From a virus, in IMG/VR virus record IMGVR_UViG_3300020455_001388, positions 1 through 47,431 of that record: a stretch of 47,431 nucleotides of DNA. One strand, written 5' to 3'. Under the pieces are notes generated by a model. That model made no database searches. It saw nothing but the letters and a program-made list of their open reading frames with translations, and was not told where the DNA came from. The translations under genes and the position numbers were made by a program. Below are positions 1-47,431 of the stretch, in pieces (within the stretch, counting starts at the first letter, position 1; each line of letters begins with the position of its first letter).

Positions 1-579
1 ATGTGGACTGTTCCAAATATCATTACTTTATTTAGAGTAATTCTGATACCCGTATTCGTAACTGTGTATTTTTTAGATTGGCGTTGGGCGCATGAAGCCG
101 GCGCATTTATATTTTGGTTAGCGGCTATTACCGACTGGTTTGATGGCTACCTCGCAAGAAAATTACAACAGAGCACCCCCTTCGGTGCATTCCTCGACCC
201 CGTTGCCGATAAGCTAATTGTAGGCGCTGCGTTATTAATGATTACCCACAGCTACGCAAATTTGTGGATTACCTTACCCTCAATTGCATTACTCGTAAGA
301 GAAATTTATGTTTCTGCGTTACGGGAATGGATGGGGCAAAACGGTGTGCGCGAAGCGGTAAAGGTGTCGTTCATAGGAAAAGCGAAAACAACTGCTCAAA
401 TGTTAGCCTTAATCGGCCTGTTGTCAGGACTAGAAACCTTCATGGGCTTTACCATTTACTGGGTCACACTTGGTTATATTCTTCTTTATATTGCTGCACT
501 GTTGTCTTTATGGTCAATGTTGGTGTACACAAAAGCAGCATGGCCACATTTAGGTGGCAACGCAATTAAACCAAATTGA
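1..579 (+). CDS. pgsA: CDP-diacylglycerol--glycerol-3-phosphate 3-phosphatidyltransferase
   Basis: This inner-membrane enzyme condenses CDP-diacylglycerol with glycerol-3-phosphate to give phosphatidylglycerophosphate, the committed step towards phosphatidylglycerol and cardiolipin. The 192-residue protein has the usual family length. The CDP-alcohol phosphotransferase signature DGx2ARx8Gx3Dx3D is complete, with D48-G49, A52-R53, G62, D66 and D70, and several hydrophobic membrane segments follow (about 10-25, 75-90, 130-175). The ATG is the first base of the window, so the upstream region is not visible. It is followed by three tRNA genes in the order seen around E. coli pgsA-glyW-cysT-leuZ, so it is host core genome and marks the left flank of the prophage. 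Confidence 0.97.
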   Translation: MWTVPNIITLFRVILIPVFVTVYFLDWRWAHEAGAFIFWLAAITDWFDGYLARKLQQSTPFGAFLDPVADKLIVGAALLMITHSYANLWITLPSIALLVREIYVSALREWMGQNGVREAVKVSFIGKAKTTAQMLALIGLLSGLETFMGFTIYWVTLGYILLYIAALLSLWSMLVYTKAAWPHLGGNAIKPN

Positions 580-661
580 TCGCGTTATAATCAAAATGAA
601 TAAAAATAAGGCAAACGAACAAAAAAATGCAAATTTTCCTTAATTTTCACTGTTTTTCGTA

Positions 662-689
662 TTGACAGTTTGGCGGGTACAGGTAGAAT
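662..689 (+). promoter_or_regulatory. Sigma70 promoter of the tRNA operon
   Basis: A perfect -35 box TTGACA (662-667) is separated by 16 bases from the -10 box TAGAAT (684-689). A GC-rich stretch follows the -10 box, as is usual for stringently controlled tRNA promoters. The first tRNA begins about 47 bases after the expected start site. Confidence 0.75.
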
Positions 690-742
690 GCACCCCACAT
701 TTCGAGAGGACATCACCGAAACGAAATGTAAGATTTAAGAGT

Positions 743-818
<76 letters not shown>

Positions 819-843
819 AAATCTAAAATGCAATAGCTAGTAG

Positions 844-917
844 GGCGGAATGGCAGAATGGCTATGCAGCGGATTGCAAATCCGTGGATCTCGGTTCGAC
901 TCCGGGTTCCGCCTCCA
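844..917 (+). tRNA. tRNA-Cys (GCA)
   Basis: A full cloverleaf of 74 bases with encoded CCA. The acceptor arms are GGCGGAA and TTCCGCC, and the anticodon loop TTGCAAA gives anticodon GCA. It corresponds to cysT in the conserved gammaproteobacterial cluster. Confidence 0.97.
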
Positions 918-976
918 TAAGCTGCCTTGCAGCATCAGGTTCTACGCCTGACACCTTTGCTGAAAAGCAACCCGAT

Positions 977-1063
977 GCCCGGGTGGTGAAATTGGTAGAC
1001 ACAAGGGATTTAAAATCCCTCGCTGGTAACAGCGTGCCGGTTCAAGTCCGGCCCCGGGCACCA
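977..1063 (+). tRNA. tRNA-Leu (UAA)
   Basis: A class II tRNA of 87 bases with a long variable arm (CGCTGGTAACAGCG) and encoded CCA. The acceptor arms are GCCCGGG and CCCGGGC, and the anticodon loop TTTAAAA gives UAA. It corresponds to leuZ, a known integration target of phages and islands. The phage integrase gene lies 107 bases downstream and points towards it, so its 3' half is very likely the attachment core. The tRNA stays intact after integration. Confidence 0.97.
1021..1063 (+). other. Probable left attachment site (attL) in the tRNA-Leu 3' end
   Basis: Tyrosine recombinases of temperate phages commonly use the 3' half of a tRNA gene as the crossover core and restore the tRNA with phage sequence. 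The integrase at 1170-2168 is adjacent and convergent with this tRNA. The exact core cannot be defined because the matching right copy is not in the window; I saw no repeat of the T arm and acceptor sequence further on. Confidence 0.5.
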
Positions 1064-1133
1064 CTTAAAAAGCCCATGAAATCAATAGTTTATTTATCTG
1101 ATTTTGTCGGCTCGGAAATGTCATTTCTGACAC

Positions 1134-1165
1134 TTCCTAACTATTTCCTAACGATATTTCCTAAC
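1134..1165. repeat. Three direct TTCCTAAC repeats, candidate integrase arm sites
   Basis: TTCCTAAC occurs at 1134-1141, 1145-1152 and 1158-1165, with start spacings of 11 and 13 bases, close to one helical turn. It lies between the tRNA attachment core and the integrase stop codon, where arm-type integrase binding sites are expected. The reverse complement begins GTTAGG, like the repressor operators, which may be coincidence. Confidence 0.5.
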
Positions 1166-1169
1166 AAAC

Positions 1170-2168
1170 TCACTTGTTTAAGCTTGGCACAACCTTAACT
1201 TTCCGATCGTAAGTATTAACCTGTCGCTCTGTTTTGTGCCCTGAGAACATTTGTTTTTCTCTAGTACTGCCTTCGTAATCACTAATCGACTTAGCTTTAA
1301 GATCGTGAAACGTGAAATCTAACGCCATATTGGTTTTTGCTCGCGCCAGTTCCCGCGCATCCATCCAGCCTTGATCGAACCCACGGCCCGTGTAATTTTT
1401 CCCGTTCGCCTGGCAAATTACCCAGCGGCTTATAACATTGCCCGTTCTCAATGATTTTGCTATCTCGATTGCTTTCTTGAGTCGAGGGGTCCATTCCTTA
1501 ATTTGTTTAACGTTGGTTTTACCTTGCTGAATAAAAATACCTTCATCACGTATCTGATCCCATGTCATAGCAAGAACATCACCTTTACGCGCAGCGCATA
1601 AGTAACTTATTTCCATTGCAGCTTGTACATGGGGTGGGGCGTTTTCAAATACTGCTTTGTATTCCCAGTCTTCAACATATCTGTCTCTGGCCGTTTCTTT
1701 GAACTGTTTAACCCCTTTGCATGGGTTCTGCTTAACTAAACCTCTTTCATAGGCCCATCGATAACAGCGAGACAGAAAAGCCTTTTCCCTGTTTGCTTGG
1801 GTTTTCGATTTTGCCCCGCGCTTATCCATGTAAGCACGAACGTGGCGAGGCTCTAATTTGTCGGGGTGCACTTTACCAAACACGGATAAAACTTTGCGAC
1901 TGTACTTTAAATAGTCAGCTTGGGTGGTTTCAGATAAATCGGAGAAGTCAGCGCTTTGGAAGAAATCGCCAACCAACCCAGAAAGGTTATCTTTTGATTC
2001 TAACGCTTGAATAGCATCTTCATGGGCCTTCAATACTTCCCATTGCTTGGCATCCAAAGAGCAAAGGCGAATAGCACCACCACCTTTTGGGTGGTACTCG
2101 TAAGCTGATTTACCCGGGTATACTCGTGGCGGCATCCATGCGTCTTTGCGGCTTTTCCTTTTTGTCAT
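1170..2168 (-). CDS. int: Phage integrase, tyrosine recombinase
   Basis: This recombinase integrates and excises the prophage at the neighbouring tRNA-Leu. The 332-residue protein has an N-terminal basic arm-binding region, a core-binding SAM-like domain (about residues 60-155) and a C-terminal catalytic domain. The catalytic residues visible are the Arg of AARKGDV, the His of HDLKAKS, the His of SGHKTER and the Tyr of VNTYDRK. The second box reads HxxK instead of the canonical HxxR, a variant common in this phage integrase subfamily. I chose the ATG at 2168 because it overlaps the upstream stop as ATGA; a start four codons earlier (2180) is possible. It is the last gene of the long leftward operon, as in lambda. 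Confidence 0.95.
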   Translation of the reverse strand: MTKRKSRKDAWMPPRVYPGKSAYEYHPKGGGAIRLCSLDAKQWEVLKAHEDAIQALESKDNLSGLVGDFFQSADFSDLSETTQADYLKYSRKVLSVFGKVHPDKLEPRHVRAYMDKRGAKSKTQANREKAFLSRCYRWAYERGLVKQNPCKGVKQFKETARDRYVEDWEYKAVFENAPPHVQAAMEISYLCAARKGDVLAMTWDQIRDEGIFIQQGKTNVKQIKEWTPRLKKAIEIAKSLRTGNVISRWVICQANGKNYTGRGFDQGWMDARELARAKTNMALDFTFHDLKAKSISDYEGSTREKQMFSGHKTERQVNTYDRKVKVVPSLNK

Positions 2169-2371
2169 GCTGCATTCCAATTAATCAAACTATCGGTTTC
2201 TTCTAGTTTCCCAATCATGGGGTGATGAACGTGATGCCAGCAAACTTTTATTTTGCCATCCATTCGTTCTACAAAGAATATACGATTTTTGGTTAATATC
2301 TCCTTTTGCTTACTTTCCTGTTTAGCACCAGTGAGCTCTTCAATCTCTTGATCTGTTAGAAAGTCTTTCAC
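2165..2371 (-). CDS. DUF4224-family protein next to integrase
   Basis: A 68-residue protein with an N-terminal FLTDQEIEELTGAKQ motif, typical of DUF4224, a family almost always found directly upstream of phage integrases. In this position it probably acts with the integrase, perhaps as a directionality or expression factor; that role is inferred from position. The start is GTG at 2371, preceded by an AAGGAG ribosome-binding site at a good distance. The stop overlaps the integrase ATG as ATGA, so translation of the two is coupled. It ends in Ala-Ala. Confidence 0.75.
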   Translation of the reverse strand: MKDFLTDQEIEELTGAKQESKQKEILTKNRIFFVERMDGKIKVCWHHVHHPMIGKLEETDSLINWNAA

Positions 2372-2383
2372 TCCCTTTGCTCC

Positions 2384-2521
2384 TTATTTAGCTAAACTGA
2401 TTTCAACAAAAGAAAACAGCCACAAGATAAGCTCTCCCGCACACCAACCAATCAACATAATCAGTAAGGCTATAATAAAAAGCTCGCCTTTTGTTGGTAA
2501 CACTCTACCTATTGGGCCCAT
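2384..2521 (-). CDS. Small membrane protein, 45 residues
   Basis: A short gene starting at the ATG whose first base is the last base of the upstream TGA stop (TGATG overlap), so it is translationally coupled to the gene at 2521-2802. Residues 13-40 are strongly hydrophobic (a run starting ELFIIALLIMLIGW) and would form one membrane span, with a basic N-terminus. No family is recognised. It is followed by AAGGAG for the DUF4224 gene. Confidence 0.65.
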   Translation of the reverse strand: MGPIGRVLPTKGELFIIALLIMLIGWCAGELILWLFSFVEISLAK

Positions 2522-2802
2522 CACTCACCCCCTTTGCGTAGCGTCTTTAAGTTAGGCAATGATTCAACCCATTTTAAAACACTGGCTAAATCATCCATTT
2601 CCATAGAATTGCTTATTTCAATATTTTTATCGTAGTCAAAAACCAAATCTTCGATTTCAACAAAACTATCATTGATGTTCACAAGCTCTATGTCGTAACC
2701 TTTGGCGAGCCCTGAAGGTGTCGGAGCATTACGACAGTAGGTGACAGAAGTTACAGGGTAACCTTTTGCTACCAGTTTTTTTCTGATTGCTTCACTACTC
2801 AT
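2521..2802 (-). CDS. Hypothetical phage protein, 93 residues
   Basis: No recognised family. The ATG at 2802 overlaps the stop of the upstream gene as TGATG; a TTG one codon earlier is also open but less likely. The protein is acidic in its second half (residues 45-75) and ends in KGGE. It is part of the tightly packed leftward operon, so it is almost certainly translated. Confidence 0.7.
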   Translation of the reverse strand: MSSEAIRKKLVAKGYPVTSVTYCRNAPTPSGLAKGYDIELVNINDSFVEIEDLVFDYDKNIEISNSMEMDDLASVLKWVESLPNLKTLRKGGE

Positions 2803-3068
2803 CAATCTAACCCCTTCATTCTGTGCTTGTCGTAACCATCGTTGTAAATTTCTTTAAGTACCCAAAACTCACTATTTGTAAGAGTAGAATCTTTCATAGC
2901 TTCTTTAAGGGCTTCTTGATAACCATCACAAGTTTCAATAAGCTGGCAACCTTTCAGCCATATGAAAGCCGTGTCTTTTCTAGTCCAATGCACTTCAGAG
3001 TTTTCGTAAACTGTTATCCCTGCGAATAGCCCCGCACACGCTATCATCACTTGTACATGTTTATTCAC
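2802..3068 (-). CDS. Hypothetical phage protein, 88 residues
   Basis: Start GTG at 3068 overlaps the stop of the upstream gene as GTGA. The N-terminal stretch (residues 6-20, VQVMIACAGLFAGITVY) is hydrophobic and could be a membrane anchor or signal. The rest is soluble with a helical, charged segment (EALKEAMKD). No family is recognised. Its stop overlaps the next ATG. Confidence 0.7.
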   Translation of the reverse strand: MNKHVQVMIACAGLFAGITVYENSEVHWTRKDTAFIWLKGCQLIETCDGYQEALKEAMKDSTLTNSEFWVLKEIYNDGYDKHRMKGLD

Positions 3069-3748
3069 GACTCACCCCCCTTGCGTAGTTGCAGTTCACA
3101 ATTCACAATATGCGCCCACAAATGCGCAACACCGTCATTAAACGCTTGTATCGCATAATTAGTTGGGCAAAACTTCTGGGTTTTGTAACTGCTTAGTACA
3201 TGTGCAAGCGCCTCAATCTGCTGCTCTATGGTGAATTTGTTTAGTGCATCGACTGAAGACCCTTCTACAAAAGATTCATAAATATCGTCCGCCAGATGAC
3301 ACCTTGCATAAAGCTCACCGTCTTCTTGCATATCCAAAAGCGGCTCAATTCGCATTGTGAGTAATTGATGCTGAGATTCTAATTCCGCAACACGCTCATT
3401 AGCTTCATTTAGTTTTTGATAAACAGTTAAGCCTTCACTTCGCTGCATCGTTACTGTGAATGCGCCAAGCTCCTCGCTGTTAAACTCTGCAACTAAGTAG
3501 TTGGTTGCGCCAGAGCCTTTGAATGTCTCCACGAATGCTTCGCAAAACACATGAAAAATATTACCGCTGGCTTTTATGCTTAGTTCGCCATTTTCCATAG
3601 TTAGCTTATTCAGCATTGCCTTAGCTTTGGCATCGTCAACCAGTGCGTCTTGAAGTTCTTCACCACGCTCATTTGCCTTTTCTAGCTGTTCGCGCAGCTG
3701 TCCGATTTCTTCACGCTGCTGATTGATAATATCGTTTAAATTACTCAC
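3065..3748 (-). CDS. Coiled-coil phage protein, 227 residues
   Basis: Residues 5-45 form a strong heptad coiled coil rich in Glu, Gln and Leu, and a second one lies near residues 110-130 (LNEANERVAELESQHQLL). The central part contains a GSGATNYL segment. The C-terminal 50 residues are helical and end in RKGGES. The start is GTG at 3748, overlapping the upstream stop as GTGA. It resembles the general make-up of lambda Ea22-type early proteins, but I cannot name a family with confidence. Confidence 0.7.
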   Translation of the reverse strand: MSNLNDIINQQREEIGQLREQLEKANERGEELQDALVDDAKAKAMLNKLTMENGELSIKASGNIFHVFCEAFVETFKGSGATNYLVAEFNSEELGAFTVTMQRSEGLTVYQKLNEANERVAELESQHQLLTMRIEPLLDMQEDGELYARCHLADDIYESFVEGSSVDALNKFTIEQQIEALAHVLSSYKTQKFCPTNYAIQAFNDGVAHLWAHIVNCELQLRKGGES

Positions 3749-3936
3749 GCTGCTCTCTCCATCTGAGTTTCATCTTTAATTGACACAACCAGTGCGTGAG
3801 TGAATGCCGTGCTTCTATTTATTTCGGCTGCTATCTCAGCTGTTTTATAGTTGTGCTCAATGAAATTTTGTACGATCCCCACTAGCATTGCGCTGGCGTA
3901 GTGGGGTTTGCCGTTAACGAATATCTGGCGCCTCAT
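3745..3936 (-). CDS. Small hypothetical protein, 63 residues
   Basis: A short protein beginning MRRQIFVNGKPHYASAMLVG, with a helical middle section that could be a helix-turn-helix (NFIEHNYKTAEIAAEINRS), though this is weak. The ATG overlaps the stop of the exonuclease gene (ATGA) and its own stop overlaps the next GTG. It ends in Ala-Ala. Confidence 0.65.
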   Translation of the reverse strand: MRRQIFVNGKPHYASAMLVGIVQNFIEHNYKTAEIAAEINRSTAFTHALVVSIKDETQMERAA

Positions 3937-4520
3937 GCTGCTTCTATCTCATCACGCTGAATAACATCAGCCAACTTCTGATAAATAGCAGAAACATGCT
4001 TAGCCTGGTGAATGGCATCGGCTAGAGCGTTATGCTTTTCTCCCTCAAACGGCATATCTTTCTTAGGGTCGAAATTAATAAGCTTGCGGCCAAGTTCAAC
4101 AATGGTTCGTACATCCATATCACCAGAGTAAGACCAAGGCTTTTGAAGCTTTAGCTGTTTGTAAGCGTTGGCAATAATTACGTTGTCGAATGTGCAACCG
4201 TTGCCCCATACTCGAATATCAGCAAAAGAGCATTGGGCTTCACTGATAACTAATTCGCTAAATGCGCGTAAAGCTTCACTCAAACCAACGCTATCATTGT
4301 GATTAATCTCAGCGCGCGCTTCATCGCTTTGGCCTAGCCACCATGCAACCGTGCTTGCATCAATCTCACCATACTTCGCCGCGCTTTCTAGCCAAATGCG
4401 CTTATAAAACTGCTCGCCAAATTCGCCAGTAAGCGGATTGAAGAATACAGCGCCAATTGACACGATGGCTGCGTTTGAGCCTTTGCCCATTGTTTCTAGG
4501 TCTAACATAATATTGTTCAT
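3933..4520 (-). CDS. DEDDh 3'-5' exonuclease
   Basis: This protein of 195 residues belongs to the RNase T/DnaQ-like exonucleases found in phages, close to the Rv2179c-type and exonuclease VIII-associated group. Motif ExoI is DLET (D7, E9), ExoII is the segment VWGNGCTFDN with its Asp, and ExoIII is HNALADAIHQA with the catalytic His and Asp. It degrades single strands or RNA 3' to 5' in the cytoplasm using two metal ions. I use the ATG at 4520, which overlaps the upstream stop as GCAGCATGA; the longer open frame to 4553 adds 11 unconserved residues. It ends in Ala-Ala. Confidence 0.85.
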   Translation of the reverse strand: MNNIMLDLETMGKGSNAAIVSIGAVFFNPLTGEFGEQFYKRIWLESAAKYGEIDASTVAWWLGQSDEARAEINHNDSVGLSEALRAFSELVISEAQCSFADIRVWGNGCTFDNVIIANAYKQLKLQKPWSYSGDMDVRTIVELGRKLINFDPKKDMPFEGEKHNALADAIHQAKHVSAIYQKLADVIQRDEIEAA

Positions 4521-4993
4521 GCTGCTTGTTCCTCTCCATAGGCCTGAGCCCAATCAATTTGCTTGAAGTGTTGAAGTAAGTGCTGATGGCACTCTGATCT
4601 CAAAGCTTCAACATCATCAACCTTTACTGTTCGCATGCACTCGTTTTCACTATCCCAGCCGGTTGGAACCCCTTTTGATAGCATAAAGTTTCTTGCTGAC
4701 TCGAATGCCTCTTTTGCCTGCTTTGTGTCTAGCATGAATGTGCAATTCCGATGCGTCCAAATAAGAAGCCCGCCGTCGATGAGTTCAAGAATTTTCTTGC
4801 GAAGTTGCTGAGGCCCAATCTTGTCAGTGATACTTTTGCGCTCGACAATATGAACGCTTGAACGTTGCATGTAGTAATCTTCACTGCAAACGCCAATGCC
4901 GCCGCCAATAAACCTACAGAGAACGCTCGAAGAAAGTTTCTTAAGCTGGGCCAGCCATATCTTGTAAATTAATTCGTCATGTGTGATTTTCAT
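4517..4993 (-). CDS. Hypothetical phage protein, 158 residues
   Basis: No recognised family. It begins MKITHDELIYKIWLAQLKKL and has a middle section (about residues 60-80, QQLRKKILELIDGGLLIW) that could be a winged helix. A good ribosome-binding site AAGGAT precedes the ATG. A GC-rich hairpin with a TTCG loop lies just upstream, so expression may be tuned there. It ends EEQAA with the ATGA overlap to the exonuclease gene. Confidence 0.7.
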   Translation of the reverse strand: MKITHDELIYKIWLAQLKKLSSSVLCRFIGGGIGVCSEDYYMQRSSVHIVERKSITDKIGPQQLRKKILELIDGGLLIWTHRNCTFMLDTKQAKEAFESARNFMLSKGVPTGWDSENECMRTVKVDDVEALRSECHQHLLQHFKQIDWAQAYGEEQAA

Positions 4994-5006
4994 GGTTTTT
5001 ATCCTT

Positions 5007-5022
5007 AGCCCCCGAAGGGGCT
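5007..5022 (-). promoter_or_regulatory. Intergenic hairpin with TTCG tetraloop
   Basis: On the minus strand the gap between rdgC and the next gene holds AGCCCC-TTCG-GGGGCT, immediately before the AAGGAT ribosome-binding site. There is no T run, so it is more likely an RNA-stability or processing element than a terminator. Confidence 0.5.
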
Positions 5023-5031
5023 TAATTCTGG

Positions 5032-5940
5032 TTAAGCGGCTTCGGAGCTATATAACTCAGTTAGGTTAAACTCAGCATCAATCAGCTTAATAAAGCCGAG
5101 CAGGGTGCTTACATACAGATAAACATCAGCATCAAATCGCACCTCCACTTGGTCTTTCGGAATATCTTCATTTTCTTCAAGAACGCGATCGGCTAACTTA
5201 ATGCGCTTAACTGAACCGTCTTCACAAAGCACTGCGTTAAAAGCCTCGTCATACTCAAACGCTACTTTCTGAACCAGCTTGCCAGCATCTAAGTGCGCTG
5301 ATACTTCGGCACTGTCTAATTCTTGGTTTTTCACGCGCACTATACCGCCTGTATCATCAGTGGCTTTTAACTCTGCTTCTTCCAACAGGCTGATAGTGTC
5401 AGGCGTGGTATCGGTAACCCAGTGCGTTAACTCTGCTTGTATGCTACGGCGAGCGAACGGCATAACTGGAAGTGAGCCCAGGGCTTTACGAACCATTGCA
5501 AGCCAAGCCTCAGCTTGTGAGTCTGAACCAGCGTGAACGATAACCAGGTTACTTTCAGGAATGATTGTGCCGTAGGTATTGGTTCGCTTTGTAAACGCTT
5601 GCGGCAAAAGCTTAGTGACAATCTCTTGCTTTAAATCGGCCTTTGCTTTTTTGCCAACCGGCGCGCCCGTTTCCATTTCAATGCGCTCAACTGCTTCTTC
5701 TAACTCGTCGTTTATCACGCTTGAAGGAAGGATCTTTTCTTCTTTCTGAATGCGAATAGTGAACATGCCTTGGGCAGCGTGTGCAAACAAACCGCCAATG
5801 CAGCGAGCAAAGCCCATTGTCGCTAAGTCGTGAGCACCACAATGGCGAAACTCATGTTCGCCGAACGCCTTTTCAAGCATTTCGCTGTTAAGCGTTAGCG
5901 GTTGAGTCAGGGTATAAATTTTTGCATTTTTAAATAACAT
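5032..5940 (-). CDS. rdgC: Recombination-associated protein RdgC
   Basis: RdgC forms a ring-shaped dimer that encircles double-stranded DNA and limits RecA filament formation; here it is phage-encoded. The 302-residue protein has the family length and its hallmarks: an N-terminal LFKNAKIYTLTQPL segment, a FRHCGAHDLATMGF region, and near residue 155 the VRKALGSLPVMPFA segment. It lies between SSB and an exonuclease in the leftward operon, so it belongs to a phage recombination module. The ribosome-binding site AAGGA overlaps the ssb stop, which implies coupling. It ends SSEAA. Confidence 0.92.
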   Translation of the reverse strand: MLFKNAKIYTLTQPLTLNSEMLEKAFGEHEFRHCGAHDLATMGFARCIGGLFAHAAQGMFTIRIQKEEKILPSSVINDELEEAVERIEMETGAPVGKKAKADLKQEIVTKLLPQAFTKRTNTYGTIIPESNLVIVHAGSDSQAEAWLAMVRKALGSLPVMPFARRSIQAELTHWVTDTTPDTISLLEEAELKATDDTGGIVRVKNQELDSAEVSAHLDAGKLVQKVAFEYDEAFNAVLCEDGSVKRIKLADRVLEENEDIPKDQVEVRFDADVYLYVSTLLGFIKLIDAEFNLTELYSSEAA

Positions 5941-5949
5941 AATTAGTCC

Positions 5950-6522
5950 TTAGCACGCTAGGTGCATTGCTCGATATTGTTTAAACAACGGCGCGAACGG
6001 AATATCATCATCAAAGTCAAAATCCGGCTCGCTCATCGGGGCCTTTTGTTGGGCATTGCCATGGTTGCCAGCGTTGGCCTGTCTGGTTCCGCGTTGGCTA
6101 GCATTCCCGTTAGGTCTATTCCCAGCCTGTTGGCCTCCTTGATTGCTTCCTCGCTGAAAGCCGTTTTCATTCTGCGCACCACCGGAGCGCCCACCAAGCA
6201 TTTGCATTTGATCAACAATAATTTCAGTTGTGTAACGGTCTTGCCCCTGCTGGTCCTGCCATTTGCGAGTTTGCAGCTTGCCCTCTACGTAAATCTGCGA
6301 ACCCTTTTTCAAATACTCGCCAGCAACTTCAGCTAAGCGCTTATACATGGTGATGCGGTGCCATTCGGTACGTTCTTGCACTTGGCCCTGTTGATCTTTC
6401 CAGCTTTCGCTGGTGGCCAGTGACAGGTTCGCCACCGCATTGCCGTTTGGCATGTAGCGAACTTCGGGGTCGTTCCCCAAGTGCCCAACTAGAATTACTT
6501 TATTTACGCCTTTTGTTGCCAT
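5950..6522 (-). CDS. ssb: Single-stranded DNA-binding protein with C-terminal extension
   Basis: The 190-residue protein has a standard OB fold in residues 1-110 (starting [19 protein letters not shown]) and a flexible Gln/Gly/Asn-rich linker. The acidic tip DFDDDIPF, normally the very end of SSB and the docking site for partner proteins, is followed by 14 more residues ([14 protein letters not shown]). This buries the terminal Phe. The extra codons bring the stop onto the rdgC ribosome-binding site. I chose the ATG at 6522, since homology starts there and it overlaps the upstream TAA (TAATG); the longer open frame to 6642 is not SSB-like. Confidence 0.93.
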
Positions 6523-6680
6523 TACATTGAAGCCTGTTGATTGATTGAATTGTTCACGCCCTTCGCGCGAGTGATAACCCAACCGCCTGGTACTGCTTGC
6601 ACCATTAAGTTGAACCATGGAAATTGATTGAATGCGTTGCACCAGCGGCTAGCGTTGGCGAATGTTTTGAATACGATCAT
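6522..6680 (-). CDS. Small hypothetical protein, 52 residues
   Basis: A short gene fitted exactly between two neighbours: its ATG at 6680 overlaps the upstream stop as GCAGCATGA, and its TAA overlaps the ssb ATG as TAATG. The product starts [20 protein letters not shown] and contains three Trp and several aromatic residues. No family is recognised. The double overlap is the main evidence that it is real. Confidence 0.65.
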
Positions 6681-7048
6681 GCTGCTTCCCTTCTGTATTT
6701 TCTAAGACGAACGACCATTGGCAGTTGTTGGCGCAGCTCTCTCGCAAAAGGAAGCATTACCACTACTGGTGACTTAGCTTGCCATCTGGCTAAGCGTGAA
6801 AGCTCTTTCATCATTGAGCGGTAGTATTCTTGTGGAGAAGCGCAAAACATTTTTACTTCTTCGCCCGTTCGCAAATTTCTATAAAGCGAACCAGTTCCAT
6901 CACACTCTTCACACTCTCGGTCATGCCCACATTAACAGCATTCATTTTCACCAGAGCCATAGCAGTTCCAGCATTCTTCTTCTTCGTGAGTTTCTAAGAA
7001 CGCCGCCTGGGCATTTCCTGCCCACGTGTCATAGCTAGGTAAGATCAT
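6677..7048 (-). pseudogene. Zinc-finger phage protein interrupted by an in-frame TAA
   Basis: Reading from the ATG at 7048, which overlaps the upstream stop in the usual GCAGCATGA junction, gives 38 residues, then TAA at 6932-6934, then 84 more residues in the same frame ending RREAA. The two halves together carry a DnaJ-like zinc knuckle: CWNCYGSG before the stop and CEECDGTGS after it, with ENECC and CGHDREC flanking the stop. The stop could come from one change in a TAT or TAC codon. Downstream there is a TTG (6874) that could restart translation. It may be a broken gene, a readthrough gene, or two polypeptides. Confidence 0.7.
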
Positions 7049-7536
7049 GCTGCTACTCCCAAATCAGTGATTTCTAGCATTGAAAGGTCATAGCCAGCGC
7101 TAAATCGAGAACCGTCCGAATTGTTTAAAGCAACTACCCAAGTTCCGCATAGCTCTCTTGGTGAGCTGGCAATGGTAAATTCGTTTCCAATATGCAATTT
7201 ACCCTCAACGCAACACCTCTTAATTTGCACTTTCATCCCAATGCGAGGGGTTGTGGTTACACGGCCAGAGAACTTCCTCATTTCGGTTTCGGTATGTTTA
7301 TGTTCTGGCTGAACAGTAACGCCAACCTCGGCGGCCATATCAAAGAAAAAGTCAACGCGGCTCGCATCGATGTAGAGAATTTCTGCGGTTTCCAAGCCAT
7401 TCATTAACGTTACATCTTGCGAACGTTTACCATCAGCTGTTTCAATTTTCGTGAAACGTTTGCCGCCTTCCACGCCTGAATCTTTCCAAATCAGGTAGAA
7501 CATGCCTGGTTGTTTTGTTGATGCTCTGATTATCAT
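7045..7536 (-). CDS. Hypothetical phage protein, 163 residues
   Basis: No recognised family. The N-terminus (MIIRASTKQPGMFYLIWKDS) and the C-terminus look like small beta-rich domains; a Cys pair (CC) occurs near residue 109. It overlaps the zinc-finger gene by ATGA and ends GVAA. Its upstream gap holds two hairpins, which suggests a separate control point in the operon. Confidence 0.65.
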   Translation of the reverse strand: MIIRASTKQPGMFYLIWKDSGVEGGKRFTKIETADGKRSQDVTLMNGLETAEILYIDASRVDFFFDMAAEVGVTVQPEHKHTETEMRKFSGRVTTTPRIGMKVQIKRCCVEGKLHIGNEFTIASSPRELCGTWVVALNNSDGSRFSAGYDLSMLEITDLGVAA

Positions 7537-7558
7537 GGGTTATTATCCTCATGCTGTT

Positions 7559-7619
7559 GGCTGCACTGTCTTCCAAAACGATTGCAGCCAGTGGGTTGCG
7601 CCCCTTTAGTTAGGGGCGT
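7559..7619 (-). promoter_or_regulatory. Two intergenic hairpins
   Basis: The gap between the genes at 7045-7536 and 7627-8361 holds GGCTGCA/TGCAGCC (7 pairs, long loop) and next to it ACGCCCC/GGGGCGC with loop TAACTAAA. Neither is followed by a clear T run in the transcribed direction, so RNA processing or attenuation is more likely than strong termination. Confidence 0.4.
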
Positions 7620-7626
7620 GGTTTAA

Positions 7627-8361
7627 TTAGTCGTAGTACCATTCAGTATTGTAATCGCCTGCGTATTCGCCCTTGTCTAGTGCAAACTCAGCCTCGGTCA
7701 CGTAAGCGTTGTAGAGAATTTTTTCAAATTGGTAGAAGGGGCCAAGAGCGATTGACTTGCGGCAATCCTCTCCGTCAACCCTCAATGAGAATATTTTTAA
7801 CTTGCCAGTTTTTGCATCTTCGTTAAGGCCAATTCTGAAATTGCATTCATATTCAGATTTATCAGATTCCTTATCGATTCCAATCCAGTAGCTACTGTAG
7901 GACTTATCTATATGAAGGCTTATTTCGCCCTCTGCCTTATCTTCTCTAGCGCCATCAACTATTTTTTCCACAAGCCAACTCAAATTAACCACATCGGGAA
8001 CTTCCGACATAATCTCTTTTAATTCACCATCCAAAACTTCAACTAACTTGTTGTCGTAGAAGTTTTGAGCAGCTAATCGAAGACGCTTAGTCACAAAGTC
8101 GTGGTACTTGGGGATATCTCCCAAGGACTCAGCGGTAGGCATGATTGCCTCAGTCATTTTTTCCTTCATTAGCTTTGATAAATCACCCCAGCTACTGAAA
8201 ACATCATCAGCGACACGTTTAATAAACTCATCTACTTTTACCTCTATAGCTTTTTCAACTGCGCCCCTTTTAATTTTTTCATTCAGTATATTGTTGAACA
8301 TATCTGACACTGAAACAGCTTCTGCGTCCTGTTTTGGTGAAAATGTAGCTTCATCTTTCAT
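7627..8361 (-). CDS. Hypothetical phage protein, 244 residues
   Basis: An acidic, mainly helical protein with no recognised family. Residues 20-130 are rich in Lys, Glu and Val and predicted helical; the C-terminal third contains aromatic beta segments (SYSSYWIGIDKES) and ends EWYYD. AGGAAAAG precedes the ATG. It stands alone between two hairpin-bearing gaps in the leftward operon. It is one of the few genes here that does not overlap a neighbour. Confidence 0.7.
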   Translation of the reverse strand: MKDEATFSPKQDAEAVSVSDMFNNILNEKIKRGAVEKAIEVKVDEFIKRVADDVFSSWGDLSKLMKEKMTEAIMPTAESLGDIPKYHDFVTKRLRLAAQNFYDNKLVEVLDGELKEIMSEVPDVVNLSWLVEKIVDGAREDKAEGEISLHIDKSYSSYWIGIDKESDKSEYECNFRIGLNEDAKTGKLKIFSLRVDGEDCRKSIALGPFYQFEKILYNAYVTEAEFALDKGEYAGDYNTEWYYD

Positions 8362-8399
8362 GGTCTTTTCCTGTGTTAAATTAGCCCGTTAGTACGGGG

Positions 8400-8492
8400 T
8401 TACCCCCAGTTAATCCCATTCACCGACTTCACTACGCACCAACATGCGTAACAAAAACCGATAAACAGTACAGTTAAAATTAAGCAGATCAT
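8400..8492 (-). CDS. Tiny membrane protein, 30 residues
   Basis: The ATG overlaps the stop of the gene at 8489-8590 (TCATGA), and the product MICLILTVLFIGFCYACWCV continues for ten more residues. The first 20 residues form one membrane span with three Cys. No family is recognised. It follows another tiny membrane protein, which suggests a functional pair. Confidence 0.55.
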   Translation of the reverse strand: MICLILTVLFIGFCYACWCVVKSVNGINWG

Positions 8493-8590
8493 GACTTACG
8501 CTTACCGGTAGCCCAGCCTATTACCTTGCCGGTAATAAATGCGAAGGCGAACATTAGGGTTATTACAAGTGCAATAATGAGATAAATCAT
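8489..8590 (-). CDS. Tiny membrane protein, 33 residues
   Basis: The ATG at 8590 overlaps the upstream stop in the GCAGCATGA junction. The product is one hydrophobic span (MIYLIIALVITLMFAFAFIT) followed by a short basic tail GKRKS, giving an N-out or N-in single-pass topology with a cytoplasmic basic end. No family is recognised. It could be a small regulator of membrane function or superinfection, but nothing in the sequence decides this. Confidence 0.6.
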   Translation of the reverse strand: MIYLIIALVITLMFAFAFITGKVIGWATGKRKS

Positions 8591-8877
8591 GCTGCATCAT
8601 CCGTGGCGAGAGAGGGCATAAGCTGGCGCAATGTGAAACCGTTAGGTGCACGATTAAAGCTTTCCAGCGCTTGGATAATGGCTGGTTTAATTTCGCCTGG
8701 CAGAGTGGAAGTAAGCTGGTTGTCATCACGAAGGTAGATAACCTTGGCACGCTGGGTATTTTGCCAGCTGATGGTGTGGCCGCTCATAACAAGCGTAAGC
8801 AGCGAGTTAACAACTTCTATTTTTTGGAACATCAGCAAGTCGTTAAACGTTGTTTTATCAATACTCTTGTGGGACAT
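8587..8877 (-). CDS. Hypothetical first gene of the leftward operon, 96 residues
   Basis: A soluble protein with no recognised family, beginning MSHKSIDKTTFNDLLMFQKI and ending ATDDAA. It is the first gene after the PL-like promoter, with GGAGATAAAAACC before the ATG. This is the place where lambda-type phages keep early regulators such as N or Kil, so a role in early control is possible but not shown. Confidence 0.7.
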   Translation of the reverse strand: MSHKSIDKTTFNDLLMFQKIEVVNSLLTLVMSGHTISWQNTQRAKVIYLRDDNQLTSTLPGEIKPAIIQALESFNRAPNGFTLRQLMPSLATDDAA

Positions 8878-8906
8878 GGTTTTTATCTCCTGTGTGCTTG
8901 GAGATA

Positions 8907-8957
8907 AAGTTAGGTTAACTTAACTTAAATGTCAAATAAAAGTTAGGGTAACTAAAC
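8907..8957 (-). promoter_or_regulatory. PL-like early promoter with two operators
   Basis: On the minus strand TTGACA (8930-8935) and TAACTT (8907-8912) are 17 bases apart. Two operators of the form GTTAGGNNAACTNAAC lie at 8909-8924, covering the -10 region, and 8942-8957, just upstream of the -35 box, 33 bases apart. Each has TTAG and CTAA or a near match as half-sites. The same motif occurs at PR, so repressor and Cro probably bind here and silence the leftward operon. Confidence 0.7.
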
Positions 8958-8972
8958 AGTTTTTTATGGGCA

Positions 8973-9006
8973 CAAAAAAACCGCCTTATTGGCGGTCATT
9001 TTTTAT
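8973..9006 (-). terminator. Intrinsic terminator of the lysogeny operon
   Basis: ACCGCC-AATAA-GGCGGT followed by a T run is seen on the minus strand (stem 8980-8996), which ends transcription of the genes at 9058-11609 before it enters PL. The plus strand also has a T-rich tail, so it may work in both directions. Confidence 0.8.
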
Positions 9007-9057
9007 TGCTGTTAGTGAAATTTATTTACTAATCGTATTTTGTTGCTTCAATACTAA

Positions 9058-10053
9058 CTAACTTTTAACTGCTATCACTTTAGCCGATGTGTATCTGCTG
9101 TGAAGCTGCTTAACTAAAATATCAAGCTCCATCGCTTTTTTATTCCAGCTGTCTTCTTTTATTATTTCAGATTGTTCATCACCTATAACGCCTAGCGGTA
9201 TTTTAGCTTTGAACTCATAACCATCATCAATGCTTCTCAAAGTCACCTTTAAGTCATCCCTGTCTGTGAAGTCAGCATAAAGCAACAAGTATTTTCCACT
9301 AATTACCTTTTCTACAGCTTTCTCTCTTGCTTTTTCAGTTAGCGTTGATACTTGATGGCCTGTCACGTTCAATTGATTTTCTGGCTTCCTTTCTTCTCTG
9401 CTCCCGCCAACTTCAAGCGTGTCATTCTCTTTGAGGTTTGTAGCAAAATTGGTTTGCGTGCTATGCACACTGTCAATTAAATGAGAAAGTATAGGGCTGT
9501 AATCAGCAGCTTTGGCAATCAATTCCATTTTTTCTTTCTCTAGCTTTGATAGTTCAATTGTTTTTTCAAGGTCAGAATCAAGTTCTTTATCTTTTGATTT
9601 TTTGGTAAGCCATGCTTTCCAGCCTACAGTGCTTGCCACAAGAACCCCGAATACAATAGCAATTAATACCAACTGTTCTGGTGTCATCTTACCTGTCGCA
9701 TCTTGAATTATTTTGAGTAGCTTATCACCTAACAGCGTTTCGAACCAAGATGAACCTTTATCCACTTTAACTACTAGTTCTAGTTTTTCTCTATCTTTTT
9801 TAGTCAGCTTCCTTGTGCTTTCTTCACCGTAAACCGCTAAGCAATACGCCTTATTTACCTCTTTTTGTAGCTCTAAAAGAGACGGCATTATTCGCGTTGG
9901 GATTGTTCCATTAAATTGTTCCCCTTTAATCCTAATGACAAATCGTGGCCAATTAACCAATTCTATTGATTGAGTTTCATCAATTTTTTCACCTTCAACT
10001 ATTTCCCGAAGAAGTGCAAAAGCATCGTTTTCTGACTCTATTTTTGTAATCAT
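9058..10053 (-). CDS. Membrane-anchored unknown protein of the lysogeny operon
   Basis: The 331-residue product has a soluble N-terminal region, one membrane span near residues 142-165 (LVLIAIVFGVLVASTVGWKA), then a Lys/Glu-rich helical linker and a C-terminal beta-rich domain. No family is recognised. I chose the ATG at 10053, which has an AAGGAAG site; the open frame extends further but into a repressor remnant. It is the last gene of the repressor transcript, so it should be expressed in the lysogen. Such genes are often exclusion or defence factors; that is an inference. Confidence 0.7.
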   Translation of the reverse strand: MITKIESENDAFALLREIVEGEKIDETQSIELVNWPRFVIRIKGEQFNGTIPTRIMPSLLELQKEVNKAYCLAVYGEESTRKLTKKDREKLELVVKVDKGSSWFETLLGDKLLKIIQDATGKMTPEQLVLIAIVFGVLVASTVGWKAWLTKKSKDKELDSDLEKTIELSKLEKEKMELIAKAADYSPILSHLIDSVHSTQTNFATNLKENDTLEVGGSREERKPENQLNVTGHQVSTLTEKAREKAVEKVISGKYLLLYADFTDRDDLKVTLRSIDDGYEFKAKIPLGVIGDEQSEIIKEDSWNKKAMELDILVKQLHSRYTSAKVIAVKS

Positions 10054-10075
10054 ATATATCTTCCTTAATCTTAAA

Positions 10076-10201
10076 TTAATCCCAAATACTAGATTGCCGG
10101 AATACACGGCCAATTATGATTAGTTCTTGGATTTGTTCTTGAAGGTAAAGTTCGTCAGGGTGTTCAGAAATGAGGACACGACAACAGCACTGCTTTTCCA
10201 T
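10076..10201 (-). pseudogene. Remnant of a second phage repressor C-terminus
   Basis: An ATG-to-stop frame of 41 residues contains EHPDELY, then IIGRVF, then SSIW before the stop, matching the last 30 residues of the repressor at 10884-11609 at 18 of 30 positions. The match continues through the stop codon into the leader and ribosome-binding site of the following gene. It is thus the leftover 3' end of a diverged repressor allele. The upstream part (MEKQCCCRVL) has no repressor similarity. Confidence 0.75.
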
Positions 10202-10242
10202 CAATATTAACTGAGTTCAACTAGAATTTAGTTTTTTGGCGT

Positions 10243-10860
10243 TCATTTTGTTCTATTCACAGCTTCTAACCAGTGATTTTCACTAATGATTTTTATGTTA
10301 GAAGTCTGCATGTCTCTGTAACTCATAGCCTTTTCGATCTTACGCCCGAAAGACTCATGAGCCCAAGCGTCAGTAACATAGCTCCCAATCACCAGATAAT
10401 TGATACTCTTAGTAACTGACTTTCCAATAGCGCCCCCTAGTTCCTCTACCAAACTTGTGCATTTCGCGCGGGTTCCGTAGTTGAATGTTCCTGTAAAAAG
10501 AAAAATGGAACCGCGTATTTTCACTTCTGGAGGGGGGGAACACAGAGGTAGGTTGGTAGGTTTTGCCAATTCGCCTAAAGCGACTTCATCACCGTTGAGT
10601 TTACTAAGTAATTGAAATAATTCTTCTGCCTCCTCGTTATCAACAATGCCGTCGTTGAGTATTTCAATTACCTTGGTTTCAATATTAATAATTATCGGGT
10701 TGTTGGAGTCTCTATTTTGTAATAACCACTGAAGAAGAAACTCTACTTCTTCTTGAACTAGCTTTCCATCCGCTAACAGCCCTTTAGACAACCCAATAAG
10801 TGTGTCCATCTTACGATCTTCGACAGATCTTGAGTTGTATATATTAGTTTGTTTGTTCAT
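10243..10860 (-). CDS. BRCT-domain protein of the lysogeny operon
   Basis: The 205-residue protein has an acidic helical N-terminal half (about 1-95) and a C-terminal BRCT domain (about 120-205) with the hallmarks FTGTFNYGTRAKCTSLVEEL, GGAIGKSVTKSINYLVIG and a closing Trp in ENHWLEAV. BRCT domains bind DNA ends or phospho-peptides and occur in NAD-dependent ligase; here it is a stand-alone moron. The ATG at 10860 has AGAAGGAA upstream. It lies directly downstream of the repressor on the same strand and should be made in the lysogen. DNA-linked defence or exclusion is possible but unproven. Confidence 0.8.
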   Translation of the reverse strand: MNKQTNIYNSRSVEDRKMDTLIGLSKGLLADGKLVQEEVEFLLQWLLQNRDSNNPIIINIETKVIEILNDGIVDNEEAEELFQLLSKLNGDEVALGELAKPTNLPLCSPPPEVKIRGSIFLFTGTFNYGTRAKCTSLVEELGGAIGKSVTKSINYLVIGSYVTDAWAHESFGRKIEKAMSYRDMQTSNIKIISENHWLEAVNRTK

Positions 10861-10883
10861 AAGATTTCCTTCTATTAGTTTTC

Positions 10884-11609
10884 CTAATTCCAAATACTAG
10901 AGTGCCAAAAAACTCTACCTATAATCACCATATCTTGTAGTTCTTTATCTTGATATAGTTCGTCAGGATGCTCGGCACTGTTAATACTATTGATCCTTAA
11001 GCCGCCCCCTGGAAGACGATAAAGGCGCTTAACTCTTAAAAGGCCGGAGTGATTTATTGCGTACACCTTTCCATCTACTATTCGCTTATCAAGGGTATTG
11101 ACGCCAACAACATCCCCATCGAACAATCTGGGTTCCATGCTATTACCAGAAACCTTCACGCAAGCCGCAGCGCCAGCTTCAACGCCGCACCTTCGCAAGG
11201 TTGACTTTGAAAAGCGCAGCTTTGGCCCTTGTATTTCTAACGTTAATTCACCACCAATCCCAGCTGCTAATTCTACTTCCATGAAAAAAGGAACCTCTAC
11301 TTCATCTTCATGCAACGGTGTTGCACTATCCCAAGCGTCAATACGCCCATAATACTCAGCGTTATTTTCTACTGGCGCGCGCTGGGAGCTTTCTGGTGAA
11401 AGCCTATATTCGCCTTTTAAAAGCCACTCGGGTTCACATTTGAGTACTTTAGACAATTCCATTATGAATCTAGTTGGGTTGTCTTTTCCGCTAAACCAAT
11501 TGCTTACAGAGGCTTTGCTCGCACCAGTTTTTTCGGCAATGTCTTTTTGTTTGAGATTAAGTTCTCTAGCTCTTCTTATTATTCGGTCACTTATGCTGGC
11601 AAAACTCAT
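10884..11609 (-). CDS. CI-type repressor with S24 self-cleavage domain
   Basis: This 241-residue protein maintains lysogeny by binding the operators at PL and PR. The N-terminal helix-turn-helix (about residues 14-36, KQKDIAEKTGASKASVSNW) is followed by a LexA-like peptidase domain. The Ala-Gly cleavage site is in VELAAGIGGE, the catalytic Ser in SGNSMEP and the Lys in LRVKRLYR, so RecA-stimulated self-cleavage during SOS is expected. I use the ATG at 11609 with AAGG upstream; a TTG two codons earlier is unlikely. It is divergent from the Cro-like gene across the operator region. Confidence 0.93.
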   Translation of the reverse strand: MSFASISDRIIRRARELNLKQKDIAEKTGASKASVSNWFSGKDNPTRFIMELSKVLKCEPEWLLKGEYRLSPESSQRAPVENNAEYYGRIDAWDSATPLHEDEVEVPFFMEVELAAGIGGELTLEIQGPKLRFSKSTLRRCGVEAGAAACVKVSGNSMEPRLFDGDVVGVNTLDKRIVDGKVYAINHSGLLRVKRLYRLPGGGLRINSINSAEHPDELYQDKELQDMVIIGRVFWHSSIWN

Positions 11610-11667
11610 GCACAAACCTTATTAAATTTGCATACCTAAACTATATAAACATTTCCGTTAACTATTC

Positions 11668-11725
11668 TTGACTTATTTAAGTTAGGTAAACTAAACTAAG
11701 TCTCAAATGGTTAGGTAAAGTAAAT
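11668..11725 (+). promoter_or_regulatory. PR promoter and operators
   Basis: TTGACT (11668-11673) and TAAACT (11692-11697) are 18 bases apart. Operators GTTAGGTAAACTAAAC (11681-11696) and GTTAGGTAAAGTAAAT (11710-11725) overlap the -10 region and run up to the Cro-like ATG, so repressor would block both transcription and possibly initiation. A weak half-site near 11623-11642 could be a third operator for the repressor's own promoter, which I cannot place exactly. Confidence 0.7.
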
Positions 11726-11726
11726 A

Positions 11727-11912
11727 ATGGTCAAGAAAGAAGTAATTGAATATTTCGGTAGCTGTACCGCCATCGCTGAAAAACTCGGAGTTTCAAAAAG
11801 CTCTGTTTCTCAATGGGGCGAAATAATACCCCCGCTTCGCGCTTATCAGATTGAAAGGCTCACTGGCGGCCAGCTTAAAGCAGAAGAGCCTGAACTTAAA
11901 AAAGCGGGTTAA
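11727..11912 (+). CDS. Cro-like regulator
   Basis: A 61-residue protein made of a single Cro/YdaS-type helix-turn-helix (residues 8-45, with CTAIAEKLGVSKSSVSQWGE and IPPLRAYQIERLTGG). It is the first gene of the rightward operon, divergent from the repressor, and its ATG abuts an operator. Cro proteins shut off repressor synthesis and drive the lytic choice. The ribosome-binding site is poor (AGGTAAAG), so it may be made at a low level. Confidence 0.85.
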   Translation: MVKKEVIEYFGSCTAIAEKLGVSKSSVSQWGEIIPPLRAYQIERLTGGQLKAEEPELKKAG

Positions 11913-11997
11913 AACTTCCTTGCTAGGTTTCTCATAAATCATGGTAAGTCCGTTTTAAAAGTTAACCGTTGAACGACGATTAAAAGGTTAAGCGATA

Positions 11998-12468
11998 ATG
12001 AAAACTAAAAAATGTTCAATTGAGCTAAAAAATCTACATAAGTTAGATGATGCGATGAGAGAGTTCAGTCGCAGTGCTCGATTAGATTTAGAGGCACCAA
12101 GAATAGGGACCACGGCAAACGTTCTTAGGAATAAGCTTAACCCTGATCAAGAATTTCATAAGTTAAGTTTGCTAGAGACAGTTAACTTATCGGCGAACAC
12201 CGGTGATATGTCGTTATTCCACGCCGCCCTTAGCATGCTTGGCTACGACTGCCACAAAGTTAATGACGGCCCATCTGCAGAGCAGCTCATTTCACAGGTC
12301 CTTCACTCAGCAAGCGCTTCAGGCAAAGTTACTGCTTTATTCGATCAGGCAAATGAAGATCAGCACATTGACGAAGATGAGCGCAACTCACTTATAAAAG
12401 CTACCGAAGAAGCCATCCAAAAACTTCAGTCACTTCGCTCATCCCTATTTAAGAAGGAATTAGCATGA
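11998..12468 (+). CDS. Phage regulatory protein of the CII/CP76 family
   Basis: The 156-residue protein has the LRNKLNPDQEFHKLSLLE segment typical of the phage regulatory CII family (Phage_CP76), whose members control the lysis-lysogeny choice by DNA binding. Helical N-terminal and C-terminal parts flank it (KATEEAIQKLQSLRSSLFK near the end). AAGG precedes the ATG. It follows the Cro-like gene in the position of cII, and its stop overlaps the next ATG. Confidence 0.75.
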   Translation: MKTKKCSIELKNLHKLDDAMREFSRSARLDLEAPRIGTTANVLRNKLNPDQEFHKLSLLETVNLSANTGDMSLFHAALSMLGYDCHKVNDGPSAEQLISQVLHSASASGKVTALFDQANEDQHIDEDERNSLIKATEEAIQKLQSLRSSLFKKELA

Positions 12469-12902
12469 CTAACTCACGCCTCAACTTATCCATCAACGCT
12501 GACAAAGTAAGCCAGCTACTGGCCGTGGTTTCTGCAGCTGCCGCTAAATCACCGTTTACCGAACAGTTTTTTCAGCGCTACCAATTTCTTATTGCAACTG
12601 GTGACTTATTGGTTAATGCAACTGGTGACTTATTGGTTAATGCCACTGGTGGAAATTCTAGCCACCGTGCGGCCGTCACCGGTGAAATCGGGGTTTGTCT
12701 TCAACCAACTGATGCGCTCCTTAGTCTTTGCACCGCATTTCTGGCAGGGGATGGGGATTTCCGTATTTTCGATCATGAATATTCCTTTTCTCAATCAGTT
12801 GAAACCTCTGTGGAGAAGTTTGATAGGTATGACTCAGTTATTAACGAGAGTAATGCCCGGCGAGTCCATACGATTATCTTCAAAGATCCTGAACCTTCGT
12901 AA
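12465..12902 (+). CDS. Hypothetical protein with internal 8-residue duplication
   Basis: A 145-residue protein without a recognised family. Residues 44-60 contain ATGDLLVN twice followed by ATGG, caused by a perfect 24-base tandem repeat. The start overlaps the upstream stop (GCATGA). The C-terminal part is acidic. The repeat keeps the frame, which fits a translated gene in which slippage changes protein length. Confidence 0.6.
   Translation: MTNSRLNLSINADKVSQLLAVVSAAAAKSPFTEQFFQRYQFLIATGDLLVNATGDLLVNATGGNSSHRAAVTGEIGVCLQPTDALLSLCTAFLAGDGDFRIFDHEYSFSQSVETSVEKFDRYDSVINESNARRVHTIIFKDPEPS
12594..12641 (+). repeat. 24-base perfect tandem repeat, two copies
   Basis: The unit starting GCAACTGGTGACTTATTG occurs at 12594-12617 and again at 12618-12641, followed by a partial third copy (GCCACTGGTG). 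It encodes ATGDLLVN in frame. Confidence 0.9.
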
Positions 12903-12943
12903 GTGAAGATTTAGAATTTAACAACGTAGCACAGGTACAAAAA

Positions 12944-13021
12944 ATGAGCAAAGTAATCACGTTCCCAAACTGCAAAACTGCACCTAAGCCCAGTAATGAA
13001 CCATTGCCGAGGGCAGCATAA
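12944..13021 (+). CDS. Tiny protein, 25 residues
   Basis: The frame starts MSKVITFPNCKTAPKPSNEP and ends LPRAA; its TAA overlaps the next ATG (TAATG). No family is recognised. The overlap and the recurring Ala-Ala end support it, but it is short enough to be only a coupling leader. Confidence 0.45.
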   Translation: MSKVITFPNCKTAPKPSNEPLPRAA

Positions 13022-13185
13022 TGCGCTCGTCATTTTATTGGTGGTGCAAGCGCACCGTTCGCGGTTTCAAGCACGAGTTTAAAACCGACTGGCAATTTCG
13101 TATCGCAGTTATTGCGTTACCGCTGGTGGTTGGCGGCATGACGTACTTGGCTAACAACAGCTATTTAATTGAGAAGTTTCTTTAA
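13021..13185 (+). CDS. Small membrane protein, 54 residues
   Basis: The ATG overlaps the preceding TAA. The first 28 residues are basic and aromatic (FYWWCKRTVRGFKHEF), followed by a membrane span at about residues 29-46 (IAVIALPLVVGGMTYLA). It may be a single-pass inner-membrane protein. No family is recognised. Confidence 0.55.
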   Translation: MRSSFYWWCKRTVRGFKHEFKTDWQFRIAVIALPLVVGGMTYLANNSYLIEKFL

Positions 13186-13243
13186 CCCGTAGGCTTTGGC
13201 TACGCAGTTTGTAGCCGTTTTTTAATTGAAGCAGGAACAACAC

Positions 13244-13498
13244 ATGACTAACACCAAAGATGCAACAACTAGAACCTTATCGGATACCGCACCATCCAAC
13301 GCCGAGGATGTTGAAATTGAATTTTTGCAACATCTGGCGCGAACTATCGCCCGCGCCGAAAAATTGAACAACGATGTTGAGGAATTGTGGAGAAAAACGT
13401 CACCTGAGTTCAAAGAGTTTAAAGCGACGCTTTTGGAAATTCATGAAAAAACTTCACGATTGGCCTTGCTCGCTAAGCCATCCGAGTTCGGTAAGTAA
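13244..13498 (+). CDS. Hypothetical protein, 84 residues
   Basis: A soluble helical protein starting MTNTKDATTRTLSDTAPSNA, with a charged helix in residues 22-70. AGGA lies before the ATG at 13244; a TTG at 13226 is possible but has no better site. Its 3' end overlaps the convergent gene at 13454-13765. No family is recognised. Confidence 0.65.
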   Translation: MTNTKDATTRTLSDTAPSNAEDVEIEFLQHLARTIARAEKLNNDVEELWRKTSPEFKEFKATLLEIHEKTSRLALLAKPSEFGK

Positions 13499-13765
13499 AA
13501 TGTTGCGTTTGGATGTAAGTGCATCGGCATGCTGATGGTTGGCACGACTTGATGCCACACACTCAACATAAATATTTTGATCACTGTTTTTACCTATGGA
13601 ATAGCTAACGTCCCTAACAAGAAAAATTGATAAATCATCTGGCGTGTATGACATCAATTCACCTAGATACATTGTTTCACCAATGCGAGGAATGACACTT
13701 GATTCAACAGTTATTTTTTCCAATAAGGTGGAGCCGTTTTTAGCATAAATTTCTAAGTGGTACAT
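13454..13765 (-). CDS. Lone reverse-strand gene, 103 residues
   Basis: A beta-rich small protein starting MYHLEIYAKNGSTLLEKITV with a good AAAGGA site before the ATG. It is the only minus-strand gene in the early rightward region and its 3' end overlaps the convergent neighbour by 45 bases. Such inverted genes in phages are often morons with their own promoter. No family is recognised. Confidence 0.55.
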   Translation of the reverse strand: MYHLEIYAKNGSTLLEKITVESSVIPRIGETMYLGELMSYTPDDLSIFLVRDVSYSIGKNSDQNIYVECVASSRANHQHADALTSKRNILLTELGWLSEQGQS

Positions 13766-13839
13766 GGTTAATCCTTTAATAGTTTAGTTAGTTTTGCAAT
13801 GCGCCTGAAGGCGCTGTTTAAAAATAGAACAAATTAGCC

Positions 13840-14275
13840 TTTTTGGATAGTGGTAGCGTTTGATGCAGCGCTTTAAACGTCCTGATTGTACCGTTCGAGC
13901 CCATATCTCACACGGCAAGGACAATCAGATAAACGATGTATTAAGCCATATGAGGAATGATGCACCTCGGACATGGGCCAGTGACCTGATACTGGTGGCG
14001 GTAAAAGGGTGACACTTGGAGAGACAAGCTGACAAGCCCCTTAATTGGGGCTAAGTCGGTGAAAGAGAGTGCTGAATATCAGTTCTTTAAACCGACAAGA
14101 GGATACGGCAATGAATTTGGCGCTGTAATGGCGCTTACCTTAATCGAGCCTTACGAGAGTAGGGCGTTTTGAGAATAGCTGCTAGGGATGTAACGCAATA
14201 AGCGCCCTAACGGGTAATGGGATTGGTCAGTGTGGTATCGGTCAGCTATTCATCAAAGCGATTTACGGATCTCTA
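13840..14275 (+). ncRNA. Candidate structured RNA, block A
   Basis: There is no credible gene from 13766 to 14286. The block contains a long helix, CGTTTTGA+GAATAGCTG (14165-14181) pairing with CAGCTATTC (14243-14251), one unpaired A (14252), then TCAAAGCG (14253-14260). It is preceded directly by a hairpin CCTTAC-GAGA-GTAGGG (14149-14164) with a GNRA loop. A related but weaker element pairs CTGATTGT (13880-13887) with ACAATCAG (13919-13926), again followed by one A and then TAAACG. A hairpin AGCCCC/GGGGCT sits at 14035-14052. The same helix occurs twice in block B. The GNRA loop suggests that the plus strand is transcribed. Confidence 0.55.
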
Positions 14276-14286
14276 TGGGAGAGAAC

Positions 14287-14466
14287 ATGAAAGAAACTAA
14301 AAGGCAAAGAAAAAAAAGGGTAGGGATGAACGCAGCCACTCAAAGCGCTTTCAAGAAAGGTTATAGACCACCAAGCTACAGGGAATTTATCCAGCCTAAT
14401 GGCTTGGCGGCTTTCAAAAAAACCACACTTGGCGTTCCTTTCGTTAACCCTACTAACTTTAGCTAA
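14287..14466 (+). CDS. Small basic protein, 59 residues
   Basis: A very basic N-terminus (MKETKRQRKKRVGMNAATQS) is followed by a Pro/Tyr-rich part (YRPPSYREF) and a neutral C-terminus. GGGAGAG precedes the ATG at 14287; the frame is open further upstream but only through the structured RNA. It lies between the RNA block A and the Acb2-like gene. Nucleic-acid binding is plausible from charge alone. Confidence 0.6.
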   Translation: MKETKRQRKKRVGMNAATQSAFKKGYRPPSYREFIQPNGLAAFKKTTLGVPFVNPTNFS

Positions 14467-14486
14467 CGGAATTAAGAAGACTCCTT

Positions 14487-14666
14487 ATGAAAATGAAATA
14501 TTTCGATTACGAACATCTACCCGAGAAGCTTCAGGCAGTAAGTAAGCCTATTGGGGATGTAGCCAGACAAATGAATGAAAGCCTTCCTGACGGTGCAGAG
14601 AAAAGCGCTGGGCTTAGAAAACTTCTTGAAGCTAAAGATTGCTTAGTTAGAGCCGCGCTTGAATAG
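14487..14666 (+). CDS. Acb2/Tad1 hairpin-domain protein, candidate anti-defence sponge
   Basis: The 59-residue protein contains YFDYEHLPEKLQAVSKPIGD and then DGAEKSAGLRKLLEAKDC, which fits the helical-hairpin pattern of the Acb2/Tad1 superfamily (a YHPP-like start, then a xxREKSLAxTKLEEAxxWA-like second helix). Members bind cyclic di- and trinucleotides or cyclic ADP-ribose signals and block CBASS and Thoeris defence in the host cytoplasm. I made the assignment by eye from motif order; the nucleotide-binding residues cannot be confirmed. It has a weak site GAAGAC before the ATG and a terminator right after it. Confidence 0.65.
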   Translation: MKMKYFDYEHLPEKLQAVSKPIGDVARQMNESLPDGAEKSAGLRKLLEAKDCLVRAALE

Positions 14667-14692
14667 CAATATTTCAGAGTCATTAACCCTAA

Positions 14693-14718
14693 AAACCCTG
14701 CCTAGTCGCGGGTTTTTT
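14693..14718 (+). terminator. Intrinsic terminator after the Acb2-like gene
   Basis: CCC-GC/GC-GGG stem with loop CTAGTC and one bulged T, followed by TTTTTT. On the opposite strand the stem is also followed by a T run, so it may be bidirectional. It separates the Acb2-like gene from RNA block B. Confidence 0.7.
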
Positions 14719-14739
14719 GGGTGAGAAGTTTCGTTGTTT

Positions 14740-15262
14740 ATTAGCGGCTGTTTAAGTTTAAAAACATCTGCAAACGATGACATATATCTGGCGGCAGTAG
14801 CTTAACTGCTAAACACCGTCCAAGGGGTGTGTCTCCCTTGTCACCGAAAAGACCGTGGTTGCCCTCACCACGATTAAGGAACGAGGGCGTTTTGAGTGTG
14901 GTTTTGTGGGAAGTGTGCAGAGCCACATATCAAAGTGTTTGTAACTCATACCATCGAGAAGAGTAGGGCTTTGTAATTCCGCTAGTTACGCTTGTCACTA
15001 CTAGCGGTAGCCCCTACAAGCTAGGTTCGCTGACCGAATTTCAAGCGCTCCGTTGCAAAAAGGTCAGGTTGGTACTGGCATGACGCAACGCCGGAAGAGG
15101 GTAACCGGCACGTTTTGAGAAGGCTTGTTGATTTTTCGTAGTCGCTATTTTGCATTCATAGAGTGCATCAGGGAAACAACAAGCTTTCATCAAAGCGTTA
15201 TGCGGATTGCACATTTGCGGTCGGCGCTTTCGACTAGCCCACGTTAAGGGCTAAAACGAAAA
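14740..15262 (+). ncRNA. Candidate structured RNA, block B
   Basis: No credible gene exists from 14667 to 15321. Two copies of the block A helix occur. Copy 2 pairs CGTTTTGA+GTGTGG (14888-14901) with CCACAT (14923-14928), one unpaired A, TCAAAGTG (14930-14937). Copy 3 pairs CGTTTTGA+GAAGGCTTGTTG (15111-15130) with CAACAAGCTTTC (15177-15188), one A, TCAAAGCG (15190-15197). Between them CCGCTAGT pairs with ACTAGCGG inside GTAGGGC/GCCCCTAC (14963-15017). GCCCTC (14861-14866), in the loop of CGTGG/CCACG, can pair with GAGGGC (14883-14888), a possible pseudoknot. Further hairpins include GGCAGT/ACTGCT and ACACC/GGGTGT. Confidence 0.6.
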
Positions 15263-15298
15263 AAACCCCGCTAGCCGTGGAAAGCAAATGCGGGGTTT
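15263..15298. terminator. Nine-pair hairpin at the end of RNA block B
   Basis: AAACCCCGC (15263-15271) pairs perfectly with GCGGGGTTT (15290-15298) across an 18-base loop. A T run follows only on the minus strand, where it would be a good terminator. On the plus strand it is more likely a boundary or processing structure. Confidence 0.5.
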
Positions 15299-15321
15299 AG
15301 ATGATAAACATCGAGGTAATT

Positions 15322-15378
15322 ATGAGCGAATACAAAAAATATAGCAAGCCAGGATTTAGGGGGGCACATGAGCATTAA
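15322..15378 (+). CDS. Possible leader peptide, 18 residues
   Basis: A frame reading MSEYKKYSKPGFRGAHEH with GAGG before the ATG overlaps the first codons of the initiator gene in another frame. It could couple or limit initiator translation. It is short and may be chance. Confidence 0.3.
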   Translation: MSEYKKYSKPGFRGAHEH

Positions 15379-16084
15379 AATGATGTTTTCAGCTATGCAG
15401 GTTAAAGCTGGAAGCCCAACTACTAAAATGGTTTTAATAAAGCTTGCCGACAACGCGAACGACAAGGGAGAGTGCTGGCCAAGCTATGACAATATTGCTG
15501 AAGTTTGTGAAATTTCTCGCCGTAGCGCTATCAATCATATCGATAAACTTGTCAAGAAAGGCTTGGTGCGCAAGGAAGAAAGGAAGGGGCCAAAAGGTAA
15601 TTCGAGTAACGTATATTACTTGACGCTTGGTGGTGAAAAATCTGCACCCCTACCTAGTGAAAACAATTCACCAGATGGTGAAAAATCTGCACCACCCCCT
15701 AGTGAAAAATCTGCACCACCCCCTAGTGAAAAATCTGCACCCGAATCTGTCAGTATAGAACCAGTCATTACTGAATCTGTCATTGAAACAATAAATCGCG
15801 AAAAGATTATTTCCCTTGAAAGCCTAAATGCTTTCGTTAGCTACAGAAAAAAAATCAAAAAGCCAATGACTACTCATGCGGTTGAGTTGCTTGTTGCAAA
15901 ACTTGGTGGTCTTCGTGTTGACGGACACTCACCGCAAGAGCTAATCAACGAAGCCATCATGAACGGCTGGCAATCGGTTTACCCAAAAACCAACCCTAAG
16001 CCGAATGGCACATTCCAAAGCCCCCAAGAACGCATACGCGAAGAAAACATTCGCGTCATGTCTAAATGGGCAAACAAGGAGTAA
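15368..16084 (+). CDS. Replication initiator, lambda O-like
   Basis: The 238-residue protein has an N-terminal winged helix (about residues 15-90, with WPSYDNIAEVCEISRRSAIN and a wing ending NVYYL), typical of phage replication proteins that bind origin iterons. Residues 95-125 are a low-complexity Pro/Ser/Lys linker made of EKSAPPPS repeats, and the C-terminal part (140-238) would contact the helicase loader. The repeats in the linker DNA are the likely iterons, so gene and origin overlap as in lambda O. It is followed four bases later by the P-like gene. Confidence 0.85.
   Translation: MSIKMMFSAMQVKAGSPTTKMVLIKLADNANDKGECWPSYDNIAEVCEISRRSAINHIDKLVKKGLVRKEERKGPKGNSSNVYYLTLGGEKSAPLPSENNSPDGEKSAPPPSEKSAPPPSEKSAPESVSIEPVITESVIETINREKIISLESLNAFVSYRKKIKKPMTTHAVELLVAKLGGLRVDGHSPQELINEAIMNGWQSVYPKTNPKPNGTFQSPQERIREENIRVMSKWANKE
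15632..15741 (+). repeat. Iteron array, probable replication origin
   Basis: The 17-base unit RGTGAAAAATCTGCACC occurs at 15632-15648, 15677-15693, 15701-15717 and 15725-15741, with a degenerate copy at 15656-15672. Spacings are 24, 21, 24 and 24 bases. An AT-rich stretch follows from about 15790. The layout matches lambda ori, which has four iterons inside O followed by an AT-rich region. Confidence 0.75.
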
Positions 16085-16087
16085 GTC

Positions 16088-16672
16088 ATGGAAAATCAAG
16101 ATCGCACCCGTTTCGCCAGTGCCATCCACGGCACCTTTGAAATTTACAGCACCAAGCCCGTATCTGAACAACTCATGGATATTTGGTGGGCAACGCTGAA
16201 ACCTTACCCTATTGCAGACGTATGCCGTGCGCTAACGAAGCATATCTCTGACCCCGAGCGCGGCCAGTTTCCACCCAAACCCGCCGATGTAATCCGCTTT
16301 TTGACTACCGGTGAGAAAGAGCAACTGGAACACATCAAGTCACAAGCGGAAATGCAATGGCTGAACGTAACCCGCGCCATTGCGCGTGTGGGCACATACC
16401 GCACGCCTACGTTCAAAGATCCAATCACAGCAGCGTCAATAAACGCCCTGGGCGGTTGGCCGCATATCTGCGCAAAGACAACGCAGCAGTTGGAGTTTCT
16501 ACAAAAGCAATTTGTTTCGACTTACGTTGATTTTGAAAAATCGCCCCTTGAAAAACTGCCTGGTCATATTGCCGGGCTTGAAGATATTCAACGCGCCAAA
16601 GCAGATAAAAAATCAAGCTTTGCTGCGCTTGAAAAGGGAATTGAAGACTTCAGAGCGAGGGAGCAGGTATGA
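16088..16672 (+). CDS. Replication protein P-like helicase loader
   Basis: The 194-residue protein starts with a FEIYSTKPVSEQLMDIWW segment and a conserved LKPYPIADVCRALTKHISDP region found in phage replication proteins of the DUF6475/P-like group. It probably loads the host DnaB helicase at the origin with the O-like protein. It directly follows that gene and overlaps the next start (ATGA). The match to lambda P is by position and general pattern rather than strong sequence similarity. Confidence 0.7.
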   Translation: MENQDRTRFASAIHGTFEIYSTKPVSEQLMDIWWATLKPYPIADVCRALTKHISDPERGQFPPKPADVIRFLTTGEKEQLEHIKSQAEMQWLNVTRAIARVGTYRTPTFKDPITAASINALGGWPHICAKTTQQLEFLQKQFVSTYVDFEKSPLEKLPGHIAGLEDIQRAKADKKSSFAALEKGIEDFRAREQV

Positions 16673-16920
16673 CCCCAGCACTAACAGATAAACAAATCAG
16701 CTACATGGATTTCATTCATAAGTTCATTGCTGAAAATGACAACTTTCCCACCTTTGAAGTTATCGCTGAGCACTTTGGCGTAGCACCTAACAGCGTGTCA
16801 GGCCACTTGCTGGCACTGAAGAGAAAAGGTTACATCGAGTTTTGCCCAAATATGGTGAGTTATCGCCGCACCAGTGTTTTCAAAAGCTTTATGGCTATTC
16901 GCGAGAGGGCAGCTGCATGA
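16669..16920 (+). CDS. LexA-type winged-helix DNA-binding protein, 83 residues
   Basis: The protein is only a LexA-like DNA-binding domain: LTDKQISYMDFIHKFIAEND, then FPTFEVIAEHFGVAPNSVSG, then LLALKRKGYIEF. It lacks the S24 peptidase domain, so it cannot self-cleave. It may regulate phage or host SOS genes or compete with host LexA. The stop overlaps the methyltransferase start, and it ends in three Ala. Confidence 0.75.
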   Translation: MTPALTDKQISYMDFIHKFIAENDNFPTFEVIAEHFGVAPNSVSGHLLALKRKGYIEFCPNMVSYRRTSVFKSFMAIRERAAA

Positions 16921-18863
16921 ATGTTTTAGCATTATTTGATGGGCATTCAGGCGGTCAAATCGCACTAGAAGTGGCAGGTATCCCATGCGCTAAATACATC
17001 GCGTCTGAAATTGATAAATATGCCAGAAAGGTAGCAGAAACTATTTACCCTAAAACCATATCTATGGGTGATGTTACCAAGTGGCGAGAATGGAACATTG
17101 ATTGGGCATCAATCGATCTGTTAATGGGTGGCTCACCATGCCAGGGCTTTTCAATGGCCGGTAAGCAAGCGGGAACCACTGCCATCCTGAACGGTGAAAA
17201 GGTTATTGTTGATAGCCGTGAAAAATACCTCGAGTTAAAAGAGCAGGGCGCAGAGTTTTTAAGTCAGTCTTACTTATTTTGGGAATACATACTTTGCTTA
17301 GATCACGTTAAGAAACAAAACCCTGATGTTTTGTTTTTCTTAGAAAACGTGAAAATGAAGAAAGAATTTCTATCACTGATAACCAATGCCATTGGCGTAG
17401 AGCCTGTATTCATTAATAGCGCATTAGTCAGTGCGCAGAATCGCCAGCGCTACTACTGGTGCAATTGGGAAGTATCGCAGCCAGAGGATAGGGGAATTGT
17501 GTTGGCTGATATTCTTGAAAGTGATGGCGCGGGAGTAATAAAGTCTCACGGTGAATTTAAGCCTAAAAACGAAAAAAGCCAATGCATAGACGCTAATTAT
17601 CACAAGGGCCCTGATAACCACGGCCAAAGAACGATGATAGCCAACCCCGCCGCTATCGTAGGACGCAAGTTAGACGAGAACGGAAAGCGTAACGACTCGC
17701 TGCCAATCAAGCAAACGCAATGCTTGGAGGTTCACGACCACGGCAAGAGCCGGTGTTTATCAACAGTACAAAAAGACACAGTTGTTTCGAACTTGCCGGC
17801 GGGTTGGTATCCGCTAGATGCAGAGCTTCCACCTTACAAAGAGTGGATTAAAAAGACTGGTGAGCATGGAGGCTCTAAGCGGGAATATCAGAGCTTAATT
17901 ATTCAAAAAGGAAGGGGTAACAACCCTGGTGGTTTACGGGCACTAGACGGAAAAGCCCCCGCTTTAACATCAAATTCTTACGAGCATAATAATCACGTTG
18001 TTTCTGGTATAGAAATACGAACTCGCGGCACGGAAGAAATAGGCATAAAAGGAAAAAGTTACGCAATCACCGCTTCTGCCGGCACGGGCGGTAAAGCGCT
18101 AGTTGGTACCAAGGAAAATTACCGCAAGCTAACCCCGCGTGAATGTGGCCGCCTTCAAACCATCCCCGAACCAATACTCGAAAATATTTTAAACAGCGGC
18201 GTTTCAAACACCCAGCTTTACAAAATGTTCGGCAATGGTTGGACGATTGAAGTAATAGCGCACATTTTCAAACAAATGCCAATTAAGCACACCACCCCAG
18301 AAAAAATAACAGTGGAATCTTTAAAAATGTCAAATGATTTATGGAGTACACCGCCAGAGGTGTTTAACGCGCTAGATATGGAGTTTGGTTTTGGCTTTGA
18401 TGTGTGTGCCGAGCATGAAACAGCGAAGTGTGCAGATTATTGGACTATTGAAGATGATGCGCTTTCTAAAGACTGGGCTGAAGATGCTAAGTCTCGCATA
18501 CCGGGAGCCGGGTTAATTGAAATGGGTGCTCTTTGGTGTAACCCACCTTACAGCAAAATAACCCCATGGGTGGAAAAAGCCATTGAAGCACAACGAAACG
18601 GGCGAATAACAGTAATGCTCGTTATGTGCGACCCATCAGTGAAATGGTTCAGCTTGGCCGCCCAGTTCGCTAGCGAAATCCGGTTTGTTACCGAAGGCCG
18701 CTTGGCCTTTCTTAAAAATGGTAAGCCTCAATCCGGTAACAACAAAGGTTCTGCAATTTTCGTATTTGACCCACACCGCATAGGTGCCGGTCATGTGTCT
18801 TTCGTAACCCGCGAATCGCTATTAAGTAAAGGGAAGGTAAAAACCTTGGAGGTTGCAGCGTGA
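16917..18863 (+). CDS. Fused m5C and m6A DNA methyltransferase
   Basis: One 648-residue chain carries two activities. Residues 1-455 are a cytosine-5 methyltransferase: motif I FDGHSGG (7-13), motif IV GGSPCQGFS with catalytic C75, motif VI ENV (143-145), motif VIII QNRQR (174-178), motif IX RKLTPRECGRLQ (from 403) and motif X MFGNGWTIEVI. Residues 468-640 are a phage Dam-type adenine methyltransferase (PF05869-like) with DLWSTPPEVF, DVCAEH and catalytic NPPY at 542-545. It would methylate phage DNA against host restriction. The start at 16917 is in the usual ATGA overlap; the longer frame from 16842 lies inside the previous gene. It ends EVAA. Confidence 0.92.
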   Translation: MNVLALFDGHSGGQIALEVAGIPCAKYIASEIDKYARKVAETIYPKTISMGDVTKWREWNIDWASIDLLMGGSPCQGFSMAGKQAGTTAILNGEKVIVDSREKYLELKEQGAEFLSQSYLFWEYILCLDHVKKQNPDVLFFLENVKMKKEFLSLITNAIGVEPVFINSALVSAQNRQRYYWCNWEVSQPEDRGIVLADILESDGAGVIKSHGEFKPKNEKSQCIDANYHKGPDNHGQRTMIANPAAIVGRKLDENGKRNDSLPIKQTQCLEVHDHGKSRCLSTVQKDTVVSNLPAGWYPLDAELPPYKEWIKKTGEHGGSKREYQSLIIQKGRGNNPGGLRALDGKAPALTSNSYEHNNHVVSGIEIRTRGTEEIGIKGKSYAITASAGTGGKALVGTKENYRKLTPRECGRLQTIPEPILENILNSGVSNTQLYKMFGNGWTIEVIAHIFKQMPIKHTTPEKITVESLKMSNDLWSTPPEVFNALDMEFGFGFDVCAEHETAKCADYWTIEDDALSKDWAEDAKSRIPGAGLIEMGALWCNPPYSKITPWVEKAIEAQRNGRITVMLVMCDPSVKWFSLAAQFASEIRFVTEGRLAFLKNGKPQSGNNKGSAIFVFDPHRIGAGHVSFVTRESLLSKGKVKTLEVAA

Positions 18864-19717
18864 AAAAATCAGTTGAGAAATGGGGGCATGACGCCCTAGC
18901 TAAAGATTTGGCATCTCACTTGGAAACACCAGAGCGAATGATTTGGACCGATATGCAGCTTGGCCCATCTGGCAGTGCGAGGCCCGATGTTTATTCAATG
19001 CGCAAGTCTTACTCTAAACCAATGCCCGTAACCTACGAAATAAAGGTTTCTGTATCTGATTTTCGTTCAGACATTACGTCTGGCAAGTGGCAGAAGTACC
19101 TAGATTTCAGTACAGCGGTTGTTTTTGCTGTACCAAAAGGATTAGTGAGCAAGGACGATATCCCAAAAGGCTGTGGTTTGATGACGAGAGGCGAAAACGG
19201 ATGGGTGACACTTCGTAAGCCGACACGCCAAACCGTGACGCTACCAGAAAAGGTGATGCTGAAACTCCTTATCGATGGTGTTGAGCGAGCTCGACGCCCC
19301 AAGCCACAGGAATGGAATCAATACATAACCGATAAAAAAATTAAAGCGAAATACGGTGATGATGTAGCGAACGCATTAAAAGACATTTCGAGAGTTCGCC
19401 GCGAAGAGCAGAATATTAAATCAGTCATTGATCAAAACATAATTATCGCACAAGCGCGTGCTGAAAGAATTACTGAGGACGCAAAACTGTTTAGAGAGAA
19501 GCAACAAGCAGTTTTAGGTGATGTGTGCAGAGCCCTTGGAATGGAGACAGTGACATCAAGCGTATGGCAGATAGAGGCCCGAGCCGCCCAGCTAATGAAA
19601 ATGGCTAACGAGAGCCATGTAATAAGGCAAGCGTGTATAGGTATAGATAATGCGATTAAAACCCTAATTCGATGCAAGAGTTCTTTACCTGAGATAGATA
19701 AGGAAGACGCCGCATGA
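18860..19717 (+). CDS. MmcB-like PD-(D/E)XK protein
   Basis: The 285-residue protein has a nuclease-like core near the N-terminus: RPDVYS (D43), then TYEIKVSVSDFRSD (E60, K62), then GKWQKYLDF and VFAVPKG. This pattern is that of the MmcB family, PD-(D/E)XK proteins linked to DNA repair. Residues 170-285 are helical and charged. It starts with GTG overlapping the methyltransferase stop (GTGA), so the two are coupled. It may process DNA during recombination; a restriction partner for the methyltransferase is a less likely alternative. Confidence 0.75.
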   Translation: MKKSVEKWGHDALAKDLASHLETPERMIWTDMQLGPSGSARPDVYSMRKSYSKPMPVTYEIKVSVSDFRSDITSGKWQKYLDFSTAVVFAVPKGLVSKDDIPKGCGLMTRGENGWVTLRKPTRQTVTLPEKVMLKLLIDGVERARRPKPQEWNQYITDKKIKAKYGDDVANALKDISRVRREEQNIKSVIDQNIIIAQARAERITEDAKLFREKQQAVLGDVCRALGMETVTSSVWQIEARAAQLMKMANESHVIRQACIGIDNAIKTLIRCKSSLPEIDKEDAA

Positions 19718-19893
19718 CACAGCCTTCCACCAACTGGCTACGCCCACCCAAAGGAAAGCGAGAAAGCCAGCACCCTGAAATGAAAGGTCGCATGAAGGCG
19801 GCGCGTAAAGTTGAGAAGAAGAAAGACTTTAGCGGTATTGCTTTATCTGATCAAGACCACTTTAACCAGATATGGAAGGAGCTAGAGGCGTGA
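19714..19893 (+). CDS. Small basic protein, 59 residues
   Basis: The ATG overlaps the upstream stop and AAGGA lies at a good distance. The product is very basic in its first half (PPKGKRESQHPEMKGRMKAA) and acidic-helical at the end (HFNQIWKELEA). No family is recognised. Its TGA overlaps the next GTG. Confidence 0.6.
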   Translation: MTQPSTNWLRPPKGKRESQHPEMKGRMKAARKVEKKKDFSGIALSDQDHFNQIWKELEA

Positions 19894-20366
19894 GTTGGCA
19901 AAGTTGCACCGTAGCGAATCATCAACAGTTTGAGTCTGTCACTCAGGCTGTTGATAGCTGGTTAAGCGGCGGCAAGATGGTTGATGTGAAGGTGCGTGAA
20001 AGCGCCCGTTCGCGCCTCGATGCTATGAAAGCATTGCAACACCATTGGTATAAAGAGCTAAGTAATCAGACAGGCCTAAGCACAACGTACATGAATGCGT
20101 ATTGCAAATTGGTGTTTGGCGTTCCTATCGCTCGCGAGTCAGACGCAGAGTTTAAAGCGCTTTACGACTTAGCAATAAAGCCGCTTAGCCAAAGCCATAA
20201 GATACGCTTTATGGCCCCGCCAATGTCAACGGCCGTTACCAGTAACTTTAACACCACTCAAATGCACCGCTATTTAAACGCAATTAAAGCTTGGGCTGAT
20301 AGTAAAGGCTATCGGCTGAATTTAAACAACGGCCTTTACCTTAAGGCTATAGGGGCTAATTCATGA
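19890..20366 (+). CDS. NinB-like recombination protein
   Basis: The 158-residue protein begins at a GTG overlapping the upstream stop. The pattern VDVKVRESARSRLDAMKALQ, HHWYKELSNQTG and YMNAYCKLVFG, followed by MHRYLNAIKAWADSKGYRL, is that of the NinB/Orf group, which binds single-stranded DNA and SSB and helps RecA-independent recombination. It lies with RusA and other nin-like genes, which supports this. Similarity to lambda NinB itself is weak. Confidence 0.6.
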   Translation: MSWQSCTVANHQQFESVTQAVDSWLSGGKMVDVKVRESARSRLDAMKALQHHWYKELSNQTGLSTTYMNAYCKLVFGVPIARESDAEFKALYDLAIKPLSQSHKIRFMAPPMSTAVTSNFNTTQMHRYLNAIKAWADSKGYRLNLNNGLYLKAIGANS

Positions 20367-20692
20367 AGTTTACCGAAAATCAACGCCGCGCCCTTAAACT
20401 TACCAGTGCAGGCTTTGCATATTACTTAGCCGAACTGAGTAAAAAAATGGCTGAAGCCGAATTTATAAGTAAGGCAATGAAAGACTGCTACCCAGCGGCT
20501 ATTAGCCCATTCACCATATGGGAGGCGCGTACTGTTGGTCAAGAGGCGTTTTTTAAAAGCTTAAAGGTTAAGTGCCGCCCAATTGGTGTGAAACCTATGC
20601 CCTTGCTTTCATGTAACACAATTGATGCGGATAAAAAGAAGTTATCAACCCGGCATCATTTGCAAGTCGGCTTTATTAGGGCTGATTCATGA
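20363..20692 (+). CDS. Hypothetical protein, 109 residues
   Basis: A basic, mainly helical protein starting MKFTENQRRALKLTSAGFAY. No recognised family. The start and stop both overlap neighbours (ATGA), so it is clearly part of the nin-like gene chain between the NinB-like and integrase genes. Confidence 0.65.
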   Translation: MKFTENQRRALKLTSAGFAYYLAELSKKMAEAEFISKAMKDCYPAAISPFTIWEARTVGQEAFFKSLKVKCRPIGVKPMPLLSCNTIDADKKKLSTRHHLQVGFIRADS

Positions 20693-20859
20693 TCACGCCC
20701 TCAGATACATGGTGCTACGTTCACTTTTCGGATGGCAGCGTTTTAGGCTGGCCTTCATCGATGTTTGGCAACCCAATACACGAAACCACTATCAATCATA
20801 TGATTGAACAAAGCGATCGAATCCTTGTGCGCGAGGAACTTATGGGTGATGAGAAATGA
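20689..20859 (+). CDS. Small hypothetical protein, 56 residues
   Basis: The ATG overlaps the upstream TGA and the TGA overlaps the ATG of the second integrase. The product MITPSDTWCYVHFSDGSVLG continues to an acidic tail (LVREELMGDEK). No family is recognised. The double overlap supports it. Confidence 0.6.
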   Translation: MITPSDTWCYVHFSDGSVLGWPSSMFGNPIHETTINHMIEQSDRILVREELMGDEK

Positions 20860-22079
20860 AATACCTCGCCCTTAACCTTAACGATACAGCAATCAAAAAA
20901 CACGCATCTGATGCTGTGGTGGGTGAGCTACGCGATGTAAGAAACCCAATATGTTTACGCTTCCACAAAAGCCGTGAACGGGCAACGTGGTGCTACTATC
21001 GCAATGAAGGTAATTCAAAAAACCGTACTCGTTTAGGTTACTGGCCCACACTAAAAACCAAAGATGTGCTTGCTATGTTGCCCGGTGTTATTGAAAAGCT
21101 TCATCATGGTAAAGAGGTACAAAGCAGTAAATTTAAAACCGTGGGTGAAATGCTCAATTGGTATTCATCACGCACAAGCAAAGAGAACATAAAAAGTCAG
21201 AGCCGCCGCAAAGGTGTGTTATCAGCTATTGATAAGCACTTATTACCCCGACTTGAGCTTATAAATATCAGCGAAGTCAGCAAGGCCATCATCGATGATA
21301 AGCTAGTTTTACCCCTGCAGAATGCCAACCTAAAGCCCTCAACCATTCGCCAATACTTCGCCATATTAAAGAGGGTGTTTGCCAGTGCGAGAGAGTTGGA
21401 GCTAATTTCGGTAAACCCCATGGCGGGTATGAAGTTTCGTGATCACGTGCAACGCAGAATTGAGCCCAAGCAAGGCAGATTGCTGGTAGATGATGCACCG
21501 GCATTAATACAGCAAATTAATATAGCCCCAGCCACTACTAGAATGCTTTTATTGTTCATGTTGCTGTTTGGTACTCGTATCGGTGAAACCCGCCAACTAA
21601 GATGGCGCCACATCGATTTGAACAGCGGCCAGTTAATCATACCTGAAACCATAACCAAGACTGCAGCGGTTCATATACTGCCAATCACTTACCAGGCTAA
21701 ACGGTTATTGCTGGAATATAAGCAGCAGTGCACAGGTGAATACTTGTTTGGCGGTAAAGAACCCATGAGTGCCAGCGCAGCGGATAAGGCAGTAAGGGAA
21801 GCATCAAAGCGTAAGTTCTCAGCGCATGACATAAGAAAGCTTGCTCGAAGTGTATGGGCAACGGTAGGCATTGATTACTGGGTAGCAGAGCGATTACTTA
21901 ACCATAAGCAAAAGGGGCTTGATTTGGTTTACATCAAAGCTGACTCGATGGACGTTAAACGCAAGGCATTAGAGCAATATCATGAGTGGTTATTTCGTGA
22001 TGTGAAACCCGTCCTTATCCCGTCCGTGGAGATTTCAGGTAAAGACGAAAACAATAATGTATTCAATAAGGTGGCGTAA
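20856..22079 (+). CDS. Second tyrosine recombinase
   Basis: The 407-residue protein has an N-terminal arm-binding domain with FHKSRERATWCYYR, a SAM-like core-binding domain (about 105-200) and a full catalytic domain: Arg in GTRIGETRQLRW, HxxR in SAHDIRKLAR, His in LLNHKQKG and Tyr in VYIKAD. All catalytic residues are present, unlike the HxxK variant in the first integrase. It is translationally coupled to the nin-like operon and has no attachment repeats around it. It would be made during lytic growth, so it may resolve phage genomes or serve another recombination, or be a captured integrase. Confidence 0.88.
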   Translation: MKYLALNLNDTAIKKHASDAVVGELRDVRNPICLRFHKSRERATWCYYRNEGNSKNRTRLGYWPTLKTKDVLAMLPGVIEKLHHGKEVQSSKFKTVGEMLNWYSSRTSKENIKSQSRRKGVLSAIDKHLLPRLELINISEVSKAIIDDKLVLPLQNANLKPSTIRQYFAILKRVFASARELELISVNPMAGMKFRDHVQRRIEPKQGRLLVDDAPALIQQINIAPATTRMLLLFMLLFGTRIGETRQLRWRHIDLNSGQLIIPETITKTAAVHILPITYQAKRLLLEYKQQCTGEYLFGGKEPMSASAADKAVREASKRKFSAHDIRKLARSVWATVGIDYWVAERLLNHKQKGLDLVYIKADSMDVKRKALEQYHEWLFRDVKPVLIPSVEISGKDENNNVFNKVA

Positions 22080-22130
22080 TTTTGGCGTTTTCTAATATGG
22101 AATACATAAAACAGCAAAAAGGCGTATTAA

Positions 22131-22499
22131 ATGATTGAACTTGAATTGCCATACCCGCCCACGGTTAACCACTATTACGGGCAAAGGCCCAAAGGTGGGA
22201 GGTTCATTAAGCCAGCGGGTAAAGCGTTCCGTGTTGAAGTGAAAGCCACGGCCATGGAGCGAAAAGCCTGTAATTATTTAACTGGCCTCATTCACTTAGA
22301 GATTGATGCGTTCCCGCCGGACAACAGAAAACGCGATCTGGACAACATCAATAAAGCTTTGCTGGATGCGCTCGAGGAGGCTGGCGTGTTTAAAGACGAT
22401 AGTCAGATAGTAAAATTAACGAGCACCAAGCATGCCCCCATCGAGGGCGGCAAGGTGTCGGTAAGAATAATTGAAGCCAATAGGGAGGTTGCAGCATGA
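22131..22499 (+). CDS. rusA: RusA Holliday junction resolvase
   Basis: The 122-residue protein matches the RusA family in length and motifs: an N-terminal ELPYPPTVNHYY segment, RKRDLDNINKALLDAL with the metal-binding Asp residues, and VFKDDSQIV. RusA cuts four-way junctions formed during phage recombination and replication. AAAAAGGCG precedes the ATG. The stop sits in the sequence GGAGGTTGCAGCATGA, overlapping the next start. Confidence 0.95.
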   Translation: MIELELPYPPTVNHYYGQRPKGGRFIKPAGKAFRVEVKATAMERKACNYLTGLIHLEIDAFPPDNRKRDLDNINKALLDALEEAGVFKDDSQIVKLTSTKHAPIEGGKVSVRIIEANREVAA

Positions 22500-22573
22500 T
22501 ATTTATGATCATCTTCATTGTTATTAGCCAGTTTTCGGTAGATGAATTAATTATTCAAGCGTTAGCAGCGTAA
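22496..22573 (+). CDS. Tiny membrane peptide, 25 residues
   Basis: The ATG overlaps the rusA stop and has a GGAGG site. The product is MIFMIIFIVISQFSVDELII followed by QALAA, one short hydrophobic span with a C-terminus identical to the last four residues of a tmRNA degradation tag (ALAA). No family is recognised. Confidence 0.45.
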   Translation: MIFMIIFIVISQFSVDELIIQALAA

Positions 22574-22586
22574 GGGGGTAACTTAT

Positions 22587-23105
22587 ATGTCAAATCCAAT
22601 AAGAGAATTAGCAAGAATGACAACAAAATCAAAGCAAATTGACGGTATGCCGTTTGGTGGTACCGCGCCCGATGTAAATGAAGTAGCTGGGGCACTGGCA
22701 ATGCGACACCCTGAAACACAACTAAAGCTAGATAAACATGCTTACTACCTGGCTAGATTGCTCTACGCCGATGACAGTAGCGCAAGAGCTCGCGTAAAAG
22801 CTGGCTTGTTGAACGTCATGCTAAAAGCTGAGCTAGACGTTAGTAACACTTGCTTGTTACGCATGATTAACTGCGCCATCATCGAAATAAAATCACCCAT
22901 CATGCGATTAAACCGCAATACTGGCGAACAAGAGATTAAACCAACAAGCAAAGTTCAACTCTGCAAGCGGTTAGGAATTAAGGGAAACAAACTTCCTGTG
23001 AAAATATCTGAGGCTTACAATCAAGTGCTAGAGCAACTTTACTTGTGGAATAGCGAGGCGATAAGCCACGTAAGAGCAACTATGCGAGAGGATGAAGCGG
23101 CATAA
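22587..23105 (+). CDS. Unknown protein in the position of antiterminator Q
   Basis: The 172-residue protein is helical and basic in its second half (a segment near residue 125 reads LCKRLGIKGNKLPVKISEAY). It is the last gene of the middle operon, just before the late-promoter element, which is where lambdoid phages keep Q. I see no Q zinc finger and no firm similarity to known Q families, so antitermination is inferred from position only. It has AAGGGGG before the ATG and ends DEAA. Confidence 0.6.
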   Translation: MSNPIRELARMTTKSKQIDGMPFGGTAPDVNEVAGALAMRHPETQLKLDKHAYYLARLLYADDSSARARVKAGLLNVMLKAELDVSNTCLLRMINCAIIEIKSPIMRLNRNTGEQEIKPTSKVQLCKRLGIKGNKLPVKISEAYNQVLEQLYLWNSEAISHVRATMREDEAA

Positions 23106-23110
23106 AACAG

Positions 23111-23135
23111 TAGTTGACTCACTGACGAGCTTTGC
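23111..23135 (+). repeat. Upstream copy of the late-promoter element
   Basis: TAGTTGACTCACTGACGAGC plus TTTGC occurs here and again at 24254-24278 with one mismatch in 25. This copy has the -35 box TTGACT and the same spacer but no good -10 box. The pair brackets the three-gene cassette at 23283-24256. Confidence 0.85.
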
Positions 23136-23172
23136 TGCTAAAAAATAAATTTAAATTATTGTAAAAAAACAC

Positions 23173-23200
23173 TTGCAATAGCTACAAATGTAGCTACAAT
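23173..23200 (+). promoter_or_regulatory. Promoter with palindromic operator for the small-gene cassette
   Basis: TTGCAA (23173-23178) and TACAAT (23195-23200) are 16 bases apart. The spacer holds TAGCTAC-AAAT-GTAGCTA (23179-23196), a perfect 7-base inverted repeat suited to a dimeric repressor. A hairpin GTTGAGGC/GCTTCAAC lies in the leader before the first gene. Confidence 0.65.
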
Positions 23201-23282
23201 TATATTCAGAGGTTGAGGCAAGGGGCTTCAACCCAAACCAGAGAGCCAAACCCAAACGGGGAGCGGCAAATGGAGAATCAAA

Positions 23283-23522
23283 ATGACTACTTTTAACACT
23301 GAATACTTCGCAAGCATCATTAACGACGAAACTGTTGTAATCCTACACTGTGAAGATGGTTCTGCGGTAACTCGTATAATGGACGACGAATTTGCTCCTC
23401 ACGCTGGTTATATTTATGACGTTAACACTGGCATGGGTACCGAATGGGAAAACACAGACGGTATCGTTCTTACGCACGAAGACGCCAAGTTGCTAAATGT
23501 TGAATTTGTAGACTATCGCTAA
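23283..23522 (+). CDS. Acidic hypothetical protein, 79 residues
   Basis: A small acidic protein (MTTFNTEYFASIINDETVVI, later YDVNTGMGTEWENTDG) without a recognised family. A GGAG site precedes the ATG. It is the first gene of the cassette driven by the operator-controlled promoter and is followed by a terminator-like hairpin. It may be DNA mimic-like in charge, but this is only a remark on composition. Confidence 0.65.
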   Translation: MTTFNTEYFASIINDETVVILHCEDGSAVTRIMDDEFAPHAGYIYDVNTGMGTEWENTDGIVLTHEDAKLLNVEFVDYR

Positions 23523-23531
23523 TTAATGAGC

Positions 23532-23550
23532 AGGGGCTTCGGCCCCTTTT
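23532..23550 (+). terminator. Hairpin with TTCG loop and T tail
   Basis: AGGGGC-TTCG-GCCCCT followed by TTT. The T tail is short, so it is a weak or partial terminator between the first two genes of the cassette. Confidence 0.6.
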
Positions 23551-23608
23551 GAAAGTTTACTGCTGAACAAGCAGTGGCAATTTTGCCATAACAAAAAAGG
23601 AAAAAATT

Positions 23609-23872
23609 ATGAGCAAGTTATTAGAAGTTGCAGAAGGTATTTTAGATAGCGCTGCCAGTGAGTATTTGGAAAGCAATTTGGCGTCAGTTGATAGTGTTCA
23701 GGCTTATGCTGAAAATGCTTGCGAGATTTATTTGTCTGATGGAGAAGCGGAGCAGATTTTAAATGCCTGTAAAGCGTGGGTTGAAGGCAGTGAAAGTGGT
23801 GAGTTAAATGGAACTAATGATTACTACTATACAGTCAAAAAGCCACTGTTAGGTGATGACGCAACTGTTTAA
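23609..23872 (+). CDS. Acidic hypothetical protein, 87 residues
   Basis: A helical acidic protein starting MSKLLEVAEGILDSAASEYL with no recognised family. It has an AAGG site before the ATG. It has similar acidity to its upstream neighbour. A small hairpin GGGGC/GCCTC with a T run follows at 23898-23917. Confidence 0.6.
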   Translation: MSKLLEVAEGILDSAASEYLESNLASVDSVQAYAENACEIYLSDGEAEQILNACKAWVEGSESGELNGTNDYYYTVKKPLLGDDATV

Positions 23873-23929
23873 GCATTACAGCTGGATTTAGGTTAACGGG
23901 GCTATGGCCTCATTTTTAATGGAGTGATC

Positions 23930-24256
23930 ATGGAAAAGAAAAATAATCCTATCAGCATGCGACCAAGCCCCCAGCTTAGAAAGGCCGTAGAGCAAAGCCC
24001 TGGCGGGCTTACGAACTTTGTTAATAACATTTACGATAATCTTCAAATGATGGTCGTTTTGGATGCGATAAAGCTAACAGATGACGAATTGTTTGCGCTA
24101 CAAGCACACTTGCAGGGGGTTATGCTAGATAGTATAGCTATCCAATCAATACCTGACGATATTGCTGAAACTAAATTCGACTCGCTGGTTAATAAACTTG
24201 AAAATGCCACTTTCGGGCAGGTGTGGGCAACGCTATTAAAGTACAAAATTATCTAG
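23930..24256 (+). CDS. Hypothetical protein, 108 residues
   Basis: The protein begins MEKKNNPISMRPSPQLRKAV, which looks like the start of a ribbon or helical DNA-binding domain, followed by a helical acidic body. GGAG precedes the ATG at 23930; a GTG two codons earlier is also open. The stop codon TAG is part of the duplicated late-promoter element, showing that the cassette ends exactly there. No family is recognised. Confidence 0.6.
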   Translation: MEKKNNPISMRPSPQLRKAVEQSPGGLTNFVNNIYDNLQMMVVLDAIKLTDDELFALQAHLQGVMLDSIAIQSIPDDIAETKFDSLVNKLENATFGQVWATLLKYKII

Positions 24257-24285
24257 TTGACTTACTGACGAGCTTTGCATAATAT
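24257..24285 (+). promoter_or_regulatory. Late promoter (pR'-like)
   Basis: TTGACT (24257-24262), a 17-base spacer and TAATAT (24280-24285) form a strong promoter. A terminator begins about 20 bases after the expected start site, the same layout as lambda pR'-tR'. In lambda the Q protein binds between the two boxes; the spacer here is the most conserved part of the 25-base repeat shared with 23111-23135. Confidence 0.7.
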
Positions 24286-24311
24286 ATCCCCATACTCGCA
24301 TTAATTCACTT

Positions 24312-24344
24312 AAAGCCCTGACCTAACCAGTCGGGGCTTTTTTT
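24312..24344 (+). terminator. Terminator just after the late promoter (tR'-like)
   Basis: AAGCCC/GGGCTT stem, extended by GAC/GTC, followed by seven T. It would stop the leader RNA within about 50 bases unless polymerase is antiterminated. Confidence 0.85.
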
Positions 24345-24360
24345 ATGCCCGGAATAAATC

Positions 24361-24747
24361 ATGTTTAAACTAAGCCGCCGCAGCAACAGGCAATTAAAGG
24401 ACGTTCATCCTGACTTGGTCAAAGTTGTAAGGAGAGCGCTAGAAATAACAAAGGTTGATTTTGGCATCCCGTTTACTGGCGGTTACAGAACTGCAGAACA
24501 GCAAAACGCGTTATTTACATCGGGAAAATCTCAACTTGACGGTTACAACCGCTTATCCAGACATCAGCTAGGTGAGGCAGTAGACGTTTTCGCCTATGTC
24601 GATGGTGCAGCATCATGGGATGAAGATCATCTTACTCATGTAGCCACGGCGATGTTGGCCGCAGCATCAGAGTTAGGCGTTAAAATACGTTGGGGGGGTC
24701 ACTGGCGTTCATTCGTTGATATGCCACACTTCGAGGTAATTAAATGA
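24361..24747 (+). CDS. M15-family endolysin
   Basis: This 128-residue peptidase cuts peptide bonds in the cell-wall cross-links, as L-alanyl-D-glutamate or D-Ala endopeptidases of the M15 family do. The zinc ligands and catalytic residues fit: R43 in GGYRTAEQQN, H68 and D75 in SRHQLGEAVDV, and H123 in DMPHFEV. It has no signal peptide, so a holin is needed for release; two holin-like genes follow. The stop overlaps the next ATG. Confidence 0.9.
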   Translation: MFKLSRRSNRQLKDVHPDLVKVVRRALEITKVDFGIPFTGGYRTAEQQNALFTSGKSQLDGYNRLSRHQLGEAVDVFAYVDGAASWDEDHLTHVATAMLAAASELGVKIRWGGHWRSFVDMPHFEVIK

Positions 24748-25259
24748 ATTGGTCAGACGTAGGCGGGTTTCTAAAAGAAAACAAAACAGGCGTAGCCAGT
24801 CTCGTTGGTTCGCTATTAACGGGCAATGTAGTGGGCGCGGTCAGTGCTGGGGCTTCAATGGTTGCCCAGGCAACGGGAACGACAGACCCCGACCAAGCGT
24901 TAGCGGAGTTAAAGAAAAACCATGACGCAATGCTTAGGCTTGAAGAAATCGCCGCCGCACGCGAAGCGGAAGTGAATCGGCACCTTGAATCAGTCATGGC
25001 GCTAGAGCTTCAGGATAAACAGCGTAGCCATTCAGAGACACAGCAGACTATTCGCAATGGCGATAATGCAGAAGGCGCGGTTAAGTACGTAAGACCTCTT
25101 CACGCTACAGCCTCTTTATTTGCTGGTATAGCTTACGTATTTGTCACTGACTCACCAGAGCTAGCGATAATAGGCGCATTCCTTACGCTACCCACGACTT
25201 ACGCAGGCTTGCGAGAAATCGGAAAGCGCAACGTATTGGCATTCAATAAGAAAAGTTGA
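24744..25259 (+). CDS. Holin-family protein (3TM type)
   Basis: The 171-residue protein has a Gly/Ala-rich N-terminal part (about 15-45, VASLVGSLLTGNVVGAVSAG), a long charged helix (50-105), and two C-terminal membrane spans (about 118-150). This matches the GTA/3TM holin group. It probably forms membrane lesions at the time of lysis or supports the endolysin. GAGG precedes the overlapping ATG. Confidence 0.75.
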   Translation: MNWSDVGGFLKENKTGVASLVGSLLTGNVVGAVSAGASMVAQATGTTDPDQALAELKKNHDAMLRLEEIAAAREAEVNRHLESVMALELQDKQRSHSETQQTIRNGDNAEGAVKYVRPLHATASLFAGIAYVFVTDSPELAIIGAFLTLPTTYAGLREIGKRNVLAFNKKS

Positions 25260-25277
25260 ACTTTTGTCTAATACCCA

Positions 25278-25334
25278 ATGGAACAATATTTGAATAACTA
25301 TGTTGTTGAAACCACAAACAGGGCAGCAGCATGA
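25278..25334 (+). CDS. Possible 18-residue peptide upstream of the second holin
   Basis: An open frame MEQYLNNYVVETTNRAAA ends in the same GCAGCATGA junction seen at many gene borders and overlaps the next ATG. It may be a coupling leader or the leftover end of a lost gene. Confidence 0.35.
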   Translation: MEQYLNNYVVETTNRAAA

Positions 25335-25600
25335 ACACTCACTACCAACACGAATACAATCAATCAATGTCCGATAAATCATCTATAGCTACATACATTG
25401 GGGGCGGTATCTCAGCATTTTGGGGATTTCTCGCCTCACAGGAGTTCGGCATAGTATTTGGCGTACTGGTGAGTGCCGTAGGATTATCCATGAATTATTA
25501 TTTCAAACGGCGTGAAGACAAACGCCAGCAGGCAGAGGAACGCAGGAAGCGAGAGCTTCACGATGTAACTTTGAGGGCAATGGTTAACAACGAGGATTAA
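25331..25600 (+). CDS. Second holin-like protein
   Basis: The 89-residue product has two membrane segments (about residues 21-36, YIGGGISAFWGFLAS, and 40-57, GIVFGVLVSAVGLSMNYYF) and a very basic C-terminus (KRREDKRQQAEERRKRE). This is the profile of class II holins such as phage 21 S or HP1 holins. A start at the internal Met (MSDKSS, residue 13) is also possible and would mimic dual-start holins. It follows the endolysin and the first holin. Confidence 0.75.
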   Translation: MNTHYQHEYNQSMSDKSSIATYIGGGISAFWGFLASQEFGIVFGVLVSAVGLSMNYYFKRREDKRQQAEERRKRELHDVTLRAMVNNED

Positions 25601-25667
25601 TCCTAATGGCCTGCTCAGCCATCAGCCCCAAAGATGGGCTAAGGCCATTGGTAGTTTTGGTGAAGCA

Positions 25668-26228
25668 ATGGCCGATGATATAGAGAAGTTTTTCAATAAA
25701 GCGTTTAAGAAGATTGAGAAACAAGTGGAGTTCGCTTCCGTTCTTGCTGCCAATGCAATAGCCGCTGATGTAAAGGTGGGTGTAGAGCGTCAGCTTAAAG
25801 CAGATATCGATAAGCCCACGCCATTTACTCAAAAGGCTTTCAAAATAACGAGAGCCAATAAGCGCACCAAAACAGCCGCAGTTTCTATTAAGCCAGTACA
25901 GGCGTCATATCTGAAATATCAGATAGAGGGCGGCACTAGACGCGCTAAGTCATTGGTAATACCGCGTAAGAAAGCGGCCAACAAGTACGGCAACTTACCC
26001 CGTGGCAAATTAAAAAGACTACAAAATCAGGGTAAGACATTTGTTGCTGATGGCTTAGTGCTTCAGCAAATGAAGACAAAGAACAAGCCCTTGGCATACC
26101 TAAGTAAGAAGCCAGCGAAATACAAGAAGCGCTTTAAATTCTTCGAGCGTGGTCAGTCAACCGCTAAGAAAGTGGCCTCAATGCACGTGAAAGCCTCGAT
26201 TAAAAAGGCTTTAGCAACCGCAAGGTGA
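25668..26228 (+). CDS. Basic tail-completion-like protein (gpZ/HK97 gp10 type)
   Basis: The 186-residue protein is extremely Lys-rich. It shows the pattern of lambda gpZ and HK97 gp10 relatives: helical N-terminal half, then YQIEGGTRRAKSLVIPRKK and NLPRGKLKRLQNQGKTF. Such proteins join the tail to the head or complete the tail. It sits before the small terminase gene instead of between the FII- and U-like genes, where no gpZ is found. The family call is tentative; a DNA-binding role is the alternative. Confidence 0.5.
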   Translation: MADDIEKFFNKAFKKIEKQVEFASVLAANAIAADVKVGVERQLKADIDKPTPFTQKAFKITRANKRTKTAAVSIKPVQASYLKYQIEGGTRRAKSLVIPRKKAANKYGNLPRGKLKRLQNQGKTFVADGLVLQQMKTKNKPLAYLSKKPAKYKKRFKFFERGQSTAKKVASMHVKASIKKALATAR

Positions 26229-26399
26229 TGATTCGCATGAAAATATCATTATTTGCACACCTTTGGTGCAAAAAAGGTACTTCCCAGGGGGGGTGCCCTA
26301 CCGAGGGTAATTTGCATCTCGCTTTCGCGCTATTTATGACTCATTTTCGCTCAAGGTTGTTTAGTTATCGCCTAAATCGTCACTGAAAAAGCACAAACC
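26229..26399. other. Candidate cos region
   Basis: The 171 bases between the basic protein and the small terminase gene carry no gene. They include a hairpin TTTGCAC/GTGCAAA (about 26268-26288) and a G-run followed by GTGCCCTACCGAGGG (about 26287-26310). In lambda-like phages cos lies directly upstream of the Nu1 gene, so packaging sites are expected here. The cut site cannot be pinned down from sequence alone. Confidence 0.45.
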
Positions 26400-26915
26400 A
26401 TGGACTCGCATTTACTCAACAAGAAAAACATGGCTGAGTCATTAGGCATTTCTACGCAAGCCTTTGACAAATGGGGCGTTAAGCCACACAAGAAAGTTGG
26501 ACGCCAAACGTTTTTTAGGGTTCAGGATGTGGTTGAAAACCGCATTGAAAACGAACTTAAGAAAAATAACAACCGAGTTAACCCTGCAGGCGAGAAGATC
26601 GATCTCGAACTTGAGCGCGCAATGCTCACCCAGCAGCAGCGGATCACTCAGCAAATCAAGAATGAAATTTTGGAAGGTCGCGCAATTCCCGTAGAAGCTG
26701 CGCGAGATGTTTTGGCAAGAATTTTATCCCAAGTCGGTGCAACCCTGGATTCATTAGCCCCTAACATCAAAAGACGCCACCCTGAAATAGAGCAGAGGAT
26801 TATCGACTTTATCAAGTCTGAAACAATCAAGCATCAGAACGAGGCGTCGAATCTTGATGATTACTTGGACGACATAATAGATGACGTTATCACTCAGGCA
26901 GAGGCGAAAGTTTAA
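26400..26915 (+). CDS. Terminase small subunit, Nu1-like
   Basis: The 171-residue protein has the Nu1 winged helix at the start (LNKKNMAESLGISTQAFDKW followed by VGRQTFFRVQDVVE), a helical dimer region and an acidic C-terminal tail that contacts the large subunit. It recognises cos and starts packaging. Its gene overlaps the large-subunit gene by 35 bases, as in many lambda-like phages. Confidence 0.9.
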   Translation: MDSHLLNKKNMAESLGISTQAFDKWGVKPHKKVGRQTFFRVQDVVENRIENELKKNNNRVNPAGEKIDLELERAMLTQQQRITQQIKNEILEGRAIPVEAARDVLARILSQVGATLDSLAPNIKRRHPEIEQRIIDFIKSETIKHQNEASNLDDYLDDIIDDVITQAEAKV

Positions 26916-28845
26916 GAAAGCGCTGCAAGAGGGTGCGAGAGTTCTTTACCGTTCGCCACCACTTACTGGTGTTGAATGGGCGGATAAATATTTTTATATG
27001 TCTCCTGAGTCCTCTTATATTGAGGGGCCATGGAAGACAGCGCCGAGTCAGATAGCCATTCTGAACTCAATGTGCAACGACGATATTAAAGAGGTTAACT
27101 GGTTAAAGTCGGCGCGGGTTGGTTATACCAAACTGATTTGTGCGGCCATTGGTTACTTCATTGAGCACAAAAAAAGAAACATAGGTGTTTGGCAGCCAGA
27201 CGATGGTGCCCGTGATGGCTTTAGTAAAAAGCACATCGATCCTATGCTTCGCGATGTTGGGCCGCTGCGCGCAATATTTCCTTACCTAAATAAAAAGAGT
27301 AAACAAAACACCATAGAGAATAAGGCGTTTACTAACCGCCGTGAATTGTTCTTGATGGGTGGTAAGGCTGCAAAAAACTATCGTGAAAAATCCCTAGATT
27401 TGTCGATATACGATGAACTTTCAAAATTTGATAGAGATATTGAAGGCGAAGGTTCTGCCACTTTCCTTGGCGATAAGCGTTTGGAAGGTTCAGCGTTCGG
27501 CAAATCAATACGGGGCTCTACGCCCACGATAAAAGGCGAGTGCCAAATTACAGAGGCCGCCGAGGAATCAGAGCAGTATTTCAAGCGTTACATACCTTGC
27601 CCACATTGCGATACACACCAAGCGTTAATCTTTGGTGGCAAAGACAGCAAATACGGTTTGGAATGGGATAGTGAACTTGAAGGTTCGGAAAGGGCCAGAA
27701 GCGCGAAGTATCGTTGCATTGCCTGCAGTGAAACATTTTCATATTCGGATTTTATAGAAGCTGATCACAAAGGTTATTGGCTGAGCAACGAAGGTTTAGC
27801 AACCTACGATAGCATTACGTTCTATCATGCTGAAGGTTTCCCAGAAACAAAGAGCATTGCACCCACACCAGAATCAGTTACCTGGTATATAAATTCGCTT
27901 TACTCAAACTTTTCTCCTTGGTCGAGAATTGTTACCGAATGGTACAAGGCCCAAGGTAGCCAGATGAAGCTTAAGTCCTTCATCAATACAACACTTGGCG
28001 AGGCATTTGAAGAAGTAGAGCGCTCTAAAACTGAGCCTGAACACCTTTTTGCTAGGCGTGAAGATTATCGCGCTGAAGTTCCTGATGATGTTGTTTTCAT
28101 TACCGTTGGTGGTGATATGCAAGACCATTGGGCTGAATTCGTTGTTAAGGGTTTGACTGCCGGCGAAGAAAGTTATGTTATTGATGCTTTCGAGGTTCAC
28201 GGGGATCCATCGGTGCCGCTTTTCTGGGACCAACTAGAAAAGCCACTCCGTAAACAATACAAAAAAGCTAACGGCCAAGTGATGAACTGGGCAATCGGTT
28301 GCTTTGACTCAGGCGGGCACTATACCGATGAGGTTTACAAATTCACCAAGCGCTTTGGTGTTATGCGGTTATTCCCATGTAAGGGTGCAAGCCAATATGG
28401 GAAACCAATAGCGACCAAGCCCAAGAAGAAAAACACTCACGGTGTTTACTTGGTTATGGTGGGAACCGATAACGCAAAAGATATTATCTCTGAGCGTTTA
28501 AGTATCGTTCCCGACGAACCGGGCAAGCGTAAGCCAGGTTGTATACATTTTCCAATGAAGGAATGGTGCAACCTTTCGTTCTTCCAGCAGATGCTGGTTG
28601 AATACAAAAAGCCTTTCTTTGTGAATGGGCAGAAAAGTTACAAGTGGCATTGTCCAGACGGTGCCCGAAACGAAAAGCTAGATTGTGAAGTTTACAATTT
28701 GGCCGCTTTGCGAGTCGCGCAACAATACTTCGCGCTTGATCTTGATTCACTGGCCGCAATTCCCGTTAACGTTGCTGAAACCGCTAATGTAACTAGCGAT
28801 TCAAGTAGCATGGCAGACTTAGGAAAATTATTAAATGGCAGCTAA
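26881..28845 (+). CDS. Terminase large subunit, lambda gpA-like
   Basis: This 654-residue motor cuts cos and pumps DNA into the prohead. The ATPase domain has the deviant Walker A LKSARVGYTKL and the Walker B-like LSIYDELS. A zinc-binding segment (CPHCDTHQ and YRCIACSETF) follows, then the nuclease domain with GGDMQDHWAEF and CFDSGGHYTDEVY. The length matches gpA. It overlaps the small subunit upstream and the gpW gene downstream. Confidence 0.95.
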   Translation: MTLSLRQRRKFKKALQEGARVLYRSPPLTGVEWADKYFYMSPESSYIEGPWKTAPSQIAILNSMCNDDIKEVNWLKSARVGYTKLICAAIGYFIEHKKRNIGVWQPDDGARDGFSKKHIDPMLRDVGPLRAIFPYLNKKSKQNTIENKAFTNRRELFLMGGKAAKNYREKSLDLSIYDELSKFDRDIEGEGSATFLGDKRLEGSAFGKSIRGSTPTIKGECQITEAAEESEQYFKRYIPCPHCDTHQALIFGGKDSKYGLEWDSELEGSERARSAKYRCIACSETFSYSDFIEADHKGYWLSNEGLATYDSITFYHAEGFPETKSIAPTPESVTWYINSLYSNFSPWSRIVTEWYKAQGSQMKLKSFINTTLGEAFEEVERSKTEPEHLFARREDYRAEVPDDVVFITVGGDMQDHWAEFVVKGLTAGEESYVIDAFEVHGDPSVPLFWDQLEKPLRKQYKKANGQVMNWAIGCFDSGGHYTDEVYKFTKRFGVMRLFPCKGASQYGKPIATKPKKKNTHGVYLVMVGTDNAKDIISERLSIVPDEPGKRKPGCIHFPMKEWCNLSFFQQMLVEYKKPFFVNGQKSYKWHCPDGARNEKLDCEVYNLAALRVAQQYFALDLDSLAAIPVNVAETANVTSDSSSMADLGKLLNGS

Positions 28846-29047
28846 TGAAGCGCGACAACTTGAAGAGGCACAACAAGCCAGACACAAGTTATTGACAGGA
28901 ACCAGAGTTGTAAAAATCAATAAAGATGGTCTGTCTGTAGAATACACCAGTGCTAACCTTTATGAACTTACTGCATACATCAGTGAGTTAGAAGCCAAAG
29001 TTAATGGTGTTGGAAGACGCCGTGCGCCAGCTGGGTTTCGATTCTAA
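28835..29047 (+). CDS. Head-tail joining protein gpW-like
   Basis: The 70-residue protein matches lambda gpW in length and pattern: ARHKLLTGTRVVKINKDGLS, VEYTSANLYELTAYISELEA, and the end RRRAPAGFRF (gpW: RRRGPAGFYV). gpW sits under the portal and is needed for stable DNA and tail attachment. It lies between terminase and portal as in lambda. Confidence 0.93.
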   Translation: MAANEARQLEEAQQARHKLLTGTRVVKINKDGLSVEYTSANLYELTAYISELEAKVNGVGRRRAPAGFRF

Positions 29048-30639
29048 TGAAAAATGTTCAGATATTAGATCACAAAGGTCAGCCAATGGCTGAATCATAC
29101 AAGGGTGCCGCTCATGGTTTTGGTGGGCAGTTAACGGACTGGAACCCCACGCTTCAATCAGCAGATGCCGCTTTATTGCCTAATCTTCAGATGGGTAATG
29201 CGCGAGCCGATGATCTTGTTAAAAACCACGGTTTTGCAAATGGTGCCGTGCAAATGCACGTTGATAACGTGGTGGGTTCGCTATTTCGCTTAAGCTATAA
29301 GCCACAATGGCGAACACTTGGCATTGAGGAAGCAGACGCTCGTGCCTTAGCCGTAGATGTAGAAGCTGCTTTTAAAGAACACGCTGAAGATAACGTGGGC
29401 TGTTACTTAGATGCAGAGCGTAAGCGCACCTTCACCATGATGGTTCGTGAAGTTGTTGCAACTCACGTTAATCTAGGTGAAGCGATGGCTGCAGCTGAAT
29501 GGATTCGCCGCCCCGGCTCTTTATTTAGAACCGCTATCAAGATGGTTTCACCCAAGCGAGTTTCAAACCCCAATGGTGTTGCTGATAACCAGTTCTTACG
29601 CGGTGGTGTTGAGCAAGACCGCCATAGCAGCGCCGTTGCTTACCATGTCCTTAACCCTCGTTATGGCATGGGTGCATCGTTAAACGGCTATGGTTATGGC
29701 GAATGGACCCGCGTTCCTAGAGAAACCCGCTGGGGTCGACAGCAGTTTATTCATGTGTTTGAACCGCGTGAAGATGGGCAAACGCGAGGGGCTAATCAGT
29801 TCCTTTCAGTTATGGAACAGCTTTTCATGATTGATAAGCTGCAGTTAACAAAGCTTCAAAACGCCATCATTAACGCAATGTATGCCGCTGTAATTGAGTC
29901 GGACCTTGATTCAGAAACAGCGAACCAAATGATACTTGGTGCAGGACAGGGTAATGAAAACCCCGCAATAAAAGGGCTGTCAGCAATGATGGCGATGACT
30001 GGTCAGTATCACCAAGGCGCTAACGTTAAAATGAATGGCGCTAAAATTCCGCACCTGTTCCCTGGCGAATCACTTAATTTAAAAACACCAGGTCATGCAG
30101 ACAATGGATTTGCCGACTTAGAAGCTTCAATACTCCGATATACCGCCGCAGGAATGGGCGTAAGTTATGAGCAATTAGCGCGTGACTACTCAAAAGTAAA
30201 TTACTCGAGCGCTCGCGCATCGATGATGGAAAGCTGGCGCTATTTCATGGGCCGCCGAAAAGTGATCGCCTCTGGCTTTGCATCCCGCGTTTTTGCTTTA
30301 TGGCTAGAAGAAGCCGTAAGCCGAAACATTATCACCTTGCCTCGCAAAGCTAAGTACAACTTCTACGAGCGAAAAGCAGCATGGTGTAACGCTGAGTGGA
30401 TTGGTTCAGGTCGACTAGCAATAGATGGGTTGAAAGAAGTTAAAGAAGCGGTTCTACGAATTGAGTCTGGTCTTTCTACTTACGAAAAAGAGTTGGCAAC
30501 AATGGGTGAGGATTACCAAGAGATATTTAGCCAGCAAATTCGAGAAACCGAAGAACGAAAAGCCGCGGGTTTACCGCCGCCAAGTTGGATTCAAGTAAAC
30601 CAGTTCGCCAGCAATGAATCAGAAGGAGAGGCCGCGTAA
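29047..30639 (+). CDS. Portal protein, lambda gpB-like
   Basis: The 530-residue protein forms the dodecameric ring through which DNA enters and leaves the head. It shows the gpB family features: an early DDLVKNHGFANGAVQMHVDN segment, WIRRPGSLFRTAIKMV, and YSKVNYSSARASMMESWRYF. Gene order (A, W, B, C) is the lambda order. The ATG overlaps the gpW stop (TAATG). It ends GEAA, and its stop codon lies inside a small hairpin. Confidence 0.95.
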   Translation: MKNVQILDHKGQPMAESYKGAAHGFGGQLTDWNPTLQSADAALLPNLQMGNARADDLVKNHGFANGAVQMHVDNVVGSLFRLSYKPQWRTLGIEEADARALAVDVEAAFKEHAEDNVGCYLDAERKRTFTMMVREVVATHVNLGEAMAAAEWIRRPGSLFRTAIKMVSPKRVSNPNGVADNQFLRGGVEQDRHSSAVAYHVLNPRYGMGASLNGYGYGEWTRVPRETRWGRQQFIHVFEPREDGQTRGANQFLSVMEQLFMIDKLQLTKLQNAIINAMYAAVIESDLDSETANQMILGAGQGNENPAIKGLSAMMAMTGQYHQGANVKMNGAKIPHLFPGESLNLKTPGHADNGFADLEASILRYTAAGMGVSYEQLARDYSKVNYSSARASMMESWRYFMGRRKVIASGFASRVFALWLEEAVSRNIITLPRKAKYNFYERKAAWCNAEWIGSGRLAIDGLKEVKEAVLRIESGLSTYEKELATMGEDYQEIFSQQIRETEERKAAGLPPPSWIQVNQFASNESEGEAA

Positions 30640-30650
30640 GCGGTTTTTTT
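30632..30650 (+). terminator. Short hairpin with T run at the portal stop
   Basis: CCGC-GTAA-GCGG followed by TTTTTTT. The stem is only four pairs with a GNRA-like loop, so it is at most an attenuator within the structural operon. Confidence 0.45.
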
Positions 30651-30656
30651 GTGCCT

Positions 30657-31937
30657 ATGTTAGAACAACTCGCCAATCAGTTTTTGGCTATGAACGCTAA
30701 GTCAGCTAGAAACCTCGTTGGCTCTCTGTCTCGACTTCAAAAAGGTGGTTTCTCAATCACTGATGATCAAGGAGCTGTTGATGCTACTGAGAAGCCTCGC
30801 ATAAGTACCGCGTCTCTAGGGTATGGCATGAGTGGCCGAAACTACGACTCAAAGCCGTTTCACTTTATTGATGGTATAGCCATTATTCCTGTTATGGGAA
30901 CGCTTGTTCACAAGCTTAGTTATTCAAGTTCATGGGCTACTGGCTACAACGTTATTGTTGGCATGTTCGATGCCGCCAACGCTGATCCTGATGTAGAGGG
31001 CATATTGCTTGCCATTAATTCGCCAGGTGGCACCGTTGCAGGGTGCTTTGACGCCACAGACCACATTGCACAAAACAAGGGTGACAAACCTGTTTGGGCA
31101 ATTTATGACGATATGGCTTGTAGTGGCGCTATGTGTATTGCCAGCGTTGCAGACAAGCGATTAACAACCCAAACCGCCATTAGTGGTTCGGTTGGCGTTG
31201 TTCAGATACATGCCAGCTATCAGGAAATGCTTGCTGAATCAGGCTTGGCGGTCACGCTAATTTATTCTGGTTCTCACAAGGTTGATGGTAACCCTTATAA
31301 AAACCTTCCCGAATCTGTTTATGAAGATTTCAAAACCCAGTGCGACGACTTGCGCCAACAGTTCGCTGCCAAGGTAGCAACAAACATTGGCTTACCTATT
31401 GAAACCGTTCTTGAAACAGAAGCGCAAACCTATACCGGGCAAGCAGCTGTTGATGCTGGCCTAGCTGACGAGTTGGTTAACTCGCACAACATCATTTCAC
31501 ATTTTAAACAACATCTGTCCTCACCGGACAGTTCAACACTACGGAGCGTCACAATGAGTGAACAATCTACTTCGGTGGCAACTGAGTCGGTAACTGCCGG
31601 TGAAGAAGCCCAAGCTGCTACGCCAGCAACCGCTACTACTGAAAATGCGGTAGACCATCAAGCACGTTGCAAAGCCATCATTACGGCTGAAGCTGCAGAG
31701 GGTCGAAAAGACTTAGCGCACCACTTGGCATTTGATACTGATATGTCAGTAGAGCAAGCGTTGGGTGTTTTAGCTAAAGCCCCTCAACAATCAGCAACCG
31801 CTGAACAGGGTAATGCGCTTGATGCTGCAATGGCTAACACTGAGCAACCAAACATCACGGCTGTTGCAGAAGACTCTGAACCTTCAGAGGCAGAACAGTT
31901 CGTTCAATCTTACAAAACAGCTACCGGAGCAAAGTAA
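30657..31937 (+). CDS. Head maturation protease, lambda gpC-like (S49)
   Basis: The S49 peptidase part (about residues 75-285) contains LAINSPGGTVAG, the catalytic Ser segment DMACSGAMCIASVADK, SGSVGVV and the Lys segment GSHKVDGNPY. It matures the prohead by cutting scaffold and portal. The C-terminal 127 residues form the scaffold domain, also made separately from an internal start. I chose the ATG at 30657; a GTG two codons earlier is open too. Confidence 0.92.
   Translation: MLEQLANQFLAMNAKSARNLVGSLSRLQKGGFSITDDQGAVDATEKPRISTASLGYGMSGRNYDSKPFHFIDGIAIIPVMGTLVHKLSYSSSWATGYNVIVGMFDAANADPDVEGILLAINSPGGTVAGCFDATDHIAQNKGDKPVWAIYDDMACSGAMCIASVADKRLTTQTAISGSVGVVQIHASYQEMLAESGLAVTLIYSGSHKVDGNPYKNLPESVYEDFKTQCDDLRQQFAAKVATNIGLPIETVLETEAQTYTGQAAVDAGLADELVNSHNIISHFKQHLSSPDSSTLRSVTMSEQSTSVATESVTAGEEAQAATPATATTENAVDHQARCKAIITAEAAEGRKDLAHHLAFDTDMSVEQALGVLAKAPQQSATAEQGNALDAAMANTEQPNITAVAEDSEPSEAEQFVQSYKTATGAK
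31554..31937 (+). CDS. Nested scaffolding protein, Nu3-like
   Basis: An in-frame ATG inside the protease gene has its own ACGGAG site seven bases upstream. The 127-residue product (MSEQSTSVATESVTAGEEAQ and onward) is acidic, Ala/Glu-rich and helical, like lambda Nu3, which is made the same way from the end of gene C. It would guide shell assembly and be degraded afterwards. Confidence 0.8.
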   Translation: MSEQSTSVATESVTAGEEAQAATPATATTENAVDHQARCKAIITAEAAEGRKDLAHHLAFDTDMSVEQALGVLAKAPQQSATAEQGNALDAAMANTEQPNITAVAEDSEPSEAEQFVQSYKTATGAK

Positions 31938-32297
31938 ATGACTACTGAATCTTACAACTATGATCATCCTGTCTCTGGCAGTGATGAAATCGCTACTACT
32001 AGCGTAACCATCGCGTCTGGTCAGAACCTGCCAGCAAATACCCCGCTTGGTCAAGTTACCGCTACTGGTAAGTTCGTTGAGTGTAACCCTTCAGCTACTA
32101 ACGGTAGCCAAACAGCAGTTTATCTAACTGCACAAGCTGTTGATGCATCTGGCGGCGATACTCAAGCGCAGGTAATTAAGTCGGGAACGTTCGACCCTGA
32201 GCAATTGAACTGGCATGCAAGCTTTGATGCCACTAAAAAATTAACTGCTTTTTTAGGTACACCAATCAGCCTACAAAAACAATCAGCCGTTTTATAA
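31938..32297 (+). CDS. Head decoration protein, lambda gpD-like
   Basis: The 119-residue protein has the gpD pattern: a flexible Ser/Thr start, SGQNLPANTPLGQVTATGKF, AVYLTAQAVDASGGDTQAQV and KSGTFDPEQLNW. Trimers bind the expanded capsid and stabilise it. It begins immediately after the protease stop (TAAATG) and precedes the capsid gene, as in lambda. Confidence 0.92.
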   Translation: MTTESYNYDHPVSGSDEIATTSVTIASGQNLPANTPLGQVTATGKFVECNPSATNGSQTAVYLTAQAVDASGGDTQAQVIKSGTFDPEQLNWHASFDATKKLTAFLGTPISLQKQSAVL

Positions 32298-32309
32298 GGA
32301 GCGCGCACA

Positions 32310-33341
32310 ATGTTTACCCCTCTAGCAACTAGCACAATGCTTTCAATTGTTTCTACAATGGGCAAATTTGATCCGTTTTTTCTGCGCTTGTTCTTTGGCA
32401 GTGTTGTTACATCGCCAGATGAAAGCATTCACTTTGACAAAATCCATGACGATGTAGTTATGGCCCCGTTCGTATCACCAGTTATTGCTGGTAAGGTACA
32501 CAAAGAGAAAGGCGGCGAACTTAAAAAGTTCACTCCCGCTTATGTTAAACCTAAGCACGTAGTTAAGCCCTCGAACAACTTGAAGCGCCGCCCTGGTGAA
32601 TCTTATTTGGGTGAACTAACACCAGCTCAACGCAAGCAAGCAACGGTAGTTGATTTACTTGACCGCCAAGACAAAGCAATTACCGCTCGTGAGGAATGGA
32701 TGGCAGCACAAGCCGTGCTTACTGGCTCTGTTACCGTTGAAGGTGAAGACTATGAAAAGCAAGTAGTTGACTTTGGCCGTAACCCCGAGAACAGCATCAC
32801 TCTAATAGGTGCCGCAAAGTGGGATGCTGTAGATCCTGATACCTATGACCCAACGGACGACATTACTACGTGGGCTGAAAATGCTACTGGTAACATTAAC
32901 ACTATCGTTATGGGTAAAACGGCTTGGGCTAAGTTCTACTCGTTCAAGTCTGTAAAAGACAACTTAGACACTCGCCGAGGCAGCTCTTCAGAAATGGAAA
33001 CGGCAACTAAAGACCTTGGCATGGTAGTTAGCTTTAAAGGTTACTTTGGTGATGTGGCTATTTGGGTTTACATAGGCCAGTACATCGATGCTGAAACAGG
33101 TAACAAGGAATACTATATGCCTGCAGGTAAAATTCTGCTTGGCAACTCGTCTTATGATGGTGTTCGTTGCTACGGTGCTATCCAAGATGTTCGCGCTAAC
33201 GATGAAGGTATTGTTTCTGCTTCTCGCTATCCGAAAAACTGGATGCAAGAAGATCCATCGGTTGAGTACATTATGACGCAATCAGCGCCACTTATGGTTA
33301 CGCCTGATCCAAACGCGTTCGTTGATGTAACAGTCCTTTAA
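32310..33341 (+). CDS. Major capsid protein, lambda gpE-like
   Basis: The 343-residue protein has the family length and marks: an N-terminal hydrophobic FDPFFLRLFFGS, HDDVVMAPFVSPVIAGKVHK, GELTPAQRKQATVVDLLDRQ and VTPDPNAFVDV at the end. It builds the icosahedral head in the HK97 fold. A GGAGCG site precedes the ATG. Confidence 0.95.
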   Translation: MFTPLATSTMLSIVSTMGKFDPFFLRLFFGSVVTSPDESIHFDKIHDDVVMAPFVSPVIAGKVHKEKGGELKKFTPAYVKPKHVVKPSNNLKRRPGESYLGELTPAQRKQATVVDLLDRQDKAITAREEWMAAQAVLTGSVTVEGEDYEKQVVDFGRNPENSITLIGAAKWDAVDPDTYDPTDDITTWAENATGNINTIVMGKTAWAKFYSFKSVKDNLDTRRGSSSEMETATKDLGMVVSFKGYFGDVAIWVYIGQYIDAETGNKEYYMPAGKILLGNSSYDGVRCYGAIQDVRANDEGIVSASRYPKNWMQEDPSVEYIMTQSAPLMVTPDPNAFVDVTVL

Positions 33342-33381
33342 TTCTTCAATTGGGCGGGTTTACCCCGCCTAAAGGATATTT

Positions 33382-33621
33382 ATGGCTACTCAAACAGCAA
33401 AGCAAAAAGCGGCTACAGCTAAAGATGCTAATAGCACAGCCGCAAAAGTTACAACTGAAAGCAAGATGGAAGTTTCCCTTTCTAAAACTGTTCAGCTTGT
33501 ACCAGGTGCAGAACCTCTTAAGCCCGGTTCACACTCGCTTATAGAATCTGTAGCTAACGACTTAATTGAATCTGGTTTGGCCGTTAGCAAAGAAACAGCA
33601 AAAAGCGAAGACGAAGAGTAA
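33382..33621 (+). CDS. Small protein in the gpFI position
   Basis: The 79-residue protein has an Ala/Lys/Thr-rich start (TAKQKAATAKDANSTAAKV), a beta segment VSLSKTVQLVPGAEPLKPGS, and an acidic end KSEDEE. It lies between capsid and FII-like genes where lambda has gpFI, which aids terminase-prohead interaction. Sequence similarity to gpFI itself is not evident. Confidence 0.6.
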   Translation: MATQTAKQKAATAKDANSTAAKVTTESKMEVSLSKTVQLVPGAEPLKPGSHSLIESVANDLIESGLAVSKETAKSEDEE

Positions 33622-33623
33622 AC

Positions 33624-33914
33624 ATGGACGAGATAGATCGCTTACTTAACGATGCCTGCAGCGATGTAATTGAGCATCTAGGAAATACTGTTTTCGTTGA
33701 TGGTGTAAAACTAAAATGCACCATCGAGGATGAGCAGTTTGAAGATGAAAGCGGCTATCGACGTGAAGTTTTGCTCAGCTTCAATAAAAATGACGCACCC
33801 TTGCTTAAAAAGGGTGCGTCCGTTGTTTGCAGAGGCCAAAATTTTGTTATTGGTCGAATCCCGAGAGAAGACTTTGACGATCCTTTTTACACAGTGGAAC
33901 TAAAGCGTGCATAA
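33624..33914 (+). CDS. Head-tail attachment protein, gpFII-like
   Basis: The 96-residue protein contains IEDEQFEDESGYRREVLLSF and a beta-rich end (VVCRGQNFVIGRIPREDFDD), which matches the phage head-tail attachment group of lambda FII. It connects the portal-gpW neck to the tail. It overlaps the next gene by eight bases. Confidence 0.75.
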   Translation: MDEIDRLLNDACSDVIEHLGNTVFVDGVKLKCTIEDEQFEDESGYRREVLLSFNKNDAPLLKKGASVVCRGQNFVIGRIPREDFDDPFYTVELKRA

Positions 33915-34338
33915 AGCCAGAGAGATAATTAACAGATTTCACGAGCAGTTACTTTTCTTAAAAGAGGGGTATGTTGCTGATGTTGTGAAAACCGATATCG
34001 ATACAGAACAAGAATTTCCACTTGTTTCTGTATTAATGGGCCCAGACACACGCGAGGAACTAACAAAGGAAATGTACCAGCACCAACTGACGCTTTATAC
34101 AGATATAAGCGTTCGTGTTGGTAAAGATAGCTTGTATGAAGCCATGCTGGATATACGAGAGCAAATCGAACTGAGGGTTTTGCAGATGCAGAAGCTTGAT
34201 TTGGATTTCGTTTTTAGAATTACATTTCAAAACATGGGTGAACCGGAATACAACGGCGAAGGTGTTGATTACACCTGTAAAACCCGGTTGGAATTCATGG
34301 TTGAATATTTCAGCCAGCACGATAACCCAAGCGCTTAA
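33907..34338 (+). CDS. Tail terminator, gpU-like
   Basis: The 143-residue protein starts with GTG. It has the alpha-beta pattern of tail terminators (REIINRFHEQLLFLKEGYVA, then QLTLYTDISVRVGKD and LYEAMLDIREQIELRVL). These cap the tail tube and bind the head. A gpZ gene would be expected before it in lambda but is missing here. A terminator follows. Confidence 0.75.
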   Translation: MHKAREIINRFHEQLLFLKEGYVADVVKTDIDTEQEFPLVSVLMGPDTREELTKEMYQHQLTLYTDISVRVGKDSLYEAMLDIREQIELRVLQMQKLDLDFVFRITFQNMGEPEYNGEGVDYTCKTRLEFMVEYFSQHDNPSA

Positions 34339-34357
34339 CTAACTTTCAACTTATTCT

Positions 34358-34386
34358 AAGCCCTGCTATTTAGCGGGGCTTTTTTA
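34358..34386 (+). terminator. Terminator between head and tail genes
   Basis: AAGCCC plus GC pairs with GC plus GGGCTT around loop TATTTA, followed by six T. It resembles the terminator at 24312-24344. It lies inside the late operon, so antitermination or a new promoter must serve the tail genes. Confidence 0.8.
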
Positions 34387-34406
34387 TACCTAAAAGGGGA
34401 ACGCTA

Positions 34407-34814
34407 ATGGCTGGTGAATTAAACGGCACTCAGGTATTAATCAAACGCGGTACATCTACCATTGTGGGCCAGATGGAATGCACCTTAACTTTCAACGGTA
34501 CGCCAATTGATATTAGTAACAAGTCACACCAAGACTGGGTAGCGTTGCTTTCTGGTGAACTGGCAGGTAAGCAGCTACAAGTTGCAGGTACTTTAGTTTA
34601 CAACAGCGATGCTTCTTATAAGCAAGTTCGCGCTGATGCGATAACCGGCACGCAGGCCGATTACTCTATTGTTTACGGTGATACGGGTGAAGCGTTCTCG
34701 TGCAAAATGGTGCCAACCGGGCTTTCTGATGCATTACCCATGGGTGACAAGGTAACTACCTCACTTACGTTCCTTTCTAGCGAAGAAGTTTCACATACGG
34801 CGGCATCAGCATAA
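34407..34814 (+). CDS. Major tail tube protein, copy 1
   Basis: The 135-residue protein contains IVGQMECTLTFNGTPIDISN, AGKQLQVAGTLVYNSDASYK and ADYSIVYGDTGEAF, the pattern of TP901-1-type (Phage_tail_2) tail tube proteins. Hexamers stack to form the tail tube. AAAAGGGGAA precedes the ATG. A clear paralogue follows at once and a third occurs at 40964-41443. Confidence 0.88.
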   Translation: MAGELNGTQVLIKRGTSTIVGQMECTLTFNGTPIDISNKSHQDWVALLSGELAGKQLQVAGTLVYNSDASYKQVRADAITGTQADYSIVYGDTGEAFSCKMVPTGLSDALPMGDKVTTSLTFLSSEEVSHTAASA

Positions 34815-35221
34815 TGAGCAATGAAGCAAACGGTACCCGCTGCTTGCTTTACCGCTTCACTGGCACCGAAGACGCGGTAATAGTGGGTCAGTTGGAACTG
34901 ACATCAACATTCAATGGCACCCCCATCGAAATCACACACAAGTCACACAATGACTTTGTAACTCTGATGGATGCCAACCAATCAACAAAAGGCCGCACAA
35001 TTACCGCCAATATTGTTTACAGCAATGATGCCGAATACAAGCTGCTTCGTGCTAATAGCCTGGCGGGCAACATTGACGAGTACATGCTGGATTATGGTAC
35101 TGGCTTAGTTGCAGATCAGATTCGCTTTAATGGTATTCCTAATGCGCCATCTGATACAGCCCCCGTTGGTGACAAGGTAACAAGTTCTATCTCTATTCTA
35201 TCAGTGGGCGAGGATATCTGA
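34814..35221 (+). CDS. Tail tube protein paralogue, copy 2
   Basis: This 135-residue protein has the same order of motifs as its upstream neighbour: IVGQLELTSTFNGTPIEITH, TITANIVYSNDAEYKLLRA and a closing DTAPVGDKVTSSISILS. The ATG overlaps the previous stop (TAATG). Two tandem tube genes may give a mixed tube or one may form a special ring. Its stop overlaps the next ATG. Confidence 0.85.
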   Translation: MSNEANGTRCLLYRFTGTEDAVIVGQLELTSTFNGTPIEITHKSHNDFVTLMDANQSTKGRTITANIVYSNDAEYKLLRANSLAGNIDEYMLDYGTGLVADQIRFNGIPNAPSDTAPVGDKVTSSISILSVGEDI

Positions 35222-35634
35222 TGGAACTTAGGCTTTGCTATAAAACATACCCGTTTAAGATGAACTTGGCCGCCATGCGCCAGTTTAAAACCAAAACGAA
35301 TAAAGATCTGTGGTTTACGCTGGTTTCATTCCTTGAAACCTACATCGCAAATCAATCTAAACCCACTATTACGCTGATGCGCGCACTTTATCAGTGCGTT
35401 GACTTTGAAACCGCTTCTGAAGCGTTTCATGCGTTGGTGAAACAAGGTGATAGTTCTATTGAATTAGAGCAAATCCAAGACGCCATGTTTAGAGTAGGTT
35501 GGCGCCCAGTTGAAGATGAAGACAGCGAATTCATTCAACCATGGCCGCTTATTTTGGTTGATGTAGCCAACGAGATAGATCAAGAGTTTCGCGCCACTGT
35601 CAGCGACATAAAAAAAAAGGAACAAACTGGATAG
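35221..35634 (+). CDS. Tail assembly chaperone, gpG-like
   Basis: The 137-residue protein (MELRLCYKTYPFKMNLAAMR onward) is mainly helical and sits between tube and tape-measure genes, the place of lambda G. Such chaperones coat the tape measure before tube assembly. Near its end lies the heptamer A AAA AAG, where a -1 shift extends the protein into the following 82 codons. Its zero-frame stop is at 35632-35634. Confidence 0.82.
   Translation: MELRLCYKTYPFKMNLAAMRQFKTKTNKDLWFTLVSFLETYIANQSKPTITLMRALYQCVDFETASEAFHALVKQGDSSIELEQIQDAMFRVGWRPVEDEDSEFIQPWPLILVDVANEIDQEFRATVSDIKKKEQTG
35613..35619 (+). promoter_or_regulatory. Programmed -1 frameshift site A AAA AAG
   Basis: In the zero frame the codons are AAA (35614-35616) and AAG (35617-35619) preceded by A, the highly efficient dnaX-type slippery heptamer. 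It lies inside a run of nine A (35610-35618), five codons before the zero-frame stop. The -1 frame stays open to 35867. Confidence 0.85.
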
Positions 35635-35867
35635 CGCTTCCAAAGTCTAGTTCGGTTCAACCTTTTACTGTCGATTATTGGGCTTTCTATAAAGAGCTCG
35701 TTACCAAGCTTAAGATTTCCCCAACAGAGGCTTGGTTGCTCGACTATCCAGAATTACACCATCTTCTCAACCTTGGCGAAACCGCTAACTCAGGTGATGT
35801 TTCAATGATGATTAACGCAGAACGGCGGGCTAATGGCGCCCGTGATGATAGGTATTTAATTAAATGA
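35619..35867 (+). CDS. T part of the G-T frameshift chaperone
   Basis: After the -1 shift 82 codons follow (starting GTNWIALPKSSSVQPFTVDY and ending DDRYLIK), giving a fusion of 215 residues with the G part. The segment has no start codon of its own, and without the shift it would be a gap of 230 bases in a packed operon. In lambda the T part binds the tube protein. The stop overlaps the tape-measure ATG as ATGA, which is the usual coupling. Confidence 0.82.
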   Translation, partial: GTNWIALPKSSSVQPFTVDYWAFYKELVTKLKISPTEAWLLDYPELHHLLNLGETANSGDVSMMINAERRANGARDDRYLIK

Positions 35868-37948
35868 GTACAGAAAAGTTCTTATTTGAAATTGCTGCAG
35901 ATACCAAAGCGTTACGTGAAGAACTATCAACCGGCAAAGCCAGCGTTAAGAAGTTCAAAAACGAATCTGATGGCATGCTGGGCAACTTGGAAAGCCTAAA
36001 AGCCCCCTTATCTGCCGTTGCTACTGGCGTGGCCGCGGTAACAACAGCCGTTGTTGCTGGTACGTCTGCGTTAGTTTCCTATGCTGCAGCGCAAGGGCGA
36101 ACTATTCAAGAAACTGAAACCATGGCAAACATTGCCGGGTTAACGGTTGAAGAATTTAAACGCCTTTCTTTTGTGTTCGGTACCGTTGGTATCGATGGCG
36201 AAAAGTTCGGCGATATTATGAAAGACACCCAAGAGAAAGTGGGTGATTTTCTCGCTACGGGCGGCGGCGCTTTTCAAGACTTTGCTGATGTAATGGGCTA
36301 CACCTCGAAAGAGGCGCAAGAATTAGCCGGCGAATTCGAAACCATGAGCGGTCAAGATGTACTGCAAGAAATGGTTAACCGCATGGATGCTGCAGGCAAA
36401 AGCACTCAGCAAATGAGTTTCGCCCTCGAGGGAATGGCATCAGATACTACTGCGCTAATTCCGCTGTTGCGTGATGGCGGTGAAGCTGCACAAGATTTGG
36501 CAGATACGTTCGATTCAATCAATGTAGAGTTATCAGAAGAAGAACGCGCTCAGTTTGCCGCCCTGGCAAATAACGTAGATTTAGCCCAAGGCGCTTTCGT
36601 TAACTTCCTAAACAACGCAATCGCCCCCTTCCTACCCGCCATCAATGAAGCCACCAAAGCTCTCGCTGAATTCTTTGCTGCCCGTCAAACGGGAATGGAC
36701 TTAGACAGAATAATTGATGAGCACTCATTAGCCGATCAGGTTACATCTTTAGAAGAACTCGAAAAGCTTCAAAAGTTGTTGAATGAGGAAGTTGAAACCT
36801 ACGAGAACCTAACGCATCACGGTCGATCGGGCAAGGTCAACAAAGAACGGCTTAAAGAACTGAAAGATACGCTCCCTGTATTGGAAGCCAGAAAACAGGC
36901 AATAGAGGAAGAAAACGAAGCAACGCAGCGCGCACTAGATTTAGAGTCTAAAAAAGGTAATTTGAAATCTGAGCGCACATCTGGTGCCGACTCTATCAAG
37001 TTAGAGGAACAGCTTTTAAATGAACTAAAAGCGGTTGAAGATGCAAATAAAAGCGAACTTCAATTACTGCAAGATCAAAAAAACGCCCGTTTAGCCATTC
37101 TCGAAAGCATGTACGAGGATGAAAAGAACCTAACTAAAGAAAAGTTAGATGAAAAAAACGCCATGAAAATGGCGATAGAAGCCGACTATTTAGCGCAGTC
37201 GCGTGAATTAGCCCAAACGGAAGAGCAGGCAAAGATTGATGCGGCGGTAACCGAATCAGAAACGTTAAAAGAGCTACTCGATGAAAAGCTAATTTCTCAA
37301 GAAGAATACCAGGCTAAGCTAAAAGAAATTATTGCGGCTTATTCGCCTGAGTCAGTTGACCCAGAAGCGCTTGAAGAAAAAAACCAAGCTGAATTGGAAT
37401 CATTAAACGAGAAGCTTGAAAACCAGCTTATCTCATATGAAGACTATTTCACTAAACTTGGTGCGCTCAGCAAAAAGGACTCAGCCGACAAAAAGAAGAA
37501 AACAGAACTAGAAAACTTCTGGTCAGAGTCATCGGTTAAAAGTCAAATAGATGATGGCACTGCGTTGCTCTCCGCATTAGGTAATAACAGTAAAACTGCT
37601 CACAAAATAAAGCAAGGTTTAGCAGCGGGAAACACTGTAATGACCACCGCCGAAAATATAGCCGAACAGTTTCCCAACCCTGCTGGTATGGCATCGGCCG
37701 CCCTAGTTGGTGCCACACAGTTAGCTACTATAATGTCTTCGACTCCAGACGGAGGTGGAACAATAACCACGCCGTCTGCCACTGCCAATGAGGCCCCTGT
37801 TGAAAACTATAGCGACCAAGGCACATCAGTTACCGATATTTCGGGTGATGATATTTCTACCCAACGCATGATCATTGAATTCAGTGATGAAGCCGTTGAA
37901 GTGGTCGGCCGCCACATCAAGAAAGCGGAAAGTGAGAGGCGCATTTAA
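35864..37948 (+). CDS. Tape measure protein
   Basis: The 694-residue protein sets tail length and is ejected with the DNA. It has a hydrophobic Ala/Val-rich stretch near residues 48-76 (ATGVAAVTTAVVAGTSALVS), a long charged coiled-coil region (about 285-480) and a second hydrophobic stretch near 590-630. With about 0.15 nm per residue the tail would be roughly 100 nm, shorter than that of lambda; this is an estimate from the family rule. Confidence 0.92.
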   Translation: MSTEKFLFEIAADTKALREELSTGKASVKKFKNESDGMLGNLESLKAPLSAVATGVAAVTTAVVAGTSALVSYAAAQGRTIQETETMANIAGLTVEEFKRLSFVFGTVGIDGEKFGDIMKDTQEKVGDFLATGGGAFQDFADVMGYTSKEAQELAGEFETMSGQDVLQEMVNRMDAAGKSTQQMSFALEGMASDTTALIPLLRDGGEAAQDLADTFDSINVELSEEERAQFAALANNVDLAQGAFVNFLNNAIAPFLPAINEATKALAEFFAARQTGMDLDRIIDEHSLADQVTSLEELEKLQKLLNEEVETYENLTHHGRSGKVNKERLKELKDTLPVLEARKQAIEEENEATQRALDLESKKGNLKSERTSGADSIKLEEQLLNELKAVEDANKSELQLLQDQKNARLAILESMYEDEKNLTKEKLDEKNAMKMAIEADYLAQSRELAQTEEQAKIDAAVTESETLKELLDEKLISQEEYQAKLKEIIAAYSPESVDPEALEEKNQAELESLNEKLENQLISYEDYFTKLGALSKKDSADKKKKTELENFWSESSVKSQIDDGTALLSALGNNSKTAHKIKQGLAAGNTVMTTAENIAEQFPNPAGMASAALVGATQLATIMSSTPDGGGTITTPSATANEAPVENYSDQGTSVTDISGDDISTQRMIIEFSDEAVEVVGRHIKKAESERRI

Positions 37949-38676
37949 TGATCATCAGTAAAACTAACATTATTGCGTCTAACAGTATTGTTCTTGAATC
38001 AGGTTCATTGAGCAGCGGTGAACTATCAAATTTGCAGGACCCAGACTTTTCACGCGTAGTCAGTAGTTCATCTAGTACATTCTCATTCACATTTGATACC
38101 GTGGGTTCGTGCGAGTATGTAGCGCTCCATGGGCTCAACTTGCAAATTGGTAATACAGTTACGTTAACTGGTACGTCGTTCACCCGCTCATTCACTGTCA
38201 CTCGCCCCATTAAAAATTTGGTTTTCTACATAGGTGTGGCCACAACGCTAAATGATTTAACTGTAGAGATTACGGGTACAGGCACCAAAACAATTAGCTA
38301 CATGCAGGCAGGCTTGGTTAGCCACATTGCGTGGGGAACGAATGCCGGACAAAGCCTTTATTATCTGGGTAGCAACGTTACAAATCGTGTTACTGCAAAT
38401 GATGCCGGGTTTCCGGTTAAACGCGTGCAAGAAACTATTGCGCCTAAGCTAAGCCTAACATTTAGAAATATGTATAAAGACTGGGCCCGAACTGACCTGC
38501 AAGAGATATTCGATCTATACAATAATACGGGCGTGCTTTCTCAGCTGGATTACGAAGAAGAAAACAGACCTGAAGAGTCGTGCGCCCTTTTTGAATTATC
38601 CAGTTCAAAAGTGGCCACTCATTCGCAAACCACAACATTAGTTGATATTTCGCTATCGTTCAGGATTGTTGCATGA
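37948..38676 (+). CDS. Distal tail protein candidate
   Basis: The 242-residue beta-rich protein (starting MIISKTNIIASNSIVLESGS) follows the tape measure, the place of distal tail or gpM/L-like proteins. Residues 30-100 look like a beta-sandwich and the C-terminal part contains MYKDWARTDLQEIFDLY. The ATG overlaps the tape-measure stop. No direct family match by eye, so the call rests on order and fold-like pattern. Confidence 0.6.
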   Translation: MIISKTNIIASNSIVLESGSLSSGELSNLQDPDFSRVVSSSSSTFSFTFDTVGSCEYVALHGLNLQIGNTVTLTGTSFTRSFTVTRPIKNLVFYIGVATTLNDLTVEITGTGTKTISYMQAGLVSHIAWGTNAGQSLYYLGSNVTNRVTANDAGFPVKRVQETIAPKLSLTFRNMYKDWARTDLQEIFDLYNNTGVLSQLDYEEENRPEESCALFELSSSKVATHSQTTTLVDISLSFRIVA

Positions 38677-40967
38677 GCCTGTTTCACTATTATGTTATAG
38701 AGCTGGATTTACCCGAAGTTACAAGCGCATGCACAATAAATGGTAATGCGGGGTTTGGTACTCCGCTTACTTGCACAGACCAAAGTAACCACACAATCAC
38801 CACCAAAACGCACAAATACACCGACACAGCATTAATTCTGCCTGAATCCGATGTATATAAGTGCGTGAATAAAGTGAGCGAAACAACCCCTGCACTTAAG
38901 TCGGGAAATGGTGTGGCTAGCACAGCAACGTGCACCATCAGCATGCGTGATTTTATAGGCGATCCAAACCTATCAAGCCCCGCGTTAGTTTCAAACCCTG
39001 GCATCAAAGGACAGGGTTCATACTTCGGTAAATTAAAAGCCCGAAATGTACTGACAAATAAACCCATCCGCGTGAAGTATTACGAAAGTGACGGGTATAC
39101 ATCTACACTTAAGCGAACCCATCACTATCTACTTGTTGATGTAAAGCAAAGTAGTGCCGACATGTGGACATTCACATGTAAAGATGTGCTGTATAAGGCT
39201 GATGATGAGAACAGCGATTTTCCTAGAATAGTCACTGGCACGCTGCAAAGTGATATTGCAGTTGGCGAAACCAGCATTTCAATGGATGCTGATATTGCAG
39301 ACTGGACCCCATACTCAGATTATACTGCCGTGGTTGGCGGTGATTTGATGATGATCACAAACGCCAGCGGAAACGCTTCATCAGTAACGCTCACTGTTGT
39401 TAGAGCCAATACTATCACCCTAGGTTCGAGAACTATTCAAAACGAACCCTCTGAGCACTCAGCGGGGGACGAGGTATTCCGAGGCCGAAAGTTTGTCAAC
39501 GCGGATCCGTATGATTTGTTGGTTAAAGTGTTTGAAGACGCAGACTTAACCAGCGATAACTACAACGCCACGGTTATACAAGCTGAATTGGATGAATGGT
39601 TGCCCAATCTAAAAGGCTCGATTGATACCATTATTTACGAACACAATGACACCACCACGTTCCTAGATGACTTCTGCGCAACGTTAATGCTGGACATGTG
39701 GACAGATTTGACCACGGGTAAAATAGTAATAAAAGCAACCAGCCCATGGAATACAACGTCTGCCATTTTACGCGAAGGTATTGAAATTAATTACGGGTCC
39801 ATCAGCATTGATGAAGACGCCGAACTCTATTACTCACGCGCATTTTTGCAATACGACAAAAGAAAAATCACTGAAAGTGACGATGATGCCAACTTCGCCC
39901 GCTCTAGTTTAGCGTATGACACAACCCTTGAGGGTGAGTTGTATTACAACGCAGAGAAAGTTAAAGATTTGGGCAAGTCAATCATACTTTCCAACAAACT
40001 CAGCAATATTGAAACCGCTGATTTAACCACCGTTCGCTATGCCCAGCGTTTCAGTAATCGCCCCCAAAAAATTATTGGCACTGTTGAAGAAGCAAACCTT
40101 AATTTTTCGCTGGGGGATGTTGTAGAAATTAATACAGCCTCGAATCAGGATTTTTACGGCAACCCAGTCACAGGATTGCGATCTCAAATCATAAAGATAG
40201 CGCCAACGTCTAGCACTGGCCGCAGCTATAAAATTACAGCCGTAACGTACAACCCTTACATCGGCGCGTTCGCAGGCTCAGATTTTCTCGTAAATGCTGA
40301 GTATGACAATAATTTATACACGATAGCCGGCGGCCCCGTTACTGCAGACACCTTCACATTTATTTTTTCAAAGCAAGTTTACGGCCAAAACACCTTCAAT
40401 CAAGCCATTTCAGTGGGCTCATTCCCGTCTGGCTCAATTGTTAACCTGGTATTTATTGATGGCTCAATATCAATAGGGCGAGGCGGCAATGGTGGCTCTA
40501 CAGGTGCAGGTGAAAACGGCGGCACAACACTATTGGGTACTAGCGGTGTAACTGTAAATATCTATCTGGGTGGCACTACTCCAGATTTTGGTAATGGCTC
40601 ATACACCGCCGATGGCTATTTAAAAGCCCCAGGTGGCGGTGGTGGTGCAGCACCCGAAGAGTACGAGCCTAAATACAGTGTCATTCATCATGGTGGCGGT
40701 GGCGGCTCCGGTAGCAAGCCAGGCACAGGCGGGCAGGGATATGTTGGGGTCGAAGGGCAGGACGGTTCAGCAAGTTCAGGAGGCGAAGCTTTCTATTTAG
40801 CTGGCGCTGGCGGAGGCCCCGGCCAACCGGGAGAGGCGGGCGCTTATGCCGGTGGTTTAGCTGGCAAGGCGCTGGAGGCCAATGGCAGCACGATCAACGT
40901 TTATACCGATGGTGATTTATCGCGATACATCCAGGGCGAGGGTGATACCCCTAATTCTATATCATGA
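38673..40967 (+). CDS. Tail hub protein with glycine-rich C-terminal domain
   Basis: The 764-residue protein has a baseplate-hub-like body (about 1-570, with FHYYVIELDLPEVTSACTIN, TFTCKDVLYKAD, and a DLLVKVFEDADLTSDNY segment), then a short linker and a C-terminal 163-residue region very rich in Gly (from about residue 602; GRGGNGGSTGAGENGG, APGGGGGAAP, HHGGGGGSGSKPGTGGQG). This resembles the polyglycine-sandwich adhesins of T2-type gp38, which bind receptors. The hub probably closes the tube and carries its own adhesin. Confidence 0.75.
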   Translation: MSLFHYYVIELDLPEVTSACTINGNAGFGTPLTCTDQSNHTITTKTHKYTDTALILPESDVYKCVNKVSETTPALKSGNGVASTATCTISMRDFIGDPNLSSPALVSNPGIKGQGSYFGKLKARNVLTNKPIRVKYYESDGYTSTLKRTHHYLLVDVKQSSADMWTFTCKDVLYKADDENSDFPRIVTGTLQSDIAVGETSISMDADIADWTPYSDYTAVVGGDLMMITNASGNASSVTLTVVRANTITLGSRTIQNEPSEHSAGDEVFRGRKFVNADPYDLLVKVFEDADLTSDNYNATVIQAELDEWLPNLKGSIDTIIYEHNDTTTFLDDFCATLMLDMWTDLTTGKIVIKATSPWNTTSAILREGIEINYGSISIDEDAELYYSRAFLQYDKRKITESDDDANFARSSLAYDTTLEGELYYNAEKVKDLGKSIILSNKLSNIETADLTTVRYAQRFSNRPQKIIGTVEEANLNFSLGDVVEINTASNQDFYGNPVTGLRSQIIKIAPTSSTGRSYKITAVTYNPYIGAFAGSDFLVNAEYDNNLYTIAGGPVTADTFTFIFSKQVYGQNTFNQAISVGSFPSGSIVNLVFIDGSISIGRGGNGGSTGAGENGGTTLLGTSGVTVNIYLGGTTPDFGNGSYTADGYLKAPGGGGGAAPEEYEPKYSVIHHGGGGGSGSKPGTGGQGYVGVEGQDGSASSGGEAFYLAGAGGGPGQPGEAGAYAGGLAGKALEANGSTINVYTDGDLSRYIQGEGDTPNSIS

Positions 40968-41443
40968 TTGAAACGTTAATTGGTGAACTGTATTTCGACG
41001 TTGAGTTATATGACAGCATTGAGCTGGCAACCCGAATTCGTATTGGTGAGCATTACAACGGTTCAAAATGCATCATCTGGAAAGATGGCAATGTTCTGAT
41101 TGGTCAGCTAGAAGCTTCGATAGCATTTCAGGGTTCTTTGGTACAACTCAATAACGCTTCAATCACGCCTTATATATCTTACTTAAATAACGAATTGGTA
41201 GGCAGGCAATTAGTTGTTTCTGGTTCAATTATTTACACCAACCAGGCCGCTTATCATGCAATGCGCGCTGATGCCATGAGCGGGCGTAAATCGAACTACA
41301 GAGTCGAGTACGCTGATGGCGAGGAATTTACGGCAACGTTCACTCCGACAAACTTAGCCGATTCATTCCCCCGAGGTAATGCAGCCAAGAGTTCGTTTTC
41401 GCTGCGTTCCAGTGGCGCCGTAACCAGAATTACAGTTGAGTAG
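40964..41443 (+). CDS. Third tail-tube paralogue, fused to an extra N-terminal part
   Basis: The 159-residue protein has about 35 extra residues, then the tube motifs: VLIGQLEASIAFQGSLVQLN, VGRQLVVSGSIIYTNQAAYH, RADAMSGRKSNYRVEYADG and FTATFTPTNLADSFPRGNAA. They align in order with copies 1 and 2 (for example RADAITGTQADYSIVYGD). It lies between hub and tailspike, so it may form a ring at the tail tip. The ATG overlaps the hub stop. Confidence 0.78.
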   Translation: MIETLIGELYFDVELYDSIELATRIRIGEHYNGSKCIIWKDGNVLIGQLEASIAFQGSLVQLNNASITPYISYLNNELVGRQLVVSGSIIYTNQAAYHAMRADAMSGRKSNYRVEYADGEEFTATFTPTNLADSFPRGNAAKSSFSLRSSGAVTRITVE

Positions 41444-41451
41444 CTAAAACA

Positions 41452-43380
41452 ATGGCCGAAATAGAAAAATTACAGGCGTTAGCAAAGGGCACCCCCGGCA
41501 ATAGTACGGGTGAGGATGTGGCTAATGCGGTAAATGCGCTAATTGATGAGATAGCCGCATTATTAGACAGTGAACAGGTAACCCGCTGGCCTTCTTTTTC
41601 AGAAGTTACCGGCATGGTATCTAAAAACCAGTTACCACCAGTTTCATCAAAAGTGAATTCTGTTTTTGATGCGATAGCCGACACAGAATTAGGGGTTGGC
41701 GAGTTAGTAAAAACCGTCAGTTACCACGGCGATATAGGTTCAGTGATGCTAGCTAGAGGCGGCAACACTTATCTGAAAATCAGCGGCCAATCTAACACCG
41801 AAGACGGTTGCCGTTATATCTACACTAATGATGGGAATACATTAGTAGGGTTATTTCCTGATGGGTTCATTAGACCCGAACAGGCTGGCGCAAAAGGTGA
41901 CGGTACAACAAACGATGCAGATGCAATACAAGCAGCAAACTCCCTAATTTCTGATTTAGTCATCGGTTTAAAATTTTCAAGCAAAGATTATTTTGTGGGA
42001 ACCAGTAGTTTTATAATCGACGCCCTTAGAGGGTTTTGGCATGGCGAAACTCAGTCCAGAATTATTTTTTCAGGCGCTCCGTCTGCGGGGTACGGTGTGC
42101 AGTTGGTTGGAGCGCCAGTGTATGAGTCAAACGACAGGATGGTAAAAAGCGCGCTGAAAAACATCAGTATCGTAGGTGGCGCTAAAAACAGCGAATACGA
42201 CGCAGACGCTATACAGCTGTCAGGTGGTACAGCGGCAACCAGAATAAGTTGTTGTTCACTGGATTGGGTGTCGGTACAGGGCTTTAAGCGAACATTTAGG
42301 TTTAACGACCACTGCTGGAAAGTGAGCGTAAACAATTGTCGCACCATTGGCGGATATATTGAAACGCCAAGTTCAACGGTTGATTTTGGCGAGTGTATGG
42401 TATTACGCGATTGTTTTTTTGCAGACTCAAGCGGTCAATTTTCAAATTTCCGTAAAGGCGAATGGAGATGTTTTGGCACGTCCTTTGATAATCAGCCGTT
42501 TGCAACGTGGTCAGACACTATTTTTAGCATGAATCAGTGCCACATTGAAAACCCTAACAATCAATCTACATCTGTTAATTTCGTCGAGTCTAATAGTCTA
42601 TCTAAAATCATGATTCGCGATAGTTGGATAACTACCAATAACCGAGCGCTTATCAAGCCACCACTAACCAGTAATGCTCCCGACACGACTACGGGCGGTA
42701 TATTCTTGGATAATGTAACGTGGAACATGAATGGAGACTACGACCCACAAGGAAACGGGTACGCACACAACTATATCATTGGAGGGACAGGAAGAAGCGG
42801 AGTTAAGGGGATGCATTGGCTTGGGTTTCAAACCTACTGGCCGCATTTTACAAGTCCGTGGGCTAACCAGATATTAAACGGCGACTTTGAAACTGGTGAT
42901 GCCGAGGGATGGACGGTTAGAATTATAGATACGTCTGGCGGCACAAACGCTTCGTCGTCTATCACAGCAACGACAACCGACCCTTATAGCGGCACATACT
43001 GCGGTCAACTAAGTGCTACTTATGGAGGTGGCGGTGGCGTACAGGGCGGCGAGTTGTATCAGGCGCTATCGTGCAAACCAAACGACCTAGTTGTATTTGG
43101 GTTGTACATCAAAAACGATTGGGACGCATCCAATGACGTGGGGCTATTTCAAATATTGGTCTACTTTTATGATGCTGCGGGTAATCAGATTTCAGACGAG
43201 TCTGTATCGAGATTAGAGGGGTTACAATCGTCGTGGACGTATCGCTCATCCAGCATCATAGCACCACGGAGCGCATGTAGGGTGGAGGTTGTGGTTCAAG
43301 CACTTGCTAGTGTTGACACGCCTACAACAATTAACGCATGGGTAGATGAATTCCATGTAGAAGTTCAGGAGCTTATGTGA
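41452..43380 (+). CDS. Tailspike with pectate-lyase-like beta helix
   Basis: The 642-residue protein has a helical N-terminal anchor (1-60), then FIRPEQAGAKGDGTTNDADA (about 139-158), the typical start of pectate-lyase-superfamily beta helices in phage tailspikes and depolymerases. The helix spans about 160-465. From about residue 472 (ILNGDFETGDAEGW) a jelly-roll, CBM4/9-like domain follows. It would bind and perhaps cut capsule or O-antigen sugars. The catalytic residues cannot be read from sequence alone. Confidence 0.85.
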   Translation: MAEIEKLQALAKGTPGNSTGEDVANAVNALIDEIAALLDSEQVTRWPSFSEVTGMVSKNQLPPVSSKVNSVFDAIADTELGVGELVKTVSYHGDIGSVMLARGGNTYLKISGQSNTEDGCRYIYTNDGNTLVGLFPDGFIRPEQAGAKGDGTTNDADAIQAANSLISDLVIGLKFSSKDYFVGTSSFIIDALRGFWHGETQSRIIFSGAPSAGYGVQLVGAPVYESNDRMVKSALKNISIVGGAKNSEYDADAIQLSGGTAATRISCCSLDWVSVQGFKRTFRFNDHCWKVSVNNCRTIGGYIETPSSTVDFGECMVLRDCFFADSSGQFSNFRKGEWRCFGTSFDNQPFATWSDTIFSMNQCHIENPNNQSTSVNFVESNSLSKIMIRDSWITTNNRALIKPPLTSNAPDTTTGGIFLDNVTWNMNGDYDPQGNGYAHNYIIGGTGRSGVKGMHWLGFQTYWPHFTSPWANQILNGDFETGDAEGWTVRIIDTSGGTNASSSITATTTDPYSGTYCGQLSATYGGGGGVQGGELYQALSCKPNDLVVFGLYIKNDWDASNDVGLFQILVYFYDAAGNQISDESVSRLEGLQSSWTYRSSSIIAPRSACRVEVVVQALASVDTPTTINAWVDEFHVEVQELM

Positions 43381-43763
43381 TGCAAAAATACTTATTACCA
43401 CTTATCGCAGTGCTAGCTATCTTAGCGGTCACAACTTACTACTTATCATCATCTGATGATAGAGCGTATTACGAGGCGCTAAGCAACTTTATTTACATAG
43501 ACGATATTGCAGATGAGCATAAAGCGTTTACACGCATTGACTCTGAGTTTCAAGGTGATTGTGAGGACTTCGCCTTTACCCTGCAACTGCAAATCGGTGG
43601 GGAAGTGTGGGCGTTCACCCACAACGATAATGTCAATCATGCGGCATTGGTTTTAAACGGGGTTGTTTACGACAGTTTGCGAAAACACCCAATATCGATT
43701 AACGATTACCCAAAACACAAACTTTATAAAATGAAGTTCGCTGGCGAACTGATAGCAAATTGA
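43380..43763 (+). CDS. Membrane-anchored transglutaminase-like Cys protease candidate
   Basis: The 127-residue product has a signal-anchor (residues 4-23, YLLPLIAVLAILAVTTYY) and a small domain with GDCEDFAFTLQLQ, HAALVLNGVVYDS. Cys, His and Asp in this order are the catalytic triad of the bacterial transglutaminase-like cysteine proteinases (BTLCP). The ATG at 43380 overlaps the tailspike stop (TGATG). It probably acts at the membrane or in the periplasm. Its place between two receptor-binding genes suggests a role in cell-surface change or tail-fibre processing. Confidence 0.65.
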   Translation: MQKYLLPLIAVLAILAVTTYYLSSSDDRAYYEALSNFIYIDDIADEHKAFTRIDSEFQGDCEDFAFTLQLQIGGEVWAFTHNDNVNHAALVLNGVVYDSLRKHPISINDYPKHKLYKMKFAGELIAN

Positions 43764-43781
43764 CCACATGAGGGCGAATAA

Positions 43782-46571
43782 ATGGCAATTGAAACTTTTG
43801 ATTACCCAGATGGGACGACGAGCGTAGCGGGGGCGACCCTTCTAGAGGGTGATTATGTTGTCAACAACAAAAAGCTAACAAAGGGTAGCGCCACTCCGAG
43901 TATACTTTTCGACTCCGGAAGGGATGGCTCGGTCACTGTTGATATGCACAACACAGGTGTTAGTTTTGCAAACGCATTCATTCTCATGCGTGTGACTGAT
44001 ACTAGCAATTTAATATTGTTCGGTCTCGCACCTGGGGAGGGTGAACTGGGCGCTAGGTGTAGAATATATCTAAAAGAAGGCGGAGTTAACAACATTGTTG
44101 CCGATGAGTATTACACAGCGCTAAATGACCCAGACTTAACAAAAGTTTCCCCAGTATACCGCATGACTGCGGTTTGTGATGGTACAGATTTAAAGTTCTA
44201 CGTAAACGGGGAGCTAGTCTGCTCCGCCACTGACGTTAGCGCCATATCTGGTGACGGCATTGGCTTGCGGGTAGATGATAATGATATGCAGTTTGATAAT
44301 TACCGCTACACTAGCGAGATTATCACGCCGCCCGAGATTGTTACCCAGTCAGGAAGTGCGCTATCAGTAACAAAATTGGGGCAGATTTTCCCCATTCATT
44401 CCCAAATACTTGCGGATGGATATGAAGAGGAATTTTTTCTATATCCAGTTGATGGCTCAACGGTACCAAGCTGGCCTAGTTCCACATACCCCGTTATCGT
44501 CTATTCATCACCAGACCACGGAAGCGGGCCAGGCGGTATTTATGTTCGAGTGTGGAACTCAACACTTGGCGCAATAACTGACCCTGCGGCGTGGGAGGAA
44601 TGGCAAAACGTTTCGAGTCGGCCAGAGTTCGACCATATCACAACAAAGACATGCCCTATTTATGTTGATGATGATTTTGTGCAAACTGAGACGCCAGCAG
44701 TTAGGGTGATTGATGGTGTGGTTAATATGCTCTATCACACTCGCTCAGTTTTAGTGCCAGAATATCCAGAAGGTGTGCAAAACACGCATTTGGCAACAGG
44801 CACTAACGGTATTGACTTTACTAGGTCTGCAACATCGGTAATTACGTATAACCCTGAATTTGAGCAAGGGGACGGTCACACCGGTTACGCAAAGCCTATC
44901 ATTAATCCGCTATCTAAGTACCCATATGAATATATTGCCATGGCATCGCATGGCGGCGGGTCAGACGGTACTGGAGGTGCAGCCATATATGGTGCAAACA
45001 CATGGGATTCTTGGGAGTTTATAACGCTCATAGGCTCATCTACTGACAAGCGGATAGTAGACCACGCCCCCGCAGGCTGGGAGGATGTGGAGTGGGGGGC
45101 TAGAATAAACAGCCTCGACAATATCAGGCGCGAAGGTGAATATTGGAGGTGCGTATTTAATTTACGCATAGATGATGCTAATGGCGGGGATACAATCCCA
45201 TACCTGCCAGTCGAGGTTTTAATTGATGATGAGTTCAATCTTGTATCAGAACCTAATTTATTCATTGAACTTGGCGCTAACGGCGATTTTGACGAGGGGG
45301 AGATATTACAATTCATTGAGTTTGAGTATGGAAGTTCACGGTATGGCCTATACAAATCACTACCCCTAGCGGCGAACTCTAATTCCGCTGTTGGTATGGT
45401 TGAGGTTTCGGATGCTAGCCGGGATTGGCGACTGTTTCAGACGTTGGCAGAAAAGTCCGGCGAACTGTATTTATCTGGTGATTACGCTGGATTAACAGCG
45501 AATAACACAACAATTACGGATGCTGACGGACTGATTAATCTATCCGTTCCAGCTAACGGCACAGACGCGATAGTGACGGGTGCCAGTGTGACGCCATCAA
45601 GTCACGGAATAGTTGAACTGTCGTTTAAGCGCCATGGCAGAATGACGGAATCTGACATTGGGGGCATGGTTGGTTTCTTTGATGATGTAACAAATATCCA
45701 AAATGGCATAGGTTTGCGCTGGCCTACAAATGCAACAGGTGACGACTACATTAGGCTGGTTATCACGGTTGGTGGCGTTGAGACCGAGTACGTGACAAAC
45801 GAGGTGCTGAGTCGCTTGGCTGGCGGGTCTGTTGATTATGTAATGTCTAAGAAAAGTTACGGCTTTAGAATTGACGTGGCAAATCGCCTTGTTCATGTGC
45901 TAGATGGTAGAGCTGTTGTTTATGAGCAAGATATTTCAGATATAGACTTGACTACTACATATCAATCAGCACTGATTCATTATAGTGATACTGCGGCGCT
46001 AGGGAGTGTGGCATTTGAACAGATGCAAGTATCCACATTCTCAAATGACGCTCGCGCATTGCGCCCTATCGCTGGTGCAGGCGCAGACCAATCCGACATA
46101 GTGGAAGGTGACGTTGTAACGCTAGATGGTACGGCATCAGCCGCTATCGCCCCAGCTACAATTGCTAGTTATCAATGGGTGCAGACTGGCGGCGAATCAG
46201 TAACGCTATCCGATGCGACAGAAGTTAACCCGACATTCACAGCGCCAAATATTGACACAGAACAAACGTTAACCTTTAGTCTCACTGTTATTGATAGTAA
46301 TGGGTTGTTGAGCGATGCGGATTTAGTTAATGTTGATATGATTGTTACATCAACCCTCACAGCGACAATAGATAGTATTCCTGATGGCACTTACGATACA
46401 CGCGTTATTGATGCAGATAATGGCCTGATGCCGTTTTTCGGCTCAAAAGAGTGGGCTAATGGTAGCGCAACATTTACGTTGAATGATGTTCAAGTGGGTA
46501 CGAACTGTGAAGTATTTGCATTAACGCCTAACGATCTGCCGGCGGGCGCTGCTAGGGGGGTAACAGAATGA
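43782..46571 (+). CDS. Large tail fibre with lectin-like, propeller-like and PKD domains
   Basis: The 929-residue protein appears to have an N-terminal LamG/ConA-like sandwich (about 1-175, ending FDNYRYTSE), a central region with repeated Trp/Tyr-rich blades (about 190-545, for example FDHITTKTCPIYVDDDF and VEWGARINSLDNI) like GH43/GH32 propellers, a second ConA-like part (about 560-760), and a PKD/Ig-like domain (about 765-865, GADQSDIVEGDVVTLDGTAS and PTFTAPNIDTEQTLTFSLTV). This suits a carbohydrate-binding fibre. The domain borders are estimates. Confidence 0.7.
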   Translation: MAIETFDYPDGTTSVAGATLLEGDYVVNNKKLTKGSATPSILFDSGRDGSVTVDMHNTGVSFANAFILMRVTDTSNLILFGLAPGEGELGARCRIYLKEGGVNNIVADEYYTALNDPDLTKVSPVYRMTAVCDGTDLKFYVNGELVCSATDVSAISGDGIGLRVDDNDMQFDNYRYTSEIITPPEIVTQSGSALSVTKLGQIFPIHSQILADGYEEEFFLYPVDGSTVPSWPSSTYPVIVYSSPDHGSGPGGIYVRVWNSTLGAITDPAAWEEWQNVSSRPEFDHITTKTCPIYVDDDFVQTETPAVRVIDGVVNMLYHTRSVLVPEYPEGVQNTHLATGTNGIDFTRSATSVITYNPEFEQGDGHTGYAKPIINPLSKYPYEYIAMASHGGGSDGTGGAAIYGANTWDSWEFITLIGSSTDKRIVDHAPAGWEDVEWGARINSLDNIRREGEYWRCVFNLRIDDANGGDTIPYLPVEVLIDDEFNLVSEPNLFIELGANGDFDEGEILQFIEFEYGSSRYGLYKSLPLAANSNSAVGMVEVSDASRDWRLFQTLAEKSGELYLSGDYAGLTANNTTITDADGLINLSVPANGTDAIVTGASVTPSSHGIVELSFKRHGRMTESDIGGMVGFFDDVTNIQNGIGLRWPTNATGDDYIRLVITVGGVETEYVTNEVLSRLAGGSVDYVMSKKSYGFRIDVANRLVHVLDGRAVVYEQDISDIDLTTTYQSALIHYSDTAALGSVAFEQMQVSTFSNDARALRPIAGAGADQSDIVEGDVVTLDGTASAAIAPATIASYQWVQTGGESVTLSDATEVNPTFTAPNIDTEQTLTFSLTVIDSNGLLSDADLVNVDMIVTSTLTATIDSIPDGTYDTRVIDADNGLMPFFGSKEWANGSATFTLNDVQVGTNCEVFALTPNDLPAGAARGVTE

Positions 46572-47014
46572 TTCTGGGTAAATGGGGTATGTTAGGCGTT
46601 TTCGGTAGCCCACCCACCGAAGATACAGCGTTGGCGAAGTTAGCTATATTGGACTATGAACTTTATTTTCATGGCGAGCTGGTGGCTTTTAAAGATAGAG
46701 CGAACAGAGAAATAATTAAAGTAAAGCCATCTAATGGGGCAGGCATCGCTGTTTGCGAAGACGGTTACTTGGACTGGGAAAATAACTCAATATCTAAAAT
46801 AGAAATACTTTGCAGTGATGGTGTGATTTCTACAGAGGGTGAACAAATAACCGTATCAGAGTCGCAACTAAAAGCCAGGCTAGGAGATCTACCCCTCGAG
46901 CCAGGCGCAAATAAATGGAGTTTAGTTTTCTATGTTGATTCTGACAAAAAAGGGATCGTCGCGTGCCATCCTGGTACGAAAAGCTACACGCCAATAAAGT
47001 GTTGGAACTTGTAA
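46568..47014 (+). CDS. Unknown protein after the fibre gene, 148 residues
   Basis: The ATG overlaps the fibre stop (ATGA). The product (MILGKWGMLGVFGSPPTEDT onward) begins like a short tail or fibre-end peptide and then looks beta-rich and soluble. It may be a fibre chaperone or accessory tip protein; the position supports this but no family is recognised. It is the last plus-strand gene of the tail module, followed by hairpins. Confidence 0.6.
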   Translation: MILGKWGMLGVFGSPPTEDTALAKLAILDYELYFHGELVAFKDRANREIIKVKPSNGAGIAVCEDGYLDWENNSISKIEILCSDGVISTEGEQITVSESQLKARLGDLPLEPGANKWSLVFYVDSDKKGIVACHPGTKSYTPIKCWNL

Positions 47015-47029
47015 CCTTATACAGTAGTT

Positions 47030-47072
47030 CGGAAAACGTAAGTTATTGATTCCGTTAATTTCACGTTTTCCG
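47030..47072 (+). terminator. Ten-pair hairpin after the tail operon
   Basis: CGGAAAACGT (47030-47039) pairs perfectly with ACGTTTTCCG (47063-47072) around a 23-base loop. No strong T run follows. It probably helps to end or protect the late transcript. Confidence 0.5.
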
Positions 47073-47120
47073 GCTTTCCCCCAAATTCCCCACCTTTAAA
47101 AAAGACAAAAATGCGTGTCA

Positions 47121-47144
47121 AACCCTCTAATTTAAAGGGTTTTC
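47121..47144 (+). terminator. Terminator at the end of the late operon
   Basis: AACCCT pairs with AGGGTT around CTAATTTA and is followed by TTC. The stem is short but well placed between the last late gene and the convergent gene at 47207. Confidence 0.5.
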
Positions 47145-47206
47145 ACCCCGCATTCCCCTGAAACTTGACATGGTAGAGGTCAAGACAGGGGGCTAGGCCC
47201 CTGTGC

Positions 47207-47431
47207 TTAAAAACCCTTAACGTACTTTGTCGGTTTCCCTTGCTTTATTACTACATGGCCAAAGCACTCTATAGATCGCATATGTTCTCTAATAGTTGCT
47301 CGGTTCCATCCAACTGCCTCAGCGACTTCGCGTTCGCCTGGTAGGTATTCGCCAACCGGAAAAGTTTTGATGTATTCAATTAAATCTACAATGGTAGGGT
47401 GTCGCGTAATTATATCGTTTAATGTAATCAT
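47207..47431 (-). CDS. GntR-type winged-helix protein, right edge of the window
   Basis: The 74-residue product from the ATG at the last base of the window is a single GntR-like DNA-binding domain: LIEYIKTFPVGEYLPGEREV, AEAVGWNRATIREHMRSIEC and a wing GHVVIKQGKPTKYVK. No effector domain follows, so it is either a compact phage regulator or a moron. The gene may extend beyond the window. It points towards the tail operon and a hairpin ACAGGGG/CCCCTGT (47186-47205) follows its stop. Confidence 0.75.
   Translation of the reverse strand: MITLNDIITRHPTIVDLIEYIKTFPVGEYLPGEREVAEAVGWNRATIREHMRSIECFGHVVIKQGKPTKYVKGF

Follow-up and report, generated by a model that had tools for sequence, protein, structure and literature searches.

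The locus

The window, as we shall call the whole stretch of DNA that was analysed, comprises 47,431 nucleotides of a viral record (IMG/VR IMGVR_UViG_3300020455_001388, positions 1 to 47,431). A phrog_1 integrase and lambda-like early genes are present in it, as in the record of a temperate phage. We call it a marine, temperate phage and, since Alteromonas phage P24 matches 33% of the stretch 26881-47014 at 89.7% DNA identity, probably one of Alteromonas type. The gene order given in a preliminary description of this DNA is confirmed: on the minus strand, between 11609 and 9058, there follow one another a cI repressor gene, a gene for a BRCT-domain protein, the diverged tail of another cI and a gene for a membrane-anchored protein (Table 1). 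The terminator that had been placed behind both accessory genes, at 8973-9006, is indeed found there, at 8997-8979. Both genes therefore lie downstream of cI, on its strand and ahead of a terminator and oL. The layout of the corresponding region in lambda is cI-rexA-rexB-terminator-oL, and accessory genes on a repressor transcript often exclude other phages. A DNA search with the whole operon gave no match among phage records.

Table 1. Features of the lysogeny region of the window
Feature	Position	Strand	Description
cI repressor	10884..11609	-	241 aa, HTH + Peptidase_S24; left edge of the variable slot at its 3' end
BRCT gene	10243..10860	-	205 aa, helical N-terminal domain and a single BRCT domain, phrog_3989
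41-nt donor scrap	10168..10208	-	39/41 identical to L020 6733-6773, in the first gene behind the BRCT gene of L020
Orphan cI tail (older cI 3' end)	10076..10165	-	30 codons including stop
Membrane-anchored protein gene	9058..10053	-	331 aa, one predicted TM segment, phrog_6191
Intrinsic terminator	8979..8997	-	Right edge of the variable slot
oL-like operator repeats	8910..8955	.	Between the terminator and the small gene 8587..8877
oR-like operator repeats	11682..11723	.	Between cI and cro
P22 Cro-like gene	11727..11912	+	Start of the sequence swap relative to L024
Conserved small gene right of oL	8587..8877	-	Similar ORFs in L020, L022-L024, L026, L028 and L030

An orphan cI tail between the two genes

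The fragment between the accessory genes is what it had been taken for, a diverged repressor tail. Of its 30 residues, 18 are identical to cI residues 212-241, with a BLOSUM score of 108 against a maximum of 45 in 2000 shuffles, and at the DNA level its score exceeds all of 1000 shuffles. When the window was searched with a profile of the tail, only cI itself and this fragment matched. The preliminary description went further and had the similarity run up to the ribosome-binding sites of both accessory genes. That part does not hold. The similarity ends at the stop codon: the 23 nt beyond are identical at 10 of 23 positions, and 601 of 1000 shuffles of the stretches 3' of the two stop codons score as high.

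Relatives of the locus and the joints between units

A repressor search of viral contigs for relatives gave 66 loci. L011, L013, L019 and L136 represent a single contig that matches the window at 100% in this region. In L024 (contig 3300023216_002967), cI is followed, after 21 nt, by the same membrane gene (96% aa identity) and, further downstream, by another orphan cI tail and a lipoprotein gene. The same lipoprotein gene stands directly behind cI in L022 and L023, and it is to the cI tail of these two loci that the orphan tail of L024 is nearest (77%). In L020, cI is followed by the same BRCT gene (80% aa identity) and then by three further genes, for a 131-aa protein without a family match, an HTH protein and a SecB-like protein; the order of these three suggests a toxin-antitoxin-chaperone-like set.

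The 90 nt of the window's orphan tail share 80 positions (89%) with the cI tail of L024, 76 with that of L020 and 62 with that of the window's own cI. The match to L024 continues into the leader between the tail and the membrane gene, which is one 2-nt indel apart from the leader between cI and the membrane gene in L024. In the protein sequence, the FWHSSIW end is kept in the intact cI tails compared alongside (those of the window, L024 and L020) and altered in the orphan tail by W-to-R and H-to-Q changes, which fits a remnant in decay.

Over 14050-11900 and 8665-7565, identity between the window and L024 is mostly 98-100%, and it returns to about 100% inside the small gene to the right of oL. 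In between, it is about 60-89% through cI and 90-100% in the membrane gene, and the orphan tail plus membrane gene of the window align to the cI tail plus membrane gene of L024 as one 94% block. L020 is tracked by the window across cI, the BRCT gene and about 35 nt past the BRCT stop codon; there follow 41 nt whose counterpart in L020 lies about 324 nt further on (shuffles reach at most 24/41 identities), and then the old tail. Since this scrap lies within the first L020 gene behind the BRCT gene, the incoming unit would have come from a cI-BRCT-toxin-like donor and would have ended inside that gene.

The replacement or insertion history that had been proposed, in which a repressor + BRCT unit was set ahead of an older repressor + membrane-protein unit, is thus strongly supported by sequence comparison, with the older state seen in L024, a donor-like state in L020 and the scrap at the joint. 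Comparison of repressor-adjacent genes in related phages had been suggested as a check on that history; it brought out the older (recipient-like), the donor-like and the product arrangements alike, and the joint can be read to the base.

By DNA alignment, L024 is L022 with an insert 119 nt ahead of the cI end, flanked on both sides by L022 sequence. The joint in the window is 90 nt before the cI end. Because the insert in L024 has another joint and other cargo than that in the window, we regard the two as distinct stacking events that appear to have been independent. Because the BRCT gene occupies the slot without the membrane gene in L020, and the membrane gene without the BRCT gene in L024, the two genes of the window are probably separate cargo that met by chance, and not parts of one system.

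How frequent are such scars? In a self-search with the last 60 residues of 143 repressors (169 loci were supplied), orphan tails appeared in three rows that stand for two distinct contigs (L019/L136 and L024). With two contigs among 143 loci, stacking scars are rare but specific, and therefore no general habit of such phages. An N-terminal cI query at 140 loci returned 43 rows, almost all directly upstream, on the opposite strand and at the cro position; nearly all of these matches appear to be divergent Cro-type HTH proteins. No papers on orphan cI tails were found among openly licensed PMC papers, which is weak evidence of absence.

The variable slot behind cI

In this phage group, the whole interval from the cI tail to the terminator differs between loci that are nearest by cI. 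Other cargo of the slot includes a YhaV toxin in L021 (the same N-terminus occurs in L026), the HTH and SecB-like genes of L020, a Zn-ribbon protein in L037, and lipoprotein-like and small membrane proteins, classed by eye. A RelA/SpoT gene in L085 is a weak candidate for slot cargo, since it lies on the opposite strand.

Breakpoints were counted for 13 loci, which form 72 possible pairs with different cargo, 52 of them with both flanks aligned. Homology on the left ended between -160 and +11 nt of the cI stop codon in 52 of 52 pairs, and homology on the right resumed at most 41 nt from the terminator in 35 of the 42 pairs for which the terminator of the first-named locus was located; both are hand counts of pairs that are not independent. 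Two comparisons illustrate the left end. Between L020 and L021, most of cI shows 90-100% identity and the tail 65%. The cI genes of L020 and L023, about 92% identical up to a point some 245 nt from the end, are about 65% identical beyond it.

The last 31 residues of cI track the cargo rather than the cI body. This was seen in 13 of the 19 loci L019-L037, with 6 same-cargo pairs and with cargo classes assigned manually from ORFs; the near-duplicates L023, L028, L031 and L033 were left out, as were L034 and L035, which have no readable cargo. The tails were 12.4 points more alike where cargo was shared (p = 0.008), and the permutation test on tail minus body gave p = 0.004, against 0.6 points (p = 0.37) for the cI body in the same 13 loci. 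With the two orphan tails added, p was 0.0006. There is a counter-example: L020 and L024, which carry the BRCT gene and the membrane gene respectively, have tails that are 94% identical.

The two accessory proteins

Both genes had been described as unknown. This is right in that both families are uncharacterised, but each gene has kin, so that the genes are unnamed rather than isolated. The profile searches that had been suggested for both proteins gave a similarly divided answer: neither has a full-length match to a defence protein in PADLOC-DB 2023, yet both fit PHROG families.

The BRCT protein matches PF00533 with 25.4 bits (cut-off 21.3) and, with residues 7-202, positions 100-293 of the 296 in the phrog_3989 profile (E 2.7e-55); the first ~100 positions of that profile have no counterpart in it. 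In PADLOC-DB 2023, it gave only a partial match to PDC-S48 (E 4.7e-4, profile 280-401 of 411). Its predicted model (pLDDT 80.8) consists of four helices, a linker and one BRCT domain. The closest domains in both fold and sequence are those of NAD-dependent DNA ligase and RFC1 (LigA BRCT Z 10.1 and RFC1 Z 9.9, over 76-78 residues; human RFC1 profile E 4e-8). RFC1 contacts a 5' phosphate via Thr-Gly, Arg and Lys, according to the accessible text of PMC9359705. The T-G-R residues are kept in the window family, with T123, G124 and R131 invariant across 40 aligned sequences. In contrast to RFC1 and ligase, one phosphate-site lysine is absent from the aligned position; a family-specific W-x-H-x3-G-x-K stretch follows, and neither a ligase nor a clamp-loader domain is attached. 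We favour the view that the protein would bind phosphorylated DNA ends or nicks by means of an RFC1/LigA-type BRCT domain.

Genes of phrog_3989 stand behind cI in K139 and in Pseudomonas phage Marin, and after another gene in PG1. In viral contigs, many of them near-duplicates, a repressor lies at most 300 nt upstream at 26 of 80 BRCT loci, and by hand count 22 more have one 1.1-1.4 kb upstream, with room for one gene between; of 39 upstream proteins with Pfam results (67 were picked), 8 matched S24 and 11 HTH_3. Matches to phrog_3989 occur in 324 of 369 bacterial genomes, mostly in BRCT proteins of ligase size. Fifteen are strong, and at these no repressor was detected within 1.5 kb, which argues against a strict rule that the gene is always behind cI. 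The accessible part of the paper on phage 919TP does not mention the BRCT gene.

The membrane protein has a single hydrophobic segment at about residues 127-147 and matches phrog_6191 over nearly the full profile (positions 8-332 of 338, E 6.7e-65). Nothing in PADLOC-DB 2023 matched it, and searches of solved structures gave weak matches only. Its model, built from 6 sequences, is poor (pLDDT 47); only the C-terminal ~80 residues reach moderate confidence, and these look like OB-type barrels (Z about 8), a similarity that is common. Members of phrog_6191 lie directly behind cI in mEp332, phi458 and PhiR12_2, behind an unnamed gene that matches cI in Moraxella phage Mcat17, and, on an E. coli plasmid, behind a repressor of the LexA family. 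Among ten loci tested, the plasmid included, eight had an upstream repressor match; in L223 two genes lie between. Proteus and Vibrio records with phrog_6191 showed no repressor within 3 kb. The mEp332 form is present in 18 of 5426 E. coli genomes. A set of 369 genomes of one class gave two weak matches to the family (E 2.9e-4 and 4.1e-4, with stops) and a set of 12 genomes none; with genome matches so scarce, the context of phrog_6191 is read from phage, viral-contig and plasmid records. We favour a membrane-tethered sensor or effector that would act on superinfecting phage.

Comparison with known systems

The lambda rexAB slot and the window agree in having genes behind the repressor, on its strand, with a terminator before oL. 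What sets the window apart from rexAB, and from RexABpp of P. putida prophage P1, is that two independent cargo genes are separated by an orphan cI tail. As described in the accessible text of PMC12894663, two other genes separate RexABpp from the CI-like repressor upstream of it.

Phage 434 has a single gene downstream of cI, hex, which is on the PRM transcript of this lambdoid lysogeny operon. The accessible text of PMC3564112 reports that Hex (158 aa) excludes P22, stabilises its prophage and blocks RecA-mediated cleavage of the repressor. No relation of Hex, as described there, to either window gene was seen.

In K139, with the lysogenic operon cI-orf2-glo-int, the product of orf2, the gene next to cI, belongs to the same BRCT family and shares about 33% identity with the window protein. 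Orf2 is longer, however, and the genes after it are glo, annotated with a role in phage exclusion, and int; there is no cI tail. The proteins of mEp332, phi458, PhiR12 and Mcat17 belong to the family of the window's membrane protein and are likewise behind cI or, in Mcat17, behind a gene that matches cI; in mEp332 the gene is followed by a terminator and oL, as in the window. These coliphage and Mcat17 proteins differ from that of the window in sequence (about 18-27% identity) and are not accompanied by a cI tail.

How the two genes may have come together

We propose the following history. An Alteromonas-type temperate phage would have, between the cI stop codon and the terminator, a cargo slot of lambda rex type. 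Cargo would be exchanged by recombination with its left end in or near the cI end and its right end at the terminator or oL, and incoming cargo would usually bring a cI end with it. On two independent occasions, the old cI tail would have been the joining point for a new unit placed ahead of the old one; the repressor would have been restored by the arriving cI end, with the old tail left as a scar. For the window, the incoming cI-BRCT unit, with a piece of a toxin-like gene, would have had an L020-like donor, while the older unit would have been an L024-like cI-membrane gene. Both genes would be transcribed with cI in the lysogen and would act independently, in exclusion or in prophage stability. 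To this history of slot exchange and stacking, lysogen expression and function included, we give a probability of roughly 0.7. Its gene order, scar, donor scrap, breakpoints and tail-cargo linkage can be read directly from the loci compared.

The same end product could be reached by another route. If unequal recombination between two phages had first produced a tandem of full cI-cargo units and a later deletion had removed most of the second cI, no insertion into a cI tail would be needed; and the window does show at least one internal deletion, of about 324 nt, where the BRCT spacer meets the 41-nt scrap. A tandem intermediate should have two cI genes, yet no second copy of the middle part of cI was found at any of the 140 loci searched, and the joint in L024 is clean, with L022 sequence on either side of the insert. 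We therefore consider duplication followed by loss unlikely. Nor do we see much room for site-specific integration in which the insert rebuilds the 3' end of the target gene, as islands do in tRNA genes. The incoming cI end does restore the reading frame in both cases, but the tail is interrupted at a different point in each, the joints have no shared site and neither insert has a recombinase gene, so that this explanation is largely refuted and was rejected.

The link between tail and cargo might instead be functional, with the cargo protein acting on the C-terminal end of its own repressor. Cargo is tracked more closely by the tail than by the body of cI, and Hex works on the repressors of 434 and P22, not on that of lambda (accessible text of PMC3564112). 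Simple hitch-hiking is enough to account for the linkage, because breakpoints fall in cI; moreover, L020 and the window have the same BRCT cargo with different tails (74%), L020 and L024 nearly the same tail with different cargo, and the cargo (toxins, lipoproteins) is too diverse for a single interaction. A functional link seems improbable to us. A still slimmer chance attaches to the BRCT and membrane genes forming one two-gene exclusion system like RexA-RexB. They are adjacent, on one strand and before a common terminator, and rexAB-type pairs occur behind cI in lambda and P. putida P1 (accessible text of PMC12894663). We rejected this reading nonetheless, since each gene is found alone in the slot of another phage and the donor scrap speaks for a chance meeting; nor is a RexA or RexB family among the listed matches of either protein at E up to 1 (Pfam, PHROGs, NCBIfam, PADLOC; these libraries may lack RexA/RexB models).

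Returning to slot exchange with stacking, one can ask whether the 3' end of cI has a more active part in it, both as landing place and as adaptor. Units of a cI tail and a gene would then move between phages, restore the repressor in frame and stack on older cargo, leaving dated tail scars. This is a tentative idea, on which we would sooner bet against than for. If it is true, cargo traffic would have a share, next to repression, in shaping the C-terminus of the repressor.

Possible functions and significance

The preliminary description regarded this as the classic place for prophage defence or exclusion genes. In position, between cI on one side and the terminator and oL on the other, the slot corresponds to that of rex and hex, and genes of toxin-antitoxin type occupy it in relatives. 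From the position in the slot and the types of neighbouring cargo, we think that both window genes would be exclusion or stability genes expressed in the lysogen and acting independently. That at least one of them is an exclusion gene is about an even bet. The slot itself is of the known rex/hex type; as far as limited literature searches show, what is new are the cI-tail scars and a tail that follows the cargo.

Genes of repressor operons are a rich source of phage-exclusion functions, and the route by which they arrived is seldom visible. An orphan cI tail, or a tail that disagrees with the body of its cI, provides a practical signature for cargo in lysogeny operons. For the phage discussed here, it would separate two neighbouring genes into independent functions, each of which can be tested alone.

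Integrases, repeats and a methyltransferase-like ORF in the window phage

The single phage genome of the window carries two tyrosine integrases, and the annotation of Alteromonas phage P24 likewise gives two.

Tyrosine integrase genes of the window phage
Feature	Position	Strand	Family
Tyrosine integrase	1170-2180	-	phrog_1
Tyrosine integrase	20856-22079	+	phrog_1

The replication O-like gene contains direct repeats at 15631-15741, with units of 24 and 45 nt, an arrangement like that of a lambda-type origin. Directly behind the CII-like gene, the gene at 12465-12902 has a 24-nt tandem repeat, in-frame and in 2.6 copies (12589-12651). Each end of the 673-aa ORF at 16842-18863 matches a different DNA methyltransferase family, and this ORF is perhaps a fusion.

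Repressor loci in other viral contigs

Many viral contigs (L156, L160-L167 and similar loci) have in common an ORF of ~150 aa in the interval between the repressor and BRCT genes, at about 3583-4035, where it overlaps the BRCT gene start; the layout in Pseudomonas phage PG1 is similar. In the donor-like phage L020, the prophage cargo behind cI and the BRCT gene is a toxin-antitoxin-chaperone-like trio (6487-7717), made up of a 131-aa protein without a match, an HTH protein and a SecB-like protein.

The repressor loci L021 and L026 agree in the C-terminal half and tail of cI and in their YhaV-type cargo but differ in the N-terminal domain of cI. Therefore, the DNA-binding half of cI is also exchanged.

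Follow-up and report, generated by a model that had tools for sequence, protein, structure and literature searches.

The gene-free region at positions 13850 to about 15299 of the window (the whole 47,431-nucleotide stretch analysed here, IMG/VR virus record IMGVR_UViG_3300020455_001388) encodes, judging from its folding and covariation, a genuine structured RNA on the plus strand. This RNA is put together as a mosaic from exchangeable modules, with small genes inserted among them. One module is in all probability homologous to the mRNA-like part of tmRNA and has an intact tag frame. Both features had been overlooked by a previous sequence-only reading of the same DNA. Our leading explanation, to which we give a probability of roughly 55%, is that the phage encodes a mosaic RNA around a tmRNA-like core and that this RNA most likely works by mimicking tmRNA in the host's ribosome rescue.

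The window derives from a temperate phage with an integrase beside a tRNA-Leu gene, a CI-type repressor, a CII-type regulator and an O-like replication protein, together with a lambda-type portal and a GpA terminase. It also contains an RdgC homologue (5032-5940) and a second integrase-family protein (20856-22079) distinct from the one beside tRNA-Leu. The predicted RNA extends from a 5' domain (13850-14028) to a 3' hairpin that ends near 15299, just upstream of the O-like replication initiation gene (15368-16084, plus strand), and all features of this region described below lie on the plus strand. Two observations lead us to this strand: the block at 14720-15305 has a minimum free energy z score of -5.8 on the plus strand versus -2.7 on the minus strand, and a U-G wobble in the constant helix of the unit hairpins, kept in 20 of 20 units, would become A-C on the opposite strand. 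The block at 13850-14285 has a folding z score of -3.6 on the plus strand.

The three long helices described by the sequence-only reading are exact in their coordinates, with CGTTTTGA at 14165, 14888 and 15111 pairing with TCAAAGCG or TCAAAGTG at 14253, 14930 and 15190. They close unit hairpins 1 (14165-14260), 2 (14888-14937) and 3 (15111-15197), in which a constant base (CGTTTTGA/TCAAAGCG in unit 1) encloses a variable interior. The distal stems do, as had been proposed, differ in sequence and still pair, forming inner stems of 9, 13 and 12 bp with one bulged A each. Three such units in the region compare with 0 in 2,000 dinucleotide shuffles of it and with none in 200 shuffled copies of the whole window. 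An alignment of 20 units, which took only those with at least 4 inner pairs, has 98.9% of its cells paired and two-sided changes in 42 cells against a shuffled mean of 14, and sliding the partner strand destroys the pairing signal. Its unselected counterpart comprises 29 distinct units from related phages gathered without requiring inner pairing; here 4 or more of the first 6 inner pairs are retained in 28, the remaining one (L145) re-pairs after one mismatch, the inner stem is usually 8-16 bp long, and a bulged A or its equivalent is present in 24. Pairing has thus been retained through many two-sided changes in the hairpins of related phages, which bears out the earlier claim of selection for RNA structure. 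An identical variable hairpin was found behind differing left flanks, and several modules offer an alternative pairing between a unit's 3' arm and the beginning of the module that follows it (AAAGCG with CGCTTT); AAAGCG of unit 3 has this option within modules h and F3 at 15198-15262.

The ends of the RNA are fixed. The 5' domain (module A) begins with the hairpin CCTGATTGTACC..GGACAATCAG, continues through further helices and closes with a core hairpin, and its alignments A1 and A2 show many two-sided changes. The covariance model built from it (R1) scores 151.6 bits at 13878-14027 of the window and 26.9 bits at a divergent copy in a further genome of the sampled Alteromonas family (L156), where it likewise stands between small phage genes and a replication gene. 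What had been suspected to be a fourth, weaker copy of the helix at 13855-13933 is no copy at all and instead forms part of this separate, independently conserved domain. Within this domain, AAACGATG/AAACGAAGCATAA was considered as a possible tag and discarded as inconsistent between phages. The core motif, GGTGACA-CTTG-GAGAGA-CAAG (14008-14028), has a stem that covaries (GCTG/CAGC elsewhere) and a constant loop. The form GGTGACA-GCTG-GAGAGA-CAGC recurs in phage contigs that are unrelated apart from it (L157, L158 and L160-L165, and also L156), directly after a tRNA in L160 and just upstream of the terminase genes in L161; core-pattern matches in L159 and L167/L168 were set aside as chance, judged by the surrounding sequence. 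At the other end, the terminator-like hairpin AAACCCCGC..GCGGGGTTT (15263-15299), whose loop is too long for the terminator scan, is found in nearly every relative whose RNA is complete.

Relatives were gathered by pattern and protein searches, yielding 29 distinct loci of the same type from Alteromonas phage P24, marine viral contigs, and Alteromonas and Thalassotalea genomes. The 5' domain is common to all 29, and between it and the 3' hairpin about 12 interchangeable RNA modules are combined into at least 20 architectures, the shortest RNA measuring about 385 nt with no gene inside (L100). On the mosaic map, the slot at 14029-14164, filled in the window by modules Q (GACAAGCCCCTT..) and Y (TGGCGCTGTAATGGCGC..), holds a unit hairpin in most relatives, and module X (14938-15110), which includes the hairpin GCCGG..CCGGC at 15090-15109, recurs in other contexts (L061, L081, L139, L144, L149). 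Matches of the phiPMW type to 14030-14068 are short terminator-like stem-loops. The RNA is a clear case of modular large-RNA evolution, in which whole helices swap and the closing stems stay constant.

The small genes lodged between modules are a 59-aa ORF and a 109-aa ORF with a signal-like N-terminus. The window contains the former (MKMKYFDYEHLPEKLQAVS.., 14487-14666; PHROG 1761/5120, function unknown) as optional cargo, as well as a small basic ORF of 59 aa without a family match (14287-14466). The cargo ORF also occurs between RNA modules at L009, L143 and L153, and its DNA covers 151 of 168 phage matches at 60-80% identity. We take it to resemble the anti-CBASS protein Acb2; searches of NCBIfam, Pfam and PDB gave no match, and this identity stays a lead only. 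An alternative cargo of 106-111 aa, with the signal-like start MRKILVIGAAIGLAAAL and the conserved end THEVGWRF, was seen at L061, L075, L081, L139, L140, L144, L146 and L149 and likewise has no family match. A terminator scan places a terminator-like hairpin 3' of the cargo gene (14697-14717) and directly upstream of the tag module, so the tag module may not share one uninterrupted transcript with the modules before it, and the RNA may be two transcripts rather than one.

The tmRNA-like module (14727-14888) consists of an upstream region, a tag, a post-tag hairpin and a PK2-like pseudoknot. The tag reading frame came to light through weak tmRNA matches in three relatives (L170, L173, L175), the first of which matches Rfam tmRNA_permuted at E 3e-4 and beta_tmRNA at E 1.4e-3. 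In the window it reads ANDDIYLAAVA* (14770-14805; GCA AAC GAT GAC ATA TAT CTG GCG GCA GTA GCT TAA), starting from a GCA resume codon with an A at -4 (14766), and the number of tags expected in a shuffled window is 0.0. The post-tag hairpin CAAGGG/CCCTTG (14821-14840) covaries between phages (alignment A3, columns 119-123/135-139). Directly after it stands the pseudoknot-capable hairpin that the sequence-only reading had correctly placed upstream of a helix: in the element at 14854-14888, a CGTGG/CCACG hairpin presents the loop GCCCTC (14861-14866) for pairing with GAGGGC (14883-14888), a position that corresponds to PK2. Comparable pairing is clear by eye in the window, in P1 and in Serratia phage 3M (CCCCGT/ACGGGG in the latter two).

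A direct pairwise alignment of the window tag module with the host tmRNA does not rise above shuffles, nor does that of any other module, including A, X, F1, F2, S, G, Z and F4, some of which look tmRNA-like by eye and were dismissed as pieces of the host tmRNA. Homology therefore rests on intermediates, on models and on the tag itself. A covariance model (R2) whose 15 input tag modules all come from enterobacterial phages, with no Alteromonas sequence among them, matches the window at 14727-14853 with 56.3 bits and E 3.9e-10, E-values of the models built here being rough. R2 also matches other Alteromonas-type RNAs and the divergent L156 copy (35 bits) and, weakly, the host's genuine ssrA (L224; 22.3 bits, E 0.01), and its sole matches over the whole genomes G001 and G041 are the prophage copies. 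Rfam beta_tmRNA matches weakly at 14802-14854 of the window, and in host genome G001 a match to positions 82-140 of RF00023, scoring 9.3 bits, reaches the prophage tag. We regard it as highly probable that the tag module is a true homologue of the mRNA-like part of tmRNA.

The tag is conserved across phages. A pattern that asked for neither a stop nor particular upstream bases retrieved 42 distinct tag contexts, and every one of them stops in frame at codon 11 or 12 (41 TAA, 1 TAG) and has an A at -4 of the resume codon, the position that in E. coli tmRNA (A86) is essential (PMC2481249). One tag type is written with different codons, giving ANDEQFLAVA, ANDNTFLAVA, ANDNVFLAVA, ANDDLMMVAA (P1) and ANDDLMMEAAA (L156). 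Equivalent frames are present in L024, L156, an E. coli N4-like phage, Serratia and Klebsiella Ackermannviridae and many more viral contigs, and one Felix-O1-like relative has a tag that ends in TGA. The phage tags share the form of the host ssrA tags, which in three bacterial genomes are ANDETYALAA, ANDENYALAA and ANDETFALAA, but mostly end in LAVA, AAVA or LMAA as opposed to the host ALAA. Intact frames in 42 of 42 contexts, and compensatory changes in the unit stems, the 5' domain and the post-tag hairpin, speak against the region being decaying junk from captured tmRNA and tRNA fragments. The lack of detectable direct similarity to host tmRNA and the interruption of the RNA by cargo genes would fit such decay, which the covariation already contradicts and which we hold to be scarcely credible.

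The tag module reaches well beyond the Alteromonas-type phages. A 171-nt tag-module query matched 772 of 50,697 phage records (~1.5%), mostly where no feature is annotated, so that about 1.5% of the phage genomes on deposit, P1 and Felix-O1 relatives included, appear to contain the tag domain without annotation; a literature search found no paper naming these tags or describing such RNAs. Carriers comprise P1, Felix-O1-like, Ackermann- and N4-like phages and E. coli prophages, and a longer tag-region query matched 138 of 5,426 E. coli genomes. In P1 (L233, NC_005856, about 68,902-69,060) the match spans only the upstream part of the module, and the unannotated tag ANDDLMMVAA* is readable directly after it, with a pre-tag region and a PK2-like element; its neighbours there, upstream of ban, are tRNA genes and a dicF-like region. 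In the one E. coli genome examined, Z1323CEC0018, a lambdoid prophage (L235, 2846-3715) holds the module in an 870-nt gene-free gap from antiterminator Q to holin, with the tag ANEEMYLAVA*, constant-base hairpins and an element resembling the tRNA-like domain (TLD) of tmRNA. These unrelated neighbours bear on whether the region serves the downstream O-like gene in cis, as a leader or antitermination structure, or at the DNA level, as a recombination or origin element. Its position before the replication gene is indeed fixed in the Alteromonas-type phages, and the repeated constant base stems could supply homology for module exchange, but the module adjoins unrelated genes in P1, Felix-O1-like and Ackermann phages and E. 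coli prophages, and the U-G wobble and two-sided changes indicate RNA; we consider such a role very unlikely.

Other recurrent elements were noted in these phages. A second type of hairpin with constant base and variable interior (CACAACAGGTAAGAGCATT..AGTGCTCTTTCCGTTGTG) occurs in L234, L235, L170 and P1, sometimes in tandem after the tag, and a long conserved hairpin, (A)TCAAAGAGCGCGGGCGTGAAAAACTG..CGCTCTTTTTGAT, is present in Acinetobacter, Yersinia and cyanobacterial phages (L157, L163, L169, L171, L174). In Klebsiella phage P01 (L175, 3506-3720) the Rfam STnc100 sRNA falls within the gene-free zone of the tag module and is possibly a further module of such RNAs.

A complete tmRNA requires a chargeable tRNA-like domain. 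In the window RNA neither Rfam nor ARAGORN detected a tRNA or a tmRNA TLD (acceptor stem, T-arm, CCA), and no SmpB gene was found in the window record. Enterobacterial relatives carry a divergent TLD-like element about 180-350 nt 3' of the tag, with an acceptor-like stem of 6-8 bp, a D-arm-like AATGCGCAGGCTGATGCGC and a T-arm-like GCCGGAGATCAGYACCGGC (L157, L170, L175, L193, L235, L115), and its stem covaries (TTGTGGTG/CACCACAA, TTGCGGTG/CACCGCAA, TTGAGGG/CCCTCAA). These elements show T-A or G-C in place of the G3-U70 alanine signal in 9 of 9 cases, and no CCA end was seen in them; no counterpart of this pair could be located in the window. The main rival to a mimic, ranked second, is that the RNA is an autonomous phage tmRNA, in which a highly diverged and possibly permuted TLD elsewhere in the RNA is charged and the RNA itself tags stalled peptides. 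In keeping with this, the resume codon, the A at -4, the frame of the tag and its stop have all been conserved, the covarying element of the relatives offers a candidate domain, a TLD could be too diverged for Rfam or ARAGORN, and functional phage tmRNAs exist elsewhere (PMC4131195). Even so, the missing alanine signal and CCA end, together with the results for the window itself, count against it, as does the distribution of the tag module: among the 29 Alteromonas-type loci only about 8 possess it, 6 of them directly and a further 2 on the contigs that bear L140 and L146, and most of these relatives lack it. We therefore judge an autonomous tmRNA unlikely, if still worth weighing, and favour a mimic because no chargeable TLD and no SmpB were found and because the module is absent from many relatives; its presence in so few loci also implies that the tag is not the whole function of the RNA.

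As a tmRNA mimic, the RNA would be produced as an early rightward transcript that folds into the fixed 5' domain, then the exchangeable helices one after another and finally the 3' hairpin, one module in the window phage being the putative homologue of the tmRNA mRNA-like domain. During infection it may then engage the host ribosome-rescue machinery (ribosome, S1, SmpB or a host tmRNA half), with the outcome that host trans-translation is diverted or outcompeted, or that a phage-chosen tag is placed. This mechanism itself we advance tentatively, as somewhat less probable than not. If active, it would let phages write their own protein-degradation tags, or block those of the host, during infection. 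More speculative again is the thought that these RNAs form an undescribed superfamily of mosaic RNAs in many temperate and lytic phages of Gammaproteobacteria, in which hairpin cassettes are swapped on constant base stems, a tmRNA tag domain is carried with no canonical tRNA domain, host ribosome rescue is reprogrammed, and anti-defence-type genes are plugged in between modules.

Among known RNAs, GOLLD, ROOL and OLE are likewise large and structured, the first two occurring in phages near tRNAs. The sequence-only reading had seen in the region a large structured phage RNA, either a diverged relative of RNAs such as GOLLD and ROOL or a new class; the former part stands, the RNA being selected, kept and covarying in relatives, whereas membership of those families, or of HEARO, is unsupported, as no Rfam family reaches E = 5 in the region. 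GOLLD, ROOL and OLE models gave no match at E <= 5 in the window or at E <= 10 in the region alone, the motifs differ, and the exchangeable-module mosaic sets the present RNA apart; in the related loci the only Rfam families are tRNAs, one STnc100 match and tmRNA-type matches. A structural RNA of the GOLLD/ROOL kind (a scaffold or cage, perhaps ribosome-binding), with the tag module as one interchangeable surface part, would agree with the fixed ends, the many interchangeable helices and the optional tag, with relatives that occupy gene-free zones of 1-3 kb containing tRNAs, and with GOLLD and ROOL being phage RNAs near tRNA islands, GOLLD reportedly pulling down ribosomes (PMC12286853). It leaves the conserved reading frame and the A at -4 unexplained, and the RNA matches GOLLD, ROOL and OLE neither in sequence nor in structure; we think this reading improbable. 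The abundant ncRNA of about 800 nt in phage ICP1 (PMC7567579) is, like the RNA predicted here, long, gene-free and closed by a terminator-like hairpin, but no tag, unit arms or core GGTGACA-GAGAGA motif was found in it; sharing no motif, it was rejected as a homologue that could lend evidence of expression.

Phages are known to carry parts of tmRNA, as phage G and the mycobacteriophages Bxz1, Wildcat and others do, and DS6A has a TLD-only type described as a possible inhibitor that titrates SmpB (PMC4131195). Our RNA belongs to different phage groups, and where those phages carry a whole ssrA or the TLD only, it is the opposite half, the tag domain, that is conserved here. Compared with tmRNA proper (RF00023, RF01850 beta_tmRNA, RF04321 tmRNA_permuted), the phage RNA has no detected canonical tRNA-like domain, embeds its tag module among other modules, scores below all Rfam cut-offs and is not called by ARAGORN. 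It nevertheless shares with tmRNA the GCA resume codon, the A at -4, and a short AND..LAVA/LMAA tag and stop, followed by a hairpin and then, as judged by eye, a PK2-like pseudoknot.
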